NCBI RefSeq assembly: GCF_018598185.1
Contig: NZ_JAHESC010000002.1
Coordinates: 1 to 64,000 of the forward strand
Direction: 5' to 3'
From: Dawidia soli
Lineage (GTDB): Bacteria; Bacteroidota; Bacteroidia; Cytophagales; Cyclobacteriaceae
DNA: 64,000 nucleotides
Part shown: one piece after another, positions 1 to 64,000 of the stretch
Layout of the letters: each line of letters starts with the position of its first letter
Numbering within the stretch: position 1 is the stretch's first letter
Notes under the pieces: generated by a model
What the model saw: only the letters and a program-made list of their open reading frames with translations
The model's database searches: none
Told to the model about the DNA's origin: nothing
Made by a program: the position numbers and the translations under genes

Positions 1-54
1 TTTCTCCCCCCCCCCACCCGCCCACCCCCGATCCCAACCCGCCGGGGGGGCGGG
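1..54. other. Low-complexity C/G tract at window edge
   Basis: The first 54 bases are almost only C and G: a long C run, then a G run. No gene in the window has such composition and it does not encode the expected upstream part of the MOSC protein that follows. Most likely a contig edge or low-quality sequence rather than biology. Confidence 0.6.
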
Positions 55-441
55 GTGTGGGTCAAACCCAACGGTCACCGCCCCCGCGCCGCCCGCCGCC
101 AGGCGACCCTCATCCAGGCCGAGCACCTGCAGGCCATCGGCTCTTACCTTGGCCAGGATCCGATCGACCCCAAACTCACCCGCCGCAACATTGTCGTCCG
201 GGGCATAAACCTTTTGGCGTTAAAAGGCCAGCAGTTTCAGATCGGCCAGGCCGTGCTGGAATATTCGGGCGAATGTCATCCCTGCTCACGCATGGAAGAG
301 AATCTGGGGCCGGGCGGCTACAACGCCATGCGTGGTCACGGCGGTATCACAGCAAAAATTATCCGCGGCGGACCGATCCGGATCGGTGATGCCGTGTCCG
401 TGCTTCCGAAAAAAGACACGACACACGGTGATGCCTCATAG
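55..441 (+). CDS. MOSC domain protein, N-terminus missing
   Basis: C-terminal part of a MOSC-domain protein (family related to the molybdenum cofactor sulfurase C-terminus; thought to handle sulfur or N-hydroxylated substrates). Recognisable from RRQATLIQAEHL onward, then NIVVRGINLLALKG, the conserved-cysteine motif CHPCSRMEE and GGYNAMRGHGGI. The usual family member has about 60 more residues before this point; here the upstream bases are a C/G tract, so the start is lost and the GTG at 55 is only the first usable codon. Residues before RRQ do not look like the family. It overlaps the convergent TPR gene by 6 bases at the 3' ends. Confidence 0.75.
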   Translation: MWVKPNGHRPRAARRQATLIQAEHLQAIGSYLGQDPIDPKLTRRNIVVRGINLLALKGQQFQIGQAVLEYSGECHPCSRMEENLGPGGYNAMRGHGGITAKIIRGGPIRIGDAVSVLPKKDTTHGDAS

Positions 442-2331
442 CTGCGGCTGCTCGGCGAAGTCGCCACGCAACGTACGGAAACGCTTCCGCGCTTCGGCGG
501 CATATACGCTGCCCGGATACCTGTTGAGGAAATCACGATAGATCTCCATCGCCTTTTCTTTATTTTTTAGCTGGCGCTCATAAATGTCGCCTTCCAGAAA
601 ATAAGCATCATCGGCAAGAATGTCGTCGCCGAACTCCTCGCGAATTTTCTGAAGCAACGCCAGCGCCGGTTCAAACTCACCCATCTGCATGCGGATGTTT
701 GCCTCCAGCCAATAAACGTCGTCGAGTATTCCCTGATTTGAAAAAGCAGCGCCTGAAGCAGTGACTCCCTGTTTCAATTTCGCGAGACGGCTCAACGCGT
801 CGTTCGTTTTATTTTGATACAGCAGCAGCTCGATCGACGCATATTCTTTCAGCGCCTCACCCGCCGAGTCGAAAGCAATATTTTCTTTTATGCGCATACT
901 CAGGTCCAGGGCGTCGTTGGCGATCTCACGCGTCGTCGCTTCTTTCAAAATATCGAGATGCTCCTGGGCGAGTTTAAAATTTCCCTTGTAGTACGAGAGC
1001 TTCGCGTTCCTCAATTTCGCCTCGTAGCCCACGGGATTTTCTTTTTGCGTTTTCTCCACTTGCGAATACAACAGGCTGGACTCCCAGGGCTCGCCCTTCA
1101 ACAAATAAATATCACCAAGGTCGAGCTTCGCTTTCGACTTCAGGTACAGCGACGTCCTCGGGTTGTTGATCAAGGTCGTCAACACATGAACCGCCGAATC
1201 TTTTTGGTCAAGGTAGTTGGCATAGAGCAAGGCCTGACTCCGCGTAGCCTCCAGCGCGTTGGCGTTGTCGGGATATTGTTTTATAAATTTTTTGTAATCC
1301 GTGATCAGCGTCCGGACCGAATCGACGCTCACAGGATAGATCTTTTTTAGTTTTGCTTCGCGCGTGCGGATCAGGCCCAACGTCGCGATCAGGTAATTGG
1401 ATGTGCGCGGATATTCACGCGCCACGTAGCGATAGATCTTCGCAGCGTTTTCAAAGTCTTCGTTGTCCACAGCAACCCGCGCCACCTCGATGCACTTCTC
1501 GCCGTCCCGTTTGTAACGCTTGTCATAGGCACGAGCCTGGACGAAGGCGGCGTAAAAATTTTTTTGCTGGATCGTCACCCAGATCAGAAGATCGGAGTAA
1601 ACTTCGACGTCCGGAAATTTTTGGACGCGGTCGTACAAAAGATTTTCGAGGCTCACCAACTCGTCGGGCTCTGTCAGCAGCGCCTGCATGATATTTTTTA
1701 CGTATTGAATGTTGGCGGAATTCTGCGTGACGTAGTTCAGGTATTCCGTCACCATTTTGTCGCGGTTGCCTTTTAAGCGATACAGCATCGCCAGGTCCAG
1801 GCTGAAGAGACTGGGGTTCCCCAGGGCGTCGCGGCTCTCGGTTAGGGTCACGATGCCGTAGTCGGCGAGCGAGCGTGACGAAAAATATTCTGCCATCATT
1901 TTGGCGCGCGGCACCACGGTTTTGTTCTCGCTGATCAGCTCACGGAAATAACGGTCCGCCTTGTTCAAGTCACCCGACTTCACATAGATCAGCCCGACAT
2001 CCAGTTTGTATTGCAGATTTTCCGGATCCCTTTTCGACAACCTTTTCAGATATCCCCCCGCCTCGTCGTACGCACCCAGGTCCAGCAGCACGGTCAGATA
2101 ATTGTTATAAACAAACGGCGTGTTGAAATCCTGCCTGGCCAGGTCCCGGTACAGCTCGGCCGCTTTTTTTTTGTCGCCTTTGAGAAGGTACTCGTTTGCT
2201 AACTGAATTTCAGATTGGTTCTGTCCGATGGATAAGAGGCTAAAAAGCATGAACGCGGTTGTCCAGATCAGTTTCTCCCTTACTGTATTTATTAAATAAT
2301 ATATATAGTATTTATAATTAGGGGTGTTCAA
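436..2331 (-). CDS. Secreted tetratricopeptide repeat protein
   Basis: A protein of about 600-630 residues made of TPR units through almost its whole length (repeated A-x-x-x-Y-R and Y-Y-x-G-N-F-K-L-A-like helices; the last unit ends YAAEARKRF). A hydrophobic N-terminal segment ending LLSIGQNQ suggests export to the periplasm, where such proteins act as scaffolds; the partner cannot be told. The start is doubtful: the longest frame begins with TTG at 2331 and would run through an AT-only tract (2283-2322); an AAGGGAG sequence precedes residue 20, so a start near 2271 (CTG) or the first ATG at 2250 is possible. In either case 2283-2322 may be non-coding. Confidence 0.8.
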   Translation of the reverse strand: MNTPNYKYYIYYLINTVREKLIWTTAFMLFSLLSIGQNQSEIQLANEYLLKGDKKKAAELYRDLARQDFNTPFVYNNYLTVLLDLGAYDEAGGYLKRLSKRDPENLQYKLDVGLIYVKSGDLNKADRYFRELISENKTVVPRAKMMAEYFSSRSLADYGIVTLTESRDALGNPSLFSLDLAMLYRLKGNRDKMVTEYLNYVTQNSANIQYVKNIMQALLTEPDELVSLENLLYDRVQKFPDVEVYSDLLIWVTIQQKNFYAAFVQARAYDKRYKRDGEKCIEVARVAVDNEDFENAAKIYRYVAREYPRTSNYLIATLGLIRTREAKLKKIYPVSVDSVRTLITDYKKFIKQYPDNANALEATRSQALLYANYLDQKDSAVHVLTTLINNPRTSLYLKSKAKLDLGDIYLLKGEPWESSLLYSQVEKTQKENPVGYEAKLRNAKLSYYKGNFKLAQEHLDILKEATTREIANDALDLSMRIKENIAFDSAGEALKEYASIELLLYQNKTNDALSRLAKLKQGVTASGAAFSNQGILDDVYWLEANIRMQMGEFEPALALLQKIREEFGDDILADDAYFLEGDIYERQLKNKEKAMEIYRDFLNRYPGSVYAAEARKRFRTLRGDFAEQPQL

Positions 2332-2611
2332 ATGTGTACAAGTTTTGAGTTTTTGGGCTGTTTATAGGATGTAGATATCTATTGGATAGTAAACTTCTCT
2401 GATTCAGGTACTTAATATAGTTATTAACATTGAGATAGTGTGTAGATAAGTGATGTGTGCATAAGACGGCTTGTGGATGGTTGTGGGTAGATGTTGTTTT
2501 ATCCACGGACAACGTTCGCCGTGTTCCGTTTGTTGGGTTTTTGCAGGTTTTCCCGGTAGAGCGCTCAGTTTATCCACAAGATGTCCGCGTGTTATCAATA
2601 GGTTATCAACA
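2283..2611. other. Candidate replication origin: DnaA boxes plus AT-rich tract
   Basis: A stretch of almost pure A/T at about 2283-2322 lies beside a cluster of DnaA-box-like 9-mers (consensus TTATNCACA). Perfect matches: TTATGCACA (minus strand, 2456-2464) and TTATCCACA (plus, 2570-2578). One mismatch: TTATCTACA (minus, 2441-2449), TTATCCACG (plus, 2499-2507), TTATCAACA (plus, 2603-2611). Weaker: CCATCCACA (minus, 2472-2480), TTATCAATA (plus, 2592-2600). AT-rich unwinding tract plus boxes is the usual oriC layout, and mnmG and parS-like sites are nearby. Against: the mnmG operon reads toward it, and sampled GC skew does not switch cleanly here. Confidence 0.5.
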
Positions 2612-4295
2612 AGGGTCCGATCTCCCAATTTGCTTTGAGATTGATGATGGGGTTGTCTTTTTCGTTCAGATAATAGATGGTTGGCTCCGGTTCTACTTTA
2701 CGAAAGAAGTTTCCGGGCGACCATTCGCCGTTGCCGTCGTAGTCGATTATCAGTCTGATTTGGTACTCGGCTGGAATAACGTCTTCAAAGACGGCGTTCT
2801 TTTTGTCGTGGATAACCTTGACAACGTTATTGGACTTGTCGAGCAGCTGTACAATAAAATGCGCTTCTTTTGTTTGGATCTGCGTGGAGATCACGCCGGT
2901 TTCCTCCAGCGTGATAGGTCGCAATGTTTCTTCGGAAGCCTTCGAGCTGTCCCGCTCGATGCTGATGAATGCAGCATTGCCAAGGTAGAATCTGTTCTTG
3001 ATGACTTTCTTGGGTTGCTGTTTAGATTGACCTTTTTCTGTCGTAACAGGTTTTGGCTTTGGCGTATCTTTTACGGGCTCGGGCTCAATCAGGAGTTTTG
3101 CGTCAAAGGTCTTTTGGATCGTGATCCGGTTATGGAGCGAGTCCCATTGGATATCGCCTTTAGAAAAGGTGACAACTTTGGCGGAGTCGATCTGGTAGAG
3201 AATGCTGTCGTAGTTGATCTCAAGCAGTGGTTTGCTGAATTGTACCTGGCCTGTGATGAAGCCTTTTCGGGCAAATACTTTGAAACCGTCGGTCTTGGAA
3301 GAGAAAGCTTCTGGTTTTACTTCGCGGTCCGTGAACTTGGCGTAAATGACTGTATCGATTCGGTTATAGATACTGTCTCGTGCCGTGAGCCTGATGGCTG
3401 TGCTGTCGGTGTTGTCAAAGGTGTTGTACACGCGGATGTTGGCCGGGTCTTCGCCGAAAGCTGAGAAGAGCCATTCACTGCTGTCGGAAGTGAGTTTGTA
3501 GGTAGCTAGGTTCTTGGAAAGCTTGATATTGAAGTAGGTGTTGTACGGCCTGGAGTTGGTGAGCTTGAGCTGCCGGGTGTCGAGTTTGATGATCGGTATA
3601 TCGATTTGTTTCTGATTCCGTTTGAGCTCGATCGGTGTGCCGATGAAGCCGTATTGCTCGGTTTTGCTGTCTGCGATCAGGTTTCTGTTCCTGTCGTCGA
3701 TGGCGAAGACGTAGTAGGTTCCGGGTTTGAGATTCTCAAGCGCATATAGTCCCGTCTCATTGGTCTTTGTAATGTAGGCAGGCGTGTGTTGAAAGATGTT
3801 GAACGTGTCGCTTTCGAACAGCGCAACAGTTGCTTCTTTTACGGGGACAGGTCGTAGCGGATCGTAGATAAGTCCCTGAATGATGAGGGAGTCGACATAC
3901 GGCCCCGTGCTGATCGCGAGTTTTATATTCTTCGCCGGATTCTTTTCAGTGATGTCTTGTATCGCGTCCCGGAAGTTGAAGGTATAGGTAGTGCTGTCTT
4001 TCAGCTCCGTGTCTAACGTCATATGCACGACGTTCTTCTTGACGTTGATGTCGTACTTCTTTTGGATATCCGGAGTGACGATGATCTGTTCCTTGGGATT
4101 GTTCAGGAGTAAGGCCTCATCAAACGTAAGCGTGAGCTCTTTGTCTTTGAAGTTGGTCTGGTTGATATAAGGCACCGCTTTGACAAGTACCGGAGGAATG
4201 GTGTCTTTAGGCCCCCCCGTCGGGGCGGTTTGGCGCGCACATGACAGGATAAAAAGAGAATATACAAACCAGGGTAATGCTTTTCTGAGGATCAT
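2595..4295 (-). CDS. Ig-like domain lipoprotein
   Basis: A 566-residue surface or periplasmic lipoprotein: the signal peptide ends in a lipobox (LFILSCARQ, Cys about residue 19), followed by TGGPKDTIPP, typical of Bacteroidota proteins with an SbsA-type Ig-like domain (about residues 30-130: LTFDEAL, TYTFNFRDAIQD). A carboxypeptidase-regulatory-like beta-sandwich follows (TGLYALENLKPGTYYVFAIDD, about 185-205), then unassigned beta-rich sequence and a Lys/Pro-rich linker. Function unknown, probably structural in the envelope. Its ATG overlaps the stop of the upstream methyltransferase gene by 4 bases (ATGA), so it is the last gene of an mnmG-led unit. Confidence 0.85.
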   Translation of the reverse strand: MILRKALPWFVYSLFILSCARQTAPTGGPKDTIPPVLVKAVPYINQTNFKDKELTLTFDEALLLNNPKEQIIVTPDIQKKYDINVKKNVVHMTLDTELKDSTTYTFNFRDAIQDITEKNPAKNIKLAISTGPYVDSLIIQGLIYDPLRPVPVKEATVALFESDTFNIFQHTPAYITKTNETGLYALENLKPGTYYVFAIDDRNRNLIADSKTEQYGFIGTPIELKRNQKQIDIPIIKLDTRQLKLTNSRPYNTYFNIKLSKNLATYKLTSDSSEWLFSAFGEDPANIRVYNTFDNTDSTAIRLTARDSIYNRIDTVIYAKFTDREVKPEAFSSKTDGFKVFARKGFITGQVQFSKPLLEINYDSILYQIDSAKVVTFSKGDIQWDSLHNRITIQKTFDAKLLIEPEPVKDTPKPKPVTTEKGQSKQQPKKVIKNRFYLGNAAFISIERDSSKASEETLRPITLEETGVISTQIQTKEAHFIVQLLDKSNNVVKVIHDKKNAVFEDVIPAEYQIRLIIDYDGNGEWSPGNFFRKVEPEPTIYYLNEKDNPIINLKANWEIGPLLITY

Positions 4296-5176
4296 TTCTT
4301 GACGATATAGATAAGACTCGAGTAATCACCTGATTTAGAGGCCTTTACGTTTGAAGTAAGGCCGTTTAAGGTGGCCTTCAGCATACCTGTTACAGATGAC
4401 TTGCTGTTTTTGTATTTCTCGCTGAGCAGGCTGATGTAAAAGGAATCAAGTTTCATAGGGATTGTTCCCGTTACATTCATTCCGTTTTTAGTGATCAGTG
4501 TCCTCATTGTTTCACGTGAAAAATGCCAAAGATGTCTGGGAGTATCATAGCCTGCCCAGTGTTCTTTATAGTGCTGCCCATCCCAGCTGCTGTGATTGGG
4601 TACAGCAATAAAGATTGTGCCATTTTCGGCAAGCTTGCTTTTGAGCAGTGAAAGTGTTTGATCAAGATTGCTCACGTGCTCAAGGACGTGCCATAGCGTT
4701 ATGACCGTAAAGTTGGCATCAGTTGCAGATTGAAGTGACTCATATACCGGTGATGCTGTGAGTGTCTTAGCTTGTTCTCTCGCCGCCGGTGAAGGCTCGA
4801 CGCCCACGGTAGTCCAGCCGGCAGCTTTGCAGGTGGATAGGAATTCGCCGGTGCCACAGCCATAGTCCAGGATCTTTCCTGGTGTCGTGCCACCTTGTTG
4901 AACGATGCGGAGTTTCCATTTGAGCGTAAAGCTCCGCGCGATGAGATAGACTTTATCTACCAGCGTTTTTCCCTTGTTGGAGTGGGAGATGTAGTCTTCC
5001 GAAAGATAGTATTGATGTAAGTCCTCATCGGCGGGCCGTGGCGTGGTGATCGCAAGCTTGCAGGTTTGGCACTGCCGGAGTTCAAATACTTGTTGTGATA
5101 CAGTGTTGTCCTTGCTCGTGAGGAGAAGCTGCAGATCTTCTCCGCCGCATACGGGACATATCTTTATGTCGATCAT
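4292..5176 (-). CDS. Zinc-ribbon class I SAM-dependent methyltransferase
   Basis: A 294-residue methyltransferase with an N-terminal four-cysteine zinc ribbon (CPVCGG and CQTC, residues 7-37) followed by a Rossmann methyltransferase domain; motif I is LDYGCGTGEFL (about residues 98-108) and the post-motif acidic residue is in GVEPSP. LWHVLEHV fits motif IV. Families with this layout often methylate sugars or small molecules; the substrate cannot be named. Overlaps mnmG upstream and the lipoprotein downstream by 4 bases each, so the three are translationally coupled. A parS-like 16-mer lies inside it (4508-4523). Confidence 0.85.
   Translation of the reverse strand: MIDIKICPVCGGEDLQLLLTSKDNTVSQQVFELRQCQTCKLAITTPRPADEDLHQYYLSEDYISHSNKGKTLVDKVYLIARSFTLKWKLRIVQQGGTTPGKILDYGCGTGEFLSTCKAAGWTTVGVEPSPAAREQAKTLTASPVYESLQSATDANFTVITLWHVLEHVSNLDQTLSLLKSKLAENGTIFIAVPNHSSWDGQHYKEHWAGYDTPRHLWHFSRETMRTLITKNGMNVTGTIPMKLDSFYISLLSEKYKNSKSSVTGMLKATLNGLTSNVKASKSGDYSSLIYIVKK
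4508..4523. promoter_or_regulatory. parS-like site inside the methyltransferase gene
   Basis: The 16-mer TGTTTCACGTGAAAAA matches the general ParB-binding consensus TGTTNCACGTGAAACA in 15 of 16 positions (C to A at position 15). It is intragenic, as many parS sites are, and lies about 2.5 kb from the five-palindrome cluster. Confidence 0.6.
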
Positions 5177-7038
5177 TTGCCCATGTATATGGTTAGTACA
5201 GAAATGTCGGAAGGCGATACGCCGCTGATGCGTGTGGCCTGTCCGAGAGTTTCGGGTTTTATGCGTTTAAGCTTTTCACGCGCTTCAGAAGAGAGTGCCT
5301 TCACCCGGTCATAATCAAAGTCGGGTTTGATCTTGAATTCTTCCAGGCTTCCGATCTTTTCTGCAAGCTTTTGCTCGCGTTCGATGTAGCTCTCGTATTT
5401 GATGTCGATCTCAGCTTCTTCTTGTACTTCCGGGCTGTACTTATCCAGGAGCGCTTTTAGATCGGGGCTTAATTGGCGCAACTCGGGCATACCGATCTGT
5501 GGACGACGCAGCAAGTGAGCGACAACCACCTTTTCACGGATGGCAGATGTTTGAATGCTTTCCAGGCCGGCATTTACCGTTTCGGGGTCGGCTTTGATGC
5601 TGCTGAGCTCTTTCAGTAATTGATCAATGGACGTCTTTTTTTGAAGGAAGGAATCATAACGTTCTTGTGTGGCAAGACCAATCTTGTAACCTGTTTCGGT
5701 CAGGCGCAGGTCGGCATTGTCCTGGCGGAGTAGAATGCGATACTCGGCACGCGAGGTGAACATCCGGTACGGCTCCTGTGTGCCCTTGTTTACCAGATCG
5801 TCAATCAGTACACCGATATAGGCTTCTGATCTTTTTAAGATCAAAGGTTCTTTTTCATGTGCAGTATGATGAGCGTTGATACCAGCCATCAGACCCTGGC
5901 AGGCCGCTTCTTCATAACCAGTCGTGCCATTGATCTGGCCGGCAAAGAATAGTCCGGTGACGAGGTGCGTTTCGAGGCTTAGTTTGAGCTGGGTCGGGGG
6001 AAAGAAGTCATATTCTATCGCATATCCAGGACGGAACATCTTAGCGTTTTCAAATCCGGGGATCTTACGCAATGCCTGGTATTGTATATCCTCTGGTAGC
6101 GAAGTAGAAAAGCCGTTTACATAGATCTCTACTGTGTTCCACCCTTCAGGCTCGACAAAGATCTGATGGCGGTCTCGTTCAGCGAAACGGTTGATCTTAT
6201 CTTCTATGGAAGGACAGTAGCGGGGACCTAATCCTTTAATGCGACCTTGGAACATCGGAGACTTATCAAATCCTTTCTGCAGTTCCTGGTGAACATCTTC
6301 ATTTGTGTACGTGATCCAGCAGCTGACTTGTTTGTCCAATGGCGTTGTATCTGAATAGGAGAATTTGCCGGGCTTTTCGTCCCCCGGCTGTTCTTCCATC
6401 TTTGAATAGTCCAGGCTTCTGCCATCGATACGCGGAGGCGTGCCGGTTTTCATACGGCCAGCCTCGAATCCAAGGGTTAGGAGCTGTTCGGTCAGTCCGG
6501 TGGCCGCCTTTTCGGCTGCACGCCCTCCGCCGAAGTTCTTTTCGCCGATGTGGATCAATCCATTTAAGAAGGTGCCGTTGGTGAGGACGACCGCCTTTGA
6601 TTTGATCTCCAGGCCGAGAGAAGTCTTCACACCTACTGCTCTGCCGTCCTTAACGAGTATTTCCTTAACGGTTTCTTGCCAGAAGTCCAGGTTGGGAGTT
6701 CTTTCGAGGGCCAGGCGCCATTCTTCGGAGAATTTCATGCGGTCGTTTTGTGTACGGGGGCTCCACATAGCAGGACCTTTGGAACGGTTCAGCATTCGGA
6801 ATTGAATAGCGGACTTATCTGAGATAATACCCGACATGCCTCCCAGGGCGTCGATCTCTCGCACAATTTGGCCTTTCGCTACACCACCCATGGCCGGATT
6901 ACAGGACATCTGGGCGATGGTGTTCATGTTCATTGTCACTAGCAGTACCTTCGAGCCCATCATGGCCGCGGCATGCGAAGCTTCACAACCGGCATGCCCT
7001 GCTCCTACTACTATGACATCATATTCTGGAAACATCAT
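5173..7038 (-). CDS. mnmG: tRNA uridine-5-carboxymethylaminomethyl modification enzyme MnmG (GidA)
   Basis: FAD-dependent subunit of the MnmEG complex, which with MnmE, NADH, a folate and glycine or ammonium installs (carboxymethyl)aminomethyl groups at the wobble uridine of certain tRNAs. 621 residues, full length. N-terminal FAD-binding motif VVGAGHAGCEA (about 10-20), conserved MSCNPAMGGVAKGQ (44-57) and the KTGTPPRI and GTTGYEEAACQGL signatures. First gene of a coupled unit with the methyltransferase and Ig-like lipoprotein. Its upstream region carries the five parS-like palindromes. Confidence 0.97.
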   Translation of the reverse strand: MMFPEYDVIVVGAGHAGCEASHAAAMMGSKVLLVTMNMNTIAQMSCNPAMGGVAKGQIVREIDALGGMSGIISDKSAIQFRMLNRSKGPAMWSPRTQNDRMKFSEEWRLALERTPNLDFWQETVKEILVKDGRAVGVKTSLGLEIKSKAVVLTNGTFLNGLIHIGEKNFGGGRAAEKAATGLTEQLLTLGFEAGRMKTGTPPRIDGRSLDYSKMEEQPGDEKPGKFSYSDTTPLDKQVSCWITYTNEDVHQELQKGFDKSPMFQGRIKGLGPRYCPSIEDKINRFAERDRHQIFVEPEGWNTVEIYVNGFSTSLPEDIQYQALRKIPGFENAKMFRPGYAIEYDFFPPTQLKLSLETHLVTGLFFAGQINGTTGYEEAACQGLMAGINAHHTAHEKEPLILKRSEAYIGVLIDDLVNKGTQEPYRMFTSRAEYRILLRQDNADLRLTETGYKIGLATQERYDSFLQKKTSIDQLLKELSSIKADPETVNAGLESIQTSAIREKVVVAHLLRRPQIGMPELRQLSPDLKALLDKYSPEVQEEAEIDIKYESYIEREQKLAEKIGSLEEFKIKPDFDYDRVKALSSEAREKLKRIKPETLGQATRISGVSPSDISVLTIYMGK

Positions 7039-7061
7039 CTATTATTTACTTGTTTAAGCTA

Positions 7062-7286
7062 CGTTCCACGTGGAACACTAAAGTTGCCCACAAAATCTTT
7101 CCACATTTCCACATTTGCGTTCCACGTGGAACATTTATCTGTCTCTCTTTAATGGTTGAGCCACTAATGTTCCACGTGGAACACTATGATCGTGCAGGTT
7201 TCTAATTCCACGGTGCTATGGCAAATGTTCCACGTGGAACATTGCCCCTTTTCTGCGCTATGGTTCTTTATGTTCCACGTGGAACA
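7062..7286. promoter_or_regulatory. Cluster of five parS-like palindromes
   Basis: Five identical perfect palindromes GTTCCACGTGGAAC at 7063-7076, 7119-7132, 7169-7182, 7227-7240 and 7272-7285 (start-to-start spacing 56, 50, 58 and 45). The last four extend to or nearly to the 16-mer TGTTCCACGTGGAACA. This is the symmetric G/C variant of the ParB site TGTTNCACGTGAAACA. The cluster fills the gap between ybeY and mnmG; apparent reading frames here give only the meaningless repeated peptide MFHVEH. Known role of such sites: ParB loading and origin segregation. The same DNA must hold the mnmG promoter. Confidence 0.8.
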
Positions 7287-7287
7287 T

Positions 7288-7713
7288 TTAATTGTTCCGC
7301 AAGGCCAGATAGGTATCTTCTTTCTTGGTCATCTGGGCTTTGGCTGTCTTCGTCTTATCACCATAACCCACCAGGTGCAAAACGCCGTGAATAATGACTC
7401 TGTGCAATTCTTCGTCGAAGGGACGCCCAAACTTCCCGGCATTCTCATGGATCCGCTCTATGCTAATGAAAATATCACCTTCAATAGTTCCCGGTGTCGC
7501 GCTGCTATCAAAGGTGATGATATCGGTGTAGGTGTGATGGTCCAAGTACTCCATGTTTATCTGTAACAGGTACTCGTCCGTGCAAAAGATGAAGTTCAGA
7601 TCGCCCAGGGTCTTTTTTTCCTTCCTTAGGGCGGATTTGATCCAGGTGGATGTTTTGCGGGGATGCGGAAGCTTAAATTCTGTTTCTTCAGAGAAGAAGC
7701 GGATAGAGGCCAT
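7288..7713 (-). CDS. ybeY: Endoribonuclease YbeY (16S rRNA maturation)
   Basis: 141-residue YbeY/UPF0054 family protein, a zinc-dependent single-strand endoribonuclease acting in 16S rRNA 3'-end maturation and ribosome quality control. The central part (DIITFDSS, GDIFISIERI) and the metal motif HGVLHLVGYGD are clear. The classical motif is H-x3-H-x5-H; here the third position is Asp, a substitution that I believe is usual in Bacteroidota YbeY. Its ATG overlaps the stop of the upstream RsbW-like gene by one base (TGATG). Confidence 0.93.
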   Translation of the reverse strand: MASIRFFSEETEFKLPHPRKTSTWIKSALRKEKKTLGDLNFIFCTDEYLLQINMEYLDHHTYTDIITFDSSATPGTIEGDIFISIERIHENAGKFGRPFDEELHRVIIHGVLHLVGYGDKTKTAKAQMTKKEDTYLALRNN

Positions 7714-8117
7714 CAGGAATTCATGTAAAAGCTCAATTCAACGATTCTTCCCTCTTCCTTGAAGTCCACTTCGTCCGACAAGTGCTTCATCAGGAAGATG
7801 CCACGGCCCCCTGGCTTCTCCAGGTTCTCCGGTGCAGTCGGGTCAGGCAGATTCTGGTAGTCAAACCCCATTCCTTCGTCCTTTACTACAAACCGGATCA
7901 TGCTCTCGTCCAAAGAAAGGCTCAAATGCACATTCTTCGTTTTGTCACTGGCATTGCCATGCTTAATGGCATTGTTCACCGCCTCCGTTACGGCAATCAT
8001 GATATTACCATAAATATCATCGTCGAGGTGAAAGCGCTCCTTGGCATTGTCAATGAAGCTCTCAATCATGCGGATGTTCTCTACGATAGACGGGACCTGG
8101 ATACTAATGGTGTTCAT
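7713..8117 (-). CDS. RsbW-type ATP-binding anti-sigma/serine kinase domain protein
   Basis: 134-residue single-domain GHKL (HATPase_c_2) protein of the RsbW/SpoIIAB type, which bind sigma factors or phosphorylate STAS-domain anti-anti-sigma factors. N box: AVTEAVNNAIKHGN (about residues 43-56); G1 box DEGMGFD; G2 GGRGIFLMK. No partner STAS or sigma gene is adjacent, so its target is unknown. Coupled to ybeY by a one-base overlap and 16 bases after the DUF4175 gene, so probably co-transcribed with both. Confidence 0.88.
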   Translation of the reverse strand: MNTISIQVPSIVENIRMIESFIDNAKERFHLDDDIYGNIMIAVTEAVNNAIKHGNASDKTKNVHLSLSLDESMIRFVVKDEGMGFDYQNLPDPTAPENLEKPGGRGIFLMKHLSDEVDFKEEGRIVELSFYMNS

Positions 8118-8133
8118 GTGCTCTATAGCCTTG

Positions 8134-11100
8134 TTATTGGTTTCCGATTCTTTTAAAGTATTCGTTTACTTCTTTCTTATAGTAAGGGTAAAGCTTCGGT
8201 GGAACTGTTTTCAGCAATTCTACCTCTTTTTCCTTGAGACGCAAATATTCTTCAAATGCCTTGGGAATTTCTTTGTCGTAATCCTTGGCAGTCTCCCCTT
8301 TCCGCTCTTCCTCCATGTCCTGCTCACGCGCAGACTTCTCTGTTTCCAGCAAACGTGTAAGGATTTCCTGCTGGCGTTTGATCATCTGGTCCGTCAACTG
8401 CTTGTTCACCAGATCCATCTCCGTCTGCTCCATTTTTGCCGGAAGATCACCCCCCGGCATCTTGCCCCCCTCCTTCATCTTCTCTTGCATTTCCTGCAAG
8501 GCCTTTCTGATCCGTTCCTGTTCTGCTGCCATCTCCGCCAGCTCTTCTGAAAGCTGACGACCCGATTTGCCGCTTCCTTTCAACTCCTGGATCTTTTGAT
8601 TCAGCTGCTGCTGCATTTGACTGAGGTTCGGCTTCTGTCCTTTTTTATTCGACGGCTTTGACGATGGTTTTGCATTGGCCATCATCTGCATCATCATATC
8701 GAAGTGGGAATCCAACATCAATGCCAGATTATTGATCGAGGTCATGCTTTGCTGCATCTCGCTGGCCGCCTGAGGCCGCTTACGCTCCCGGTTTGCTGTA
8801 ATGACCTTGTCCAGGTGGTCGTTCAGCTCGCCAATCTCTTTGGTAACAATGGAACCCATAAAGGCATCGCGCTTGCCAATGGCCAGCAGGCTATCCTCCA
8901 ACACCCTGGCATCATCCTTCAGCTTCATCTGCTGCTGTGCCAGGCCGTTAAAGCGGGGGTCGCTTTGATTCAGCTCATGGAAGTTCTTCATGAGGTTTTC
9001 CTGGTCAAACGACAACTTTACCAACCCGTGAATGATCTGGCGCAGCGACTCGATGTTCTGCATGTCCATTTCCATCTCCATCGAACTTTGGGCTCCTTCC
9101 ATCTGCTGTTGCATCTGCTTCATTTGCTGAATGGACTTCTGCTGCATCGGCTTGGACTTAGAAGGCTGGTTCTGCTTCAACATCTCCTGGCTTTGCTCCT
9201 GTTCCTGCTCAACTTTGTCAGCATCCTCTTTAGAGGGCAGCTTGTCGCCTTTGTCCAATTCCTCTCCCAGCTTTTTGAGCTCTTCCATCTTCTCAGAAGA
9301 CTTCTGAAAATCTTCCTGAAGCTTCTGTTGCTCCTCGGCTAACTTCTGGTTCTCGCTCTTCTGATCATCGCCGGCCTGTTGACCGTCCTTTTCTTTTTCG
9401 TCAGGGTTCTTACCCTGCTGATCTTGCTTGCCGTCTTTGTTGTCCCCCTTCTTGTCCTTGTCTCCCTTCGAGTCTTTGTTGTCGCCTTTCTTGTTGTCTT
9501 TGTTCTTTTCCAACGACTCCGTCTTCTCTAAGAGCCCCTCCTGTTTTTCAATCTGCTTTTTTATGTCCTCAATGGACTGATCCAGCTTGTAATCAAACTG
9601 CAATTGCTTGAAGAGCTCCAGCGTGCGCTCCAGCTCCTTCTCCAGATTGTCGGTCTTCTGGTTGAGTTTGTCCATCAGCTTCTGCAGCTGCGTGGCATCT
9701 GAGTTTTCCTTCAGAAGTTTCTGCAGCTCCTCAAACAGCTTTTTAGTTTCTTCGTCCAACAGCTCTTCCATCAGCTTCTGGATCTGCTGTGCCTTCTCGC
9801 GGATCCGTTCATCTTGTTCCGTGAATGCATCCTTCTTTTGCTCCAGCAGTTTGTTCTGTTCTTTGAGCTCCTCCAGCATATTGTCGAGGCTCTGCTTTTG
9901 CTGCACAATGTCTTCCAACATTTTCTTGTCCTGCCAATCCAGGTTCTGTTTGCCTTTCAGCTTCTGGTTGGCCTGCTCGATCTGATCCTGAAGTTTCTGC
10001 GCCTTGGTGCTGCTCTGTGAAAGCTGACGCTCGGTCTGATTTTGTGAGCGCACAATGTCGTTGGCAAGATTCTCTTGCGACGGAAGCGAGAACGAATACA
10101 TCGCCGACTTCGTGGACTTACGCCCATTCACACCGTCATTGTCCCACACTTGCAAATAATACTCCAGCTGCTCACCCGGATGTAACTTCAGCGAATCAAC
10201 CGGCCAGTTGTAAAAGAAGCTTTGCTGCGATTGATTGCGCGTGATCGGAATATTGATCGTACGCGACAACACTTCTTTCTGATTTTCATTTCGCACGCGG
10301 AATGTCAACACTAGTTGGCTCAGCCCATAGTCGTCGGAAATGGTGCCGCCCAACACCACGCGTTGGTATAGCACAGAATCTTTAAAATTGTTGACCGTGA
10401 TCTGCGGGTACTGATCTTTGATAACATCCACCCGGTACGAGATCTTTTCTTTGTTCCGGCTCTCGGCGTTGTTCAGCGAGATTTCATAGCCATCGGGATT
10501 GCGGAATTCTTTTTGATATTTAAATATCTGATTGTCAGAATGTTGTATATCCTGCGGTGTTTTGTCGGAAGCAAATACAATACTTGCTTTGGTTGTATTC
10601 GCGGCTTGCAGCTCCCACCGCACGCGCGTGCCCTCGGGTATCTCCAGGTTGCCGGTATTTACCAGCTTTTCATTTTGCCGTTGCAGATAGCGCGGGTACT
10701 CCAGCGCCACGGAAAATTGTGTGAGTTCTGGCCGGCTGATCAGTGCCACGTGAAACATATCCGAAAAGAAACCGGCAGCTTCCACTTGAAAATCCATCGC
10801 CTCCTGTACGCTTTCAAAGGTATAGGCAAAATTCCCGCTGCCCAGGTTTTCAAACTTGAGTCGGTTTTTGCCAAGCACCAGGTATGCGTCTTGTGGCACA
10901 GCCTGGCCACGCAGCTGCAGCTGAAGGGTGAACGATTCGTTGTAATACGCCTGAAGCGACTTCGCGTCGATCACAAATTGAAACGGCACCTCCGGCGAGT
11001 AATGGCGATTGAAGTGAACGATCCGGTCGGTGCTGTGGGTAAGAATGCTGTGATTAAAAATGGCGATGGCCAGGATCACAAACACCGGGATAAACAAATA

Positions 11101-11562
11101 CCGCAGGTATTTACGGTTCTCGCGCAGATCGATAAAGTGATCAAACTGTACAGGCGCCAGGTCCTGCGAGCGCTGACGGATACTCGCGGCAGCCAGCGCC
11201 GAACTGTTCTCGAGTGCAGAAAGTTGAATGAGGTTTACTAACCGATCTTTTTCGCTCGGCAGATAATTGCCGATCAGGCGCGCGCTTTGCTCTTCATCGA
11301 GACCTTTGCGGACGATCCACCACCGCAGCGGATCTTTCAGGAACCTGAAAACACAATAACCGGCTACGCCCAGAAAGGTGAAGAAAATAACGAACCGGGC
11401 CCAGGGCCCCAGCCAGAACATATACTCCACCACTGCCGCCAACAGGAAATACGAAAACAGGATCGCCAGCGAGAGGATTGCCCCGCGGAGAAAAATGTTG
11501 AGATAGTACTTCCTTTTGAAGGACTTAATCTTTTCGTGGATCTGCTCAATACCTGGTCCCAT
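8134..11562 (-). CDS. DUF4175 family membrane protein with long coiled coil
   Basis: 1142 residues. Two N-terminal membrane helices (about 24-45 and 55-73) and a third near 155-172, then a beta-rich periplasmic-type region (to about 480), then several hundred residues dominated by Q, K, E and D that read as coiled coil and charged low-complexity linker (about 500-1050; a KKGDNKD-type run near 690-720). This matches the DUF4175 family of Bacteroidota, whose function is unknown; the architecture suggests a membrane-anchored scaffold. Begins after a 88-base gap and is followed closely by the RsbW-like gene. Confidence 0.85.
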   Translation of the reverse strand: MGPGIEQIHEKIKSFKRKYYLNIFLRGAILSLAILFSYFLLAAVVEYMFWLGPWARFVIFFTFLGVAGYCVFRFLKDPLRWWIVRKGLDEEQSARLIGNYLPSEKDRLVNLIQLSALENSSALAAASIRQRSQDLAPVQFDHFIDLRENRKYLRYLFIPVFVILAIAIFNHSILTHSTDRIVHFNRHYSPEVPFQFVIDAKSLQAYYNESFTLQLQLRGQAVPQDAYLVLGKNRLKFENLGSGNFAYTFESVQEAMDFQVEAAGFFSDMFHVALISRPELTQFSVALEYPRYLQRQNEKLVNTGNLEIPEGTRVRWELQAANTTKASIVFASDKTPQDIQHSDNQIFKYQKEFRNPDGYEISLNNAESRNKEKISYRVDVIKDQYPQITVNNFKDSVLYQRVVLGGTISDDYGLSQLVLTFRVRNENQKEVLSRTINIPITRNQSQQSFFYNWPVDSLKLHPGEQLEYYLQVWDNDGVNGRKSTKSAMYSFSLPSQENLANDIVRSQNQTERQLSQSSTKAQKLQDQIEQANQKLKGKQNLDWQDKKMLEDIVQQKQSLDNMLEELKEQNKLLEQKKDAFTEQDERIREKAQQIQKLMEELLDEETKKLFEELQKLLKENSDATQLQKLMDKLNQKTDNLEKELERTLELFKQLQFDYKLDQSIEDIKKQIEKQEGLLEKTESLEKNKDNKKGDNKDSKGDKDKKGDNKDGKQDQQGKNPDEKEKDGQQAGDDQKSENQKLAEEQQKLQEDFQKSSEKMEELKKLGEELDKGDKLPSKEDADKVEQEQEQSQEMLKQNQPSKSKPMQQKSIQQMKQMQQQMEGAQSSMEMEMDMQNIESLRQIIHGLVKLSFDQENLMKNFHELNQSDPRFNGLAQQQMKLKDDARVLEDSLLAIGKRDAFMGSIVTKEIGELNDHLDKVITANRERKRPQAASEMQQSMTSINNLALMLDSHFDMMMQMMANAKPSSKPSNKKGQKPNLSQMQQQLNQKIQELKGSGKSGRQLSEELAEMAAEQERIRKALQEMQEKMKEGGKMPGGDLPAKMEQTEMDLVNKQLTDQMIKRQQEILTRLLETEKSAREQDMEEERKGETAKDYDKEIPKAFEEYLRLKEKEVELLKTVPPKLYPYYKKEVNEYFKRIGNQ
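10742..10757. promoter_or_regulatory. Degenerate parS-like site in the DUF4175 gene
   Basis: AGTGCCACGTGAAACA matches TGTTNCACGTGAAACA at 14 of 16 positions (one half-site perfect). May be chance, but lies between better sites at 7.1 and 13.0 kb. Confidence 0.35.
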
Positions 11563-11650
11563 CTCGATGCTTGATTATATAAACAAACGCAGTAACGTAT
11601 TCCAAAGTTGAGAAAGGTCTAAGATACGGGCTTCACTTCTACAAAGTCAA

Positions 11651-12022
11651 TCAACTGGCCGGCGGGGCAACCCACTCAAACTCCTTTTCAAAGTATTCTA
11701 TCACAAGCATTTTCAGGAGTTTCTCCTGCTCCAGCAGGTCGAAGTGCGGCAGCTTTTTGATCAGTTTCCAATGTGGCCAGCCGTCTTTGTCCAATCCTTC
11801 GAGCACATAATAGCCGGCATAGCTCAATACTTTGCAAATGCCGATGTGCATCAGGTCCTGTTTTTCTTCCTTGCTGAAAGTAGCCTGCCCACGGCCCAGC
11901 TCCTGAACGCCGATTAAAAACAGCACACTGTTCAGATCCTTGGGCTTTTTGCCGATCATCTGTTCAACGGCCCCAAGCAGCGATGCCCAGGTCCGCTCCA
12001 GCTCCAGGTCGCGCTTAAACAT
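11651..12022 (-). CDS. Conserved hypothetical protein
   Basis: About 123 residues if started at the ATG whose product begins MFKRDLELERTW; this start overlaps the end of the upstream carboxymuconolactone-decarboxylase gene by 8 bases, more plausible than a start 24 bases further up. All-helical, acidic, no signal peptide, no known motif; contains GVQELGRG, LSYAGYYVLEGLDKDGWPHW. I do not recognise a named family. Coupling suggests a joint role with the upstream AhpD-like protein. Confidence 0.7.
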   Translation of the reverse strand: MFKRDLELERTWASLLGAVEQMIGKKPKDLNSVLFLIGVQELGRGQATFSKEEKQDLMHIGICKVLSYAGYYVLEGLDKDGWPHWKLIKKLPHFDLLEQEKLLKMLVIEYFEKEFEWVAPPAS

Positions 12023-12356
12023 GTTGCAGCTCCTCCCAGAATTCAAAGGCGCGCCGCAGGTGCGGGATCACAATCGTTCCACCCACCAACGTCGCCACGC
12101 CCATGGCCTCATGAACTTCCGATGTGGTGAAGCCAACTTCCTTGCATTTACCCAGGTGATATTTCACGCAATCATCGCAGCGCAGCACCAATGAACAGGT
12201 CAAACCGATCAGTTCTTTTGACTTCACGTCCAGGTGGCCTTCCGCATACGCATTGGTATCGAGGTTAAAAATTCTCTTGATGATCAGGCTGTCCGAGTCC
12301 ATGATCTTCTCATTCATTTTGCTGCGGTACGAGTTGAAATCCTCGACAAGTCCCAT
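12015..12356 (-). CDS. Carboxymuconolactone decarboxylase (AhpD-like) family protein
   Basis: 113 residues, single CMD/AhpD-like domain. The redox motif CDDC followed by VKYH (about residues 60-67) is the AhpD-type CxxC-x3-H signature; LVGGTIVIPHLRRAFEFWEEL forms the closing helices. Such proteins are peroxidase-associated disulfide reductases or, less often, decarboxylases; CxxC favours a redox role. First gene of the run CMD, hypothetical, DUF4175, RsbW-like, ybeY. The divergent ComF gene starts 64 bases away, so the two promoters share this short gap. Confidence 0.88.
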   Translation of the reverse strand: MGLVEDFNSYRSKMNEKIMDSDSLIIKRIFNLDTNAYAEGHLDVKSKELIGLTCSLVLRCDDCVKYHLGKCKEVGFTTSEVHEAMGVATLVGGTIVIPHLRRAFEFWEELQHV

Positions 12357-12420
12357 AAGTAATTTTGTTGATTATTTTTTTTATTTTACAACACTGTTGT
12401 CGGCAAATATATTTCTAAAA

Positions 12421-13119
12421 ATGGCGAATTCTCTCGAGTCTGTCTTTTCCGATTTTGTTTCACTCTTCTTTCCCCGTCTTTGTGCGGCCTGCACCCAGCC
12501 GCGGATGAAAGGCGAACCCATCATTTGCTCGGCCTGCCTGCTGGAATTGCCTTACACAGACCACCACATCGACCCGCAAAACTTGCTGTATCAGCGCCTT
12601 TCGGCTTTTACGCCGGTTCACACTGCGCAGGCGTTCTTGAAATTCTCCAAAGACAGCCGTGTACAGCGACTACTCTATGCCCTGAAGTACGGCCACCAAC
12701 CCGACGTCGGAAATTTTCTCGGCGAATTGTACGGCGCGCGGCTTTCTTCCACCGGGATGACCACGAAGCCCGACCTGGTCGTGCCCATACCGCTTCACCC
12801 GAGCCGGCAGCGAAAGCGCGGCTACAACCAAAGTGCTTGTTTTGCCGCGGGCATGGCCTCGACGTTAAACATACCCTGCGCGGAAAACCTGGTCGAGCGT
12901 ACAGTCAAAACGATAACCCAGACCCGCAAAAACCGGCTGGAACGTTGGGAAAACATGCAAAATGTATTTCGTGTAAAAGTTTCACGTGAAATCGCCGGCA
13001 AGGATCTGTTGCTGGTGGACGATGTCGTCACCACCGGGGCCACGCTCGAAGCGTGCGTACGTGCCCTGACCGATGCCGGCTGCGGCGCAATACACATTGC
13101 CTGCATTGCCGCTGCATGA
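12421..13119 (+). CDS. ComF family phosphoribosyltransferase-like protein
   Basis: 232 residues from the ATG giving MANSLESVF. N-terminal zinc ribbon (CAAC and CSAC, residues 22-41) and C-terminal type I PRTase domain with the PRPP loop LLLVDDVVTTGATL (about 196-209), the standard ComF/GntX layout. ComF proteins assist DNA uptake in competent bacteria; in others the role is unclear. Single gene, divergent from the CMD gene, with its own terminator. A weak parS-like site lies inside it. Confidence 0.92.
   Translation: MANSLESVFSDFVSLFFPRLCAACTQPRMKGEPIICSACLLELPYTDHHIDPQNLLYQRLSAFTPVHTAQAFLKFSKDSRVQRLLYALKYGHQPDVGNFLGELYGARLSSTGMTTKPDLVVPIPLHPSRQRKRGYNQSACFAAGMASTLNIPCAENLVERTVKTITQTRKNRLERWENMQNVFRVKVSREIAGKDLLLVDDVVTTGATLEACVRALTDAGCGAIHIACIAAA
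12978..12993. promoter_or_regulatory. parS-like site inside the comF-like gene
   Basis: AGTTTCACGTGAAATC carries the perfect 12-base core TTTCACGTGAAA and matches the 16-base consensus at 13 positions. Outer member of the parS-like group of this window. Confidence 0.45.
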
Positions 13120-13147
13120 CGAAGTACGAGGCGGGTACAAAAAAACA

Positions 13148-13182
13148 GCCTCCCGACGTTAGCAAACCGGGAGGCCTTTTTT
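13148..13182. terminator. Bidirectional intrinsic terminator
   Basis: GCCTCCCG (13148-13155) pairs with CGGGAGGC (13168-13175), followed by a T run; on the opposite strand the stem is followed by GTTTTTTTG. It sits between the convergent ComF and thioredoxin-like genes and can serve both. Confidence 0.85.
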
Positions 13183-13198
13183 ACCCAAGGTATGATTA

Positions 13199-13813
13199 CT
13201 AAACATTCTTCCACTTGATGCCGCAGCCAATGGCTTTGGTTCGTTCCGTCGTTACAGGCTTGTTTGCCAATAAAGCCTGGATGGCATCTTCTACATATCT
13301 TTTATCGGCAGCGTCGGCGTCGCGGCTGTTGTTGTCGATGGCCCCGATATAAGCAACTTTAAAATCGTTGCCCGCCTTTTTCAGCACAAACACATGCGGT
13401 GTGTTCGAAGCGCCAAAAGCCCGGGCCACATCCTGCGATTCGTCAACCAGATACGGAAAATCGTATTTCTCGCGCTTGGCCTGCGCCACCATATTATCAA
13501 ACGAGTCGCCGGGAGACAAGTCGGGACTGTTGGCGTTGATCGCCACCAGCGGAAAACCCTGTGGCTCATATTTTTTATTCAGCGCCTGGATCCGGTCGTT
13601 GTATGCTTTTGAAAACGGGCACGTGTTGCAGTCAAACACAACAATTAAACCCTTACCCGACTGGTAGTCTGATAACGATACCATCTTGCCATCTACATTC
13701 CGGAGTTTGAATGTAGCCACCGTATCTCCTATCTGATAGCCCGGGGGGCGGCCTGCGAAAAATATCAGCAGGGAGAATGCCGCCAGTGTCGATGCAATAC
13801 TGTGTATTTTCAT
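13199..13813 (-). CDS. Secreted redoxin (AhpC/TSA-type thioredoxin-fold) protein
   Basis: 204 residues from the ATG giving MKIHSIAST. A signal peptide (SLLIFFAG) is followed by a peroxiredoxin/TlpA-like domain (about 28-180): VGDTVATFKL-type start, the redox-active site CNTC then PFSKAYNDR (about residues 73-82), and the cis-proline region NTPHVFVL. Probably a periplasmic thiol protein. It follows another thioredoxin-fold gene in the same direction, so the pair may form one unit. Confidence 0.85.
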   Translation of the reverse strand: MKIHSIASTLAAFSLLIFFAGRPPGYQIGDTVATFKLRNVDGKMVSLSDYQSGKGLIVVFDCNTCPFSKAYNDRIQALNKKYEPQGFPLVAINANSPDLSPGDSFDNMVAQAKREKYDFPYLVDESQDVARAFGASNTPHVFVLKKAGNDFKVAYIGAIDNNSRDADAADKRYVEDAIQALLANKPVTTERTKAIGCGIKWKNV

Positions 13814-13853
13814 AAGGGAGAGATTATTACAAGTTGTTATCCATGGTGTAAGA

Positions 13854-14324
13854 TCATTTGACCGAGGCGACGAGCTGCTGAAGTTCACCATCCGCCAGCT
13901 CGCGTTCCACGAATTTCCGGGTGCCGGTGCGTGTGTTGACGATCAATGTCGCCGGAATCGCCCCTTGCCAGGAAGCATCTACTTTGTCGATCCAGGTGTT
14001 GTAGTCGATCTCATCCAGCAGCACCGTTTCAGACTTAATATTCTTGCGCGCCATAAAGGCGTTCACCTTTTCAACCTTATCGGCAAAGTCCAGGTTTACC
14101 AACGTCACTTTTACCCCGGGAGTTTCGGCACCCAGCTTTTCAAACAACGGCAGCTCTTTTACGCAGGGAGCACACCAGGTCGCCCAAAAGTTAATTACCT
14201 GCACTTCGTCTGTTTGAGTCTTCATGATCTTTTCAATGCGGTCAAACTTTACGACCGTGGCGGTTTGCGCATGTGCCCAACTATAAGACGCCGAAAGCAG
14301 TAAAAAGCAGAATATTTTTTTCAT
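13854..14324 (-). CDS. TlpA-family thiol-disulfide protein
   Basis: 156 residues from the ATG giving MKKIFCFLL. Sec signal peptide ending SWAHAQ, then a thioredoxin fold with active site WATWCAPCVKELP (about 45-57) and cis-Pro in GAIPATLIV. Likely a periplasmic disulfide reductase serving cytochrome maturation or general thiol homeostasis. Lies 40 bases upstream of the redoxin gene. Confidence 0.88.
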   Translation of the reverse strand: MKKIFCFLLLSASYSWAHAQTATVVKFDRIEKIMKTQTDEVQVINFWATWCAPCVKELPLFEKLGAETPGVKVTLVNLDFADKVEKVNAFMARKNIKSETVLLDEIDYNTWIDKVDASWQGAIPATLIVNTRTGTRKFVERELADGELQQLVASVK

Positions 14325-14693
14325 GGTGTAAAAAACGTTTGGAAATCCGGGATGTTCAAAACCCTGGCCAAAATGTTTATAGAACCTGATGAAAAGATTG
14401 AATTTAAGGCCCCGAAAAACCTTAAAATTCAGGTAGTTATAATGGCTCTGAAAAAAGCAACAAAAGAAATCCACAATTCGAGCCTTTTATCCACATTACC
14501 ATTATGTTTCCTGTTATTATTCTGATAATCAAATACTTGCGACTAAATCCGACCGTCTCAAATTTGTGGACAACTTTAGAGGCCGGAAAAAGCCCCTTTT
14601 TCCGGCGCCCAAAAACAGGTAAAAAAAGGTGCATAAATCTTTGCACAAACTGGGGACAGAAAGTGAACCGGATTAACTATTTTTTCAGCTAGT
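14325..14693. other. Intergenic region with DnaA-box-like motif and hairpin
   Basis: Gap between divergent genes (tlpA-like and nitronate monooxygenase). It holds a perfect TTATCCACA (14487-14495), one-mismatch boxes TTGTCCACA (minus, 14565-14573) and TTATGCACC (minus, 14628-14636), and a perfect 10-bp stem hairpin GCCGGAAAAA/TTTTTCCGGC (14582-14606, 5-base loop). No gene seen. Contains two divergent promoters by position, but I cannot point to them. A second, weaker origin candidate. Confidence 0.45.
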
Positions 14694-15632
14694 ATGAACC
14701 AGCGAATTCAACATCTTTTTAACATCGAGATCCCGATTGTCCAGGCCGGTATGGTGTGGTGCAGTGGCTGGCGGCTGGCTTCGGCCGTGAGCAATGCCGG
14801 CGGCCTGGGCCTGATCGGTGCCGGCTCCATGTACCCACAGGTATTGCGTGAGCATATTCAAAAATGTAAGGCGGCTACTACGAAACCGTTCGGCGTCAAC
14901 GTGCCGCTGTTATATCCGGAGATCGATGCGCTCATGAAGATCATCGTCGAAGAGCAGGTGCCGGTTGTCTTTACCTCCGCCGGCAACCCCGCTACGTGGA
15001 CGGGCTTTCTGAAACAAGCCGGCATCACGGTCGTGCATGTCGTGTCAAGTGTCAGGTTTGCCCAAAAGGCCGTGCAGGCAGGTGTCGATGCGGTGGTGGC
15101 CGAAGGCTTCGAGGCCGGTGGGCACAACGGCCGTGAAGAAACTACTACGTTGGTGTTGATTCCCATGGTGCGCGATGCCATCACGGTACCGTTGATGGCG
15201 GCCGGTGGTATTGCCAGTGGCCGTGCGATGTTAGCCTGCGAAGTGCTGGGGGCGGATGGCTTTCAGGTCGGCAGCCGCTTTGCCGTAAGTGAAGAATCTT
15301 CCGCGCATGAACGTTTCAAGCAACGCGTCACCACATCCGCGGAAGGTGAAACCGTGCTCACATTAAAACAATTGGCGCCGGTGCGCCTGATCCGCAATAA
15401 ATTTTCAGAGGAAGTATTAGCCGCCGAGCGCCGGGGTGCCAGTGTGCAGGAACTTGACACCTTGCTGGGCAAGCGCCGCGCGCGCCTGGGTATATTTGAA
15501 GGAGACCTCGACGCCGGTGAATTAGAGATCGGCCAGGTGGCGGCTGCCCTGCGGCGGGTTCAGCCGGCGGGTACTATAGTACACGAAATGTGGCAGGAGT
15601 ATCAGAAGTTGCGTAAACACTTATACGCCTAA
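14694..15632 (+). CDS. Nitronate monooxygenase / FabK-like flavoprotein
   Basis: 312-residue FMN-dependent TIM-barrel enzyme of the nitronate monooxygenase family (oxidises alkyl nitronates such as propionate 3-nitronate; FabK enoyl reductases share the fold). Signatures: QAGMVWCSG near the start, EAGGHNG (about 142-148), the FMN-phosphate motifs MAAGGIASGRA (about 168-178) and LGADGFQVGSRF (about 185-196). Full length. Stand-alone gene; without fab neighbours the nitronate role is the safer name. Confidence 0.88.
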   Translation: MNQRIQHLFNIEIPIVQAGMVWCSGWRLASAVSNAGGLGLIGAGSMYPQVLREHIQKCKAATTKPFGVNVPLLYPEIDALMKIIVEEQVPVVFTSAGNPATWTGFLKQAGITVVHVVSSVRFAQKAVQAGVDAVVAEGFEAGGHNGREETTTLVLIPMVRDAITVPLMAAGGIASGRAMLACEVLGADGFQVGSRFAVSEESSAHERFKQRVTTSAEGETVLTLKQLAPVRLIRNKFSEEVLAAERRGASVQELDTLLGKRRARLGIFEGDLDAGELEIGQVAAALRRVQPAGTIVHEMWQEYQKLRKHLYA

Positions 15633-15635
15633 CAG

Positions 15636-15923
15636 TCATTCGTTTTCTTGAACCGCCACCGGTATGTCCGCCTCGACCTTCACGGTGTGTTTTACCTTCG
15701 TGGTCTTCTCCACAGGCGGCTGTGTGCCCGGACAATATACCGTGTGATACCAGGCCTCGTAATCTTTATACTGAATGCAACCGCTGAGAATTTTTCCGTC
15801 CATCAGGATCTTGATAAAAGCATCCTCATCAAACGTTTTCAGAATACTGTTGGACTGTTCAGACGGAAGCTGATTGACCTCGACGTACTGAATACCCTTA
15901 AAGATTTTCGAATCAATTTTCAT
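15636..15923 (-). CDS. Hypothetical protein
   Basis: 95 residues, no signal peptide or membrane segment. Contains two cysteines (GCIQYKDYEAWYHTVYCPG) and a charged C-terminus ending AVQENE. I recognise no family. It ends 3 bases from the stop of the convergent nitronate monooxygenase gene and is divergent from recG. Reading frame, ATG start and clean intergenic fit support a real gene. Confidence 0.65.
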   Translation of the reverse strand: MKIDSKIFKGIQYVEVNQLPSEQSNSILKTFDEDAFIKILMDGKILSGCIQYKDYEAWYHTVYCPGTQPPVEKTTKVKHTVKVEADIPVAVQENE

Positions 15924-16086
15924 AAATCCCTCTTCGCTTTTTCGTATTCCCTCTCTCGCGACTCTTGAATTAAACTAAACATCGTTTTGTAACCAAGTAA
16001 GTGTTACAAAGCCCTCTAACGCAGAAAAAGATTATACGTTGTTTATAAATTGTTATTTTGAAACGTTTTCACGAGCAATTCCCAGA

Positions 16087-18180
16087 ATGGCCTCATTTTT
16101 TGAAACACCCATCGAATATTTAAAAGGCGTAGGCCCTCAACGTTCATCGCTCCTTAACAAAGAATTAAACATTTTTACATTTGGCGACTTGATCCAGTAC
16201 TACCCGTTTCGGCACGAGGATCGTGTAAAATTCTATGCCATAAACGACATTTATGACGAGATGCCCTATGTGCAGGTCAAAGGTACACTGCTTCGCAAAG
16301 AAATTATAGGTACCGGATTTAAAAAAAGACTGGTGGCCAGTATCAGTGATGGAACCGACGAACTCGAACTTGTATGGTTTCAAGGTATAGCTTGGATCCA
16401 GGATAAGATCAAGACCGGTGTACAGTACGTTGTGTTTGGCAAACCCACCCGCTATGGAAGCAAGTTCAATATAGCTCACCCGGAGATAGAGCTGCTCACC
16501 CCCAAGAACGAGAAGGGAGGTACCCTGTATCCGGTATATTCGCTAACCGAAAAGTTAAAGGGCAAGCATGTCGACAGTAAGGCCATCGCCAAGCTCATGC
16601 AAGAGCTCCTGGCCAAAGCCGCCGACCACATACGCGAAACGTTACCGCGCAGTGCCACCGACAAGTTCAAGTTGATCTCTAAAAAGGAGGCACTTCAGCA
16701 TATACATTTTCCGCAAACGATCGAACAGCTGGCCCAGGCCCAACAGCGGCTCAAGTTCGAAGAACTTTTCTACATACAGCTCAGGCTCTTGAAAATGAAA
16801 GTCGTGCGGCAGGAAAAGTTCCGGGGCCAGGTGTTCCAGGACACCCGCTTGCTCACCGCCTTTTACAATGACCACCTGCCGTTTGCCCTGACCGACGCCC
16901 AGAAGAAAGTGATCCGCGAGATATATACCGATCTGAAGTCTGGCAAGCAGATGAACCGGCTCGTGCAGGGCGATGTGGGCAGCGGCAAAACCATCGTGGC
17001 CTTTATCTGCATGCTCGTTGTCGCGGCCGGCAATGCACAGGCAGCGTTCATGGCGCCGACGGAGATCCTGGCACAGCAACATTACAAGAACCTGAAGCGC
17101 TACGCCGACAGCATGCAGTTACCCATTGCGTTGCTCACCGGGTCCACCAAAAAGTCCGAACGAAAAGTTATTCACGAAGGACTGCTATCGGGTGAGTTGA
17201 AGATTCTCATCGGCACCCATGCCCTGCTGGAAGAAGAGGTGCAATTCAACAACCTGGGCCTCTCGATCATTGACGAACAACATCGTTTCGGGGTTGCCCA
17301 GCGTTCAAAATTATGGCAAAAGAATGTGGATATATATCCCCATATTTTAGTCATGACGGCGACACCCATCCCCAGAACGCTGGCGATGACACTTTACGGA
17401 GACCTCGATATTTCGACCATCGACCAGCTCCCTGCCGGCCGGAAACCTATAAAAACGTTACACAAATTTGATGCCCATCGGTTGCAGGTGAACGAATTCT
17501 TGCGTAAGGAGATCGCCAAAGGACGCCAGGTGTATATGGTCTACCCGCTCATTGAAGAATCTGAAAAGCTGGATCTCAAGCATCTCGAGGATGGCTACGA
17601 AAGCGTGTGCCGGGCGTTTCCCGAGGTTGCGGTCAGTATTGTGCACGGCAGAATGAAGCCCGAGGCCAAAGACTTCGAAATGGCCCGTTTTATAAAAAAC
17701 GAAACCAAGATCATGGTGGCGACCACGGTGATCGAAGTAGGCGTAGACGTTCCAAACGCATCCGTCATGGTGATCGAAAACGCCGAGCGCTTTGGCCTTT
17801 CGCAGTTGCACCAATTGCGCGGCCGGGTGGGCCGCGGTGCCGAACAATCGTATTGCATCCTGATGACCAACAGCAAACTGGGCGCAGACTCCAAAACACG
17901 GATCGAAACCATGGTGCGCACCACCAACGGTTTTGACATTGCCGAAACCGATCTGAAGTTGCGTGGCCCCGGCGACCTGATGGGCACCCAACAAAGCGGC
18001 GCCCTCGACCTGCTCGTAGCCGACCTCGCCAAAGACGGCGCCATCCTCCAGGAAGCCCGCGAGCTTGCCAAAGAAATCCTGCGGGACGACCCCGAGCTGG
18101 ACAAGCCCGAAAACAAGCTCATCCGCACGCAGATCGACTCCATGCGAAAAACGGTCGTTAACTGGAGCCGCATCAGCTGA
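16087..18180 (+). CDS. recG: ATP-dependent DNA helicase RecG
   Basis: 697 residues from the ATG giving MASFFETPIEYLKG. RecG reverses stalled replication forks and migrates branched DNA. N-terminal wedge/OB domain (about 1-200: KGVGPQR, YYPFRHEDR), then superfamily 2 helicase motifs: Walker A GDVGSGKT (about 297-304), motif II DEQH in IIDEQHRFG, motif III MTATPIPRT, and motif VI QLRGRVGRG; the C-terminal RecG-specific region has DLKLRGPGDLMGTQQSG. Complete, single gene. Confidence 0.96.
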   Translation: MASFFETPIEYLKGVGPQRSSLLNKELNIFTFGDLIQYYPFRHEDRVKFYAINDIYDEMPYVQVKGTLLRKEIIGTGFKKRLVASISDGTDELELVWFQGIAWIQDKIKTGVQYVVFGKPTRYGSKFNIAHPEIELLTPKNEKGGTLYPVYSLTEKLKGKHVDSKAIAKLMQELLAKAADHIRETLPRSATDKFKLISKKEALQHIHFPQTIEQLAQAQQRLKFEELFYIQLRLLKMKVVRQEKFRGQVFQDTRLLTAFYNDHLPFALTDAQKKVIREIYTDLKSGKQMNRLVQGDVGSGKTIVAFICMLVVAAGNAQAAFMAPTEILAQQHYKNLKRYADSMQLPIALLTGSTKKSERKVIHEGLLSGELKILIGTHALLEEEVQFNNLGLSIIDEQHRFGVAQRSKLWQKNVDIYPHILVMTATPIPRTLAMTLYGDLDISTIDQLPAGRKPIKTLHKFDAHRLQVNEFLRKEIAKGRQVYMVYPLIEESEKLDLKHLEDGYESVCRAFPEVAVSIVHGRMKPEAKDFEMARFIKNETKIMVATTVIEVGVDVPNASVMVIENAERFGLSQLHQLRGRVGRGAEQSYCILMTNSKLGADSKTRIETMVRTTNGFDIAETDLKLRGPGDLMGTQQSGALDLLVADLAKDGAILQEARELAKEILRDDPELDKPENKLIRTQIDSMRKTVVNWSRIS

Positions 18181-18242
18181 CCCCGTCATCTCGACGTAAC
18201 AAAAAACGGTGGAAGAGCAGGCCGGCGGAATGCCCGTGCTGA

Positions 18243-18857
18243 TTAGAATTTCTTACTGATCGCGGCGGCGATGTCTTTCTTCAGCTCGTGCACCAGGTCG
18301 CTGGCGTTACCAAAGTGGCAGGCATTGCGAAAGCTTTCCATCAGCTTGGAAGTATCGGGCAGCTCGAAATTGATACGTGAAGTTTCTTCGCTCAATTTTT
18401 TCTTGGCCCGGCAAAGCAGCTGGCGGCAGTGTTCTTTTTTCTTGTCGAGCGTTTCCTGCAGGTCTTCGTAGTCGAAATCGAAAACTTCTTTCAGCAGGTA
18501 TACGGCGCGCTCCAATGGTTCGAGTTTGGTATGCAGCACTTTAAAAGCCGCCGCCAGGTCGATGTCGAGATCGAGGTGCGCAAGGTTGGTTTCCTTAAAG
18601 TGTTTGATGATCTCGGCCATGTTGTCGAGGCACTCTTCTTTTTTCTTGCGCAGCGAGTTGAGATGATTCAAACAGTTGTTCGTCACGGCGCGAATGAGGT
18701 ACGCCTTGGTGTTGTCGATGTTCTGTTGATCGATACTAAGCCAGCGCACGAACGTTTCCTGTACGATATCTTCCGCATCCTGTTTACAGCGTACCAGGTT
18801 GTAGGCAATCGTATGCAGCATCGGCTGATACTGGGATATGGTTTGTGCGTGGCTCAT
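18243..18857 (-). CDS. ECF-type RNA polymerase sigma factor
   Basis: 204 residues from the ATG giving MSHAQTISQY. Region 2 is clear (LVRCKQDAEDIVQETFVRWL, about residues 21-40) and region 4 covers LEPLERAVYLLKEVFDFDYEDL and a helix-turn-helix (ETLDKKKEHCRQLLCRAKKKL). The region resembles SigJ/ECF41-like factors. No anti-sigma gene is next to it. A C-terminal tail of about 55 residues after region 4 is longer than in minimal ECFs and may be regulatory. Confidence 0.88.
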   Translation of the reverse strand: MSHAQTISQYQPMLHTIAYNLVRCKQDAEDIVQETFVRWLSIDQQNIDNTKAYLIRAVTNNCLNHLNSLRKKKEECLDNMAEIIKHFKETNLAHLDLDIDLAAAFKVLHTKLEPLERAVYLLKEVFDFDYEDLQETLDKKKEHCRQLLCRAKKKLSEETSRINFELPDTSKLMESFRNACHFGNASDLVHELKKDIAAAISKKF

Positions 18858-19035
18858 AGAGTCAAATACCCTGCAAAGATACGCTAATTCGTTCAAACAA
18901 TTGACTACCCTCCGGCGGGTAGAACGGCCTTTCACTGAACTGACGCTTGTCAGTGTCGAAGTGAACTTTTTTGGCGTATATGCAGGCGGTTTGGCAAGAA
19001 TATTACATCCCCAAACGCCTTTGAACTGAATGCGT

Positions 19036-19043
19036 TACCTTTG
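19036..19043 (+). promoter_or_regulatory. Bacteroidota -7 promoter element for the desaturase gene
   Basis: TACCTTTG fits the Bacteroidota -7 consensus TAnnTTTG and lies 79 bases before the desaturase start codon. I do not see a well-spaced TTTG-type -33 box, so this is tentative. Confidence 0.4.
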
Positions 19044-19121
19044 TGTTCGGTCTGGAGGCGCAACATAAAAGAGCGGGCCGCCGCCGCCCGATTAAACACG
19101 TAAACAACCCTAATAAACATA

Positions 19122-20060
19122 ATGGCAAATACATCAGTAACACCGGAAGTAAGAAGTAAGCCGATCCTGGTTCAGGAAATAGCGTTCTTCGCTGTGCACC
19201 TGACGCCGTTGGCCGCTTTGTACACAGGTGCCACCTGGTTCGACTGGACGGTGTGTGCCGTACTATACTTTACCCGCATGTTCTGGGTAACGGGCGGCTA
19301 CCATCGTTACTTTGCACACCGATCGTACAGCACCTCCCGCTGGTTCCAATTCGTCATCGCATTTATGTCGGAGACCACCGCGCAGAAAGGTGTACTCTGG
19401 TGGGCAGCACACCACCGTCACCACCACCGCCACAGCGACACGCCGGCTGACCCACACTCCATGAAGATCTACGGGTTCTGGTACTCGCACATCGGTTGGA
19501 TCGTCGGTCCCGACTTTAAAGAGACCGACTACAAAACCATCGGCGACTACGCCAAATACCCTGAGCTCATGTGGCTCAACAAACACTACCTCGTACCCCC
19601 TACCATCCTCGCGCTGGTCGTCATGGCCCTCGGCGGTATCGTCAACGGAGAGGGTATCCAGGATATGTTTACCACGGCCGGCTTCTCGTCGCTGTTCATC
19701 GGCTTCTTCCTGAGCACGGTTATCTTGTATCACGCCACCTTCTCGATCAACTCGATCATGCACAAGTTCGGTACGCAGCGGTACGAGTCGAACGACGAGA
19801 GCCGTAACAGCATCTGGCTGGCCCTCCTCACCATGGGTGAAGGCTGGCACAACAACCACCACTATTATGAAGTGGCCGCGCGTCAGGGTTTCTTCTGGTG
19901 GGAGATCGACATAACGTACTATATACTCCGGGGCTTCCAGGCCGTCGGGCTTATCTGGGACCTGAAAGCGGTACCCAAACATATCCTCCTTTCGAAGAAC
20001 AGAGCCCACGCCGCCCAGCTGAAGAAGGAGTACGAGCAGGAACTGAAGAAATCGGCATAA
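19122..20060 (+). CDS. Acyl-CoA desaturase (delta-9 type)
   Basis: 312-residue membrane di-iron fatty acid desaturase that introduces a cis double bond into acyl-CoA. The three histidine boxes are present: HRYFAH (about 63-68), HRHHHRH (about 98-104) and HNNHHYY (about 246-252). Membrane helices flank them. Full length. Monocistronic, reading toward a tRNA pair. Known role: membrane fluidity and unsaturated fatty acid supply. Confidence 0.94.
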   Translation: MANTSVTPEVRSKPILVQEIAFFAVHLTPLAALYTGATWFDWTVCAVLYFTRMFWVTGGYHRYFAHRSYSTSRWFQFVIAFMSETTAQKGVLWWAAHHRHHHRHSDTPADPHSMKIYGFWYSHIGWIVGPDFKETDYKTIGDYAKYPELMWLNKHYLVPPTILALVVMALGGIVNGEGIQDMFTTAGFSSLFIGFFLSTVILYHATFSINSIMHKFGTQRYESNDESRNSIWLALLTMGEGWHNNHHYYEVAARQGFFWWEIDITYYILRGFQAVGLIWDLKAVPKHILLSKNRAHAAQLKKEYEQELKKSA

Positions 20061-20085
20061 CTTTTTCAAAAAAATTTGGGGGAGT

Positions 20086-20116
20086 ATTGGAATATTAGAA
20101 ACCCTCACTAAATTTG
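20086..20116 (+). promoter_or_regulatory. Promoter of the tRNA-Gly gene
   Basis: ATTG (20086-20089, close to the -33 TTTG) and TAAATTTG (20109-20116, perfect TAnnTTTG) are separated by 19 bases, the normal spacing for the primary sigma factor of Bacteroidota. The tRNA begins 33 bases after the -7 box. Confidence 0.65.
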
Positions 20117-20149
20117 CACTCCCTTAGCGAAAGAGCTAGGGGAGATCCC

Positions 20150-20223
<74 letters not shown>

Positions 20224-20330
20224 AAGTCTTACCGGCAGCCGCCGTTGAGAAACAAAGAATAAAAAGTGTGGGTTTATCTCGCACTTTTTGCGTTTTAGAG
20301 CCTTACCAAAGCACCTGAAACAACATCCCT

Positions 20331-20416
20331 GCCCGGATGGTGGAACTGGTAGACACGCAGGACTTAAAATCCTGTGGCTAGTAATAGTCGTGCGGGTTCG
20401 ATTCCCGCTCTGGGTA
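20331..20416 (+). tRNA. tRNA-Leu (UAA)
   Basis: 86-nt class II tRNA. Acceptor GCCCGGA pairs with TCTGGGT, anticodon loop CTTAAAA (anticodon TAA in DNA), a long variable arm (TGGCTAGTAATAGTCG region) and T loop GTTCGATTC. CCA is not encoded. Probably co-transcribed with the tRNA-Gly 108 bases upstream. Confidence 0.95.
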
Positions 20417-20420
20417 CAGA

Positions 20421-20472
20421 AAACAGCGTGACTGTGAGCGCGAAGAGCGAACACATTCACGCTGTTTTTTTT
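20421..20472 (+). terminator. Terminator of the tRNA pair
   Basis: AAACAGCGTGA (20421-20431) and TCACGCTGTTT (20457-20467) form an 11-bp stem followed by a run of T. Confidence 0.85.
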
Positions 20473-20676
20473 ATTTTTGATCATGCGGATGACTCCTACA
20501 TTGTAATCACTTCTTTCTCGTCTGAAAGACAAGACAGCCTTTAACCCGGGCTGGCTGTTCCTTATTGTTCATGTACTGACAACCATCGCCGGACCCAATG
20601 GTCAATGGCGACTTTCAGCATAGGCCGACGCCTCATGCCCGGACAATAATTTTTCAAACTATAAAGAAGAACAAAA

Positions 20677-21459
20677 ATGTCAACGTACCTCCATACACTC
20701 GAAATCGATCAGTTTATCAACGACGGCTATATCCGTCTCGAAAATGCCTTCTCCCCCGCCCTCGCCGCCGAGGCGCGCGCCATCTTGTGGAAGGACACCG
20801 GCTGCGACCCGTCCGACCCCACCACCTGGACGCGCCCGGTGATCCGACTGGGCATGTACACCCAGCCACCCTTTGTCGCCGCCGCCAACACCGCGGTTCT
20901 CCACAATGCCTTCGACCAACTCATCGGCCCCGGCCGCTGGATGCCCTGCGGCAGCATGGGCAGCTTTCCCGTCCGCTTTCCCTCCCCCCTCGACCCGGGC
21001 GACACCGGCTGGCACGTAGACGCAAGTTTTCCCGGCGCCGACCCCGGCAATTATTTTGAAGCGCGTGTGAACGTGCGGTCGCGCGGCCGGGCGCTGCTCA
21101 TGTTATTCCTGTTCTCGGATGTGGCCCCCGCCGATGCACCCACCCGCCTTCGTGTAGGTTCCCACCGCGACGTGGCCCGACTCTTAAAACCTGCCGGCGA
21201 CGCGGGGCTTTCGTTCATGGAGCTGGCCGACAAGCTGGATAAACTCCCGGCACGCGAAGAAGTCTTCGCCACCGGTCCTGCCGGCACGGTATACCTCTGT
21301 CATCCCTTTACCGCGCATGCGGCGCAACCGCATCACGGCACCGAGCCGAGGTTCCTGGCGCAACCGCCGCTACTACTGCGCGAAGAGTTGAATTTAGATC
21401 GTGACGATGGAAAGTATACTCCGGTAGAGCAGGCGATACACATCGCGTTGCAAGAATAA
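20677..21459 (+). CDS. PhyH-type Fe(II)/2-oxoglutarate dioxygenase
   Basis: 260 residues, cytosolic, phytanoyl-CoA dioxygenase superfamily. FINDGYIRLENAF at the start is typical; the iron ligands fit WHVDASF (H and D about residues 113-115) and the distal His in CHPFTAHAAQ (about 208-217), with a conserved downstream Arg (ATEPRF-like HGTEPRFLAQ). Substrate cannot be told; the family hydroxylates many small molecules. Monocistronic, with a terminator directly after. Confidence 0.85.
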   Translation: MSTYLHTLEIDQFINDGYIRLENAFSPALAAEARAILWKDTGCDPSDPTTWTRPVIRLGMYTQPPFVAAANTAVLHNAFDQLIGPGRWMPCGSMGSFPVRFPSPLDPGDTGWHVDASFPGADPGNYFEARVNVRSRGRALLMLFLFSDVAPADAPTRLRVGSHRDVARLLKPAGDAGLSFMELADKLDKLPAREEVFATGPAGTVYLCHPFTAHAAQPHHGTEPRFLAQPPLLLREELNLDRDDGKYTPVEQAIHIALQE

Positions 21460-21465
21460 CAACGG

Positions 21466-21497
21466 GTATACCGGATTTCTCCGGGGTATACTTTTTT
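21466..21497 (+). terminator. Intrinsic terminator after the dioxygenase gene
   Basis: GTATACCGGA (21466-21475) pairs with TCCGGGGTATAC (21480-21491, two bulged G) and is followed by TTTTTTC. A second stem CCGAAGCCC/GGGCTTCGG follows at about 21505-21528. Confidence 0.75.
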
Positions 21498-21540
21498 CGT
21501 ATTGCCGAAGCCCTGTCCGGGGCTTCGGTATATACTTGTC

Positions 21541-21815
21541 ACGATATGCTGGAATTATATCGGCAGAATCAGTTCAAACAACGGTCATCACCGGCACTTC
21601 AACGGAAATACGCAAGAGATAACCTAGTGTATAACCACAATCTGTACAGTCATGAGCTAGTCCTTTTAAAGGACTAGGTTATCTATAGCTATAAAATATT
21701 CTATGAATAATTTATATGTACCGAATTCCAGTATTCACTATATTCGCCAGACGACCGTTGTTACCCTCGCAGCAGTTGACATAAATCAATTAGTTATCTT
21801 AAACCCAAGTACACT
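21541..21815. repeat. Structured intergenic region with several inverted repeats
   Basis: Four inverted-repeat pairs in 215 bases: CTGGAATT (21549-21556) with AATTCCAG (21724-21731); AACAACGGTC (21577-21586) with GACCGTTGTT (21753-21762); AGATAACCTAGT (21617-21628) with ACTAGGTTATCT (21673-21684); and the perfect 21-base palindrome CTAGTCCTTTTAAAGGACTAG (21657-21677). The first two pairs cross each other, so all cannot form together as a simple nested stem. 21680-21720 is AT-rich. No ORF seen. Could be a leader, ncRNA, protein-binding region or small mobile-element remnant. Confidence 0.6.
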
Positions 21816-22955
21816 ATGGCACTTCTGGAAGGATTGACCTTTACCGGCACACTCGGTGATTTCAGCGCGTATCGCATGCGCGGCTCAGGCAAAATCGTTA
21901 TTCGGAAAAAAGGCGGCGCAAGCAAAGAGCAGATTCGAAACGCTCCCAACTTCGCCACGGCGCGGTTATACATGACGGAGTTCGGCGGATGCTCGCGCAT
22001 GGGCAAACATGTGCGCCTGTCGATGATCCAATTAAAAGGCCTGGCCAACTACAACATCAGCGGCCCCATCAACAAGATCATGAAAGTGATCCAGAAACAA
22101 GATGGCGTAAGCCACCTGGGGAGACGGGCGATCCGGCTGTCAAAACATCCTAAATTGATGGAAGGCTTTTCGCTCAATCAGAAATATACGCTCGATTCCA
22201 TTCTTCGTTCGCCGGTGAGCGGCGTCATCGATCGGGAAACAGGCCGTGCGCACCTGGAGATCCCTCCGTTGATGCGCGAGATCAATTTCTTTCCGCCGAA
22301 TCGCCACGCCATGTTCCGTATCGAGGTAACGTTGGGCGTCGCACCGGATTTTACCTTTAACCCGCAAACCGGTCAGTACGAAGCACCCGCCTGGTACAAT
22401 AACAGTTTTCAACCCGTTATCGTCCACACGCCGTGGTACCCGTCGCTTGACGAGTCGCCTGCAACGGCGCTAGACGTTGCGTTGAAAAATCTTCCGCCCG
22501 AAGCGGATTATAGTTTTGTGTTATCGGTTGGCGTTCGTTTCGGCTCACTGACGGAAGGCGGCGTGATCGAGGAGGTAAAACGGGATGGCGCCGCGAAGAT
22601 CCTGCTCGTACAAAGTGGCCACGCCTCTGGAAATGCTGACTCGGGTAAAAAAGGCAACGCACCCACTATGGAAAACATTCCTATGTCGATAGCGACAAAA
22701 CAAACATCCGCGCACGCAGAAATTGCCTGGGGTAAAGAGTCGGTTTTACCACCTTTGGCCAATAGCCACTACGCTGTACCGTTGGCGATGGACCAGCCGA
22801 AAAAGAAAAGAGCTTCCCGGTCGTCAACCCGGAAGCCCACGGTCGAAAAGACTCCTATATATAAGGAGCGGCAGGAAGCCCCTTCCGGTCCCTATGGCTA
22901 CTATTGCACCATGACCCTTGCTGCAGCCAGCCGGATAGTTTACGTTCCGGCCTGA
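21816..22955 (+). CDS. Bacteroidota-specific conserved hypothetical protein
   Basis: 379 residues. The N-terminal 75 residues (GLTFTGTLGDFSAYRMRG, VIRKKGGASKEQIRNAP, FGGCSRMGKHVR) match a recurring Bacteroidota family of unknown function whose members begin with a short 'G-t-l-G-d-f-s-a-y' segment and a KGG(a/v)-x-x-x-x-I motif. No signal peptide, no membrane helix. The middle is beta-rich and the last 90 residues are basic and Ser/Lys-rich (KKKRASRSSTRKP), probably disordered. Single gene with an unusually structured leader. I do not know its function. Confidence 0.75.
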   Translation: MALLEGLTFTGTLGDFSAYRMRGSGKIVIRKKGGASKEQIRNAPNFATARLYMTEFGGCSRMGKHVRLSMIQLKGLANYNISGPINKIMKVIQKQDGVSHLGRRAIRLSKHPKLMEGFSLNQKYTLDSILRSPVSGVIDRETGRAHLEIPPLMREINFFPPNRHAMFRIEVTLGVAPDFTFNPQTGQYEAPAWYNNSFQPVIVHTPWYPSLDESPATALDVALKNLPPEADYSFVLSVGVRFGSLTEGGVIEEVKRDGAAKILLVQSGHASGNADSGKKGNAPTMENIPMSIATKQTSAHAEIAWGKESVLPPLANSHYAVPLAMDQPKKKRASRSSTRKPTVEKTPIYKERQEAPSGPYGYYCTMTLAAASRIVYVPA

Positions 22956-23030
22956 TTTCGGAAGAAATCACCCCCTTCGGTGAGTGATACTGATCGCCAT
23001 GCGGGTTAACCAGCCTGCTATGCGATCAGC
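22953..23030 (+). terminator. Hairpins after the conserved hypothetical gene
   Basis: TGATTTC/GAAATCA (22953-22970) and the larger CTGATCGC/GCGATCAG pair (about 22989-23026). No strong T run follows, so termination is only likely. Confidence 0.4.
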
Positions 23031-23094
23031 CGGATCTCTATTTCCCCTGAAAAGTTAGGTGTGGCTCCAAACCTTTTGAGTTTGCTTTCGTATT

Positions 23095-23102
23095 TAACTT
23101 TG
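23095..23102 (+). promoter_or_regulatory. Possible -7 element of the XrtN operon
   Basis: TAACTTTG fits TAnnTTTG, 18 bases before the start codon of the VIT-domain gene. TTTG at 23075-23078 could be the -33 box but the 16-base spacing is short. The short leader makes this tentative. Confidence 0.35.
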
Positions 23103-23119
23103 AAATTAAAAGTGCTTTT

Positions 23120-25720
23120 ATGTTTACGAACAACGATAAGGTTCACCAGGACGAAATAGAGACTGCCGCGCCGGTTTCAGAAACCCGCGATACAGCCCAT
23201 CCCGACAAAATTCTTTTGACCGGCTATTTACTGCTGGTTGTGTCGACCTTGCTTTATGTCGTGTTGCCGCGACGGGGGAGTAATTTTTTGGATCAGGACG
23301 CTTTTCCGGCGTTTATCGCACATTACCTGCTGGCGATCGCCTATGTCATCGCGCTATTGGCGAACAGGGCCTATGGTATCGTAAAAAGCTGGCGACGGGA
23401 AAACATCCATTATACCATGGTGCTGCTCAATCTCTTCCTGGTCAGCGCGTATGCCTTGAACCGGTTGGTACCGGTCTTTGAAGATTCTGTCCTCTGGCTG
23501 TGTGTACACCTGGTTGTAAGCTCCCTGGTCACCTTTAGTTACCGGTATTATACATACCTGCCCCGGGTTGTCAATAAAATACAGCATTTTCTATTGGGTG
23601 CCGCGTTGGTGCTCTACACATACCTGGCCCTGTACATCGGCCTGGTGTATCTTCCGGCCACTCTGGCGATCCTGGTGCTCGGTGTCGGCATGTTAGCATT
23701 TGTGCCGATGCTCCTGCTCATCGGTTCGGCGGCACTGATCCGCTATACGCAGGAGATCAATCGTGTATCGACAAATTGGATCATTGCCGGGGCATCGGTA
23801 ACGGTGACGTTTGCCCTCATATTTATTATAGAGTGGGACGCGCGTGTGCGTACCATCGAGCGTTTGGCCAACCAGTCGGTGATCTATGCCGACACCGAAT
23901 TGCCGGTATGGGTTAAGATCGGTCAATCCGTAAAGCTGGATTGGGTCACCGAGCGCATCTTAAAATCAGATTTTGTCTATACGATGCCCGACGATCGTGA
24001 AGATGAATTCAGTTTCGTATCCATGCGCTCCGGCTGGGCGATGCGTACACACGATCCGTTGGTATACATGGCCACGCTCTGGCGTAAGTCGTCTCTTTCT
24101 TACGATGACCGCACAAAGATCCTTCGCGCGATCACCGACAACCGTCACCGTACGGAGGAACGTCTCTGGCGCGGCGACGACCTGACGACATCCTACATCG
24201 TGACTGACATTGACATCTATCCGCAGCTGCGCCTGGCCTATACGGAGCAATACATGAATATTCGCAACAACAGCCTGTCGGGCTGGAGCGGTTTGCGTGA
24301 GGAGGCACTGTATACTTTTCAATTACCGGAAGGCTCGGTGGTGACATCCCTGTCCTTGTGGGTGAATGGCAAAGAAGAGAAGGCTATACTTACGTCCAGA
24401 CAAAAAGCGAAAGACGCGTATGAAACGATCGTGGGTAAGGAAGCGCGTGACCCCTCGGTCGTACATTGGCAGGAAGGCAACACGGTAACGGTACGCGTTT
24501 TTCCGTGCACCCGGGAGGAGGAGCGAAAGTTTAAGATCGGTATCACGTCACCCCTGCCCGAGGAACGTGGCCGTATCGTATATCGTCAGGCAACGTTTCG
24601 CGGTCCCCATGCACATGACGCAACCGAAACCCTCCGCTTCCGATTTATAGGTGGTATGATTCATGACGCGACGATGCCGCGGGGCTTCGACAAGAACGAA
24701 AAAGGAGAATACATCGCCGAGCGTCCCTACGATCCTGACTTTTCTATTTCCTGGAAGGCGGATCCCATCGAAACGAACCAGTATACTTTCAACGGCTCAA
24801 CCTATTCATTGAAACCCCATACACCAACGTTGAGGCCGTTGCACCTCAGCTATTTGTTCCTGGACCTTAACAACACGTGGGAGGCCGGGGAGGTAGACGC
24901 AGCCTATGCGGTATTGACCAAATGCAATGTCTATGCCTTTTCCGACAACGAGTTTATCCGCCTGGATGAAGATAACTGGTATGAGGTGACCAACAAATTA
25001 CGTCAGCGGAACTTCTCGCTGTTCCCGTTTCATCATGTGAAAGACACCGAACATTCGCTGGTCGTGACCAAAGGCAAGCCGCTCACGCCTTTCCTGCGCG
25101 ATATGAAAGAGAGTACGTTTGCCGGGAGTGTGAGCCGGTATTTTGCCGACAATAAAAAGGTGAACGTCTTTAATCTGACCGGTGGTGCGTCTACCTACAT
25201 TCGCTCCCTGCGCGAACTGCGGGCTTTCAACTTTGCGACAGGCGACGCTACGATCCTGGCGGGTTTGTTAGAACACAATCAATTTCCGGTCGCGGTCGAA
25301 GATGAAAGCCACCTCGTATTGCACGACGCGGGCATGGTGCTGGAGCGAAAACCCGCGGCCGAGGGTGAAGACACCGCTCCCGATCACCTGGTCCGTTTGT
25401 TTGCCTATAACAACATCATGCGCCAGGTCGGCACGCATTTCTTCAGCGAAGATTTTATAAACGAGCCGTTGGTGAACGAAGCGGCGCGGGCGTACGTGGT
25501 GTCGCCGGTGTCGAGCCTGATTGTGCTGGAGACCCAAAAAGATTATGACCGCTTTGGTATTAAAGACATCGAAAATAGTCTGGGGAATGCCACCCACAAC
25601 GACTCGGGCGCTGTGCCGGAGCCGCATGAATGGGCGCTGATCGTTGTGTTCCTCTTGTTTGTGCTGTTCAACGTAGTGCGACAGTACCGCCTGAAAACTG
25701 TAACCGCTTCGCGTGTATGA
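23120..25720 (+). CDS. XrtN-system VIT domain membrane protein
   Basis: 866 residues. N-terminal half: about six or more membrane helices (residues 30-245), then a VIT (vault inter-alpha-trypsin) domain around ALYTFQLPEGSVVTSLSLWVNGKEEKAIL (about 395-425) with the motif VRVFPCTREEERKFKIG. C-terminus: VPEPHEW (about 832-838), a hydrophobic helix, then RQYRLK, i.e. a PEP-CTERM-like exosortase recognition tail. This matches the VIT protein that is the dedicated target of exosortase N in Bacteroidota. Its stop overlaps the xrtN start (ATGA). Inferred: anchored by its own helices, processed by XrtN at the PEP site. Confidence 0.9.
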   Translation: MFTNNDKVHQDEIETAAPVSETRDTAHPDKILLTGYLLLVVSTLLYVVLPRRGSNFLDQDAFPAFIAHYLLAIAYVIALLANRAYGIVKSWRRENIHYTMVLLNLFLVSAYALNRLVPVFEDSVLWLCVHLVVSSLVTFSYRYYTYLPRVVNKIQHFLLGAALVLYTYLALYIGLVYLPATLAILVLGVGMLAFVPMLLLIGSAALIRYTQEINRVSTNWIIAGASVTVTFALIFIIEWDARVRTIERLANQSVIYADTELPVWVKIGQSVKLDWVTERILKSDFVYTMPDDREDEFSFVSMRSGWAMRTHDPLVYMATLWRKSSLSYDDRTKILRAITDNRHRTEERLWRGDDLTTSYIVTDIDIYPQLRLAYTEQYMNIRNNSLSGWSGLREEALYTFQLPEGSVVTSLSLWVNGKEEKAILTSRQKAKDAYETIVGKEARDPSVVHWQEGNTVTVRVFPCTREEERKFKIGITSPLPEERGRIVYRQATFRGPHAHDATETLRFRFIGGMIHDATMPRGFDKNEKGEYIAERPYDPDFSISWKADPIETNQYTFNGSTYSLKPHTPTLRPLHLSYLFLDLNNTWEAGEVDAAYAVLTKCNVYAFSDNEFIRLDEDNWYEVTNKLRQRNFSLFPFHHVKDTEHSLVVTKGKPLTPFLRDMKESTFAGSVSRYFADNKKVNVFNLTGGASTYIRSLRELRAFNFATGDATILAGLLEHNQFPVAVEDESHLVLHDAGMVLERKPAAEGEDTAPDHLVRLFAYNNIMRQVGTHFFSEDFINEPLVNEAARAYVVSPVSSLIVLETQKDYDRFGIKDIENSLGNATHNDSGAVPEPHEWALIVVFLLFVLFNVVRQYRLKTVTASRV

Positions 25721-27069
25721 TGACAACGGTTTTGTCTTCCAGACTCTCGGCCAGTGCCAGACACCCCTTGGTGATACTGGCCCTGGCAGGGATCGTCGGG
25801 GGGGTGGCGGCGTTTCCGCTGTCGTATGTTTCGAATACCAATGTATGGATCGGGCTCTGTTTGCTGCCCTTCGCCTGCCTCGTAACAGGTGAGACCAGAA
25901 AGAACTATGGCTATCTGCTGTTGTCGCTGACCATGGGTGGGTTGTCTTTGCTGTATGGAGTGAAGCTATTCTACTTTTTTGCGTTGGCGTTTTACGGCCT
26001 TTGGTTGGTGGAGCTTATGGTCGGGCGGTGTCATCCGTTGATGCTGGTGCTTGTCGTATGTATGTCGCCGGCGTTTTTGCAGATCTCGGGTATCCTGGGT
26101 TTTCCCATAAGGCTGCAACTGAGTGCCTGGACGGGCTGGTTGTTGCAGGCCGCGGGGGCGGATATCCAGGTGCAGGGAAATGTCATGGTGCTGGAAGGCG
26201 CCGTGTTTTCGGTAGACGACGCCTGCATGGGGTTGAACATGCTGGCGATCTCGCTGCTGATGGGTGTATTTATTCTCGCGCATCGATTTCGCATCGAGCG
26301 GAAGCAACTGTCATTTGGCTATCTCGCGCTCTTCTTTACGACGGTGTTCATATTGAACATCCTTGCAAATCTGTTTCGCATCATCGTGTTGGTGATGTTC
26401 CGTATCGGTCCCGAGCAGGCGACGCACGGTGCCATGGGGCTGGCATGCCTGGTGTCGTACGTGGTCATACCCGTATATTTCCTGGCGGGTTTTCTCGTGC
26501 GGCGTTGCGGGAAAGATGTCGAGCCGATACCGGCAGCGAGGCCTGTCAGCCCGCGAGTGGAGCTGTTGCAATACCTTTTCGCCGCCGCCATGCTGATCAC
26601 CGGCATCACCCTTGGCCGGGAGTTGAAGGCGGGCACAGCTTCTTATGCAACCGTAGCCTACCAGGGACTGCCGGCTGAAAATTTACCCACGGGCGTCACC
26701 CGCATTGCCACCGATGAATTTCTGCTCTATGTTAAACCCATTCCCGAATTTTTCGTCGCGGAGCACAGTCCCTTGTTTTGCTGGCGTGGCAGCGGCTATA
26801 CCTTCTCGTTCATACAAGAGCACGTTGTGGCGGGCAGGACGATCTACCGCGGTCAGCTGGTAAAAGGCAACGATATACTGCATACGGCCTGGTGGTATAG
26901 CAACGGAGAAGTTGTGACCATCAGCCAGCTGGATTGGCGCATGCGGATGTTTCGCGGGGAGGATAAATTCTGCCTCATCAACATTACTGCGCCGGATGAA
27001 GCGGCCTTGCTGCGCCAGGTAGAGAATACATTTCAGAACAATAGTCTTTTGGTTCATTATGAGAAATAG
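25717..27069 (+). CDS. xrtN: Exosortase N
   Basis: 450-residue multi-pass membrane protein; exosortases are Cys transpeptidase-like enzymes that cut PEP-CTERM tails and attach or release the target. The catalytic triad is visible: Cys170 in DDACMGLN, Arg221 in NLFRIIVL, His237 in ATHGAMGL. About eight helices precede and surround these, then a soluble C-terminal domain of about 150 residues (from AGTASYATVAY). Starts at the ATG overlapping the upstream stop; a second ATG follows directly. Only one candidate target is encoded here. Confidence 0.92.
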   Translation: MMTTVLSSRLSASARHPLVILALAGIVGGVAAFPLSYVSNTNVWIGLCLLPFACLVTGETRKNYGYLLLSLTMGGLSLLYGVKLFYFFALAFYGLWLVELMVGRCHPLMLVLVVCMSPAFLQISGILGFPIRLQLSAWTGWLLQAAGADIQVQGNVMVLEGAVFSVDDACMGLNMLAISLLMGVFILAHRFRIERKQLSFGYLALFFTTVFILNILANLFRIIVLVMFRIGPEQATHGAMGLACLVSYVVIPVYFLAGFLVRRCGKDVEPIPAARPVSPRVELLQYLFAAAMLITGITLGRELKAGTASYATVAYQGLPAENLPTGVTRIATDEFLLYVKPIPEFFVAEHSPLFCWRGSGYTFSFIQEHVVAGRTIYRGQLVKGNDILHTAWWYSNGEVVTISQLDWRMRMFRGEDKFCLINITAPDEAALLRQVENTFQNNSLLVHYEK

Positions 27070-27580
27070 CGATACAGTACCCATGATTTCGCAACCCCGC
27101 GTGTTGCGTCAGGTAAAAACGTTGTTGATGATATTTATGATTAGTCTGGTCATCAGCGGCCTGACAGCCTTTCCGATCGAATGGCAATTGAGCCTCGCGC
27201 ATGCATGGGTAGTAGAGCATGGCTGGAACAACGGGGTGGCTCAATGGCTGGAACGCGTGTATATGGGTGTGCATGAAACGTATAGCCGTTATCCGTTCAT
27301 CGCCTATGGCACAGACTGGCTGGCGTTTGCACACCTGGTGATTGCCGTGGCGTTTGTGGGTCCGTGGCGCGACCCCGTGCGAAATGTTTGGGTGGTGGAG
27401 TTCGGCATGATCGCGTGTGTGGCGATCTTACCCCTGGCCTTTATCGCAGGGCCGGTGCGGGGTATACCGTTGTTCTGGCAGTTGATTGATTGTTCGTTTG
27501 GCGTCTTTGGGTTATTGTTGCTGTGGGTGTGCAGGCGGAAAATTGCACGATTGGAAAAGGCGGCTGCGACAACGCGATAA
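27059..27580 (+). CDS. Small membrane protein of the XrtN locus
   Basis: 173 residues, overlapping the end of xrtN by 11 bases. Four hydrophobic helices (about 22-42, 80-103, 110-133 and 139-160) and a short basic tail. No known catalytic motif. Tight coupling to xrtN suggests an accessory factor for the exosortase, comparable in position to the associated proteins of other exosortase systems. Function is inferred only from context. Confidence 0.75.
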   Translation: MRNSDTVPMISQPRVLRQVKTLLMIFMISLVISGLTAFPIEWQLSLAHAWVVEHGWNNGVAQWLERVYMGVHETYSRYPFIAYGTDWLAFAHLVIAVAFVGPWRDPVRNVWVVEFGMIACVAILPLAFIAGPVRGIPLFWQLIDCSFGVFGLLLLWVCRRKIARLEKAAATTR

Positions 27581-27984
27581 ATCGCGACAGTGTATTCATA
27601 CACTGCTGGTTTGTAGCAACCGGCCGTATGAAGTATTTTTTTTATTACGGCCCGTAACCGTACGCAACATTTCCCGTATGTTGTAGTAGCATTTCACTCT
27701 AATGTTCACTTTTAAATAGAGGAAAGTATGTTGGTTTTGAGTTTACATATCTTCAAGTAGCCGCCACGGTAGATTTCTTACCGGAACGTTTCGGCTGTTT
27801 TTAATCCTGCCAGTTTTTTTGAAAGCCGACAAGGTTGTCGCATCGTGCTACGGTGTCGATATGCTTTTTGCGCCTTTTAGGTTTTAAAGCACAGCTGGGA
27901 TCCATTCCCCGTACAATCGGCCATTCGCATTGAATGGCGCGACGGCAGCGCTATGTATTTATAAATCACTTCCCTGTTTGTGGG
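27581..27984. other. Intergenic region with hairpins
   Basis: CAGTGTAT/ATACACTG (27588-27605) directly after the XrtN operon, then GGCCGTA (27622-27628) with TACGGCC (27646-27652) around an AT-rich loop with eight T. The rest (27660-27984) holds no ORF or repeat that I can support; it must contain the promoter of the AAA/M41 gene. Confidence 0.5.
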
Positions 27985-30087
27985 ATGAACCAAGATGAAC
28001 CAATGGAAGCAAAGAATATACATGCATCATTAATTGAACGCAAAGCAATGTTGCAGGCTATGGCAGTATCCCTGAAAGAAAAATTTCTGGGCCTGGATGC
28101 CGTGATCGACGAGGTTACATCGCTGATGATACCCTGGTATCTTTTTCCCGGGGCGCAGCAACGACCCACGGTCATTAACCTGTGGGGCCTGACAGGCTCG
28201 GGTAAGACGGCTTTGGTGCAGGCGATCATAGAATACCTGCAATACCAAAAGTTATATACGCACATGGACATGGGCGAGTTCGAATCGGACTCGGCCTCGT
28301 GGATGAAGAACATCCTGACCGACGACCTGGCATTTTTCCATGGAAAACCAGCGATCTTTTGCCTGGACGAATTTCAATTTGCGCGTACGGTGGATGCCGA
28401 CCGCCGGGAATTGGGCAAGGACAAATTGCGGGTAATTTGGGATTTGCTGGATTCGGGAAAGATCAACCATGTACCCGGACACTATACAACGGCAACCTAC
28501 AACGCAGAGAAGTGCTTGCGCAGGTTGGAAAAAGCGTCGCGTCTCGGCGTGACGATCACGCGCGGTCAGGTAGATGCAGCGGGATTGGACGAGTTTAAGG
28601 CGGTCTTCGACGGATTCTACCTCGAGTATGAAAACCGGAATAAGATTCCCGAGGCGGATTACTTCCTGTCGCGGGATTTTACCGGTGTTCTGAGAAACCT
28701 GTTTAACGACGACGACATCACGCACGAAGTCTTGCAGCAACGCATTGCGGATTCGGACCTGCACGGCCTGATGCGGTTGGTAAACGAGGCCCAGCGCTCA
28801 CAACCGCTGACCCAGACGTTGGATTTGTCTGGTGCGCTGATCTTTGTGTTGGGTAACCTGGACGAAGCGTATACCATGAGCGGAAGCCTGAATCCGGACA
28901 TCAGTGCGGACGATTTTTACGAGCAAACGACAAAGATCAACCTGGCCGATATCAAGCGTGCATTGCGCAAGCGGTTCCGGTCGGAACAGATCGCACGCCT
29001 GGGAAACAACCACGTGATCTACACCTCTTTCCATACGGCGCATTTCCGCGAGCTGATCGGACGAGAGTTAAAACGCATCGGTGCCTTCGCACAAGCGCAG
29101 TTTGGCTGGACAACTTCGTTTGACGACTCGATCGTAGACGTGGTGTATTCGGAAGGTGTATTCCCGGCACAGGGCACGCGCCCGGTATTTACAACGGTCA
29201 AGAACCTTATCGAGTCGCGGGTCGGCAGCCTGGCTGTTTCGGTACTGGAGTATCAACTGCCCGTCGCCTCCATTGACTGGCGGTTTGAAGGTGAAACCTT
29301 TACCTATACGCTCCGGGATGCAAGCGGCACCGTATTGTTGACCACTTCGGACAAGGCCACGTTGAAACTCGACAGTCTGCGCAAAAGCATCGACCCTGAA
29401 CTGCAGGCACACGTAGCGGTGCACGAGGCGGGACATGCCGTGCTGGCAGCCCTGACGTTGCGCATCATTCCCACGGTAGTGGTGTCGCGCACGGCGTCGG
29501 ATGCCGAGGGTTTTTGCCTGGTGGATTTTCCCGAAGGTCCTATGACACGGGAAACGCTGCAGAAGGATATTATAATCACCTTGGGGGGTTATGTGGCCGA
29601 ACGCCTGGTATTCGGTGATCAGTTCACTTCCTCGGGCGTGTCGATCGACATCGAGGAGGCTTCGCGTCTGGCGAACCGGGCTGTACGTCGGTATGCCATG
29701 GGCTCCGACCCGATACACCTGGCTGTGGACTCATCCGGCGAAGCCGATGCATTCTTCCTGTCGGAACGATACGCCGGTGAGTCGATCGCGATCATCAAAG
29801 CGTGTGAGGCTGAAGCGGAGCGACTGTTGAACCGGAACAAGCTGTTGCTGCTAAAGATGGCGGAGTATCTGACGACGACCTCTCGCATGGAACAGGAGAC
29901 GATCGAAGAGTACGTGGCCCGTTATGGTAAAGAAGAGTGGATTGCGCGGGACGGCTTTATCAAGCGTGACCAATACTACCGCTTTAACGAAACGCTTCAA
30001 AAGCAACTGAAGAGCCTGGAGCTCGAAGCGGCGCAAGCCGATATTGAAGGTCTGGTCTCGGAAGCAAAGGCTATCTTGTCCCGATAG
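27985..30087 (+). CDS. Soluble fusion of Clp-like AAA+ ATPase and FtsH-type M41 metallopeptidase
   Basis: 700 residues from the ATG giving MNQDEPMEAKN (an upstream start at 27934 adds 17 residues of poor quality). AAA+ module: Walker A GLTGSGKT (about 68-75), Walker B IFCLDEFQF (DE at 128-129), and the sensor-like IFVLGNLDEAY near 290-300; the style is Clp/Hsp100, not FtsH. C-terminal M41 domain: zinc motif HEAGH (480-484), third ligand Asp555 in VSIDIEEASRLA, plus GGYVAERLVFG. No membrane helix, unlike FtsH. Probably an ATP-driven cytosolic protease; substrate unknown. Followed by its own terminator. Confidence 0.85.
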   Translation: MNQDEPMEAKNIHASLIERKAMLQAMAVSLKEKFLGLDAVIDEVTSLMIPWYLFPGAQQRPTVINLWGLTGSGKTALVQAIIEYLQYQKLYTHMDMGEFESDSASWMKNILTDDLAFFHGKPAIFCLDEFQFARTVDADRRELGKDKLRVIWDLLDSGKINHVPGHYTTATYNAEKCLRRLEKASRLGVTITRGQVDAAGLDEFKAVFDGFYLEYENRNKIPEADYFLSRDFTGVLRNLFNDDDITHEVLQQRIADSDLHGLMRLVNEAQRSQPLTQTLDLSGALIFVLGNLDEAYTMSGSLNPDISADDFYEQTTKINLADIKRALRKRFRSEQIARLGNNHVIYTSFHTAHFRELIGRELKRIGAFAQAQFGWTTSFDDSIVDVVYSEGVFPAQGTRPVFTTVKNLIESRVGSLAVSVLEYQLPVASIDWRFEGETFTYTLRDASGTVLLTTSDKATLKLDSLRKSIDPELQAHVAVHEAGHAVLAALTLRIIPTVVVSRTASDAEGFCLVDFPEGPMTRETLQKDIIITLGGYVAERLVFGDQFTSSGVSIDIEEASRLANRAVRRYAMGSDPIHLAVDSSGEADAFFLSERYAGESIAIIKACEAEAERLLNRNKLLLLKMAEYLTTTSRMEQETIEEYVARYGKEEWIARDGFIKRDQYYRFNETLQKQLKSLELEAAQADIEGLVSEAKAILSR

Positions 30088-30102
30088 ATGAAAGGGATCG
30101 AC

Positions 30103-30133
30103 AAAGAGCGTGGGGTGACCTGCGCTCTTTTTT
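30103..30133 (+). terminator. Terminator after the AAA/M41 gene
   Basis: AAAGAGCG (30103-30110) pairs with CGCTCTTT (30123-30130), followed by further T. Confidence 0.85.
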
Positions 30134-30180
30134 ATTCTTTTGGTGGCGTAAAATCGTGGTAGATATTTAACTTGTGCTGA

Positions 30181-30663
30181 ATGCTGAAATTTAAAGACCA
30201 CATCAAGATCATTGGTATAAACCCATACGTATCGGTGCCCGAGCGGATCCTGAAAAAGATATTCGAGCAGGCGGGCAAGGATAAAGGTCACATTCGCATC
30301 AAGGGAACGGTGAATGGAGAAGCCTACAAACAGACCCTGGTAAAATACAGCGGTGAGTGGCGGTTGTATATCAACACCATTATGCTGAAAGATTCGCCCA
30401 AACGGATTGGTGAGAAGATCGAGCTTACGGTGGAGTTTGATAGCGAAGGCAGGGAGGTGCCGGTTTCACCGGAGTTTCTGAAAGTCTTAAAGAAGGATAA
30501 AGATGCCAGGCAGGTGTTCGATGCTTTGAGTCCCTCCCGGCAAAATGAGATCATGCGTTACCTGGCTTCTCTGAAGACGAAGGAGAGCCTGGATCGGAAC
30601 ATTGTACGGGCGATCAATTTCCTTCATGGGAAGGAACGGTTTATGGGAAGAGATCGGCCGTAG
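30181..30663 (+). CDS. DUF1905 / YdeI-OmpD-associated family protein
   Basis: 160 residues. N-terminal DUF1905 beta-barrel (about 1-85: IRIKGTVNGEAYKQTLV, VEFDSEGREVPVSPEF) and a C-terminal YdeI/OmpD-associated helical motif (about 90-150: LSPSRQNEIMRYLASLKTKE with VRAINFLHGKERFMG). Small cytosolic protein; no biochemical role is established, members have been linked to stress or bacteriocin resistance. Monocistronic by position. Confidence 0.85.
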   Translation: MLKFKDHIKIIGINPYVSVPERILKKIFEQAGKDKGHIRIKGTVNGEAYKQTLVKYSGEWRLYINTIMLKDSPKRIGEKIELTVEFDSEGREVPVSPEFLKVLKKDKDARQVFDALSPSRQNEIMRYLASLKTKESLDRNIVRAINFLHGKERFMGRDRP

Positions 30664-30821
30664 CGGCGGCATTTATCTAGAAAATGATAATTGGACTAGA
30701 GTTTTTGGGAAAAGTATATTTTAGAAAGAGGCGATTGGGATCTGCGGTGGGAAAAAAATTGCGAACGGTGTAAAGGGCCAAGTTTGTTTGTGTATCTTGG
30801 GTTGCCGTTTGAGGTTAATGG

Positions 30822-31292
30822 ATGGTGATACAATCTATGAGGACATACGATAGTACATTGCTGGCTAAATTCCTGCTATCAGTAGCGCACAGCAAGTATC
30901 AGGCTTTGAATATGACAAAGCTTCAAAAGTTGATGTATATTGTTTACGGCTACTATCTCTCGACCTTCCAGCACAAGATCATCAATGAGCAACCGCAGGC
31001 ATGGCCATTTGGTCCTGTGTTTGCCCGCGTTCATAAAAATGTTGACTACACGCAGATCCTCCGGTTGGATGACCCGGAGCTTGTCGGAATATCGCAGGAT
31101 TCGGAATTAAAACGTGTACTTGAAAAGGTCGTTGAGAATTATGCCGGTATCACTGCAAGTCAATTGTCAAATTGGTCTCATTTGGATGGAAGCCCATGGA
31201 AAAAGACGACCGAGCAAAAGAATTTTAAATGGAGTCGGGAGATTCCCGATGAATTGATAAGCGATTACTTTTCAACGTATAAGGTTGTGTAG
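30822..31292 (+). CDS. Panacea-domain (DUF4065, SocA-like) antitoxin
   Basis: 156 residues from ATG 30822; the ATG 15 bases later (MRTYDS) is also possible. Panacea domain: LAKFLLSVAHSK, MTKLQKLMYIVYGYYL, QAWPFGPVFARVH, then the C-terminal ASQLSNWSHLDGSPWKKT. The family acts as a general antitoxin platform that neutralises very different toxins encoded next to it. The next gene downstream codes for a small two-helix membrane protein, which I take as the candidate toxin. AT-rich promoter region (30664-30821) without visible ORF. Confidence 0.88.
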   Translation: MVIQSMRTYDSTLLAKFLLSVAHSKYQALNMTKLQKLMYIVYGYYLSTFQHKIINEQPQAWPFGPVFARVHKNVDYTQILRLDDPELVGISQDSELKRVLEKVVENYAGITASQLSNWSHLDGSPWKKTTEQKNFKWSREIPDELISDYFSTYKVV

Positions 31293-31390
31293 TGTAATTT
31301 ATTCAATCGTTGTGTTAGCCTGGGATATAATCGGAAATAAAAAAGGAGCTGAAGAATGCTATCTTATCGTCTCCCATCGAGACATACGGG

Positions 31391-31723
31391 GTGGTCGTAA
31401 ACGGTGAAGGCTCTCCTCCTGCTAAAAATATTTACGATGTCGATATCGACTCCGATGGCTTGCGCGCTCAGTCAACGCGACTAGCTCAACTGAAAGCCGA
31501 CCGCTATAAATCTGACACAAATGATCGAAAGTGGTTAGCGGAATGGGCAACGGGTGTGGTATCTGTCTGGTTGGCTTTTGTCTTGCTCATCCTTATTATC
31601 AATCGCAATCTAGGGCTAAGTGATGCCGTGATTATGACATTGCTCGGGACTACGACCCTCAATGTACTTGGCTTATCGTTTATCGTGTTGCGGGGCCATT
31701 TTGAGAGTAAAAGCTCCTCTTAG
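31391..31723 (+). CDS. Small membrane protein, candidate toxin of the Panacea pair
   Basis: 110 residues from the GTG at 31391. Soluble N-terminal ~60 residues (DVDIDSDGLRAQSTRL), then two hydrophobic helices (WATGVVSVWLAFVLLILII about 49-67; AVIMTLLGTTTLNVLGLSFIVL about 76-97) and a charged tail. The frame is open and protein-like upstream to a stop at 31328 (IKKELKNAILSSPIETYG) but has no ATG; an AAGGAG (31343-31348) precedes an ATG at 31356 that is in another frame and stops after 15 codons. So the real start is unclear or the 5' end is damaged. Confidence 0.6.
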   Translation: MVVNGEGSPPAKNIYDVDIDSDGLRAQSTRLAQLKADRYKSDTNDRKWLAEWATGVVSVWLAFVLLILIINRNLGLSDAVIMTLLGTTTLNVLGLSFIVLRGHFESKSSS

Positions 31724-31803
31724 CGTGAATGATGTAGGTAATGCATACGGGCTCTCCCACAAGCGTGTAACATCAGCGTTAGCTCCGGCCCTTGTTGGTT
31801 GGA

Positions 31804-32169
31804 TTATTCAAAACCCCATTTATGAACCGACTCGGGGTAATGCTCTTTTACCAGTTGAACGACGATCTCTACGAGGTTGCGTACGTCGAGCTCGCTTTTG
31901 CGGCCGGGAATTTTGCCCAGCAATTCGTCGCGTTCGGCAAAGGCATCTTCGGCCATGCGGGCGTAGCGCAGGCCTTGTTCGTGGCGGGCGCGTGCCGGGC
32001 TGATGCGCGAGTTGAGGTCGGCGATCAGGTGCGGCTTTACGGGGCTTTGCGGGCCGGCATTGCTGTGCTGCTCGATGATCTTCTCGGCCAGCTTGATCAG
32101 GGCCTCGGCTTGTTGCGGCAGCGTGTACGTTGTTACTTCGCTGCCGGTGTTGTCGTTCGTCGTTACCAT
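31804..32169 (-). CDS. Hypothetical protein of the ECF/FecR operon
   Basis: 121 residues, no signal peptide, helical and charged (QQAEALIKLAEKIIEQH, ELDVRNLVEIVVQLVKEHYPE), conserved-looking C-terminus HKWGFE. Begins one base after the stop of the fecR-like gene, so it is co-translated. I recognise no family; its cytosolic look and operon position suggest a role linked to the sigma/anti-sigma system. Confidence 0.65.
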   Translation of the reverse strand: MVTTNDNTGSEVTTYTLPQQAEALIKLAEKIIEQHSNAGPQSPVKPHLIADLNSRISPARARHEQGLRYARMAEDAFAERDELLGKIPGRKSELDVRNLVEIVVQLVKEHYPESVHKWGFE

Positions 32170-32170
32170 A

Positions 32171-33268
32171 CTATCCTGAAATAAGTTCGGCCGATTCTAC
32201 TTCGACCTTGAGATAACTCGTTGCCGCGGAAAGGTCACGCAGTTTTTTGCGGAAGTCGATGGGCTGCCCCGGGTAAATGACCTGCTCTGTTTTGATGCGC
32301 ATGGTCTTGGGCTTGCCACCCGCGGCGGCATAGGTGACCTTGAGAATGACATTCTTATAGGTCGCCAGCTCGGCATGGTTCCATACCTGGCCGTATACTT
32401 CCGATTGGTGCGCGCGGTCTTTTCGCCAGGCGTAGCGCGTAGTCAGGAAAGCGACCGGATCTTGTTTTTCCTTTTCGAAGGCTGGGTTGTTTGTCCGGCG
32501 CCATCCTGCATACGCGTAATTCGTGATGACAGATTTTTTAAAGATTTGGTGCGGGTGGTGAAAGGTTGCCTGTTCACCATGCACGACCCGTAGAACCTCA
32601 CCGCGGGTATTGTCCATGCGCGAAAAGTTAACCTTTCCCTCCTTCACCGTTAAGGTCGTAAGTGTATCGGTCTCTTTCACATTAAATTCAGTACCAACTA
32701 CACGGGTGATCGTCGTCTTCGTCAACACGCGGAAGGGCCGCGTGGAGTCGGATCGTACTTCGAAGTATCCTTCGCCTTCGAGGTAGATCCGGCGTTCCGT
32801 CACATTAAAGTCTTTGCTGTAGCTGATGCGGCTACCGGTGTTGAGCCATACGCGGCTGCTGTCGGGCAGGTATAGCGTGGCCACTTTGTCGCCTGCGGCA
32901 TGTATAAAATCCGACGAAGGGATTGATGTGCCCTGGAACTGTGTATAGAACCACGCTCCCACGACCAGGAATATAACGGCCGCGGCCACACGCAGCCAGG
33001 GGCTTTGTAAAAACCGTACATTCTCGCTGCGTCTGTCGTGTTGCAGGCGTTCCATGAGCCGGGTCAGCTCGGTGTCGGTGCCATAGTCGGCCGACGTCAG
33101 CTTGAGCCGGCTGCTCGTCCAGATCTTTTTCGCTTCTTCGAAGACATGCTGGTTTTCTTCGGAGTCCTGTAACCAGGATTCAAAAGCCAAACGTTCAGCA
33201 GGTTCCAGCTCACCCGACAGGTATGCGGATATTTTATTCCATCGTGGGGTTGGTGTATCTGCGTTCAT
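32171..33268 (-). CDS. FecR family anti-sigma protein
   Basis: 365 residues, inner membrane. Cytosolic N-terminal DUF4880-like anti-sigma part (WNKISAYLSGELEPAERLAFESWL, about 10-33), one membrane helix (WLRVAAAVIFLVVGAWFY, about 91-108), then the periplasmic FecR domain (LYLPDSSRVWLNTGSRISY, RRIYLEGEGYFEV, VVGTEFNVKE). Normally it transmits a signal from a TonB-dependent receptor to its ECF sigma factor. Its sigma gene lies upstream (34074-33505) but no receptor gene is near. The C-terminal ~110 residues differ from standard FecR. Confidence 0.9.
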   Translation of the reverse strand: MNADTPTPRWNKISAYLSGELEPAERLAFESWLQDSEENQHVFEEAKKIWTSSRLKLTSADYGTDTELTRLMERLQHDRRSENVRFLQSPWLRVAAAVIFLVVGAWFYTQFQGTSIPSSDFIHAAGDKVATLYLPDSSRVWLNTGSRISYSKDFNVTERRIYLEGEGYFEVRSDSTRPFRVLTKTTITRVVGTEFNVKETDTLTTLTVKEGKVNFSRMDNTRGEVLRVVHGEQATFHHPHQIFKKSVITNYAYAGWRRTNNPAFEKEKQDPVAFLTTRYAWRKDRAHQSEVYGQVWNHAELATYKNVILKVTYAAAGGKPKTMRIKTEQVIYPGQPIDFRKKLRDLSAATSYLKVEVESAELISG

Positions 33269-33288
33269 CGGGTGAGTTTAGACTGGAA

Positions 33289-33414
33289 TTATAGCCGCTG
33301 GGTCTTTTTTGTTACCGGCGGAGTATTTTTAACATAAGTAGCACAGGTATACTGCGAACATGCTGAAAACAGCACGGCAGAGGTGATCAGGATCAAGCCA
33401 AGCAGACGTTTCAT
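33289..33414 (-). CDS. Tiny lipoprotein between sigma and FecR genes
   Basis: A 41-residue ORF: MKRLLGLILITSAVLFSACS, then QYTCATYVKNTPPVTKKTQRL. A hydrophobic signal segment with lipobox (FSAC, Cys19) leaves a mature peptide of 23 residues rich in T and K with a second Cys in the YTC-x-TY motif. I recall similar YTCPTY-type mini-lipoproteins in Cytophagales, so it is probably real. It sits in the same direction between the ECF sigma and fecR-like genes. Function unknown. Confidence 0.7.
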   Translation of the reverse strand: MKRLLGLILITSAVLFSACSQYTCATYVKNTPPVTKKTQRL

Positions 33415-33504
33415 ATGCGTATTGTTTAATTAGACATACGCTTATAGCACAAAAGGAGTGCCTTACCCCCAAAGACTCCCGAAAGATTTTTAAAAATTCT
33501 GCTT

Positions 33505-34074
33505 TTATGCAAAAATGAGCCTGTAGAGCGCCAATCCGACAGCGGCCAGCCAGGAGACCATTTCCAGGGAAAGGAACGGTTTTAGCTCCTGACGGAGCTT
33601 TTCGAGGGCTATACCCATCTGATTTTCAACGGTTTTGAGGGATATGCCCAGCGTGTCGGCTATTTCCTGGTATTTCAGGCCTTCCTGGCGGCTGAGGAGG
33701 TAAATGCTTTTGCACTTGGCGGGCAGCCGGTCGATAGCCTGCCGGGTGCGGAGCTCGAGCTCGCGAAATTCAATGCCCTCGGTTTCGGGGAAGGCACGCA
33801 ACAGGTCCAGGCCTTTGTAGTCGTCTAATGAAAATAGCCGTTTGTGCGAGCGCACATAATTATAGGCTGTGTGTACGGTAGCTTTAAAAAGATAGTGTTT
33901 GATCTGGTCGCCAAAAATGACGTGCGACCGGTTGTTCCAAAGCTTAACAAAAACTTCTTGTACGATATCCTTTGCGGCATCGCGATCGCACACAATATTA
34001 TAGGCCAGGTCGCAGAGGCCTTTGTGGTGTTGCCTGAAGAGGCTCGCAAAATCGGTTGGCAAAGCGCTTTCCAT
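33505..34074 (-). CDS. ECF sigma factor with C-terminal hydrophobic helix
   Basis: 189 residues from the ATG giving MESALPTDF (an ATG 12 bases upstream is also possible). Region 2: LAYNIVCDRDAAKDIVQEVFVKLWNNR; region 4: LSRQEGLKYQEIADTLGISLKTVENQMGIALEKLR. After region 4 comes a hydrophobic tail (MVSWLAAVGLALYRLIFA) that could tether the factor to the membrane; such tails are seen in Bacteroidota ECFs. Upstream gene of the lipoprotein/FecR/hypothetical unit, so regulated by that FecR protein by inference. Confidence 0.9.
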   Translation of the reverse strand: MESALPTDFASLFRQHHKGLCDLAYNIVCDRDAAKDIVQEVFVKLWNNRSHVIFGDQIKHYLFKATVHTAYNYVRSHKRLFSLDDYKGLDLLRAFPETEGIEFRELELRTRQAIDRLPAKCKSIYLLSRQEGLKYQEIADTLGISLKTVENQMGIALEKLRQELKPFLSLEMVSWLAAVGLALYRLIFA

Positions 34075-34143
34075 CGTCGGGCCCAAGATGCGGGTTTTTC
34101 CGGAGCTTATATACTCGAAATATAGACGATGTAATCTTTAATC

Positions 34144-35442
34144 TTACAGGTGTTTTTCCTTCAGGATTTTTTCAGCAGTTGCGTTACCACTGGCCAGGGC
34201 TGCTTCGACGGTGCCCATTTCCGGACCGTTATAGTACGCTTCGCCGGCGAAATAAAGTTTATCGTCTACGGGCACGGCGATCGTTTTGAGCGCTTCGTCG
34301 TTGCCGACGCTTTTATAGGCATATGCGCCACGGGCAAACGGGTCGGTGACCCAGTTAAACACTTTGGCATTGCGAATGTGTTGTCGTAAGTATACTTCGG
34401 TACAATTAAAAATGTACGCCAGCGAGCGGAAAGCTTCTTGTAAAAGCTCGTGGTCGCCTTTGCGCAGGTGTTTGGTGACCGGTCCGGATAGCCACCCCGA
34501 TAACAGCGTAGATTGGGCGGGATTTTGCGTCCACCACGTAGGAACATACGCATCGGAAAACAGAAAGTGCAGGTCTGGCATGACGTAGCCTTCTGTTGGT
34601 TGCGGCCGTTCCCAAAACTTGCCTGTAAATTCGATCAGGAATTTGATCACCCCGCCGGTCTCGATGCGACGCAAGGCGTGCAGGTGCTGGACCGGCTCGG
34701 GCGAGAAGGTTATCGTCCCGGCGTTGAGCACGGCTACCGGCACCGTGACGACCAGTTTGCGGCCGATGTACCGTTCGCCGTCGGCGGTGGCAACTTCGAC
34801 ATAATCCGGTGTGTAGCGTATGTGCGTTACGTTATTTTTTAAGTGAAACACTACACCGAGCTCGGTGCACTTGTGTTGGAGGAACTCCATGAGTGGCCCG
34901 TAGCCTTGTTTGGGCCGGTAGCCGGTCAGGTTTTCTTCTGCAGCCCACTCTTCGCGCAGGGCGAAGGCGCTGGCCTTGTCGACGTCGGCTGCGTCGTAGC
35001 CCTCTACGAGGCGTGTGATGTTTTCGCGCAGCGCACGGTGGGCTTCGTCGCCAACGTACTGGCGGAGAAAAGCGCCGATGCTCATGTCTTGTTTAAGAGC
35101 CCGGAGTTTGTTGTTGAGCTCATCCCAACCGTCGGGCATGATATCGCCTTTTTGCAGCCGCTGATGTTGCACATTCCAGGTGGCACCGTCGCCTTCGTAG
35201 AAGGGCATACCGGCTTCCTGCATGAGCGCCGTTGTAAGGGGCAGGTTGCCGTGCATGAACTCGGCGCCGCCTTCGGCCACCGGTACGGTAAAGTTCGTGC
35301 GAAGTGTATGAATGCGGCCGCCGATACGCTCGCGCGCTTCCAATACGGTTACGGATCGTCCGCCCCCACTTAAGGCACGGGCCGCCGTGAGTCCTGCCGC
35401 CCCTGCCCCTATTATAAGAATGTCGACCATAGTTGAAGTCAT
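34144..35442 (-). CDS. Flavin amine oxidase family protein
   Basis: 432 residues, FAD-dependent. Rossmann motif IIGAGAAGLTAA (about 9-20), VLEARERIGGRIHT (about 33-46) typical of amine oxidases/LSD1-type enzymes, and the C-terminal FAD motif YFAGEAYYNGPEMGTVEAALASG (about 396-418). Probably oxidises an amine or amino acid; the substrate is unknown. No signal peptide. Stand-alone gene, downstream end 70 bases from the ECF sigma gene, which is in the same direction. Confidence 0.88.
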   Translation of the reverse strand: MTSTMVDILIIGAGAAGLTAARALSGGGRSVTVLEARERIGGRIHTLRTNFTVPVAEGGAEFMHGNLPLTTALMQEAGMPFYEGDGATWNVQHQRLQKGDIMPDGWDELNNKLRALKQDMSIGAFLRQYVGDEAHRALRENITRLVEGYDAADVDKASAFALREEWAAEENLTGYRPKQGYGPLMEFLQHKCTELGVVFHLKNNVTHIRYTPDYVEVATADGERYIGRKLVVTVPVAVLNAGTITFSPEPVQHLHALRRIETGGVIKFLIEFTGKFWERPQPTEGYVMPDLHFLFSDAYVPTWWTQNPAQSTLLSGWLSGPVTKHLRKGDHELLQEAFRSLAYIFNCTEVYLRQHIRNAKVFNWVTDPFARGAYAYKSVGNDEALKTIAVPVDDKLYFAGEAYYNGPEMGTVEAALASGNATAEKILKEKHL

Positions 35443-35504
35443 ATTAAAAATTCAAGCCCACCAGGCACGAATATACGAGGCATATTTTTTTAACGTCAGG
35501 CGCC

Positions 35505-35645
35505 ATGCCTGAATTGCCGGAAGTACAAGGCTTTCAGCAGCATTATGTCGATAAAGGCTGCCTTCGTCAAAACGATCGGATTAACGCAAATGTAATACCT
35601 GCTCCTATCAGCAATGTCCGGTACGGCTTTCGTTGCCGGAAAGTT
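35505..35645 (+). pseudogene. Remnant of an Fpg/Nei-type DNA glycosylase gene (N-terminus)
   Basis: The frame opens with MPELPEVQGFQQHYVD, the hallmark N-terminus of formamidopyrimidine-DNA glycosylases (catalytic Pro2, Glu3), and then loses all similarity; it runs 68 codons into the dedA gene. An intact family member has about 260-290 residues. So only the first ~20-25 codons remain. A true new short protein is unlikely. Confidence 0.7.
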
Positions 35646-35698
35646 GGGTGGAGGGTAAAGCTTTTGTTATTTTCGCAGCGTCTTGACTTTAATCTGTT

Positions 35699-36367
35699 AT
35701 GGAGCTTATAAAATCCCTCATTGACTTTATTCTGCACATCGATCACCACCTGGCTGATATCGTTCAGGATTACACGGTATGGACCTATCTTATTCTCTTT
35801 CTGATCATTTTTGCTGAGACAGGCCTGGTAGTAACGCCGTTTTTGCCGGGGGATTCGCTACTATTTGCTACCGGCGCGATCATCGCTGCCAGACCGGAGG
35901 CCGGGTTGAATATCGGTTTGATGTTAATCCTGTTGATTATCGCTGCGATATTGGGCGACATGGTTAATTACCACGTGGGTAAATACATCGGGCCGAAGGC
36001 ATTTAGCGGCAAAATCAGATTTCTAAAGTTGGAATACCTGGAAAAAACCCAGCAGTTCTATTATAAGCACGGCGGCAAGACGATCATTTATGCCCGGTTT
36101 GTGCCGATCGTTCGAACGTTTGCTCCTTTTGTCGCCGGTATCGGGACGATGTCGTATGGGAAATTTGCCATGTTCAACGTTGTGGGAGCGGTAGCCTGGG
36201 TTACGGGATTTTTGTTCGTAGGCTACTTCGCAGGAAATACACCGATTGTGAAGAACAACTTCACCTATATCATCTTCGCCATCATTTTGATATCCATTTT
36301 GCCGCCGATCATTGAGGTGATCCGTGAAAAGCTGAAATCAAAACCCGAGGGCGCAAGCAAAAGCTGA
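35699..36367 (+). CDS. DedA family membrane protein
   Basis: 222 residues with about five helices. Motifs: [19 protein letters not shown] (about 40-58), [13 protein letters not shown] (about 85-97), [24 protein letters not shown]-like segment with the conserved Arg pair ([13 protein letters not shown], about 121-133). DedA proteins are involved in lipid carrier (undecaprenyl phosphate) or phospholipid translocation and envelope homeostasis. ATG at 35699 within the tail of the fpg remnant frame. Monocistronic. Confidence 0.93.
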
Positions 36368-36455
36368 CTTTCTTTAGTTCTTCCGCTTTTTACCTTTAGT
36401 ATTCAATGTACCCGCATGAATACGAGAAGCCTTTTGTCTGTCATCCTGTTTTTTC

Positions 36456-36834
36456 GAATATTATGAAAAGGTATTCTCGCTCGCGGACTCCATTCACCTG
36501 AATATGTTGCGGGCAAACGGATACCTGGGCATCATCGAACAACATTCACAGAGGTACGATCAAGATCCTGGGCTTCTTTGCGTTTATCTTCCTGTTCGAG
36601 TTTATCATTCTGATTGCAGATAATCAGATTCATCATGCCACGCACGGCGAGCCGTGGAAGATTATGTTAATCAAGATCGGGTTGATCTCTGTTCTGTTGC
36701 CATTGCACCATTACCTCGAAGAAAAAGTAATTCACTATCTGACGTCACATCGCTTGTTGGAAACAAGGCAGTCGCTGATGTCGAGGTTTCGGGGCAATCG
36801 CGAACCGCGAGCGGAAGCCGAGGCTCATTCGTAA
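36456..36834 (+). pseudogene. Decayed C-terminal end of a TPR/membrane protein
   Basis: Frame A (from 36456): FEYYEKVFSLADSIHLNMLRANGY, which looks like a terminal TPR helix pair; frame B (from 36541, to the stop at 36832): IKILGFFAFIFLFEFIILIA, HHATHGEPWKIMLIKIGLIS, LPLHHYLEEKVIHYLTSH, i.e. two membrane helices typical of the end of Bacteroidota TPR-plus-membrane sensor proteins. Frame B has no start codon. So a gene lost its 5' part and took at least one frameshift. The rest of 36368-36872 holds no gene. Confidence 0.6.
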
Positions 36835-36872
36835 TCAAGAGCCGTTTGTGATAAGCAAGAAATAATTCTGGA

Positions 36873-38036
36873 TCAGTAGGTAAACTCTCCGAACGGTGTG
36901 CGGAGGCTTACCTGCTTTTTACCGCCTTCTACGCGGCCGACGATCTGTGCGTCGAGGTTGAACGACCTGGCAATGTCGATGACAGTCTGTGCATGTGCTT
37001 GCGGCAGGTAGATCTCCATGCGATGGCCCATGTTAAAGACTTTATACATCTCTTTCCAGTCGGTGCCGCTCTGGTCATGTATGAGCTTAAAGAGCGGCGG
37101 GATCTCGAACAGGTTGTCTTTGATGATGTGTACGTCGTCGACGAAGTGGAGCACTTTGGTTTGCGCGCCGCCGCTGCAATGCACCATGCCGTGGATGTGG
37201 CTGCGCAGTTGTTTGAGCACTTCGATGATGACGGGCGCATAGGTGCGTGTAGGGGAAAGCACCAGCTTGCCGGCGTTGATGGGTGCGCCGGGTACGGCGT
37301 CGGTCAAGCGGCATTTGCCGGTATAGACAAGGCCCGCGGTGACGTTGCCGTCGTAGGACTCGGGGTATTTTATTGCGTAGTCTTTGTGAAAGACGTCATG
37401 GCGCGCCGACGTCAGGCCGTTGCTGCCCATGCCGCCGTTGTACTCGTCTTCGTACGAGGTCTGACCGGCGGATGCGAAGCCGACGATGACATCGCCCGCC
37501 TGGACGTTTTGGTTGTCGATCACGTCACTGCGCTTCATGCGGCTGACGACGGTGCTGTCGACGACGATCGTTTTTACCAGGTCACCCAGGTCGGCGGTCT
37601 CACCACCGGTACTGATGATGTTCAGGCCGTGGCTGCGCAGCATGGCCAGTACCTCTTCCGTGCCTTCGATGACCGCCGCGATCACTTCGCCCGGAATGAG
37701 GTGTTTGTTGCGGCCGATGGTGGACGACAGCAGGATATTGTCGATGGCACCGACGCACAGCAGGTCATCGATGTTCATGATGATGGCGTCTTGCGCAATG
37801 CCCTTCCATACGGACAGATCGCCGGTCTCTTTCCAGTATAGATATGCCAGCGACGATTTTGTGCCGGCGCCGTCGGCGTGCATAATGGTGCAGTAGGCGT
37901 TGTCATGACCGAGGTAGTCGGGCACGACTTTACAGAAGGCCTTGGGGAAAAGCCCCTTGTCTAACTTACGGATGGCCTGGTGGACATCTTCTTTGGAGGC
38001 TGAAACGCCGCGTTGATTATAGCGATCGGAATTCAA
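36873..38036 (-). CDS. purM: Phosphoribosylformylglycinamidine cyclo-ligase (AIR synthetase)
   Basis: 387 residues from a TTG start giving (M)NSDRYNQRGVSASKEDVH. PurM closes FGAM to aminoimidazole ribotide with ATP in purine synthesis. Signatures: HADGAGTKSSLAYLYW (ATP/substrate loop), MNIDDLLCVGA, STGGETADLGD, and MVHCSGGAQTKVLHF. This is the long Bacteroidota form with PurM/AIRS N- and C-domains. An ATG further upstream would place 37 poor residues over the end of the HisA-like gene; TTG starting 26 bases after that stop fits the family better. Confidence 0.9.
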   Translation of the reverse strand: MNSDRYNQRGVSASKEDVHQAIRKLDKGLFPKAFCKVVPDYLGHDNAYCTIMHADGAGTKSSLAYLYWKETGDLSVWKGIAQDAIIMNIDDLLCVGAIDNILLSSTIGRNKHLIPGEVIAAVIEGTEEVLAMLRSHGLNIISTGGETADLGDLVKTIVVDSTVVSRMKRSDVIDNQNVQAGDVIVGFASAGQTSYEDEYNGGMGSNGLTSARHDVFHKDYAIKYPESYDGNVTAGLVYTGKCRLTDAVPGAPINAGKLVLSPTRTYAPVIIEVLKQLRSHIHGMVHCSGGAQTKVLHFVDDVHIIKDNLFEIPPLFKLIHDQSGTDWKEMYKVFNMGHRMEIYLPQAHAQTVIDIARSFNLDAQIVGRVEGGKKQVSLRTPFGEFTY

Positions 38037-38061
38037 TGGAAAGACTGTTTGCAAAAGCGAG

Positions 38062-38805
38062 TTATAGTTCCTTTTTGACGAGGAATTGTTCCAGGTCTTT
38101 GAGGTTGAGGAGGCCTTCATAGTATGCCTTGCCGAAGATGACGGCAAAGATGCCCATGTCGTTGAGCCGTTTGATGTCGTCTACGCCACGCACGCCGCCG
38201 CTGGCGAGCACGCAGATGTCGGGGAATGTATCGAGGATGTCCTGGTAAAATTCAAAGGCGGGGCCTTCGAGGGTACCGTCGTGCGATACATCGGTGGACT
38301 TAACATACTTCAGGCCGCGTGAGTGGAAATAATCCAGGTGCTCCATGAGTGTCTGTTGTGTGCGGCGTTGCCAGCCGCGGAAGAGCATCTCCTTGGTGGT
38401 GCGGTCTACCACGTCGGCGCCGAGGGTGATCTTTTCACGGCCGTAGGATATGATCCACGAGGCAAAGAGCTCGGGGTTGGTTACGGCAATGCTGGCGGCG
38501 GTGATATATTCGGCACCATATTCGTAGGCTTTGCTGATGTCGCCGTCGGTGGAGATGCCACCGGTGAAGTCGACTTTGAGGTCGGTGTGGCCGGCGATGG
38601 TCTCCAGCACGTGCCAGTTTACGGGGCTGCCTTTTTCGGCACCGTCGAGATCGACCAGGTGCACAACGTCGATCCCATGATCTTCAAACCGCTTGGCAAG
38701 GTCCAGCGGGTTTTCATTGTATGCCTTTTCACTGTTGGGGTCGCCTTTTCGCATCTTGACGACGGTCCCTTTGCGAATGGCAATGGATGGAATGACCTGG
38801 ATCAT
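38062..38805 (-). CDS. HisA-like phosphoribosyl isomerase paralogue lacking the first catalytic Asp
   Basis: 247 residues from the ATG giving MIQVIPSIAIRKG. TIM barrel with both phosphate-binding loops (DFTGGIS about 74-80, LASGGVRG about 200-207) and the second acidic residue in LGADVVDR (about 125-132), TDVSHDGTLEGP as in HisA. But in classical HisA (ProFAR isomerase) the first strand is PAID, with Asp as general base; here it reads PSIA. No other his gene is near; instead purM follows 26 bases after. It probably acts in another reaction or regulation linked to purine synthesis (AICAR connects both pathways). Confidence 0.8.
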   Translation of the reverse strand: MIQVIPSIAIRKGTVVKMRKGDPNSEKAYNENPLDLAKRFEDHGIDVVHLVDLDGAEKGSPVNWHVLETIAGHTDLKVDFTGGISTDGDISKAYEYGAEYITAASIAVTNPELFASWIISYGREKITLGADVVDRTTKEMLFRGWQRRTQQTLMEHLDYFHSRGLKYVKSTDVSHDGTLEGPAFEFYQDILDTFPDICVLASGGVRGVDDIKRLNDMGIFAVIFGKAYYEGLLNLKDLEQFLVKKEL

Positions 38806-38977
38806 TTTACACGGTTTTTCTGGCAGCGAAGTTACGATGCAAAGCCGAAAAACCCCGAACGGCAACTGAAAATCTGGAAATAATTCACCCCCTTGAAAAT
38901 TGCTTTCCGGCCGGACGGAATTGCGTAATTTTAGCTATTCCATTCTATTTTTTCCTGTTTCCATTGGTATCCACCCT

Positions 38978-40564
38978 ATGACAAAAACTTCCCTTCTCTT
39001 CCTGCTGCTCGGCGTGACGGCGTTGCCAGTCTGTGCCCAATCGAAGGTGCGCAGGCTGCCCAGCATTATCAACCACCCGTCGCTCGATGTGTCGTCGCCC
39101 TATATCAGCCATGACGGCAACGCACTGCTTTTTGTCTCGAACAGCGGTCAGGACGGTGCGTTGACAGTGATGTATACGGCGCGTGAAACGGACTGGTCCA
39201 CACCGGTGGAGCTACCCAAGCACCTGAGCACACGTCTTAATTTTTTTCAGGGCTATGCGCTGAGCGCCGATGGCAGGAAGCTATACTTTACCTGCGCTAA
39301 ATCGCCCGTGGTGGGGGGCTATGATATTTTTGTTTCGGAGCTAAAGGGTACCGCGTGGAGCACGCCGGAAAATTTGTCGGCCCCGATCAACTCCAGGTCC
39401 AACGACGGCTGCCCATCGTTTACGCCGGACGGTAATACCTTGTACTTCATGCGGTGCGACAAAATGGACCAGCGCAAGGCCGGGAGCTGCCAGATCTTTC
39501 GCACGGTAAAAAAATCAAACGGCCAGTGGGAAGAACCCGTGGCGCTGCCCGAGTCGATCAACACAGGCAACGCTCAGACCCCACGCATTATGGCCGACGG
39601 CGAGACACTGATCTTTTCGTCTGACAAGGCCGGTGGTAAAGGCGGCATGGACTTATATATGTCGCGCCTCCGGAATGGCAGCTGGTCTGCGCCGGTGCCG
39701 CTGGATTTTGTCAATACCGCGGAGGACGATCAATATATCAGCGTGGCCGCGCTGGGCCGTTATCTGTTGAAAGAAGCGTCGGGCGCACGTAACAATCGGG
39801 AGATCACGGAATTTTTGATCCCCGACAATCTTCGGCCGAAAGGGATCATGAAACTGGAAGGCAAGGTATCGGATGCTTCGGGTGCTGTCGTGCCGGCCTA
39901 TATTTCCGTGTCGGATATGTCGACGGGTAAACGCATCTATAGTAGCCGCCCGGCGAACGACGGCTCTTATTATATCTACCTGCCGGAGGGCACGCGCTAT
40001 GAGCTGTCGGTTGATCCGGAGCAAAGCCAGGTATCCTATTTCTCGCGGCAGCTGGACCTGACGGGTGACAAGGTGCCACAAAAAGAGAAAATAAATGTGG
40101 TGCTGAAACAACCGGCTATCGGCGATGAGATCGTGCTGGATGCCGTGCAGTTCAAGGCGACCTCCAGCACGCTGCAACCCTCGTCGGACAACGCACTGAA
40201 GCAATTAGCACGTTTCATAAAAGCGAACCCGGGATTTAAGTTCGAGATCCAGGTATTGCTGAGCGGCTATGTGGAGGACGCCGCCAGGTCGTCGGCCGAC
40301 CTGACGGAGGTGTCGATCGATTCGATCCATACCAAATACGATGATATCGACTCGTTGGGCCAGCTTTACAAGCGCGACACGATCATGGTCAAGAAGCTTT
40401 TTCACAACGACCGCACGCCGGCGCAGGCTCAGGCGATCATCGACTACCTGGTGGCGCAGGGAGCCTCGCAAGGGAGCCTTACCTATTTCGTCAATGCAAT
40501 TCCCGCGACGATGCCGGAGAATAAAAAGCTTACCGTGAAGGCGGTGGTCAGAAAAGGATCGTGA
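38978..40564 (+). CDS. Secreted PD40-repeat protein with degenerate OmpA-like C-terminus
   Basis: 528 residues from the ATG giving MTKTSLLFLLLG; signal peptide ends VCAQ. Residues ~35-290 hold WD40-like PD40 strands (ISHDGNALLFVSN, LSADGRKLYFTC, FTPDGNTLYFMR, MADGETLIFSSDKAGGKGGMDLYM), forming a beta-propeller. A carboxypeptidase-regulatory-like sandwich follows (LEGKVSDASGAVVPAYI). The C-terminal ~150 residues resemble an OmpA domain (QFKATSSTLQPSSDNALKQLARFI) but lack the usual GHTD peptidoglycan motif. Outer-membrane associated by inference; related to gliding/T9SS-type PorE-like proteins only in layout. Confidence 0.85.
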   Translation: MTKTSLLFLLLGVTALPVCAQSKVRRLPSIINHPSLDVSSPYISHDGNALLFVSNSGQDGALTVMYTARETDWSTPVELPKHLSTRLNFFQGYALSADGRKLYFTCAKSPVVGGYDIFVSELKGTAWSTPENLSAPINSRSNDGCPSFTPDGNTLYFMRCDKMDQRKAGSCQIFRTVKKSNGQWEEPVALPESINTGNAQTPRIMADGETLIFSSDKAGGKGGMDLYMSRLRNGSWSAPVPLDFVNTAEDDQYISVAALGRYLLKEASGARNNREITEFLIPDNLRPKGIMKLEGKVSDASGAVVPAYISVSDMSTGKRIYSSRPANDGSYYIYLPEGTRYELSVDPEQSQVSYFSRQLDLTGDKVPQKEKINVVLKQPAIGDEIVLDAVQFKATSSTLQPSSDNALKQLARFIKANPGFKFEIQVLLSGYVEDAARSSADLTEVSIDSIHTKYDDIDSLGQLYKRDTIMVKKLFHNDRTPAQAQAIIDYLVAQGASQGSLTYFVNAIPATMPENKKLTVKAVVRKGS

Positions 40565-40579
40565 ATTGCCGGGCGGGGA

Positions 40580-41134
40580 TCAGTAGGTAAAAGGTACTGC
40601 GACGAGGGTCTTGTCCCACATCAGTACCATTTCCACTTCTTCGCCCAGCTTTTCAAAGGCGATGGTAAACTGCTCGAACTCGCGGTCTTGCAGGACGGGG
40701 TGTACCTGCACCTGCAGCACGTCGCGGTCGGGGGAGCGGTTCGCTTCGCCGTCGGAGCTGACGCCCCATTGGCCGTATTCGCTGTTAAAGATGATGGTCC
40801 AGGTGTCTTCGCCGGGAATAGTCCAGAGAGAATATGTGCCTTTGCGAAGGGTTTTTCCTTCGAATTTGAGGTCCTGGGAGGTTTTGAAGGTCGTAGCTTC
40901 GTTGGCGCCGGTGCGCCATACCTTGCCGTAGGGCACCAATCCGCCGTAGATCACACGGCCTTTTTTATAGGGCCGGTTATAGAAGACGTTAATGGTGAGC
41001 TTGTCCTGGCTAAAAACGACCGATTCTTCTGGACTCGCCATTTTGGTTTGCTTTTTCATGAAATACATGACGGCAAACACTAACATAATAAGGATGGCAA
41101 CGGCCACTCCAGAGATGATCAGAAACTTTTTCAT
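40580..41134 (-). CDS. DUF2911 domain protein
   Basis: 184 residues from the ATG giving MKKFLIISG. One N-terminal membrane helix (about 5-27), then a DUF2911 beta-sandwich: VFYNRPYKKGRVIYGGLVPYGKVWRTGANEATTF is the family signature region (split here: NRPYKKGR, PYGKVWRTGANEA), LRKGTYSLWTIPGEDTWTIIFN, and the end VMWD-like MVLMWDKT. Function unknown; probably periplasmic, anchored by the N-terminal helix. Confidence 0.88.
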   Translation of the reverse strand: MKKFLIISGVAVAILIMLVFAVMYFMKKQTKMASPEESVVFSQDKLTINVFYNRPYKKGRVIYGGLVPYGKVWRTGANEATTFKTSQDLKFEGKTLRKGTYSLWTIPGEDTWTIIFNSEYGQWGVSSDGEANRSPDRDVLQVQVHPVLQDREFEQFTIAFEKLGEEVEMVLMWDKTLVAVPFTY

Positions 41135-41247
41135 ACGAAAAGACAAGGGTTCTGACCCAATTATTGCGACAGGAAACATTTTTTACCCGTTCTGATGCAA
41201 AATACTGGGACACACCCTATTTTTACGAGCCTAAAATTAATAAAGTT

Positions 41248-41370
41248 ATGGAATTCGCATCTTGGTGGCCTTTTTATGTTGTGATCGCACTTTTTATCCT
41301 GGCGATCGTGTCTCCCTGGATCTTCCCCAATAAAATGGTGAGCAAGAACAAGCACGACAACAAGTTCTAA
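41248..41370 (+). CDS. Small single-helix membrane protein
   Basis: 40 residues: MEFASWWPFYVVIALFILAI, VSPWIFPNKMVSKNKHDNKF. One membrane helix and a basic tail. Lies 27 bases before the LOG-family gene in the same direction. No family recognised; the compact helix-plus-charged-tail form supports a real gene. Confidence 0.55.
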   Translation: MEFASWWPFYVVIALFILAIVSPWIFPNKMVSKNKHDNKF

Positions 41371-41397
41371 TCCCTCCACCGGGATTTTCTTATCCTT

Positions 41398-41940
41398 ATG
41401 AACATCTGTGTTTTCTGCGGCTCGCGTCATGGCAATTCTGTGGCGTACGAAGCTGCGGCGAAAACACTGGGTAGCTTGCTGGCACGAGAAGGCCACACTC
41501 TGGTATACGGCGGCGGTAACGTCGGGTTGATGGGGGTCGTGGCCGATGCTGTTTTAGCCGAGGGCGGTAAGGTCATTGGCGTCATCCCCGATTTTTTATT
41601 GCAGCGTGAGGTGGGGCATCGAAATGTTACCACCCTGGAGGTAGTGGACACGATGCATACGCGAAAAAAACGCATGGCCGACCTGTCGGATGCTTTTATT
41701 GCCATGCCGGGCGGCTGGGGTACGTTAGACGAGCTTGCGGAGATCCTTACCTGGAAACAACTCGGCCTGATTTCGCAACCGGTAGGTCTGCTAAACACTC
41801 GCCAATTCTTCGACCCGTTGTTGGAACAAATGCAGCGCATGGTAGACGAGGACTTTCTGGCGCCCGACCAGCTGGCGCTACTCATCCGCGAAAACACACC
41901 CGAAACACTTTTATCTGCCCTCCGCACCGCGATACGGTAG
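41398..41940 (+). CDS. LOG family (TIGR00730) Rossmann-fold protein
   Basis: 180 residues. Signature motifs of cytokinin riboside 5'-monophosphate phosphoribohydrolases: CVFCGSRHG near the start, VYGGGNVGLMG, MHTRKKRM (RKxxM) and PGGWGTLDE (PGGxGTxxE). These enzymes cleave nucleoside 5'-monophosphates into base and ribose phosphate. Full length and all catalytic residues present. In non-plant bacteria the physiological substrate is mostly unknown. Confidence 0.93.
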   Translation: MNICVFCGSRHGNSVAYEAAAKTLGSLLAREGHTLVYGGGNVGLMGVVADAVLAEGGKVIGVIPDFLLQREVGHRNVTTLEVVDTMHTRKKRMADLSDAFIAMPGGWGTLDELAEILTWKQLGLISQPVGLLNTRQFFDPLLEQMQRMVDEDFLAPDQLALLIRENTPETLLSALRTAIR

Positions 41941-41994
41941 TGACATTCGTGTAATTCCCTTATCTTACCAGTAAACCTTCTGGCCAGACACGTT

Positions 41995-43227
41995 ATGATC
42001 AGGAATTTTCTGGTTTCTGTTTTGTTTTGCTATGGCATTTTTCCGGCGGCCGCACAGAACTTAGGGTTTTCCATTGTCAACGGCCAACGGAGGGTGCAGA
42101 TGCCTATCGAGATCTATAACAACCTGGTAGTGCTACCGGTTGTGTTGAATGGAACATTGCCCCTGAAATTTATTCTCGACACGGGTGTACGCACAGCTAT
42201 TCTTACCCAAAAGACCTTTTCGGATATTCTGAACCTGCCTTATTCGCGTCGCTATACCATTTCCGGTCCTGGCGGCGAAAAACTGGTCGATGCTTTTGTG
42301 ACCAACAATGTGTCGATCGAGCTGCCCGGCATTCAAGGACGGGGGCATGCCATGCTGGTGTTGGAGGAGGATTACCTGCAGCTGCGCAACTACATGGGTA
42401 CTGACGTGCACGGCATTTTAGGGTACGAGCTTTTCAGCCGGTTTATTGTGCAAGTGGACTACGAGAAGAAAATACTGACGCTGACCCCTCCGGAGAATTT
42501 CCGCAAGCCGCGCAGGTACCAAACGCTGCCGATGAAGATAGAAGACACCAAGCCCTATATCATTACGCCGGTCGTGTTGCAGGACGGCACGACGTTTAAC
42601 GCCAAGCTGCTGATGGACTCGGGCGCCAGCCATGGTTTGTTGCTGGACCCTATGACAGACAAACGTATTCAGCCGCCGTCACATGTGATCAGCAGCGTGA
42701 TCGGCCGCGGACTGGGGGGAGAGATCATCGGCAAGGTAGGCCGCATCCGTTCGATCGAGATCGGGTCGTATAAACTGTTAAATGCCATTGCTAATTTTCC
42801 CGATCCCAATAGCTATACCGATACATTAAAGACGGGCAACATTTTTCGGAACGGCGCCGTGGGCGGCGAGATCATGAGCCGCTTCAGCATTATCTTCAAT
42901 TTTCCCAAGGAAGAAATATACCTGCGCAAAAATGCATCGTTCAAAAAAGGATTTCACTACAACCTGAGCGGCTTGATCCTGAAGGCACGGGGCTCGCAGT
43001 TAAATGTCTTTGAAATTTCGGAGGTGCGTAAAGAGTCGGCTGCGGACAAGGCCGGGCTGTTGCCGGGCGATGTCATCGTCAGTATCAACGGTGTGATGAC
43101 GCAGTACCTCAGCCTGAACCATGTCAACGGTTTTTTTAACAGCAAGCCGCGTAGAAAGATCCGGCTGGAGATTAATCGCCGGGGTGAGCGGATGCGGAAA
43201 GATTTTACGCTGGAAGATCAGATTTAA
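41995..43227 (+). CDS. Secreted retropepsin-like aspartyl protease with PDZ domain
   Basis: 410 residues. Signal peptide (ending AAAQ), two aspartyl-protease halves in one chain with active-site motifs LDTGVRTA (about 61-68) and MDSGASHG (about 208-215), and a C-terminal PDZ domain (about 330-405: RKESAADKAGLLPGDVIVSING). This 'aspartyl protease family' plus PDZ form is common in Bacteroidota. Likely periplasmic; substrate unknown. Both motifs match the expected D-T/S-G, so it may be active as a monomer. Confidence 0.9.
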   Translation: MIRNFLVSVLFCYGIFPAAAQNLGFSIVNGQRRVQMPIEIYNNLVVLPVVLNGTLPLKFILDTGVRTAILTQKTFSDILNLPYSRRYTISGPGGEKLVDAFVTNNVSIELPGIQGRGHAMLVLEEDYLQLRNYMGTDVHGILGYELFSRFIVQVDYEKKILTLTPPENFRKPRRYQTLPMKIEDTKPYIITPVVLQDGTTFNAKLLMDSGASHGLLLDPMTDKRIQPPSHVISSVIGRGLGGEIIGKVGRIRSIEIGSYKLLNAIANFPDPNSYTDTLKTGNIFRNGAVGGEIMSRFSIIFNFPKEEIYLRKNASFKKGFHYNLSGLILKARGSQLNVFEISEVRKESAADKAGLLPGDVIVSINGVMTQYLSLNHVNGFFNSKPRRKIRLEINRRGERMRKDFTLEDQI

Positions 43228-43255
43228 AAATGAAAGGTCGTTGCCGGCCCCATTT

Positions 43256-43720
43256 TTATACTAGTTTACCAATCTGCTTTTTGCGCTTTTGATACGCCTG
43301 GTACAGGTACAGTTGTGTGCGGCGAAACTTCAGCGAGTTCTTCACGGTGTTGTACAGTGCGTCGGCCGACAGGTTTTGTTTGAGCAAGTAGTCCAGGGCG
43401 GCGCCGGAGCCGATGGCTTCGTGGTAATTGGAGTTTTTCAGGACGGTGATGGGAATGTCCTTTGTCTTGCGGTTGTGCGACAACGTGCTGACCGTCTCGC
43501 GCAGTTGTGAGTTGCCGAGGTTGTCGTCAATAAAGATAAAGTTTGGATCAAAACGCATCAGTCGTTCGAGAATGCTTTTCAGATCGAACGCTATTTCGGT
43601 GATGATCTTTTTGTCGCGTACCTGTTGCAGCTTTTCCAATACAGAGCTGAGCTCGATTGGATTGTTGCCGATCAACAATACGTTGAGTGATTGGGTAGAT
43701 TGAGCCGGTATAGTTTCCAT
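43256..43720 (-). CDS. Atypical response-regulator receiver domain protein
   Basis: 154 residues, single CheY-like domain plus a basic helical tail (KFRRTQLYLYQAYQKRKKQ). The phospho-acceptor position is kept (FIFIDDNLG, about 56-64) and the Lys in YLLKQ, but the usual acidic pair after strand 1 is replaced (VLLIGNNPIE) and the Thr/Ser switch residue is replaced (ITVLKNS). So phosphorylation may be absent or unusual. No kinase gene nearby. Convergent with the aspartyl protease gene. Confidence 0.75.
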   Translation of the reverse strand: METIPAQSTQSLNVLLIGNNPIELSSVLEKLQQVRDKKIITEIAFDLKSILERLMRFDPNFIFIDDNLGNSQLRETVSTLSHNRKTKDIPITVLKNSNYHEAIGSGAALDYLLKQNLSADALYNTVKNSLKFRRTQLYLYQAYQKRKKQIGKLV

Positions 43721-43840
43721 AGAGATGCTAACTGTGGGTCGTAACAGTATCTAACGGAAAAAGTTGCCCAAAAGGATTCTATTCCGCAGGAAATATTTTT
43801 TGGGCTGTCTGGTTTTCCCCTTTTCGTATTATTTTAAGGG

Positions 43841-44962
43841 GTGGCAGAAGATAAGATCATCATCATTGGTGGAGGCCTGGGCGGACTAATCGCGTCGTTG
43901 CGGTTAGCGGAAGCGGGCATTCCATCGATTGTTATGGAGAAACGCACCTATCCACAACATCGTGTATGTGGTGAATACATCTCGCACGAGGTGACCCCGT
44001 TTTTACGGTCGTTGCATGTGTATCCGGAAAGTTTACATCCTGCGCAAATCAGCCGTTTTCAGCTTTCGTCCATAGCGGGCCGGTCGGCGTTGCTTCCCCT
44101 CGAACTGGGCGGCTTTGGTGTGAGCCGCTATGCGTTCGACAACTTTTTGTATACGCGGGCGCGTGCGGTGGGTGTGGAATTCCTGCTCGACACGGAGGCG
44201 CACGCGGTGCGTTTTGCCAACGATCGTTTTGAAGTAGAGACGGCAGACCGGTCGTTCGAAGCGCGTGTGGTGATTGGCGCCTTCGGCAAGCGGTCGCGGT
44301 TGGATGTGCAGTTGAAAAGATCGTTCGTACAAAAGCGATCGCCGTATGTCGGTGTGAAGTATCATGTGCGTGCAGAGCATCCGCTTGACCTGATCGCGCT
44401 GCATAATTTCCCCGGCGGCTACTGCGGCATGAGTCATGTGGAGGACGGCAAAGTAAATCTCTGCTACCTCACGCACCGTGACAATGTAAAAGCGTACGGC
44501 GACCTTCGCGCCATGGAGCAGGCGGTGTTGTATCAAAATCCGTTGCTGCGCGACATCTTTATGGGGGCGGAGTTTTTGTCTGTCAAGCCGGAGACGATCA
44601 ACGAGATATCGTTTGAGACCAAACAGCCGGTGGAGGATCATATACTCATGGCAGGCGATGCGGCGGGCATGATCACACCGTTGTGTGGCAACGGCATGGC
44701 CATGGCGATTCACTCGGCGAAGATCCTGACGGACTTGTTGATTCCCTACTACCGCAGCGCGATACCTGACCGGGCCGTGCTGGAGAAACGATATACCGCG
44801 CAATGGCGTGCGCAGTTCGCAGCACGTTTGTGGCGCGGCCGGCAGATCCAGCGGTTGTTTGGCAGTGAGACGGCGTCGCGCCTGGCGATCGGTCTTGTGC
44901 TGAATGTACGGCCGTTGGCGAAGGCTATTGTGCGGAGCACCCACGGTGACGTGTTTGCCTGA
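43841..44962 (+). CDS. Geranylgeranyl-reductase-like FAD-dependent oxidoreductase
   Basis: 373 residues starting with GTG. FAD motif IIGGGLGGLIASLRLAEAG (about 7-25), the EKRTYPQHRVCGEYIS segment (about 33-48) and GDAAGMITPLCGNGMAMAI (about 273-291) define the geranylgeranyl reductase / p-hydroxybenzoate hydroxylase group. Such enzymes reduce isoprenoid chains or hydroxylate aromatic pigments; in Bacteroidota they also occur with type III polyketide or flexirubin genes, none seen here. A UbiA-type prenyltransferase 1.1 kb downstream is a possible pathway partner. Confidence 0.85.
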   Translation: MAEDKIIIIGGGLGGLIASLRLAEAGIPSIVMEKRTYPQHRVCGEYISHEVTPFLRSLHVYPESLHPAQISRFQLSSIAGRSALLPLELGGFGVSRYAFDNFLYTRARAVGVEFLLDTEAHAVRFANDRFEVETADRSFEARVVIGAFGKRSRLDVQLKRSFVQKRSPYVGVKYHVRAEHPLDLIALHNFPGGYCGMSHVEDGKVNLCYLTHRDNVKAYGDLRAMEQAVLYQNPLLRDIFMGAEFLSVKPETINEISFETKQPVEDHILMAGDAAGMITPLCGNGMAMAIHSAKILTDLLIPYYRSAIPDRAVLEKRYTAQWRAQFAARLWRGRQIQRLFGSETASRLAIGLVLNVRPLAKAIVRSTHGDVFA

Positions 44963-45025
44963 CGTTATGCCTGTGGATATATGTTAAGAAGTTCTTATAT
45001 TCCATCACATAAAATTCTTACAACC

Positions 45026-46048
45026 ATGCATAACGAAACCAACCGAAGAAATTTTATCCGTTCACTCGGGCTTATTACCGCCGGGGTAACGGTGGCGCCT
45101 TCTTTCCTGGCCTCTTGTACAGGTAAACCCACCTCGGAGACTAAGCCTGCAGACACTACCGCTACTACTATGGAAAAACCAAAGGAACTATTTTTCAAGA
45201 TCTCATTGGCGCAGTGGTCGCTGCACCCGGCGCTCTTCGGTGGGCAACTAAACAACCTTGATTTTCCGGCCAAAGCCAAGAACGATTTTGGCATTTCGGC
45301 TGTGGAGTATGTCAACCAATTCTTTAAAGATAAGGCAAAAGATCAGGCGTACCTGGCCGACCTCAAGAAGCGCTGTGACGACCTGGGGGTGACCAGTGTT
45401 TTGATCATGTGTGACGGTGAGGGTGAGCTGGGCGACACCGATGCAAAAAAACGCAAGCAAGCTGTAGAGAACCACTATAAGTGGGTAGAGGCTGCCAAGT
45501 TCCTGGGCTGCCACTCCATCCGTGTGAATGCTGCCGGCGAAGGCAAGCGCGAGGAGGTGGCCAAATCTGCCACGGATGGGTTACGCCAACTGTCGGAGTT
45601 TGCCAAGCCGCACAACATCGGTGTGATCGTGGAGAACCACGGTGGTTTCTCGTCTGACGGCCAATGGCTGAGTGGTGTAATTTCCGGCACGGGCATGGAC
45701 AACTGCGGCACGTTGCCTGACTTCGGCAATTTCTGCGTTAATCGTACGAAGCCCGAGGCCAACACGATGGAAGCATGGATGAAAACCAAGTGTCTGGAAG
45801 AATACGATCGTTACAAGGGAACGCAGGAGCTGATGCCATTTGCAAAAGGTGTAAGCGCGAAGACACACGACTTTGACGAGCAAGGCAACTGTGTGGAGAC
45901 CGACTACACCAAGATGCTGCAGATCGTTAAGGCCGCCGGCTATACCGGTTATGTAGGTATTGAATACGAAGGCACCAAGCTGTCGCCGGAAGAAGGTATT
46001 CGTGCTACGAAGGCCTTGCTGGAGCGTGTGGGTGCTACGATTGCGTAG
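45026..46048 (+). CDS. Exported TIM-barrel sugar phosphate isomerase/epimerase family lipoprotein
   Basis: 340 residues from the ATG giving [15 protein letters not shown]. The N-terminus carries a twin-arginine-like motif ([11 protein letters not shown]) and a lipobox (FLASCTG, Cys about 30), then a T/K-rich linker and an AP-endonuclease-2-like TIM barrel (about 55-335: [33 protein letters not shown] with metal-binding Glu and His). Likely a folded, metal-containing periplasmic enzyme for sugars; substrate unknown. Its stop lies 5 bases from that of the convergent prenyltransferase gene. Confidence 0.88.
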
Positions 46049-46052
46049 CCTG

Positions 46053-46979
46053 TTAGAAAAGTTGAATAAGCTGGGTTGAATCCAGCAACAGGTATATAAA
46101 GAATGCATTTAGACATGTGGCTGAAATAAAATTCAGCCACATGGTCGATGCATGGTTGGCCCGCGATTCATCGTGCCATACCCGCCAGAACCACACGAGG
46201 AAAAACAACACTACGGGCGACAGTGCCGCCAGGAATATAAACTCGTAGCCGCGATCGGGATAGAAGGAATAGAAATATGTCATAAATCCTGCGGTAACGA
46301 CCGTAAAGATCCCGCCGACAAACCAGAACGTACCGCGTATACCCAACATCCGGCTAAAGGTGTTGTCGCCGCGTTTGCCGTCTTCTTCGTGCTGATATAC
46401 CTGTGTAATGGGATAGGTGCCGAGCAGTTGGGCCGTGCTGAGCATACCCGGTATCAGTACCGTTGGTTTTAATACATTTTCCAGCGGAAACCGGTTAATG
46501 CCGATGTAGCACATCGCGAACGTAAAGAGTCCCTGGAACAGCCCGACTACGAGCCAACTGGCGACGGGATATTTCTTCAGCCGCACAGCTGGGTGGCTAT
46601 ACGCTTTTGAGATGAGCCCGTAGATGAAGATCAGGATGGCAAAGGCGATGCCGACCTTGACCACGGCCAGTATCACGGCAACGGCGTCAAAGAGCAATGA
46701 CAAATAATACAAGCCCAGATTCACTTTGGGTGGATTCTTCAGCCCGCCGATACTTTTTTCGTCTTTGTCGAAGTAACTGTTGTACCCGTTGCTGGCGGGG
46801 TATAAAAAGAGGTGTACGATCACGAACGTCCACAGCACCGGATTGGGGCTGATGTTGGGCGAAACGGCAAGGCTGAATAAGAATACAGGCAACAGGTAGT
46901 ATGAGAAGGGTATGCGCAGGTGCAGCCAGGCGGATCGTGAAAACAGGGAACGTATCATGCGTTGTGTGGGTATGATCAT
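46053..46979 (-). CDS. UbiA family prenyltransferase
   Basis: 308 residues, about eight to nine membrane helices. First Asp-rich region NGYNSYFDKDEKSIGG (about 64-79) and second YQHEEDGKRGDNTFSR (about 198-213) are the magnesium/diphosphate motifs of intramembrane prenyltransferases. The aromatic acceptor is unknown; the family makes quinones, heme O or archaeal-type lipids. Its ATG overlaps the radA stop by 4 bases, giving translational coupling with an unrelated gene. Confidence 0.88.
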   Translation of the reverse strand: MIIPTQRMIRSLFSRSAWLHLRIPFSYYLLPVFLFSLAVSPNISPNPVLWTFVIVHLFLYPASNGYNSYFDKDEKSIGGLKNPPKVNLGLYYLSLLFDAVAVILAVVKVGIAFAILIFIYGLISKAYSHPAVRLKKYPVASWLVVGLFQGLFTFAMCYIGINRFPLENVLKPTVLIPGMLSTAQLLGTYPITQVYQHEEDGKRGDNTFSRMLGIRGTFWFVGGIFTVVTAGFMTYFYSFYPDRGYEFIFLAALSPVVLFFLVWFWRVWHDESRANHASTMWLNFISATCLNAFFIYLLLDSTQLIQLF

Positions 46980-48349
46980 CCAAAAAGATCCTGGAATACA
47001 TCCGTTAATTTGGCAAAGGCCTTTACGCGGATGCGGGTTTTATTCAGGTCGAGGGCCTTCTGACTAAACTTGGAAACATAGATCTCTTCAAAGCCCAGCT
47101 TCTCGGCTTCCGAGATGCGCTGGTCGATCTTGTTGACGGTGCGGAGTTCTCCGCCCAGGCCGATCTCGGCGGCAAAGCAGATCTTGTCGGATACGGGGAT
47201 CTCTTCCATGGAAGAGATGATGGAAATGCAGACGGCCAGGTCGATGGCGGGATCTTCTACTTTTATACCCCCGGCCATGTTGAGGAAGACGTCTTGTGTG
47301 CCCATGCGGAACCCGCAGCGTTTTTCCAGTACGGCCAGCAGCATGTTGAGACGTTTCTGGTCGTAGCCGGTAGGGGTGCGTTGGGGCGTGCCGTAGGAAG
47401 CGGGGCTGACCAGCGACTGAATTTCGATCAACAGGGGCCGGTTGCCTTCTATGGTGGCGCCGATGGTAACGCCGCTGAGCTGTCCTTCCTTTTGGGAGAT
47501 CAGGATCTCAGACGGGTTTGATACTTCGCGCAGGCCGGTGCCGAGCATTTCGTAAATGCCGATCTCGGCGGTGGAACCGAAGCGGTTTTTTGTCGTGCGC
47601 AATATGCGATAGGCCAGGTGGCGGTCGCCCTCAAATTGCAGCACGGTGTCGACCATGTGCTCCAGTACCTTCGGTCCGGCCAGCATGCCGTCTTTGGTGA
47701 TGTGGCCGATGAGGAAGACGGGTATATTGGTTTCCTTGGCGAACTTCATCATCTCGCCGGCACACTGCCGCACCTGGCCGATGCTGCCCGCGGCAGAGTC
47801 CATGACGGATGAGTATAACGTCTGAATGGAATCGATGATAACGAGTTGCGGCTGGACGGATTCGATGGCCAGGAATATATTCCTGGTGTTGGTTTCGGTC
47901 AGTACAAAGAAGCTTTGCGAGCTATGGCCGATGCGGTCGGCGCGCATTTTTATCTGCTGTTCGCTTTCCTCCCCCGACACGTACAGTACCCGCAGGGATT
48001 TCATGCCCAGCCCTACCTGCAGCATAAGTGTGGATTTACCGATTCCGGGCTCACCGCCGATTAGTACAAGAGATCCGGGGACGATACCGTTGCCCAGCAC
48101 CCGGTTCAGTTCCTGGTCGCCGGCGCTTACACGTATTTCGCGCGAAGATTCTACTTCGTGCAACGCTTTTGCCTTTACCGTCTTCTGGCGGCCGTTGTCC
48201 TGGCGCCAATCATTTTTATTGTTGTCTTCTTTGGTTACAACTTCTTCGGCAAAAGTATTCCACTCGTTACACGACGGACATTTGCCAAGCCACTTTGCTG
48301 ATTCATACCCACAGTTCTGACAATAGAATACGGTTTTTGCTTTAGCCAA
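46976..48349 (-). CDS. radA: DNA repair protein RadA
   Basis: 457 residues. RadA drives branch migration in recombination and helps repair. N-terminal C4 zinc finger (CQNCGYESAKWLGKCPSC, residues 10-27), RecA-like core with Walker A GGEPGIGKST (about 97-106), the RadA-specific KNRFG motif (about 255-259), and the Lon-like C-terminal domain. Complete. Reads divergently from the DUF3857 gene with a 110-base shared upstream region. Confidence 0.96.
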   Translation of the reverse strand: MAKAKTVFYCQNCGYESAKWLGKCPSCNEWNTFAEEVVTKEDNNKNDWRQDNGRQKTVKAKALHEVESSREIRVSAGDQELNRVLGNGIVPGSLVLIGGEPGIGKSTLMLQVGLGMKSLRVLYVSGEESEQQIKMRADRIGHSSQSFFVLTETNTRNIFLAIESVQPQLVIIDSIQTLYSSVMDSAAGSIGQVRQCAGEMMKFAKETNIPVFLIGHITKDGMLAGPKVLEHMVDTVLQFEGDRHLAYRILRTTKNRFGSTAEIGIYEMLGTGLREVSNPSEILISQKEGQLSGVTIGATIEGNRPLLIEIQSLVSPASYGTPQRTPTGYDQKRLNMLLAVLEKRCGFRMGTQDVFLNMAGGIKVEDPAIDLAVCISIISSMEEIPVSDKICFAAEIGLGGELRTVNKIDQRISEAEKLGFEEIYVSKFSQKALDLNKTRIRVKAFAKLTDVFQDLFG

Positions 48350-48459
48350 TGTGATTTAATTATGATTATAGGATTACACCACCACAAAAGTAGCGATAAA
48401 GTTGCTCGATTTCAGTAAACTTACATCACCAAAAGTCTAATCTAACCTGTAGTAGTTGT

Positions 48460-50403
48460 ATGAAGGCATTAATCTTCGGGCTTCACCTGGCCCTGTTGGC
48501 GCCGCTATGCGCGGTAGCCCAAAAATCACCTGTTAAGTTTGGCGAGATTCCGATGGTCGACATGACGATGAAGATCTATGACAAGGACTCATCGGCGTCG
48601 GCGGTAATCTTATCGGATTACGGCGAGGCGTACGTTACGGTCACCGCTGTGAACATTACGTTGAGCTTTGAACGACACGTGCGCATCAAGATCCTGAAAA
48701 AAGACGGCTTTGATCAGGCGGATGTTGAAATACCGCTTTACCGCGAAGGCTCTGAAGAGGAGCGTATCACGAAATTGAAAGCTACGACCTACAACCTGGA
48801 AAATGGTAAAGTGGTGGAGACCGATCTTTCCAAGGACGGCATCTTCAAGGAGAAATTCAACCGGAATATCAATCTGCAAAAGTTCACCTTCCCGAATGTA
48901 AAAGAGGGCTCGGTGCTGGAGTATTCCTACACGCTGGTGTCGGAGTTCTTCACCAACTTTCCCGATTGGCAGTTTCAATACGACGTGCCGGTTCGCTGGA
49001 GCGAATATTGGGCGTTGTTCCCCGAGTATTTCGCCTTCCAGAAATATATGCAGGGTTATCTGCCCCCGGCGATATACGAGGTAAAGCCCAAGAACAGTAC
49101 GGACTTCCGCATCGATGCTCACCACTGGGTGATGAAGGATGTTCCGGCCTTTAAAGACGAGCCATTCATAACCTGCAAGAACGACTACGTTTCTAAAATA
49201 AACCTGGCGCTTTCGCACATCACGATTCCCGGTCAGCCTGTGCGGGAGATCATGGGTACCTGGCAGAAGCTTAACACGAACCTGTTGGAAAGCGAAGGTT
49301 TTGGCAAGACTGTAACGGGTTCGGGCTTTTTGAAAAAGAAAGCGGAAGAGCTTACCACGGGCATGACGGACCCGCAACAGAAGGTGGCGGCTATTTTTGC
49401 TTATGTGCAAAAGTCATTGGAGTGGAATGGCACCAAGGATATCTACGCGGATAACCTCAAGACTATTTTTGAGAATAAAAAAGGAACGGCTGCCGACATT
49501 AACGTGGCACTCGCCTCGATGCTTGAAAAGATAGATATACCGGTAGACATGGTATTGCTGAGCACGCGTGACCACGGCTTTGTGCGCGAGCAGTACCCGA
49601 TGTCGAGTCAGTTTAACTATGCGATCTGTATCGTTACCCTGGGCGACAAAACGTTGTTGCTGGATGCTACCGACCGGTTCCTGCCCATGGGCATTTTGCC
49701 GGAGCGCTGTTTGAACGGCAGGGGCCTGGTGATCTCCAAAACAAAACACGGTTGGATCGACCTCAAGCCCAACGCCAAAGCGCGCACGGTGATCAACACC
49801 GAACTGGTGCTTAACCCCACCGGCGAATTAAAAGGCAAAGTAAAATATACCCACGAGGGATATGCCGCCCGCGAGTTCCGTCAGGCCTATTTTGCCAAGG
49901 GCGAACAGGAATACATGAAAGGCTTTCTGGCCGACAAGGCGTGGGATATCGAGAGCAGTGAATTTCAGAACCAGACAGAGATCACGCAAAGTGTAAACCA
50001 GGTTCATGCTCTTCTGATCAACGAGCACGTTACGGTGGCCGGCGGCATGATCTATATGAATCCGTTTGTGGTGGGTCAGACCAAGGAGAATGTTTTCAAG
50101 TTGGAGACGCGCGAGTACCCCGTTGACTTTGGCAAACCGGAGGAAAAAACGTATCTGTGCCGCCTGACCATACCCGACGGATATGCCGTGGAGGAGCTAC
50201 CCAAGCCCAAGGTGATGATGTTGCCGAACAACGCCGGCCGGTATACCTACAGCGTGTCTCAAACGGGCAACATGGTGAACATTGTAAGCATGTTACAGAT
50301 CAACAAAAGCATGTTTGTGATGGACGAATATCCTAACCTGCGCGAATTCTACAATCAAATTGTGGCGAAGCAGGCAGAGCAGATCGTGTTGAAGAAACTG
50401 TAA
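48460..50403 (+). CDS. DUF3857 protein with inactive transglutaminase-like domain
   Basis: 647 residues, signal peptide ending VAQ. DUF3857 domain (about 50-240), then a transglutaminase-core-like region (about 290-430: KVAAIFAYVQKSLEWNG, GTAADINVALASML, STRDHGFV, FNYAIC, LLLDATDRFLPMGILP). The catalytic Cys position of the fold is occupied by Ala (GTAAD versus the usual G-x-C), so hydrolase or crosslinking activity is unlikely. A C-terminal DUF3858-like part follows. The next gene, 5 bases on, is a paralogue with the Cys. Periplasmic, function unknown. Confidence 0.85.
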   Translation: MKALIFGLHLALLAPLCAVAQKSPVKFGEIPMVDMTMKIYDKDSSASAVILSDYGEAYVTVTAVNITLSFERHVRIKILKKDGFDQADVEIPLYREGSEEERITKLKATTYNLENGKVVETDLSKDGIFKEKFNRNINLQKFTFPNVKEGSVLEYSYTLVSEFFTNFPDWQFQYDVPVRWSEYWALFPEYFAFQKYMQGYLPPAIYEVKPKNSTDFRIDAHHWVMKDVPAFKDEPFITCKNDYVSKINLALSHITIPGQPVREIMGTWQKLNTNLLESEGFGKTVTGSGFLKKKAEELTTGMTDPQQKVAAIFAYVQKSLEWNGTKDIYADNLKTIFENKKGTAADINVALASMLEKIDIPVDMVLLSTRDHGFVREQYPMSSQFNYAICIVTLGDKTLLLDATDRFLPMGILPERCLNGRGLVISKTKHGWIDLKPNAKARTVINTELVLNPTGELKGKVKYTHEGYAAREFRQAYFAKGEQEYMKGFLADKAWDIESSEFQNQTEITQSVNQVHALLINEHVTVAGGMIYMNPFVVGQTKENVFKLETREYPVDFGKPEEKTYLCRLTIPDGYAVEELPKPKVMMLPNNAGRYTYSVSQTGNMVNIVSMLQINKSMFVMDEYPNLREFYNQIVAKQAEQIVLKKL

Positions 50404-50408
50404 TCTAT

Positions 50409-52322
50409 ATGAAGAGAATTTCAGCGGTTATTTGCGGCGTGCTTTTGTGGATGTCGTCGGTGGCGAAGGATAGCCCGAAGTTTCCGGTGAGTGCAATCCC
50501 CGAGGCGTTGCGGAAGGATGTGCACGTAGTGATGCGGGAAGACCAGATGGTGTTTACGATCCACTCCAAGAGCCGGGCGACCTATCACGTTTACCAGGCC
50601 ATTACTATCTTTAATGCAAACGGTAAGCGCTTTGCACAGGAGACGGTCGGCTATGATAAGCTTAGCAAGGTGACGTCGTTAAAGGCGGCGGTGTACGATG
50701 CCGAAGGTATGCTGATCAAGCGACTGAAGTCCAGCGAGATCTATGATCAAAGTGCGTACGATGGTTACAGCCTGTACAACGACAACCGCATCAAGCGGAT
50801 CGATCTTTCGCAAAGCACATATCCCTATACGGTGGAGTTCGAGTACGACATCGAGTTTAGATATCTCTTCTTCATACCAGACTTTTATGTTGTCACCCGT
50901 GAGAACGTCTCGGTGCAGCACAGTGTCTGCAAGTATGTATTTCCGAAAGAGCTGGCGCCGCGGTACCGGAGCTACAATATCGATGTGAAGCCGGTGTCAC
51001 AACCGGCTGACGGACTGGAATCTCTCTCGTGGACGTTCGAGAACATCCTGCCCATCAAGCTGGACCCCATGGGACCGGACCTGCAATATGTGCTGCCGCA
51101 CATTGACGGCGCGCCGACGCAGTTCGAGTACGAAGGGTATGTTGGCACGATGGATACGTGGGATCAGTTCGGGCAGTGGATCGGCACACTGAACAGTGGG
51201 CGTAACGTGCTGCCGGAGGCTACCAAGCAAAAGATCCGTGCACTGACCGCGCAGGCTAAAACCGACGAGGAGAAGATCAAGATCCTGTACGAGTATATGC
51301 AAAGCAAAACGCGATACGTCAGTATTCAGCTGGGCATCGGCGGCTTCCAGCCGTTTGAGGCGTCGGTTGTGGATCAGACGGGGTATGGTGATTGTAAGGC
51401 TTTGTCCAACTACATGGTGTCGATGCTGAAGGAGGTGGGGATTCCGGCGCACTACGTGTTGATCCGCGCGGGTGATGACGCATCGCCGATGGATACGGAT
51501 TTTCCCAGCTCTCAATTCAACCATGCGATCGTATCGGTACCGAACAAGGGTGATACGCTGTGGTTGGAGTGCACGAGCCAGACCAATCCGTTTGGCTATA
51601 TCGGTACATTTACCGGCGACCGTAAAGCTCTTGTTATTACCGACAAGGGGGCGAAGGTGGTCAACACCAAACGGTACCCGGCAGATCAGAACGTCCAGTC
51701 GCGCACGGCCGATGTATATGTGGCGGCTACGGGTGATGCCCAGGCTAAAGTAACTACTACGTATCGCGGGCTTCAGTATGAGACCAACTATGTACATGCT
51801 GCGGTAAACCTGCAATATGACGATCAGCGTAAATGGGTTCAGAACCACACGGCCATACCGAGCTTTGACGTGAATTCTTTTTCACTGGTGAATCACAAGG
51901 ATAAAATGCCGTCTGCACAAGTATTACTGGATCTTCGCCTGAGTCGTTTTGCTTCCGTCAATGGCAAACGCATTTTCCTCACGCCCAACCTGATGAACCG
52001 CTCAACGTTTGTGGCCGAGAAGGTGGATGCGCGTAAGATGCCGGTGGTTTTGGAATCGGGCTTTACGGATCTCGATACGATACGGTATCATTTGCCGGAT
52101 GGGGTCTACCCGGAGTTCCTGCCCGAGCCAGTCAAGATCACGTCCCGTTTTGGTGAGTATGAGTCCCGTTGCATCCTGGATGACAAGGGCCTGCTGTACG
52201 TGCGCCGGTTGAAACAGGTGAAAGGACAGTTTCCGGCGGAGTCCTATAAGGAGTTTGCAGACTTTTATAAAGGCGTTAACAAGGCCGACAATGTTAAGAT
52301 AGTGTTACTATCTAAAACCTGA
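50409..52322 (+). CDS. DUF3857 protein with transglutaminase domain
   Basis: 637 residues, short signal peptide (SSVAKD). Same layout as the upstream gene: DUF3857 N-domain, transglutaminase core and DUF3858-like end. Here the core has Cys in GYGDCKALSNYMVSML (about 322-337), His in SQFNHAIVSV (about 362-371) and an acidic residue in WLECTSQTNPFG (about 380-391), so it may be active. Co-transcribed with the preceding gene (5-base gap) and followed by a strong terminator. Bacteroidota often carry such pairs; role not established. Confidence 0.88.
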   Translation: MKRISAVICGVLLWMSSVAKDSPKFPVSAIPEALRKDVHVVMREDQMVFTIHSKSRATYHVYQAITIFNANGKRFAQETVGYDKLSKVTSLKAAVYDAEGMLIKRLKSSEIYDQSAYDGYSLYNDNRIKRIDLSQSTYPYTVEFEYDIEFRYLFFIPDFYVVTRENVSVQHSVCKYVFPKELAPRYRSYNIDVKPVSQPADGLESLSWTFENILPIKLDPMGPDLQYVLPHIDGAPTQFEYEGYVGTMDTWDQFGQWIGTLNSGRNVLPEATKQKIRALTAQAKTDEEKIKILYEYMQSKTRYVSIQLGIGGFQPFEASVVDQTGYGDCKALSNYMVSMLKEVGIPAHYVLIRAGDDASPMDTDFPSSQFNHAIVSVPNKGDTLWLECTSQTNPFGYIGTFTGDRKALVITDKGAKVVNTKRYPADQNVQSRTADVYVAATGDAQAKVTTTYRGLQYETNYVHAAVNLQYDDQRKWVQNHTAIPSFDVNSFSLVNHKDKMPSAQVLLDLRLSRFASVNGKRIFLTPNLMNRSTFVAEKVDARKMPVVLESGFTDLDTIRYHLPDGVYPEFLPEPVKITSRFGEYESRCILDDKGLLYVRRLKQVKGQFPAESYKEFADFYKGVNKADNVKIVLLSKT

Positions 52323-52348
52323 TATTTCTTTATCCCTCGGATCTGTAA

Positions 52349-52383
52349 TGCAGCCTTCCCGTCGGGAGGGCTGCATTTTTTTT
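52349..52383 (+). terminator. Terminator of the DUF3857 pair
   Basis: TGCAGCC (52349-52355) through GGCTGCA (52369-52375) form a stem with inner pairs CCC/GGG, followed by eight T. Confidence 0.88.
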
Positions 52384-52557
52384 GTGTTCCAGGTCTTTTT
52401 CTAAACGAAACAGCTAATTCAGCGTTATTAGGCAGTTTTTCTATTGCCCCGGAAGAATTTGTAATGCGCGGATAAACCTTACGCCCGACCTAACGACTGC
52501 TTGCATAGTGTTACTATTCTGTTAAATTTGTTAACAGAGATTTAACACTGGCGTAAT

Positions 52558-53391
52558 ATGAGGGGATTTGTGTTGTTTTTCTTCGTGCCGGTATTGGCAC
52601 TCGCCCAGGGGCCCGGAGTCGCGCCGGGGCAAAAAGATGTGATGCACTATGTAAACCTTTATAGTGCCGCCGACCAACAGGTAATCACGTCGCCTGCTGA
52701 ACTTCCTGCCTTTATCGGCAAGCTGGAATCCAAGCGCGAAAATTTTAAGCGTGAGAAGTCTTTTGTGAGCTACCTTTTTACGAAAACCCACCAGAAGTAT
52801 CTCAGACATTACACCTCGTATTGTTCATTTTCTGATCTGTTGAATGACGGCACCTACAATTGCCTGACGGGCACGGCCCTGTATGCGTTGTTGCTGAATC
52901 ACTTCAACATCGAGTACCGCATTATCGAAACCAACTATCACATCTTCGTGATTGCCGAAACCCAGCAGGGCTCTGTTCTGCTGGAAGCCACGGACCCGGC
53001 AAACGGTTTTGTCGACAATGATACCGAGATCCAGAAGCGCATAGCGACTTACCGCGAGAACATCTTACAACGGCCGGTGGCCAGCAAAAGCTACTACGAC
53101 TTCAACTTCGACCTCTACAACGAAGTAACGCTCGACCAGGTGTTAGGCCTTTTGTATTACAACTACGCTGTTGTGGCGTATAACAAGCAAGAACTGGTCC
53201 GCACGATCTCGAACCTGGACAAAGCGGTGACATTATATCACTCGGCGCGGGTGGAGGAGTTTTCGCGGATCGTACTGTTGTCGGTGCTGGAAAGCAACCT
53301 GGACAAGGCAATAAAAGAAAACTACGTCCGTAAGCTGCAGGCTATTCGCAAGCGCCAGGTGGACGTAGTTGCGCACGCTTCCGTGCATTAG
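52558..53391 (+). CDS. Secreted transglutaminase-like protein
   Basis: 277 residues with signal peptide (ending LALAQ). Papain-like transglutaminase triad: Cys in DGTYNCLTGTALYALLL (about 98-114), His in TNYHIFVIAE (about 124-133), Asp in LLEATDPANGF (about 141-151). The region resembles the transglutaminase-like domain of Bacteroidota proteins of unknown function; the end (about 190-260) is helical and TPR-like (YYNYAVVAYNKQEL). Possibly a periplasmic protease or amidase. Stand-alone gene, close in theme to the DUF3857 pair before it. Confidence 0.75.
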   Translation: MRGFVLFFFVPVLALAQGPGVAPGQKDVMHYVNLYSAADQQVITSPAELPAFIGKLESKRENFKREKSFVSYLFTKTHQKYLRHYTSYCSFSDLLNDGTYNCLTGTALYALLLNHFNIEYRIIETNYHIFVIAETQQGSVLLEATDPANGFVDNDTEIQKRIATYRENILQRPVASKSYYDFNFDLYNEVTLDQVLGLLYYNYAVVAYNKQELVRTISNLDKAVTLYHSARVEEFSRIVLLSVLESNLDKAIKENYVRKLQAIRKRQVDVVAHASVH

Positions 53392-53402
53392 GAATCCCTC
53401 GT

Positions 53403-54110
53403 TCAGTTCTCTAATATCCGCAGCTCTACACGCCGGTTGAGGCGGTGGGCTTCGGGTGTGTCATCGCGCGACAGGGGTTGTGTTCCACCAAAGGCTTTTG
53501 TCTTGATGCGGCTCTTGGCGATCTTCTTCGATACGATATAATTCTTTACGGCCGCTACGCGCAGTTGGGACAGGCGCATGTTGTCGTTGGCATTGCCCTG
53601 GTAGTCGGTGTGGCCTTCCAGCTGGATGATCATTGCCGTATTCTCTTTCATCATGTTCACCACCAGGTCCAGTTCGGGATATGATTCGGGGTCTATCCTG
53701 GATTTACCCACCTGGAAGATAAGGTTGTTCAAGCGCATAACCTGGCCTACAGAATGTTTGGCGGCGGCGCCGTTGCCCGGGATGAGCGGCACGTCTTGCA
53801 GTACTTTCCGATCAGCGTTGACCTGCGCAGGGTCGAGCATATATTTAGCGATGGCAAAGCCGGGAGCCTCTACGGTAACAGCATACTTCTCGTTGTCGAA
53901 CATCGGAAACGAGAAGCTGGTGCCGTTCAGTGTTCCCAGCCGGCTGCCGTAGGGCAGGCTTTGATACGAGATGCGGGCGTTGACGGGCTCCTTTGTCTCG
54001 GCATTATAGATCTTCCCCTCCGCCCGGATGACGCTGTCGGCCGTCTGACCGAAGGTCATGATCGCGATACAGTAAACGATCAGGAAGAGTTTTATGTGCA
54101 AGGATGCCAT
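53403..54110 (-). CDS. OmpA family protein, short form
   Basis: 235 residues. Signal peptide (ending FGQT), a carboxypeptidase-regulatory-like sandwich (about 28-110: AEGKIYNAETKEPVNARISYQ), and an OmpA C-terminal domain (about 125-235) with VGKSRIDPESYPELD, LEGHTDYQGNANDNMRLSQLR (peptidoglycan-binding Asp and Arg) and LNRRVELRIL. Likely peptidoglycan-tethered periplasmic/outer membrane protein. Follows a larger OmpA/PD40 gene by 10 bases, same direction, so the two form an operon. Confidence 0.9.
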   Translation of the reverse strand: MASLHIKLFLIVYCIAIMTFGQTADSVIRAEGKIYNAETKEPVNARISYQSLPYGSRLGTLNGTSFSFPMFDNEKYAVTVEAPGFAIAKYMLDPAQVNADRKVLQDVPLIPGNGAAAKHSVGQVMRLNNLIFQVGKSRIDPESYPELDLVVNMMKENTAMIIQLEGHTDYQGNANDNMRLSQLRVAAVKNYIVSKKIAKSRIKTKAFGGTQPLSRDDTPEAHRLNRRVELRILEN

Positions 54111-54120
54111 GATGTGTCCA

Positions 54121-56154
54121 TTAGAGGTTCACGATCTTAAATTCTACGCGACGGTTTTTCTTTCTTCCTTCTTTGGTCGCATTGGTGTCGACCGGTTTGG
54201 TCTCACCAAAGAATACAGTCTTTACCTTTTCTTTCGTAATGCCTTTGTCGTAGAGGTATTCCGCTACGCTGTTGGCGCGGCGTTTGGAAAGGTCTAAATT
54301 ATAGGGCTCCGGGCCGACCGAATCGGTATGACCCGCGATCTGTACGTGTACGCCTGCGTTGTTGTTCAGGAATGTTACGAGACGGTTCAATTCCGGATAT
54401 GACTCGGGTTTAAGCGTTGCCTTGTCAAAATCAAAGAAGACGTTGTTCAACACGATCACTGCTTCGGGCGTTGGCGAAGTTACCAGGAGCGGGCTCAGGT
54501 CGAAGTCTTTATGATCGATCACTTTGTCGGCCGTAATACCGCGCAGGTCGAGGTTCTGGCTTTCGGAGATCTTCCCTTCTGCCTCGGTTCGAATGCCGTA
54601 AAGCCGGCCTGCGGGCAGGCGAATTTCGTATTCACCCGTTTGAGGATTTGATTGGGCTACGCCCAGCTCTCTGCCGCTGGGCAGTTCTTCGTAAATGATC
54701 TTTGCTCCTACGGGCTTGCCGGTTGTTTTGTCGATCACTTTGCCGCGTACGGTGATCCACGGCTCGGGGCTTTTTACGATCGGCAGCTTCACGCGGAAGA
54801 TATCTGTGTTGGTCTCGGTCACGCCGCGGGAGTAGTATGCGTAGTCGCTGGAGGACGGGATGTTAAAGAACAGGTCTTCGAGGGGTGAGTTGATCTCGGG
54901 GCCCAGGTTCTCGGGCTCTGACCAGTTTGTCCAAGTATCGTCCAGGCGGCGGGAAACGTAAATGTCGTTGCCGCCGTAGCCGCTGAAACCTTTTGATGAA
55001 AAGTATAATGTTTTGTCGTCAGAGGCGAGGAAGGGGCCCGACTCTTCGGCGGCGGTGTTTACCACGTCGCCGAGGTTGAGGGGTTCGCTCCACGCGCTGT
55101 CGGCACTCATGAAGGTGACGTACAGGTCGCGGTCGCCGTGTGAGTCGGAGCGCTGAACCGACATGAGCAGCGTTTTGCGGTTGTCGGCCAGGAAGTAATT
55201 GGCCTTCTCGTTAAAGTTATAGTCGTTCCTGATGTTGAGCACTTTCGGTGCGCTCCACACGCCGCTTACGTTTGATGTGATGGATACTCCGGCCGACATC
55301 TTGCCCTGGTTGTCGTAGCGGTTGCCGAGCACCATGATGGCGGCTTTGCCGTCGGGGGTGATCGAGCGAATGGTGTTGACAAAGTTGGGGCCTTTGTTGT
55401 TGAACTGGGGGCCCATGTTCTTGGCGAGTTGCCAGCGGCCGGTAGAGTCCAGTTCGGAATACCAGATGTCTTCTTTGTCGTTTACGCCGCCGATGTTCTC
55501 GGGGTGGTTGCTGCGGCTGAAGTAAAGGGTCTTACCATCGGGCGACAGCAGTGGGTTCAATTCTTTGTATTCGCTGTTGACGTTTTTGTCGAGGGCTTCG
55601 ATGAGGATACCGGAGGCCAGCATTTGCATCTGCGGAATGTCGGCAATGATGGGATAGTTGGAGTCGGAGATCGCCACGGCATCGATGCTGAAATAGTCGG
55701 GCAACGCCGCACCGTCAAATTCGATCTTGACGGCTGCTACCTTATAGGGTGTTTGCTCGACAAAGATGTTCAGCATCCGTCCCTTGAGCGGGATGGCCAT
55801 GGGGTTAAGTGTATTAATAACGTATTCTTTTCCGGCGGGATCGTAGGCGAGCACGCGGTAGATAGCGCTGGGGTTATGCGACTCGGCAATGGCAATCTGC
55901 CGGATGCTGAGGGGGTTGGCAAAACCCAGCTTGAGAAACTCTTTGCGTTTGGGTTTGTCAGGTGCCCAGGCGTTGGGGCTTTGGCCGCCGGCCGGTAATA
56001 CGTTCGGCTTGCCGAGTGCTTGCTTGGCCGAATACTGAATGGGTGTAAGCTCAGATGAAAACTCTATAACGGAGGAGGCCCATTGTACAACCTGGGCTTT
56101 TGACAGCAGGGAAAAGCCGGTGAGCAAAAGGGTAGTCAGTAAGAGTCTTTTCAT
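54121..56154 (-). CDS. OmpA family protein with PD40 propeller
   Basis: 677 residues. Signal peptide ends SKAQ; N-terminal discoidin-like region (about 30-160: QALGKPNVLPAGG, APDKPKRKEFLKLGF); PD40 propeller (about 195-440: LSPDGKTLYFSRSNH, ITPDGKAAIMVL, LASDDKTLYFSSKGFSGYGGNDIY); carboxypeptidase-regulatory-like domain; OmpA domain (about 560-677) with FFDFDKATLKPESYPEL, IAGHTDSVG and NRRVEFKIV. The layout matches PorE/gliding-associated peptidoglycan-binding proteins of type IX secretion organisms, though with an extra N-terminal domain. In an operon with the short OmpA gene. Confidence 0.9.
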   Translation of the reverse strand: MKRLLLTTLLLTGFSLLSKAQVVQWASSVIEFSSELTPIQYSAKQALGKPNVLPAGGQSPNAWAPDKPKRKEFLKLGFANPLSIRQIAIAESHNPSAIYRVLAYDPAGKEYVINTLNPMAIPLKGRMLNIFVEQTPYKVAAVKIEFDGAALPDYFSIDAVAISDSNYPIIADIPQMQMLASGILIEALDKNVNSEYKELNPLLSPDGKTLYFSRSNHPENIGGVNDKEDIWYSELDSTGRWQLAKNMGPQFNNKGPNFVNTIRSITPDGKAAIMVLGNRYDNQGKMSAGVSITSNVSGVWSAPKVLNIRNDYNFNEKANYFLADNRKTLLMSVQRSDSHGDRDLYVTFMSADSAWSEPLNLGDVVNTAAEESGPFLASDDKTLYFSSKGFSGYGGNDIYVSRRLDDTWTNWSEPENLGPEINSPLEDLFFNIPSSSDYAYYSRGVTETNTDIFRVKLPIVKSPEPWITVRGKVIDKTTGKPVGAKIIYEELPSGRELGVAQSNPQTGEYEIRLPAGRLYGIRTEAEGKISESQNLDLRGITADKVIDHKDFDLSPLLVTSPTPEAVIVLNNVFFDFDKATLKPESYPELNRLVTFLNNNAGVHVQIAGHTDSVGPEPYNLDLSKRRANSVAEYLYDKGITKEKVKTVFFGETKPVDTNATKEGRKKNRRVEFKIVNL

Positions 56155-56234
56155 GCAGGAACACAGTTAAAAATTCAAAAGATAAACTTAGTTAAAATTG
56201 TGAACACGGTAAACGTCGCGGGATTATTCGTATG

Positions 56235-58538
56235 TTATTCGAGGGAGTGTTTGTTATACAGCAGGAAGCCGATGTGGAATAATGCTCCCAGCTGATTCTC
56301 GTCGTCGTCGTAATAGTTCAGGCTGAGGCTGATGGGTCCGATGGGTGCGTGGTATACGATGCTTGTCGCGGCGGCCAGAAAGATCGATTCGATGTCCCGG
56401 CTGATGTGTGCCTCTTGTCGGGCGTTTTCTTCGAGGTAGTCGAATGGCTTAAAGACGTAGCCTTCCAACCGGTAGTCGATCTTGGGGTGCAACGCCAGCA
56501 CGGCGCGGCCGCCGGCGGCCACATAGTTTGGCGACCGGAAGTTCTGTAACACCAGGGTGCGGCTGTCCTGCAGTGGTGTGAAGGCGGGTGTATTGATGAT
56601 CGTGCCGAAGTAATTCTGAAAGAAGGGCTGGTTCGAGAATACACCTTCGGCAGCATACCCCAGCGTGAACGTACGGCTGAGGCGAAAGAACTGTTCGGCG
56701 CTGCCGCGGATGCGGAACCAGTTATGCCGTTGTTTGGATTCCCGCGACAAGATCGAGGTGTTGCCCGGGGTGTGTGTGGCCGATACCTGAAAGTAGTCGC
56801 CTGTAAGGGAGTAGGCTTTGCCCTGGGAGGCATATTGTTTTCGGTTCAGGCTGCTGGCCGAAAAATTAAAGCCTGTTTTGAAGCCGCGGATGTGGAGGTC
56901 GTCGAGGGTGTCGGTGCTGATGAAGGAGTCGCCGTTGATATAGCGGTCGTCGTTGTTGAACGACTCGATGTGAAGGCTGCCCCGGAACTGCTCGTGCACG
57001 GGTACGCCGAGATTAAAGCCGATCTTGCGGTTGATACGCGTCAGCACCGTGGGATGGTTGCGCGAAAACTCTTCAAACAGGTCATTGTTCTCAAAGTAGT
57101 CCCAGCTGTCGAAACCCACGTACGGTTCGAGAAAGAGCGGCGTGGGAAAGTCTATGCGCACTTTGGCGACGCCCGATTTATAGAAGCTGCCGGTTTGGAA
57201 AGACAGGTAATAATGCTGCAGCGTGTTGCTGAAGTGATAGAAGTTAAGCCCTACGAATACATTGCTGATGTCGCGCGAGGCAATGACGCCACCGAAATCT
57301 ACCTGGAAGTTATGCTGCGGCCGACGTGAAAGCTGCAAGGAGAACGTTCGTCGCGTGCTGTCATACAGGATGGTGGGGTGTGCGTTGGAGAAAAAATCCT
57401 CGGCTACGAGCCGGAAGTATCCGCGTTTGACATCGCTGTAGGGATAAAGCCGTTCTTCGCCCAGCCGCATGTTAAAGAGGCGGCGGATGTATTTCCGGCG
57501 CTTGGAATTATAACTTTTAAACACCAGTCCATCAAACAGCATGGGCGGGTTTTTGTCGTTAAAGGCGTTGCGCTTTGCCGCCACCGTATCGCACGGTACG
57601 CGGCGGGCGATCTTGCCTTTGATCTCTTCCAGTTGCCGCAGGGTTTGCCGGTAGCCGCTATCGATCAGGCTTTTTGCGCGGGCAAAGTCAAAGGCGGTGA
57701 AACCGTTCAGGTTGGGCTGGATGAAGACGCCGTGCTCATCGATCTTTCTCGGATCGGTCTTATCCATGAGCATGTAGAGCAGCGATTTGGAGATGAGCTT
57801 GTCGTCATCTTTGTAGGGATAGCCCTCGAAGACCTTCGACGATACGTTTACGCCGATGACCACATCGGGATTGAACTCGACCTGGGCCACGTCTACCGGG
57901 AAGTTGTTATAAATGCCGCCGTCGAAGAGGTATTTACCGTCTACGCGGATGGGTGTATAAAAGAACGGTACGGTTTGGGTAGCGCGCAGGGCGTCGCTCA
58001 GGGAGCCTTTTTTCAGGATGACTTCTGTTTGCGTGAAGATGTCGGCGGCGACGACACGCAGCGGCACAAAGAGGCGGTCGAAGTTGTTGCCGGCAATGGC
58101 CGATGCCTGGGCGGTGCGCTCGGTCAGGGCAAAGTTGAGCGATACGTCGCGGGCCAGGCTGGAGTTGAACTGAAAATTAAAGGTGGAGTCCAGGCCCAGG
58201 TTGACTTTGAGAAACGAAGGGGTGATGTCGTGTTGGTGGTAGAAGTAGTTGTAGCCCTGCTCGGGGTTGCCGTTCACCCAGCCCATAAACTGGTCGGAGA
58301 GGATCATGGCCTCGATCTGATCAGGGCTCATGCCGGCGGCGTAGCAGCCGCTGATGATGCCGCCCATGGACGTGCCGACGACATAGTCTACGGGAATGCT
58401 ATTTTCCTCGAGAGCCTTTAGCACACCGATGTGGGCAATGCCTTTCGCGCCGCCGCCGCTTAGCACCAAACCAACCCGCTGCGCGTTGGCCAGCGCCGGT
58501 AACAGGAGCACGAGGAGGAGAGGAAGACAGCGCTTCAT
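56235..58538 (-). CDS. Patatin-like phospholipase fused to outer-membrane barrel
   Basis: 767 residues. Signal peptide (ending ANAQ), patatin domain (about 22-220) with GGGAKG, catalytic serine in GTSMGG (about 57-62) and Asp in FDGGIYNNFP (about 195-204). The remaining ~450 residues contain a short POTRA-like piece and a beta-rich part resembling the 16-stranded bacterial surface antigen barrel of BamA/PlpD. This is the type Vd-like layout: a lipase tethered to or passed through an outer-membrane barrel. A strong hairpin lies just before the start codon. Confidence 0.9.
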   Translation of the reverse strand: MKRCLPLLLVLLLPALANAQRVGLVLSGGGAKGIAHIGVLKALEENSIPVDYVVGTSMGGIISGCYAAGMSPDQIEAMILSDQFMGWVNGNPEQGYNYFYHQHDITPSFLKVNLGLDSTFNFQFNSSLARDVSLNFALTERTAQASAIAGNNFDRLFVPLRVVAADIFTQTEVILKKGSLSDALRATQTVPFFYTPIRVDGKYLFDGGIYNNFPVDVAQVEFNPDVVIGVNVSSKVFEGYPYKDDDKLISKSLLYMLMDKTDPRKIDEHGVFIQPNLNGFTAFDFARAKSLIDSGYRQTLRQLEEIKGKIARRVPCDTVAAKRNAFNDKNPPMLFDGLVFKSYNSKRRKYIRRLFNMRLGEERLYPYSDVKRGYFRLVAEDFFSNAHPTILYDSTRRTFSLQLSRRPQHNFQVDFGGVIASRDISNVFVGLNFYHFSNTLQHYYLSFQTGSFYKSGVAKVRIDFPTPLFLEPYVGFDSWDYFENNDLFEEFSRNHPTVLTRINRKIGFNLGVPVHEQFRGSLHIESFNNDDRYINGDSFISTDTLDDLHIRGFKTGFNFSASSLNRKQYASQGKAYSLTGDYFQVSATHTPGNTSILSRESKQRHNWFRIRGSAEQFFRLSRTFTLGYAAEGVFSNQPFFQNYFGTIINTPAFTPLQDSRTLVLQNFRSPNYVAAGGRAVLALHPKIDYRLEGYVFKPFDYLEENARQEAHISRDIESIFLAAATSIVYHAPIGPISLSLNYYDDDENQLGALFHIGFLLYNKHSLE

Positions 58539-58546
58539 TCAAGCAA

Positions 58547-58589
58547 CAAGACCTTTTCCCTGGCAAATAACGTCAGAGAAAAGGTCTTG
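58547..58589 (-). promoter_or_regulatory. Strong hairpin before the patatin gene
   Basis: CAAGACCTTTTC (58547-58558) pairs perfectly with GAAAAGGTCTTG (58578-58589), loop 19 bases. It begins 8 bases upstream of the patatin ATG (minus strand), after the stop of the M23 gene. No T run follows, so a pure terminator is unlikely; it could mask the ribosome-binding region or protect a processed mRNA end. Confidence 0.6.
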
Positions 58590-58613
58590 GCTTCTACCGA
58601 AGCGGAAAAATAA

Positions 58614-59903
58614 TTAAAGCGATGCCATCGGTTCCTGCTTGTCCTGATCCGGGAACGGGATCGCCTGCAGGCGGTTTGTGAGGTCTTGCTTGACGGTTTC
58701 GAACTGCGACAGGTATTCTTTCTTCACAGGCTCTGACGGCGGCAGGTCGATCTTGAGGGCGTCTACCTGTACGCCATTCTTCCAGAAGCGGTAGCACAGG
58801 TGCGGGCCGGTGGCCAGGCCGGTGCTTCCTACGTAGCCGATGGTTTGGCCTTGACGCACCCGCGTGCCGGCACGTACGCCATCGGCGATACGCGACATGT
58901 GCAGGTATTGCGTGGTATACGTGCCGTTGTGACGGATCTTAACGTAGTTGCCGTTGTTGGATTTGTATTGCGCTTCCTCTACCGTACCATCGCCTACCGA
59001 GCGGATCGGCGTGCCGGTGGGGGCGGCGAAGTCGGTGCCAAGGTGAGCCTTCCAGCGTTTTTGCACGGGATGGAAGCGGCTCATGGTATAGCGTGAGCTG
59101 ATGCGGGTAAACTCGATGGGATATTTCAGCAGCGCTTTGCGCAGGCTTTTGCCGTCCTGGTCGAAATAGTCGTCGCCATCGCCCTGGTCGAGCGGAAAGG
59201 CATAATACGGACTGCCGAAGTGCTCAAAATAGATGGCTTTGATCTTGTCGATGCTGACCGTCACGCCTTCTACCTGGCTTTCTTCATAGATCAGCTTGAA
59301 CTTGTCGCCTTTCTGGAGGCGGGCAAAATCTACCTGCCAGGCGAAAATATCGACGAATTTGTTGGTCAGCTCGTGGCTGATGCCCAGCTCTTCGATGGTT
59401 TCGGAGAGGTTGGAGCGGATCTCGCCGGCAATGCCTTTCTCTACGGTTACGACGTCGCGCTTGCACACGTCGATGGTCAGGGAGTCGCCAAAGCGGAAAA
59501 CGATATAATCAATGGGGTTCGGCTCATACACGAAGGCCTTTGCGGTCTTCAGGGAATCCTGATTGCAAATGAGCGTATACTTTTTGTTGGGAACGATCTT
59601 GCGCACGTCGAAGATGTTACGCGAAACCTGTGATACCTGATGGATCAGGCGGGCGGGCACGTTGTATTCCAGGAGGATGTCGCCCAGGCGCTCATTGCGT
59701 TTGATCTTGTCTTCGATGACGAGGAAGTCATCTACCACCATGCCGTACAATACGCTGGGCTCTTTGAGCTTCAGCGAGAAGTTACTGACGGAATCTGCTG
59801 CGTCCTCCTGATAGGCGAGGCTCGGTAGGTAATAGCGGTTGAACGCTACGGCAGCGACGATCAACATTACGATTCCGAAGAATCCTAACCAGCGTTTTTG
59901 CAT
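58614..59903 (-). CDS. M23 family peptidoglycan endopeptidase
   Basis: 429 residues. One N-terminal membrane helix (about 8-26), a long periplasmic region with LysM/OapA-like features (GDILLEYNVPARLIHQV, about 78-94), and a LytM/M23 domain (about 280-390): HLGTDFAAPTGTPI supplies the first His and Asp ligands, QYLHMSR the catalytic His. The last motif reads HLCYR in place of H-x-H, so the third zinc ligand is Cys. Probably cuts peptide crosslinks in the cell wall. A small stem CCGTCA/TGACGG lies in its leader (59922-59938). Confidence 0.9.
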   Translation of the reverse strand: MQKRWLGFFGIVMLIVAAVAFNRYYLPSLAYQEDAADSVSNFSLKLKEPSVLYGMVVDDFLVIEDKIKRNERLGDILLEYNVPARLIHQVSQVSRNIFDVRKIVPNKKYTLICNQDSLKTAKAFVYEPNPIDYIVFRFGDSLTIDVCKRDVVTVEKGIAGEIRSNLSETIEELGISHELTNKFVDIFAWQVDFARLQKGDKFKLIYEESQVEGVTVSIDKIKAIYFEHFGSPYYAFPLDQGDGDDYFDQDGKSLRKALLKYPIEFTRISSRYTMSRFHPVQKRWKAHLGTDFAAPTGTPIRSVGDGTVEEAQYKSNNGNYVKIRHNGTYTTQYLHMSRIADGVRAGTRVRQGQTIGYVGSTGLATGPHLCYRFWKNGVQVDALKIDLPPSEPVKKEYLSQFETVKQDLTNRLQAIPFPDQDKQEPMASL

Positions 59904-60120
59904 GTTCTAAAAAGTTTTAAGCCGTCAACAGGTGACGGGGGGTTTTTAAAAAATGAAGCAGTAAAGATAATCAGTTCAAAAAATAGAATGGAGCTCGTGT
60001 ACCAAAACTGCTAAGATGTAAATATAACGGGCCGGGTCGATAAGACAAACAAAAATGTTGTGGGGTAAACGCCACAGCCGTTTAACGGCACTTGGGGAGG
60101 GGTTACCTATTTGCCCGCCT

Positions 60121-60163
60121 GGGTACTGTTCCCTCCTATACCAGAGTGGAGAGAACAGTACCC
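60121..60163 (-). terminator. Hairpin after the M1 peptidase operon
   Basis: GGGTACTGTTC (60121-60131) pairs perfectly with GAACAGTACCC (60153-60163), extended by CTCC/GGAG inside. It lies 7 bases after the stop codon of the M1 gene (minus strand). No T run is seen, so termination efficiency is uncertain. Confidence 0.55.
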
Positions 60164-60170
60164 GCCCGGA

Positions 60171-62426
60171 TCAATTGTTCTTTTTAAACAGGTCGAAGCG
60201 GCTTTCGACGGCCCTTTTGGGGAACACGTTGTTGGCTGCTTCTACATCGGCCAGCTCTGCATTGGGGTCAAGTAAGATATTGACCACTTCCTTTTCTTTT
60301 ACAAATACCTTGCTTACCTCGTTCTCGTTGGCGCGCCAGATCTCTGCCGGCAGGCGCTCGATCTCCTTCGAGCCGTCTTTGAATGTCCACTCGATAACGA
60401 TCGGCGACACGAGGCCTCCTATATTTTTAAAGTGGATCTGGTATAGGTTCTTGCCGTCTACTTTCTTGCGGATGTCGGCGTCGTTCAGCGTACCGCGGAA
60501 CTCGCCATAGGCTCTGGCGTCGGTGTTGAGCATGGAGAACTCTTGCGGGCCACCGCTGAAGTCGGTGCCGTTGTTGGTCTGCTGTGCTGCCAGGTCACCC
60601 TTTTTTGTGCGCGGTGTTTTCTTCTCGGGGTCTACCTGTTCGCTTTTTACCCGGAACCACTTCACATCGTCTACGGCGAGGTCGACATTGTCTGTGGAGT
60701 AGAACCAGCCTCGCCAGAACCAGTCGAGGTCAACCGCGGAGGCGTCCTCCATCGAGCGGAAGAAGTCGGCAGGTTTGGGATGTTTAAAGGCCCAGCGCTG
60801 GGCATATTCCCGGAAGGCTTTGTCGAAAAGCTCGGGCCCCATGACGGTTTCACGCAATAAGGTCAGCGCGGCGGAGGGTTTGGTATAGCCGTTGGCGCCG
60901 AACTCGCTCGGGCGTTGGTCGTCGCTGTTGGCCATGATTGGCCGCATCTGGCTTTTGTCGCCTTTCATAAAGGGAACGATGCCTTTGGGGGTACCGTGGC
61001 TCTCGAACAGCTCGGGGTAGCGGGTGCGGATGGTTTCCTTTTCCAGGAAGGTGTTGAGGCCTTCGTCCATCCAGGTCCACTGGCGCTCGTCGGAGTTGAC
61101 GATCATGGGGAAGAAGTTGTGGCCGACTTCGTGCACCACCACGCTCACCATGCCTTCCAGCTTTTGCTTGGAGTAGGTGCCGTCTTTGTTGGGGCGGCCG
61201 TAGTTAAAGCAGATCATGGGATACTCCATGCCCTGGTTGGCGGCATGTACCGAGTATGCTACCGGGTAGGGGTAATTAAAGGTGCGCTCGGAATATAGCT
61301 CCAGGGCGTTCTTGATCGCCTTTGTCGATTCTCTCTCCCACAGCGGATTGCCTTCTTTGGGGTACAGCGACATGGCCACTGGTGTTTTGTCGCCGATCCT
61401 TACGGCCTGGGCATCCCAGATGAATTTACGCGAGGATGCAAACGCGAAGTCGCGCACGTTCTCTGCGGCAAATTCCCACGTGGCTTTTTTCTCGGAGGGA
61501 CTTTTCTCTTTTTGAACGGCTTCTGCCTGCGTGACGATGATAACGGGTTTGTCAAAGCTCTTCCGGGCGCGTTCGTAGCGTTCCAATTGATCTTTTGACA
61601 GGACGTCCTTTGCGTTTTGGATCGTGCCGGTGGCACCGACGATGTGATCGGCCGGTACGGTGATGCGTACGCGGTAGTTACCAAAGACCAGGGCAAACTC
61701 GCCCTGGCCGAGGAACTGTTTGTTTTGCCAGCCCTCGTAGTCGTCGAACACGCACATGCGGGGGAACCATTGTGCGAAGGTATAAACGTAGTTGCCGTCT
61801 TCGGGGAAATACTCGTAGCCGCCACGTTCGCCAAAAATCTGGCGGTTGTACTCGGTGTAGCTCCAGGCAACGGAGAATACATACTTCTCGCCGCTTTTGA
61901 GCGGCGCAGGCAGGTCTACGCGCATCATGGTGTTGTTGATGACGTATGGCAGGGCCTTGCCGGCAGCGTCTTTCACATATTTAATGGTATAGCCGCCTTT
62001 GTAGTCGGAGGTTTTTACACCGGCCATCATCGCAAAGAAGCCCGCGGGTACCGAGTCGCGCACGGCGCCGGTGCGGCTTTGATTTGTGATGCTGTTATCG
62101 GCCAGAATGTTCTGGTCGAGCTGCAGCCAGAGAAATCCTAATGCTTCGGGTGAATTGTTGTGATACGTGATGGTCTCCGTGCCGGTCAGCAACTGCGTCT
62201 TGTCGTTGACTTCCACGTCAATGGTATAGTCGGCCTGTTGTTGCCAGTAGCCGGTGCCGGGTGCTCCCGAGCCGGTGCGGTAGCCGTTGGGTGTCGGCAG
62301 CAGATGGTCCAGCTGCTCGAATTTTCCTTTCCAGCCGGCCGGCTGATTTTGCGCCGACACGTGGCCTGCTGTAAACAGCAGGGTAAGTGCGGTCACGATG
62401 CGCAGGGTCATGTTTCCCACCTTCAT
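60171..62426 (-). CDS. M1 family metallopeptidase (downstream copy)
   Basis: 751 residues. Signal peptide ends VSAQ. M1 aminopeptidase-like fold: N-terminal beta-saddle (about 50-290), catalytic domain with HEVGHNFFPMIVNSDE (HExxH about 422-426, third ligand Glu in WMDEGLNTF). The substrate-binding GxMEN-like segment reads QGMEYPMICF, a variant typical of this secreted subfamily. Exported, probably peptide-degrading. Its ATG overlaps the stop of the upstream M1 paralogue by one base (TAATG), so they are translationally coupled. Confidence 0.92.
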   Translation of the reverse strand: MKVGNMTLRIVTALTLLFTAGHVSAQNQPAGWKGKFEQLDHLLPTPNGYRTGSGAPGTGYWQQQADYTIDVEVNDKTQLLTGTETITYHNNSPEALGFLWLQLDQNILADNSITNQSRTGAVRDSVPAGFFAMMAGVKTSDYKGGYTIKYVKDAAGKALPYVINNTMMRVDLPAPLKSGEKYVFSVAWSYTEYNRQIFGERGGYEYFPEDGNYVYTFAQWFPRMCVFDDYEGWQNKQFLGQGEFALVFGNYRVRITVPADHIVGATGTIQNAKDVLSKDQLERYERARKSFDKPVIIVTQAEAVQKEKSPSEKKATWEFAAENVRDFAFASSRKFIWDAQAVRIGDKTPVAMSLYPKEGNPLWERESTKAIKNALELYSERTFNYPYPVAYSVHAANQGMEYPMICFNYGRPNKDGTYSKQKLEGMVSVVVHEVGHNFFPMIVNSDERQWTWMDEGLNTFLEKETIRTRYPELFESHGTPKGIVPFMKGDKSQMRPIMANSDDQRPSEFGANGYTKPSAALTLLRETVMGPELFDKAFREYAQRWAFKHPKPADFFRSMEDASAVDLDWFWRGWFYSTDNVDLAVDDVKWFRVKSEQVDPEKKTPRTKKGDLAAQQTNNGTDFSGGPQEFSMLNTDARAYGEFRGTLNDADIRKKVDGKNLYQIHFKNIGGLVSPIVIEWTFKDGSKEIERLPAEIWRANENEVSKVFVKEKEVVNILLDPNAELADVEAANNVFPKRAVESRFDLFKKNN

Positions 62427-64000
62427 TACTTGCTCTTCTTTTTAAACTCTTCAAACTTTGAAGCTGCCTGTGCCTTGGGGAACACGTTGTCTTGTGTGTT
62501 GATGTCGGTGATCTCTTTTTGAGGATCGAGTACGATGCCGGTGACCTCTTTGTCTTTTACAAATACTTTCGTCACGCGGGTTTCGTTCGTGCGCCAGATC
62601 TCCGCGGGCAGGCGTTCGATCTCTTTCGAGCCGTCTTTGTAGGTCCACTCGATGATCACGGGCATCACCATGCCTCCTTTGTTGCTGAGGCTTACTTCGT
62701 AGATATTTTTGTCCTGCAGTTTTGCCATGACCGCCTTGTCATCGATCGTGCTTCTGAACTCGCCATACATGCGCGGGTCGGTGTTGGTGAGGGAAAAGGG
62801 CTCGGCGCCGCCATTGAAGCTCTGGTACTTCTCGTCGTTCTGGGCCAGGTCGCCGGGCTTGGTCTTCACGTTTTTCTTTTCCGGGTCGACTTCTTCCTTG
62901 CGCATCTTAAACCATTTCACCTGGTCGATGGATTGATCGACTATGTCGGTCGAGTAGAACCAGCCTCTCCAGAACCAGTCGAGGTCCACCGCGGAGGCAT
63001 CTTCCAGGGTGCGGAAGAAGTCGGCGGGCTTAGGATGTTTGAAGGCCCAGCGCTGGGCGTATTCTTTAAAGGCGCGGTCGAAGAGCTCGCGGCCCATGAT
63101 GGTTTCGCGCAGCATAAAGAGGCCGGTGCCGGCCTTTGCATACTGTTCGTTGCCAAACTGAATTACCTGCTCGGAGTTCACCATCAGCGGGCGCATGCTG
63201 CCCGGGTCGCCTTTCATGTATGGCACCAGGGCGGCGGGTTTGCCGCGGTCGAAGTCTATATCGGGGTAGCGTTCGATCTCTGTTACGAGCTGCACAAAGG
63301 TGTTTACGCCTTCGTCCATCCAGGTGGTCTGGCGCTCGTCGTTGTTGATGATCATGGGGAAGAAGTTGTGGCCCACTTCGTGTACGATCACTCCGATCAT
63401 GCCTTTGCGCACGGCGGCGCTATACGTACCGTCTTTTGCCGGGCGGCCGTAGTTGAAGCAGATCATGGGGTACTCCATGCCCTGGTGCGCGGCGTGTACC
63501 GAAATCGCCACCGGGTACGGATAGTCGATCGTCATGCGTGAGTATACTTCCAGCGCATTCTTTACCGCTTTGGTCGATTCTTTTTCCCACAGCGGATTGC
63601 CTTCTTTGGGATAGAACGACATGGCCAGCGGTGTGTAGCTGCCGATCTTTACGGCCTGGGCATCCCAGATGAATTTACGCGATGTAGCAAAGGCAAAGTC
63701 GCGTACGTTCTCGGCGTGGAACTCCCACGTCTTTTTCTCTTTCAGTTTGGTCTTCTCGCGTTGGATTGCTTCTTCCTGTGTCGCGATGATCACCGGCTTG
63801 TCAAAGGAGGTCCTGGCTTTCTGCCAGCGTTCCAGCTGGGCTTTGCTCAGTACGGCGTCGGCGTTCTTTAGCTGGCCTGTAGCGCCTACGATGTGGTCGG
63901 CCGGGACGGTGATCTTTACTTTATAGTCGCCGAAGGTCAAGGCGAACTCGCCCTGGCCGAGGAACTGTTTGTTCTGCCAGCCTTCGTAGTCGTCGTACAC
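62426..64000 (-). CDS. M1 family metallopeptidase (upstream copy), cut by window end
   Basis: C-terminal 524 residues; the N-terminus lies beyond the window. Same subfamily as the gene after it: QGMEYPMICFNYGRP, HEVGHNFFPMIINNDE, WMDEGVNTF, DLDWFWRGWFYSTD are nearly the same in both. The aligned parts look clearly paralogous with long identical stretches, so a tandem duplication. All zinc-binding and catalytic residues are kept here too, so both copies may be active with different specificities. Confidence 0.9.
   Translation of the reverse strand: MYDDYEGWQNKQFLGQGEFALTFGDYKVKITVPADHIVGATGQLKNADAVLSKAQLERWQKARTSFDKPVIIATQEEAIQREKTKLKEKKTWEFHAENVRDFAFATSRKFIWDAQAVKIGSYTPLAMSFYPKEGNPLWEKESTKAVKNALEVYSRMTIDYPYPVAISVHAAHQGMEYPMICFNYGRPAKDGTYSAAVRKGMIGVIVHEVGHNFFPMIINNDERQTTWMDEGVNTFVQLVTEIERYPDIDFDRGKPAALVPYMKGDPGSMRPLMVNSEQVIQFGNEQYAKAGTGLFMLRETIMGRELFDRAFKEYAQRWAFKHPKPADFFRTLEDASAVDLDWFWRGWFYSTDIVDQSIDQVKWFKMRKEEVDPEKKNVKTKPGDLAQNDEKYQSFNGGAEPFSLTNTDPRMYGEFRSTIDDKAVMAKLQDKNIYEVSLSNKGGMVMPVIIEWTYKDGSKEIERLPAEIWRTNETRVTKVFVKDKEVTGIVLDPQKEITDINTQDNVFPKAQAASKFEEFKKKSK

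Follow-up and report, generated by a model that had tools for sequence, protein, structure and literature searches.

A soluble AAA+/M41 fusion from an apparently undescribed protein family of very large phages and some bacteria

Introduction

Bacterial proteases that run on ATP are usually sorted into a small set of architectures, namely ClpXP/ClpCP, HslUV, Lon, FtsH and proteasome-Mpa. Lon carries an AAA+ module and a Ser-Lys peptidase in one chain. Also relevant here is the PrfH-RtcB pair, which has been interpreted as acting in ribosome rescue after RNase attack; the sections of that work drawn on here name as accessory genes those for a TPR protein, a Pol-beta nucleotidyltransferase, and Zn-finger or charged-helical-region proteins (PMC6514570).

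In this study, we analyse a gene in a 64,000-nucleotide stretch of Dawidia soli DNA (hereafter the window). Its product, P0001, belongs to an apparently undescribed family of soluble AAA+/M41 fusions found in very large phages and some bacteria. The combination of a Clp-D2 AAA+ module with an M41 peptidase, with the catalytic residues kept, would indeed amount to the different solution for an ATP-dependent zinc protease that the original prediction described. Searches of Pfam, NCBIfam, PADLOC and PHROGs turned up no named family covering the fusion. It had been asked beforehand whether the architecture was already described as a named protease family, and the open-access literature likewise yielded no description; because most subscription papers and all preprints lay outside the literature searched, "undescribed" is limited in its reach.

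Results

The gene and its product

The frame proposed in the original prediction (Table 1) is intact, and its longest form begins at 27934, with the 700 residues counted from 27985. Alignment with the Parachryseolinea silvisoli protein (L001; 86% identity) favours the start at Met7. Relative to L001, dN/dS is 0.073 over 694 codons (about 0.059 in the M41 domain and 0.14 in the insert described below), and this purifying signal argues that the frame is real and not a product of chance. Terminator-like sites number 7 in the interval 27560-30250, against a mean of 3.0 in shuffles. A genome-wide M41 search of Dawidia soli returned two genes, those for P0001 and a canonical FtsH; the same genome also has two Clp proteins with double AAA modules and genes similar to ClpX, HslU and Lon, which were named from their sequences and not by a named model.

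Table 1. Features of the AAA+/M41 locus; fractions give the aligned family members that carry the residue
Feature	Position (nt)	Strand	Remarks
Predicted AAA+/M41 protease gene (P0001, 700 aa)	27985..30087	+	ORF; likely true start 28003 (Met7)
Clp-D2-type AAA+ module including insert and lid, ~residues 9-430	28009..29274	+	profile matches, model
Walker A WGLTGSGKT, residues 67-75	28183..28209	+	K74 in 77/77
Walker B strand with DE, residues 124-129	28354..28371	+	D128 in 77/77; E129 in 74/77 (2 Asp, 1 Asn)
Helical insert, pre-sensor-1 / pore-loop-2 position, residues 163-283	28471..28833	+	
Sensor 1 GNLDEA, residues 290-295	28852..28869	+	N291 in 77/77
Putative Arg-finger motif RFRSEQIARLGN, residues 330-341	28972..29007	+	aligned to Clp D2 RPEFLNRID; R338 in 77/77
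Sensor 2 GVFPAQGTRP, residues 391-400	29155..29184	+	aligned to Clp D2 GARP; R399 in 76/77 (Trp in L222)
M41 peptidase domain, residues 469-641	29389..29907	+	Pfam PF01434
HEAGH zinc site, residues 480-484	29422..29436	+	H480, E481, H484 in 77/77
Putative third zinc ligand Asp555	29647..29649	+	D555 in 77/77
Intrinsic-terminator-like hairpin	30103..30130	+	12 pairs, loop 4, T tail

The AAA+ module is Clp D2-like

On P0001, Pfam gave only weak, sub-cut-off P-loop families N-terminal to the M41 domain. The NCBIfam models ClpK and ClpV align through their D2 parts to residues 277-422, far under their full-length cut-offs, and FtsH_fam aligns to residues 466-638 only (54.3 bits against a cut-off of 600). 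Among the best 60 of 65 sequences with E <0.01 in a PDB profile search, the AAA part found Hsp104, ClpE, ClpB and ClpC (2.4e-14 and weaker) and the peptidase part found YME1/FtsH (best 2e-26). The profile for this search was built from an alignment of 18 full-length family members. By hhalign, the AAA part alone matched Clp D2 (24 sequences) with E 1.2e-20 over 286 columns, whereas its match to FtsH AAA (35 sequences) had E 0.0023 and covered 65 columns in the P-loop region. Lon gave the second-best profile (8.1e-8, one sequence), followed by D1 (2e-5, two sequences), ClpX (4.7e-5, nine) and HslU (2.1e-4, one), the reference sets being unequal in size and the FtsH set the largest. The ClpB_D2-small lid (PF10431) scored above the Pfam cut-off in five of eight full-length members scanned (L117, L134, L079, L084 and L034) and below it in P0001, L101 and L230.

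On these profile comparisons, the AAA+ part of P0001 is of the HCLR clade (Clp D2-type) and not FtsH-type. The Clp/Hsp100-style ATPase of the original prediction is therefore favoured by NCBIfam, the PDB profile search and hhalign alike. Placement with FtsH had been set beforehand as the outcome that would count against that claim, and the region falls with Clp D2; on the PDB profile search and the hhalign values we reject FtsH ancestry of the AAA part.

ATPase residues are conserved but the pore-loop motif is missing

Residue conservation (Table 1) was counted on 77 aligned members, 31 of them bacterial, P0001 included, and 46 viral. R338, whose role is assigned by homology, is presumably the Arg finger. 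The original prediction had allowed for about 300 residues of inserted or linker sequence, which the profile alignment and the structure model rule out: the actual insert is about 120 residues long and the remainder is AAA+ core and lid. The insert measures 121 residues in P0001 and 20-181 over the 77 members, with 80 or more in 76 of them and the minimum of 20 in L039. After it, residues 285-430 hold sensor 1, Arg finger, lid and sensor 2, and a short strand-rich linker follows (429-457).

We searched equal stretches between Walker A and Walker B in all sets for the pore-loop-1 pattern [FYW][VILMF]G. This aromatic-hydrophobic-Gly motif occurs in none of the 77 family members, although the regular expression is a crude test, another loop could serve, and Clp D1 modules also lack the motif (absent in 2/2). 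It is present in FtsH (35/35), Clp D2 (24/24) and ClpX (9/9), and an earlier count over unequal stretches found it in HslU (1/1). The median Walker A-Walker B segment is 52 residues in the family (two rows excluded), 64 in Clp D2 and 51 in FtsH. Since the FtsH segment is as short and yet carries the motif, what is missing is the motif and not length alone.

One member departs from the conserved pattern. L222 has Asn at E129 of Walker B and Trp at R399 of sensor 2 while retaining HExxH, so ATP hydrolysis may be dispensable in this protein. It is a full-length member (L222:8926-10947), and its genome also holds an AAA-only paralogue. Such paralogues without M41 were seen twice: a 450-residue protein adjoining the full-length copy in L039 (10379-11731), and a 447-residue protein (L223:8992-10335) about 84 kb from the full-length L222 on the same contig. 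A different kind of AAA protein, a 668-residue two-AAA Clp-type protein (L132:14941-16947), lies on a viral contig that also carries an AAA/M41 gene.

The peptidase domain is M41 and the protein lacks a recognisable membrane anchor

PF01434 matches P0001 with E 2.5e-17 and 63.8 bits (cut-off 29.9) and exceeds the Pfam cut-off in all eight full-length members scanned. The M41 assignment of the original prediction, with its HEAGH motif and Asp555, agrees with this match and with the invariance of the zinc-site residues; we take Asp555 to be a zinc ligand by homology with FtsH. As had also been predicted, a hydropathy scan of P0001 found no membrane segment. Its top 19-residue window (1.75) lies on the active-site helix of M41, beginning at residue 482. 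Windows above 1.6 occur in 9 of 67 members, P0001 among them, and in FtsH in 35/35; L084, L085 and L103 have an N-terminal hydrophobic window that may reflect the choice of start.

An AlphaFold model (m6dc7ba8b74a3, from 48 sequences) has a mean pLDDT of 86.3 and a pTM of 0.76. In Foldseek it matches FtsH (4.6e-12, query TM about 0.35), and its AAA part pairs with ClpB NBD2 (4lj4; 6.3e-10, target TM 0.70). In a BFVD fold search, none of the best 50 matches listed exceeded a query-length TM of 0.41; the named top matches among those 50 are FtsH- and Clp-like, and some are unnamed.

The family is sporadic in Bacteroidota and interleaved with viral copies

The AAA/M41 fusion is a protein family and not a one-off. 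The phyletic survey proposed with the original prediction places it in 46 distinct viral proteins and in 24 of 390 genomes of the order (family profile, E <= 1e-60), so it is no one-genome oddity. With P0001 as query, 34 of 291 genomes of the order match at E <= 1e-10; in 17, the source genome included, the match at E <1e-40 covers both AAA and M41, as either one piece or two, and in the other 17 it is M41-only. In a phylum sample, five of 395 genomes (again with the source genome) fall below 1e-100, the next match being M41-only at 5e-35, and five of seven genomes sampled from the genus, the source included, are positive; the order, phylum and genus samples overlap. The distribution in Bacteroidota is sporadic.

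Scanning IMG/VR with a pattern yielded 58 loci, all retaining HExxH, on contigs of 11-479 kb; removal of 12 identical copies left the 46 proteins. We searched 34 of the 58 viral records for hallmarks: a T4 gp23-type capsid gene is present on 11 and Terminase_6N on 14 (13 over cut-off), with one or both on 15. phrog_2, which we take to be the terminase large subunit, matched 8 of the 18 hallmark-free records searched (of 19), and it also matches 11 of 14 control genomes. From the capsid and terminase matches, many of the carrier contigs are tailed-phage contigs, the rest being unproven. On one viral contig of 476 kb, many small, mutually alike proteins with an "HSIWT"-like stretch lie on both sides of the AAA/M41 gene (L092:1497-21932). 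Among 50,697 described phage records no full-length relative was found with P0001, L117 or L101 as query; these gave 0, 19 and 4 matches, respectively, all inside M41 and extending over no more than 28% of the query. Plasmid carriage was rejected, the plasmid collection giving one match, of 8% only. A prophage siting of the window copy is not supported: in P. silvisoli the locus still has the XrtN operon upstream and a DUF1905-type gene downstream, and a few genes have been gained or lost between these conserved flanks.

Bacterial and viral copies interleave on the 77-row tree, where the bacterial/viral label changes four times, at least three of the changes being forced by starred branches. 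The seven rows of the window clade (support 100) are joined by four viral rows (97). Group B, with 11 rows, comprises two neighbouring branches that do not make up a single supported clade. The 13 rows of clade C are supported at 99. Because the tree is unrooted, came from a short search and has several long branches, the direction of transfer between phages and bacteria is unsettled.

Neighbouring genes differ between clades

The original prediction had the gene standing alone. This is so for the window copy, which is flanked by the XrtN operon and a DUF1905/OmdA gene, but it does not extend to relatives, which have rtcB, WYL or hflX neighbours. The exosortase locus (23120-27580) consists of genes for XrtN and a VIT-domain target protein plus one more small gene without family match, and a SocA/Panacea antitoxin-like gene (30822-31292; PF13274, 6.7e-13) lies just 3' of the DUF1905 gene. 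The WYL, GmrSD and RNA-repair genes seen near relatives have no match among the 52 window frames.

All neighbourhood counts were made post hoc. In the window clade, rtcB or rtcB-prfH precedes the gene in four of seven members (L034, L228, L229 and L230), of which the congeners L228-L230 are not independent. These three, from the genus of the window (56-58% identity), have a Pfam RtcB gene directly upstream, separated by a 4-nt gap in L229 and overlapping as longest frames in L228 and L230. In the L228 cluster there are further genes for an RNA_ligase protein (4e-29) and an HD plus AAA_33 protein, and L229 and L230 have genes of the same size in the same places. L034, from another family, has the order rtcB, prfH (TIGR03072, above cut-off) and AAA/M41 gene, the last with a 4-nt overlap. 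No rtcB linkage was found at the window copy, L001 or L033, nor near the copies at the 13 clade C loci. The source genome has its own RtcB on another contig, 69.5% identical to that of L228 and about 6 kb from two RlaP genes; this region (L243; C69:3000-20000), with rtcB and the two RlaP nucleotidyltransferase genes, is an RNA-repair region. In two further genomes of the genus, G814 and G818 (99% and 90% complete), RtcB is present and the protease has no match at E <= 1e-40; RtcB can thus do without the protease, and the gene is not essential. Near RNA-repair genes we also noted a WYL-WCX protein whose C-terminal part is PhyH-like (L228:612-2348, and L244:1632-3413 by 67% identity).

In group B, WYL/WCX regulators lie within 5 kb at 8 of 11 loci, Pfam WYL being confirmed in the five scanned (L036, L037, L039, L151 and L153); none was found within that distance at L035, L038 (contig edge) or L220. 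GmrSD genes occur at two group-B loci, with two such genes about 2-6 kb from the L036 gene and one 3 nt downstream in L151, and a PDDEXK_4 gene adjoins L153. Small uncharacterised proteins of about 110, 145, 177-214, 176-180, 196-198 and 328-359 residues recur around the AAA/M41 or AAA-only gene (L039:5480-12339, L222:5586-14386, L223:10552-12771), with WYL regulators among them in L039 and L222; five of those from L222 were scanned and matched no Pfam family. In clade C, hflX lies beside 3 of 13 copies (L217-L219, 13-288 nt away), all of a single lineage.

Near phage copies, a PTH2-like gene (hhalign E 1.7e-5, distant) lies less than 2 kb downstream in eight related contigs (L094, L096, L105, L107, L108, L116, L121 and L131), and a Pfam-level PTH2 lies about 4 kb upstream of the AAA/M41 gene in L081 (5915-6292). 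These genes, like the Thg1 and RNA ligase genes near phage copies, come largely from one related-contig group, and for the PTH2-like gene in L094 neither Pfam nor NCBIfam gives a family, so we treat them all as a lead only.

Discussion

We moderately favour a model in which the family is a soluble, single-chain ATP-dependent zinc protease, mobile between phages and Bacteroidota, employed in conflict or stress and linked to RNA repair in the window clade. An HCLR-clade (Clp D2-type) AAA+ motor would be joined to an M41 peptidase in one soluble chain. By analogy with FtsH and YME1, the protein is very likely a hexamer in which the AAA+ ring would cap the M41 ring. ATP-driven movements would then feed polypeptide into the closed zinc-protease chamber, and the motifs make ATP-dependent proteolysis probable. 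Ordinary threading is argued against by the missing pore-loop-1 motif, and because the motor lacks this canonical element, we use "Clp-style" to mean descent and not proven threading. For the same reason, the insert at the pore-loop-2 position may help to grip or select the substrate; that it grips substrate is a conjecture we would put forward only with a "perhaps". The gene would have moved between very large phages and Bacteroidota and been put to use in conflict and stress settings.

In the window clade, the protease would remove proteins that accompany RNA damage: nascent chains, released or stalled, and damaged ribosome-bound factors are examples. This job is suggested by the frequent pairing with RtcB (RtcB-PrfH in one genome), and a protease clearing released or damaged products would fit PrfH-RtcB rescue. 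We consider a role in RNA repair or ribosome rescue plausible but hold it tentatively: the window copy, L001 and L033 lack an adjacent rtcB, the linkage is found in only four of seven members, three of them congeners, and in clade C there is no rtcB at 13 loci and hflX in one lineage only. In its most specific version, the model would make the family an additional, soluble architecture among prokaryotic AAA+ proteases. Its HCLR motor, lacking the pore-loop-1 motif of both parent lineages, would engage substrate through the helical insert; the gene would pass between huge phages and Bacteroidota; and the protease would link RNA repair or ribosome rescue (RtcB, PrfH, HflX) to the destruction of damaged or stalled translation products. 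This version is doubtful as a whole.

Several other readings deserve consideration. The family shares with FtsH both the M41 domain and the AAA-then-M41 order, yet a divergent FtsH that has lost its membrane anchor is extremely improbable, as the AAA+ profile fits Clp D2 and not FtsH AAA, the FtsH pore-loop motif is absent, and a canonical FtsH is encoded elsewhere in the genome. The protein could instead be a regulated peptidase or remodelling switch and not a processive unfoldase, with ATP binding gating M41 and with substrates that are pre-unfolded or specific partners. The loss of the pore-loop-1 motif throughout the family (77/77) points this way, as do the Walker A-B segment, which is shorter than in Clp D2 (52 against 64, although FtsH at 51 has the motif), the AAA-only paralogues without M41 (L039, L223) and the absence of E129 and R399 from L222. 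Against this, the ATP-hydrolysis residues are otherwise conserved, and we rate such a switch as somewhat unlikely.

That the protein is a general soluble quality-control protease supplementing FtsH, Clp and Lon, and has no particular connection with RNA repair or conflict, is quite unlikely. This reading would suit the solitary window copy with its terminator-like hairpin and the clade C copies, most of which, the hflX lineage excepted, have no conserved neighbour. However, FtsH, a pair of double-AAA Clp proteins and genes resembling ClpX, HslU and Lon are already present in the genome, the distribution is patchy and includes large phages, and rtcB, prfH, hflX and WYL neighbours recur. Those WYL neighbours bear on a further possibility, a defence effector: a WYL-controlled, infection-activated protease destroying host or phage proteins, of which the phage copies would be captured versions or counter-weapons. 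Regulators within 5 kb of 8 of 11 group-B loci, the GmrSD genes near L036 and L151, the PDDEXK_4 gene beside L153 and the sporadic distribution (24/390) are consistent with it. Nonetheless, WYL genes are found at none of the 13 clade C loci, L001, L033 and L034 (some on short contigs) or among the 52 window frames, and in PADLOC P0001 has only weak matches confined to P-loop stretches, which makes this reading rather unlikely. The only system components matched were DolB (1.9e-4) and mad8 (0.0053), in short stretches around the P-loop, and assignment to a known defence family was rejected on this basis.

The protease model that we prefer has two broader implications. A motor and a peptidase paired across the lines of the known architectures, with catalytic residues intact over great divergence and without the pore-loop motif of either parent lineage, offer a direct test of what an AAA+ protease needs to move a substrate. 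The presence of the family in very large phages and in rtcB/prfH operons suggests a testable link from RNA-damage repair to proteolysis.

Finally, the family can be set against the systems that it most resembles. It touches RtcB-PrfH operons in L034, where rtcB-prfH directly precedes the gene, and in the three congeners with rtcB directly before it; an AAA+ protease is not among the accessory genes named in the sections of the operon survey drawn on here (PMC6514570). LonA/LonB provide the second-best AAA profile match (8.1e-8, one Lon sequence), but the family peptidase is of the M41 zinc type. With FtsH, YME1 and AFG3L2 the family shares a C-terminal M41 domain with HExxH and a distal Asp, preceded directly by an AAA+ module in one chain. 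It differs from them in an AAA+ module that is not FtsH-type and lacks the aromatic-hydrophobic-Gly pore loop, in having no membrane helix that we could find, and in the insert of about 120 residues before sensor 1. The second module of ClpB, Hsp104 and ClpC is matched in profile over most of the AAA+ part and in the Arg-finger and sensor-2 motifs; the D2-small lid exceeds the Pfam cut-off in five of the eight members scanned, P0001 not being one of them. Unlike those proteins, the family has a single AAA+ module, lacks the GYVG pore loop and bears an insert at the pore-loop-2 position, and in place of the separate ClpP partner of Clp it carries a fused zinc peptidase.
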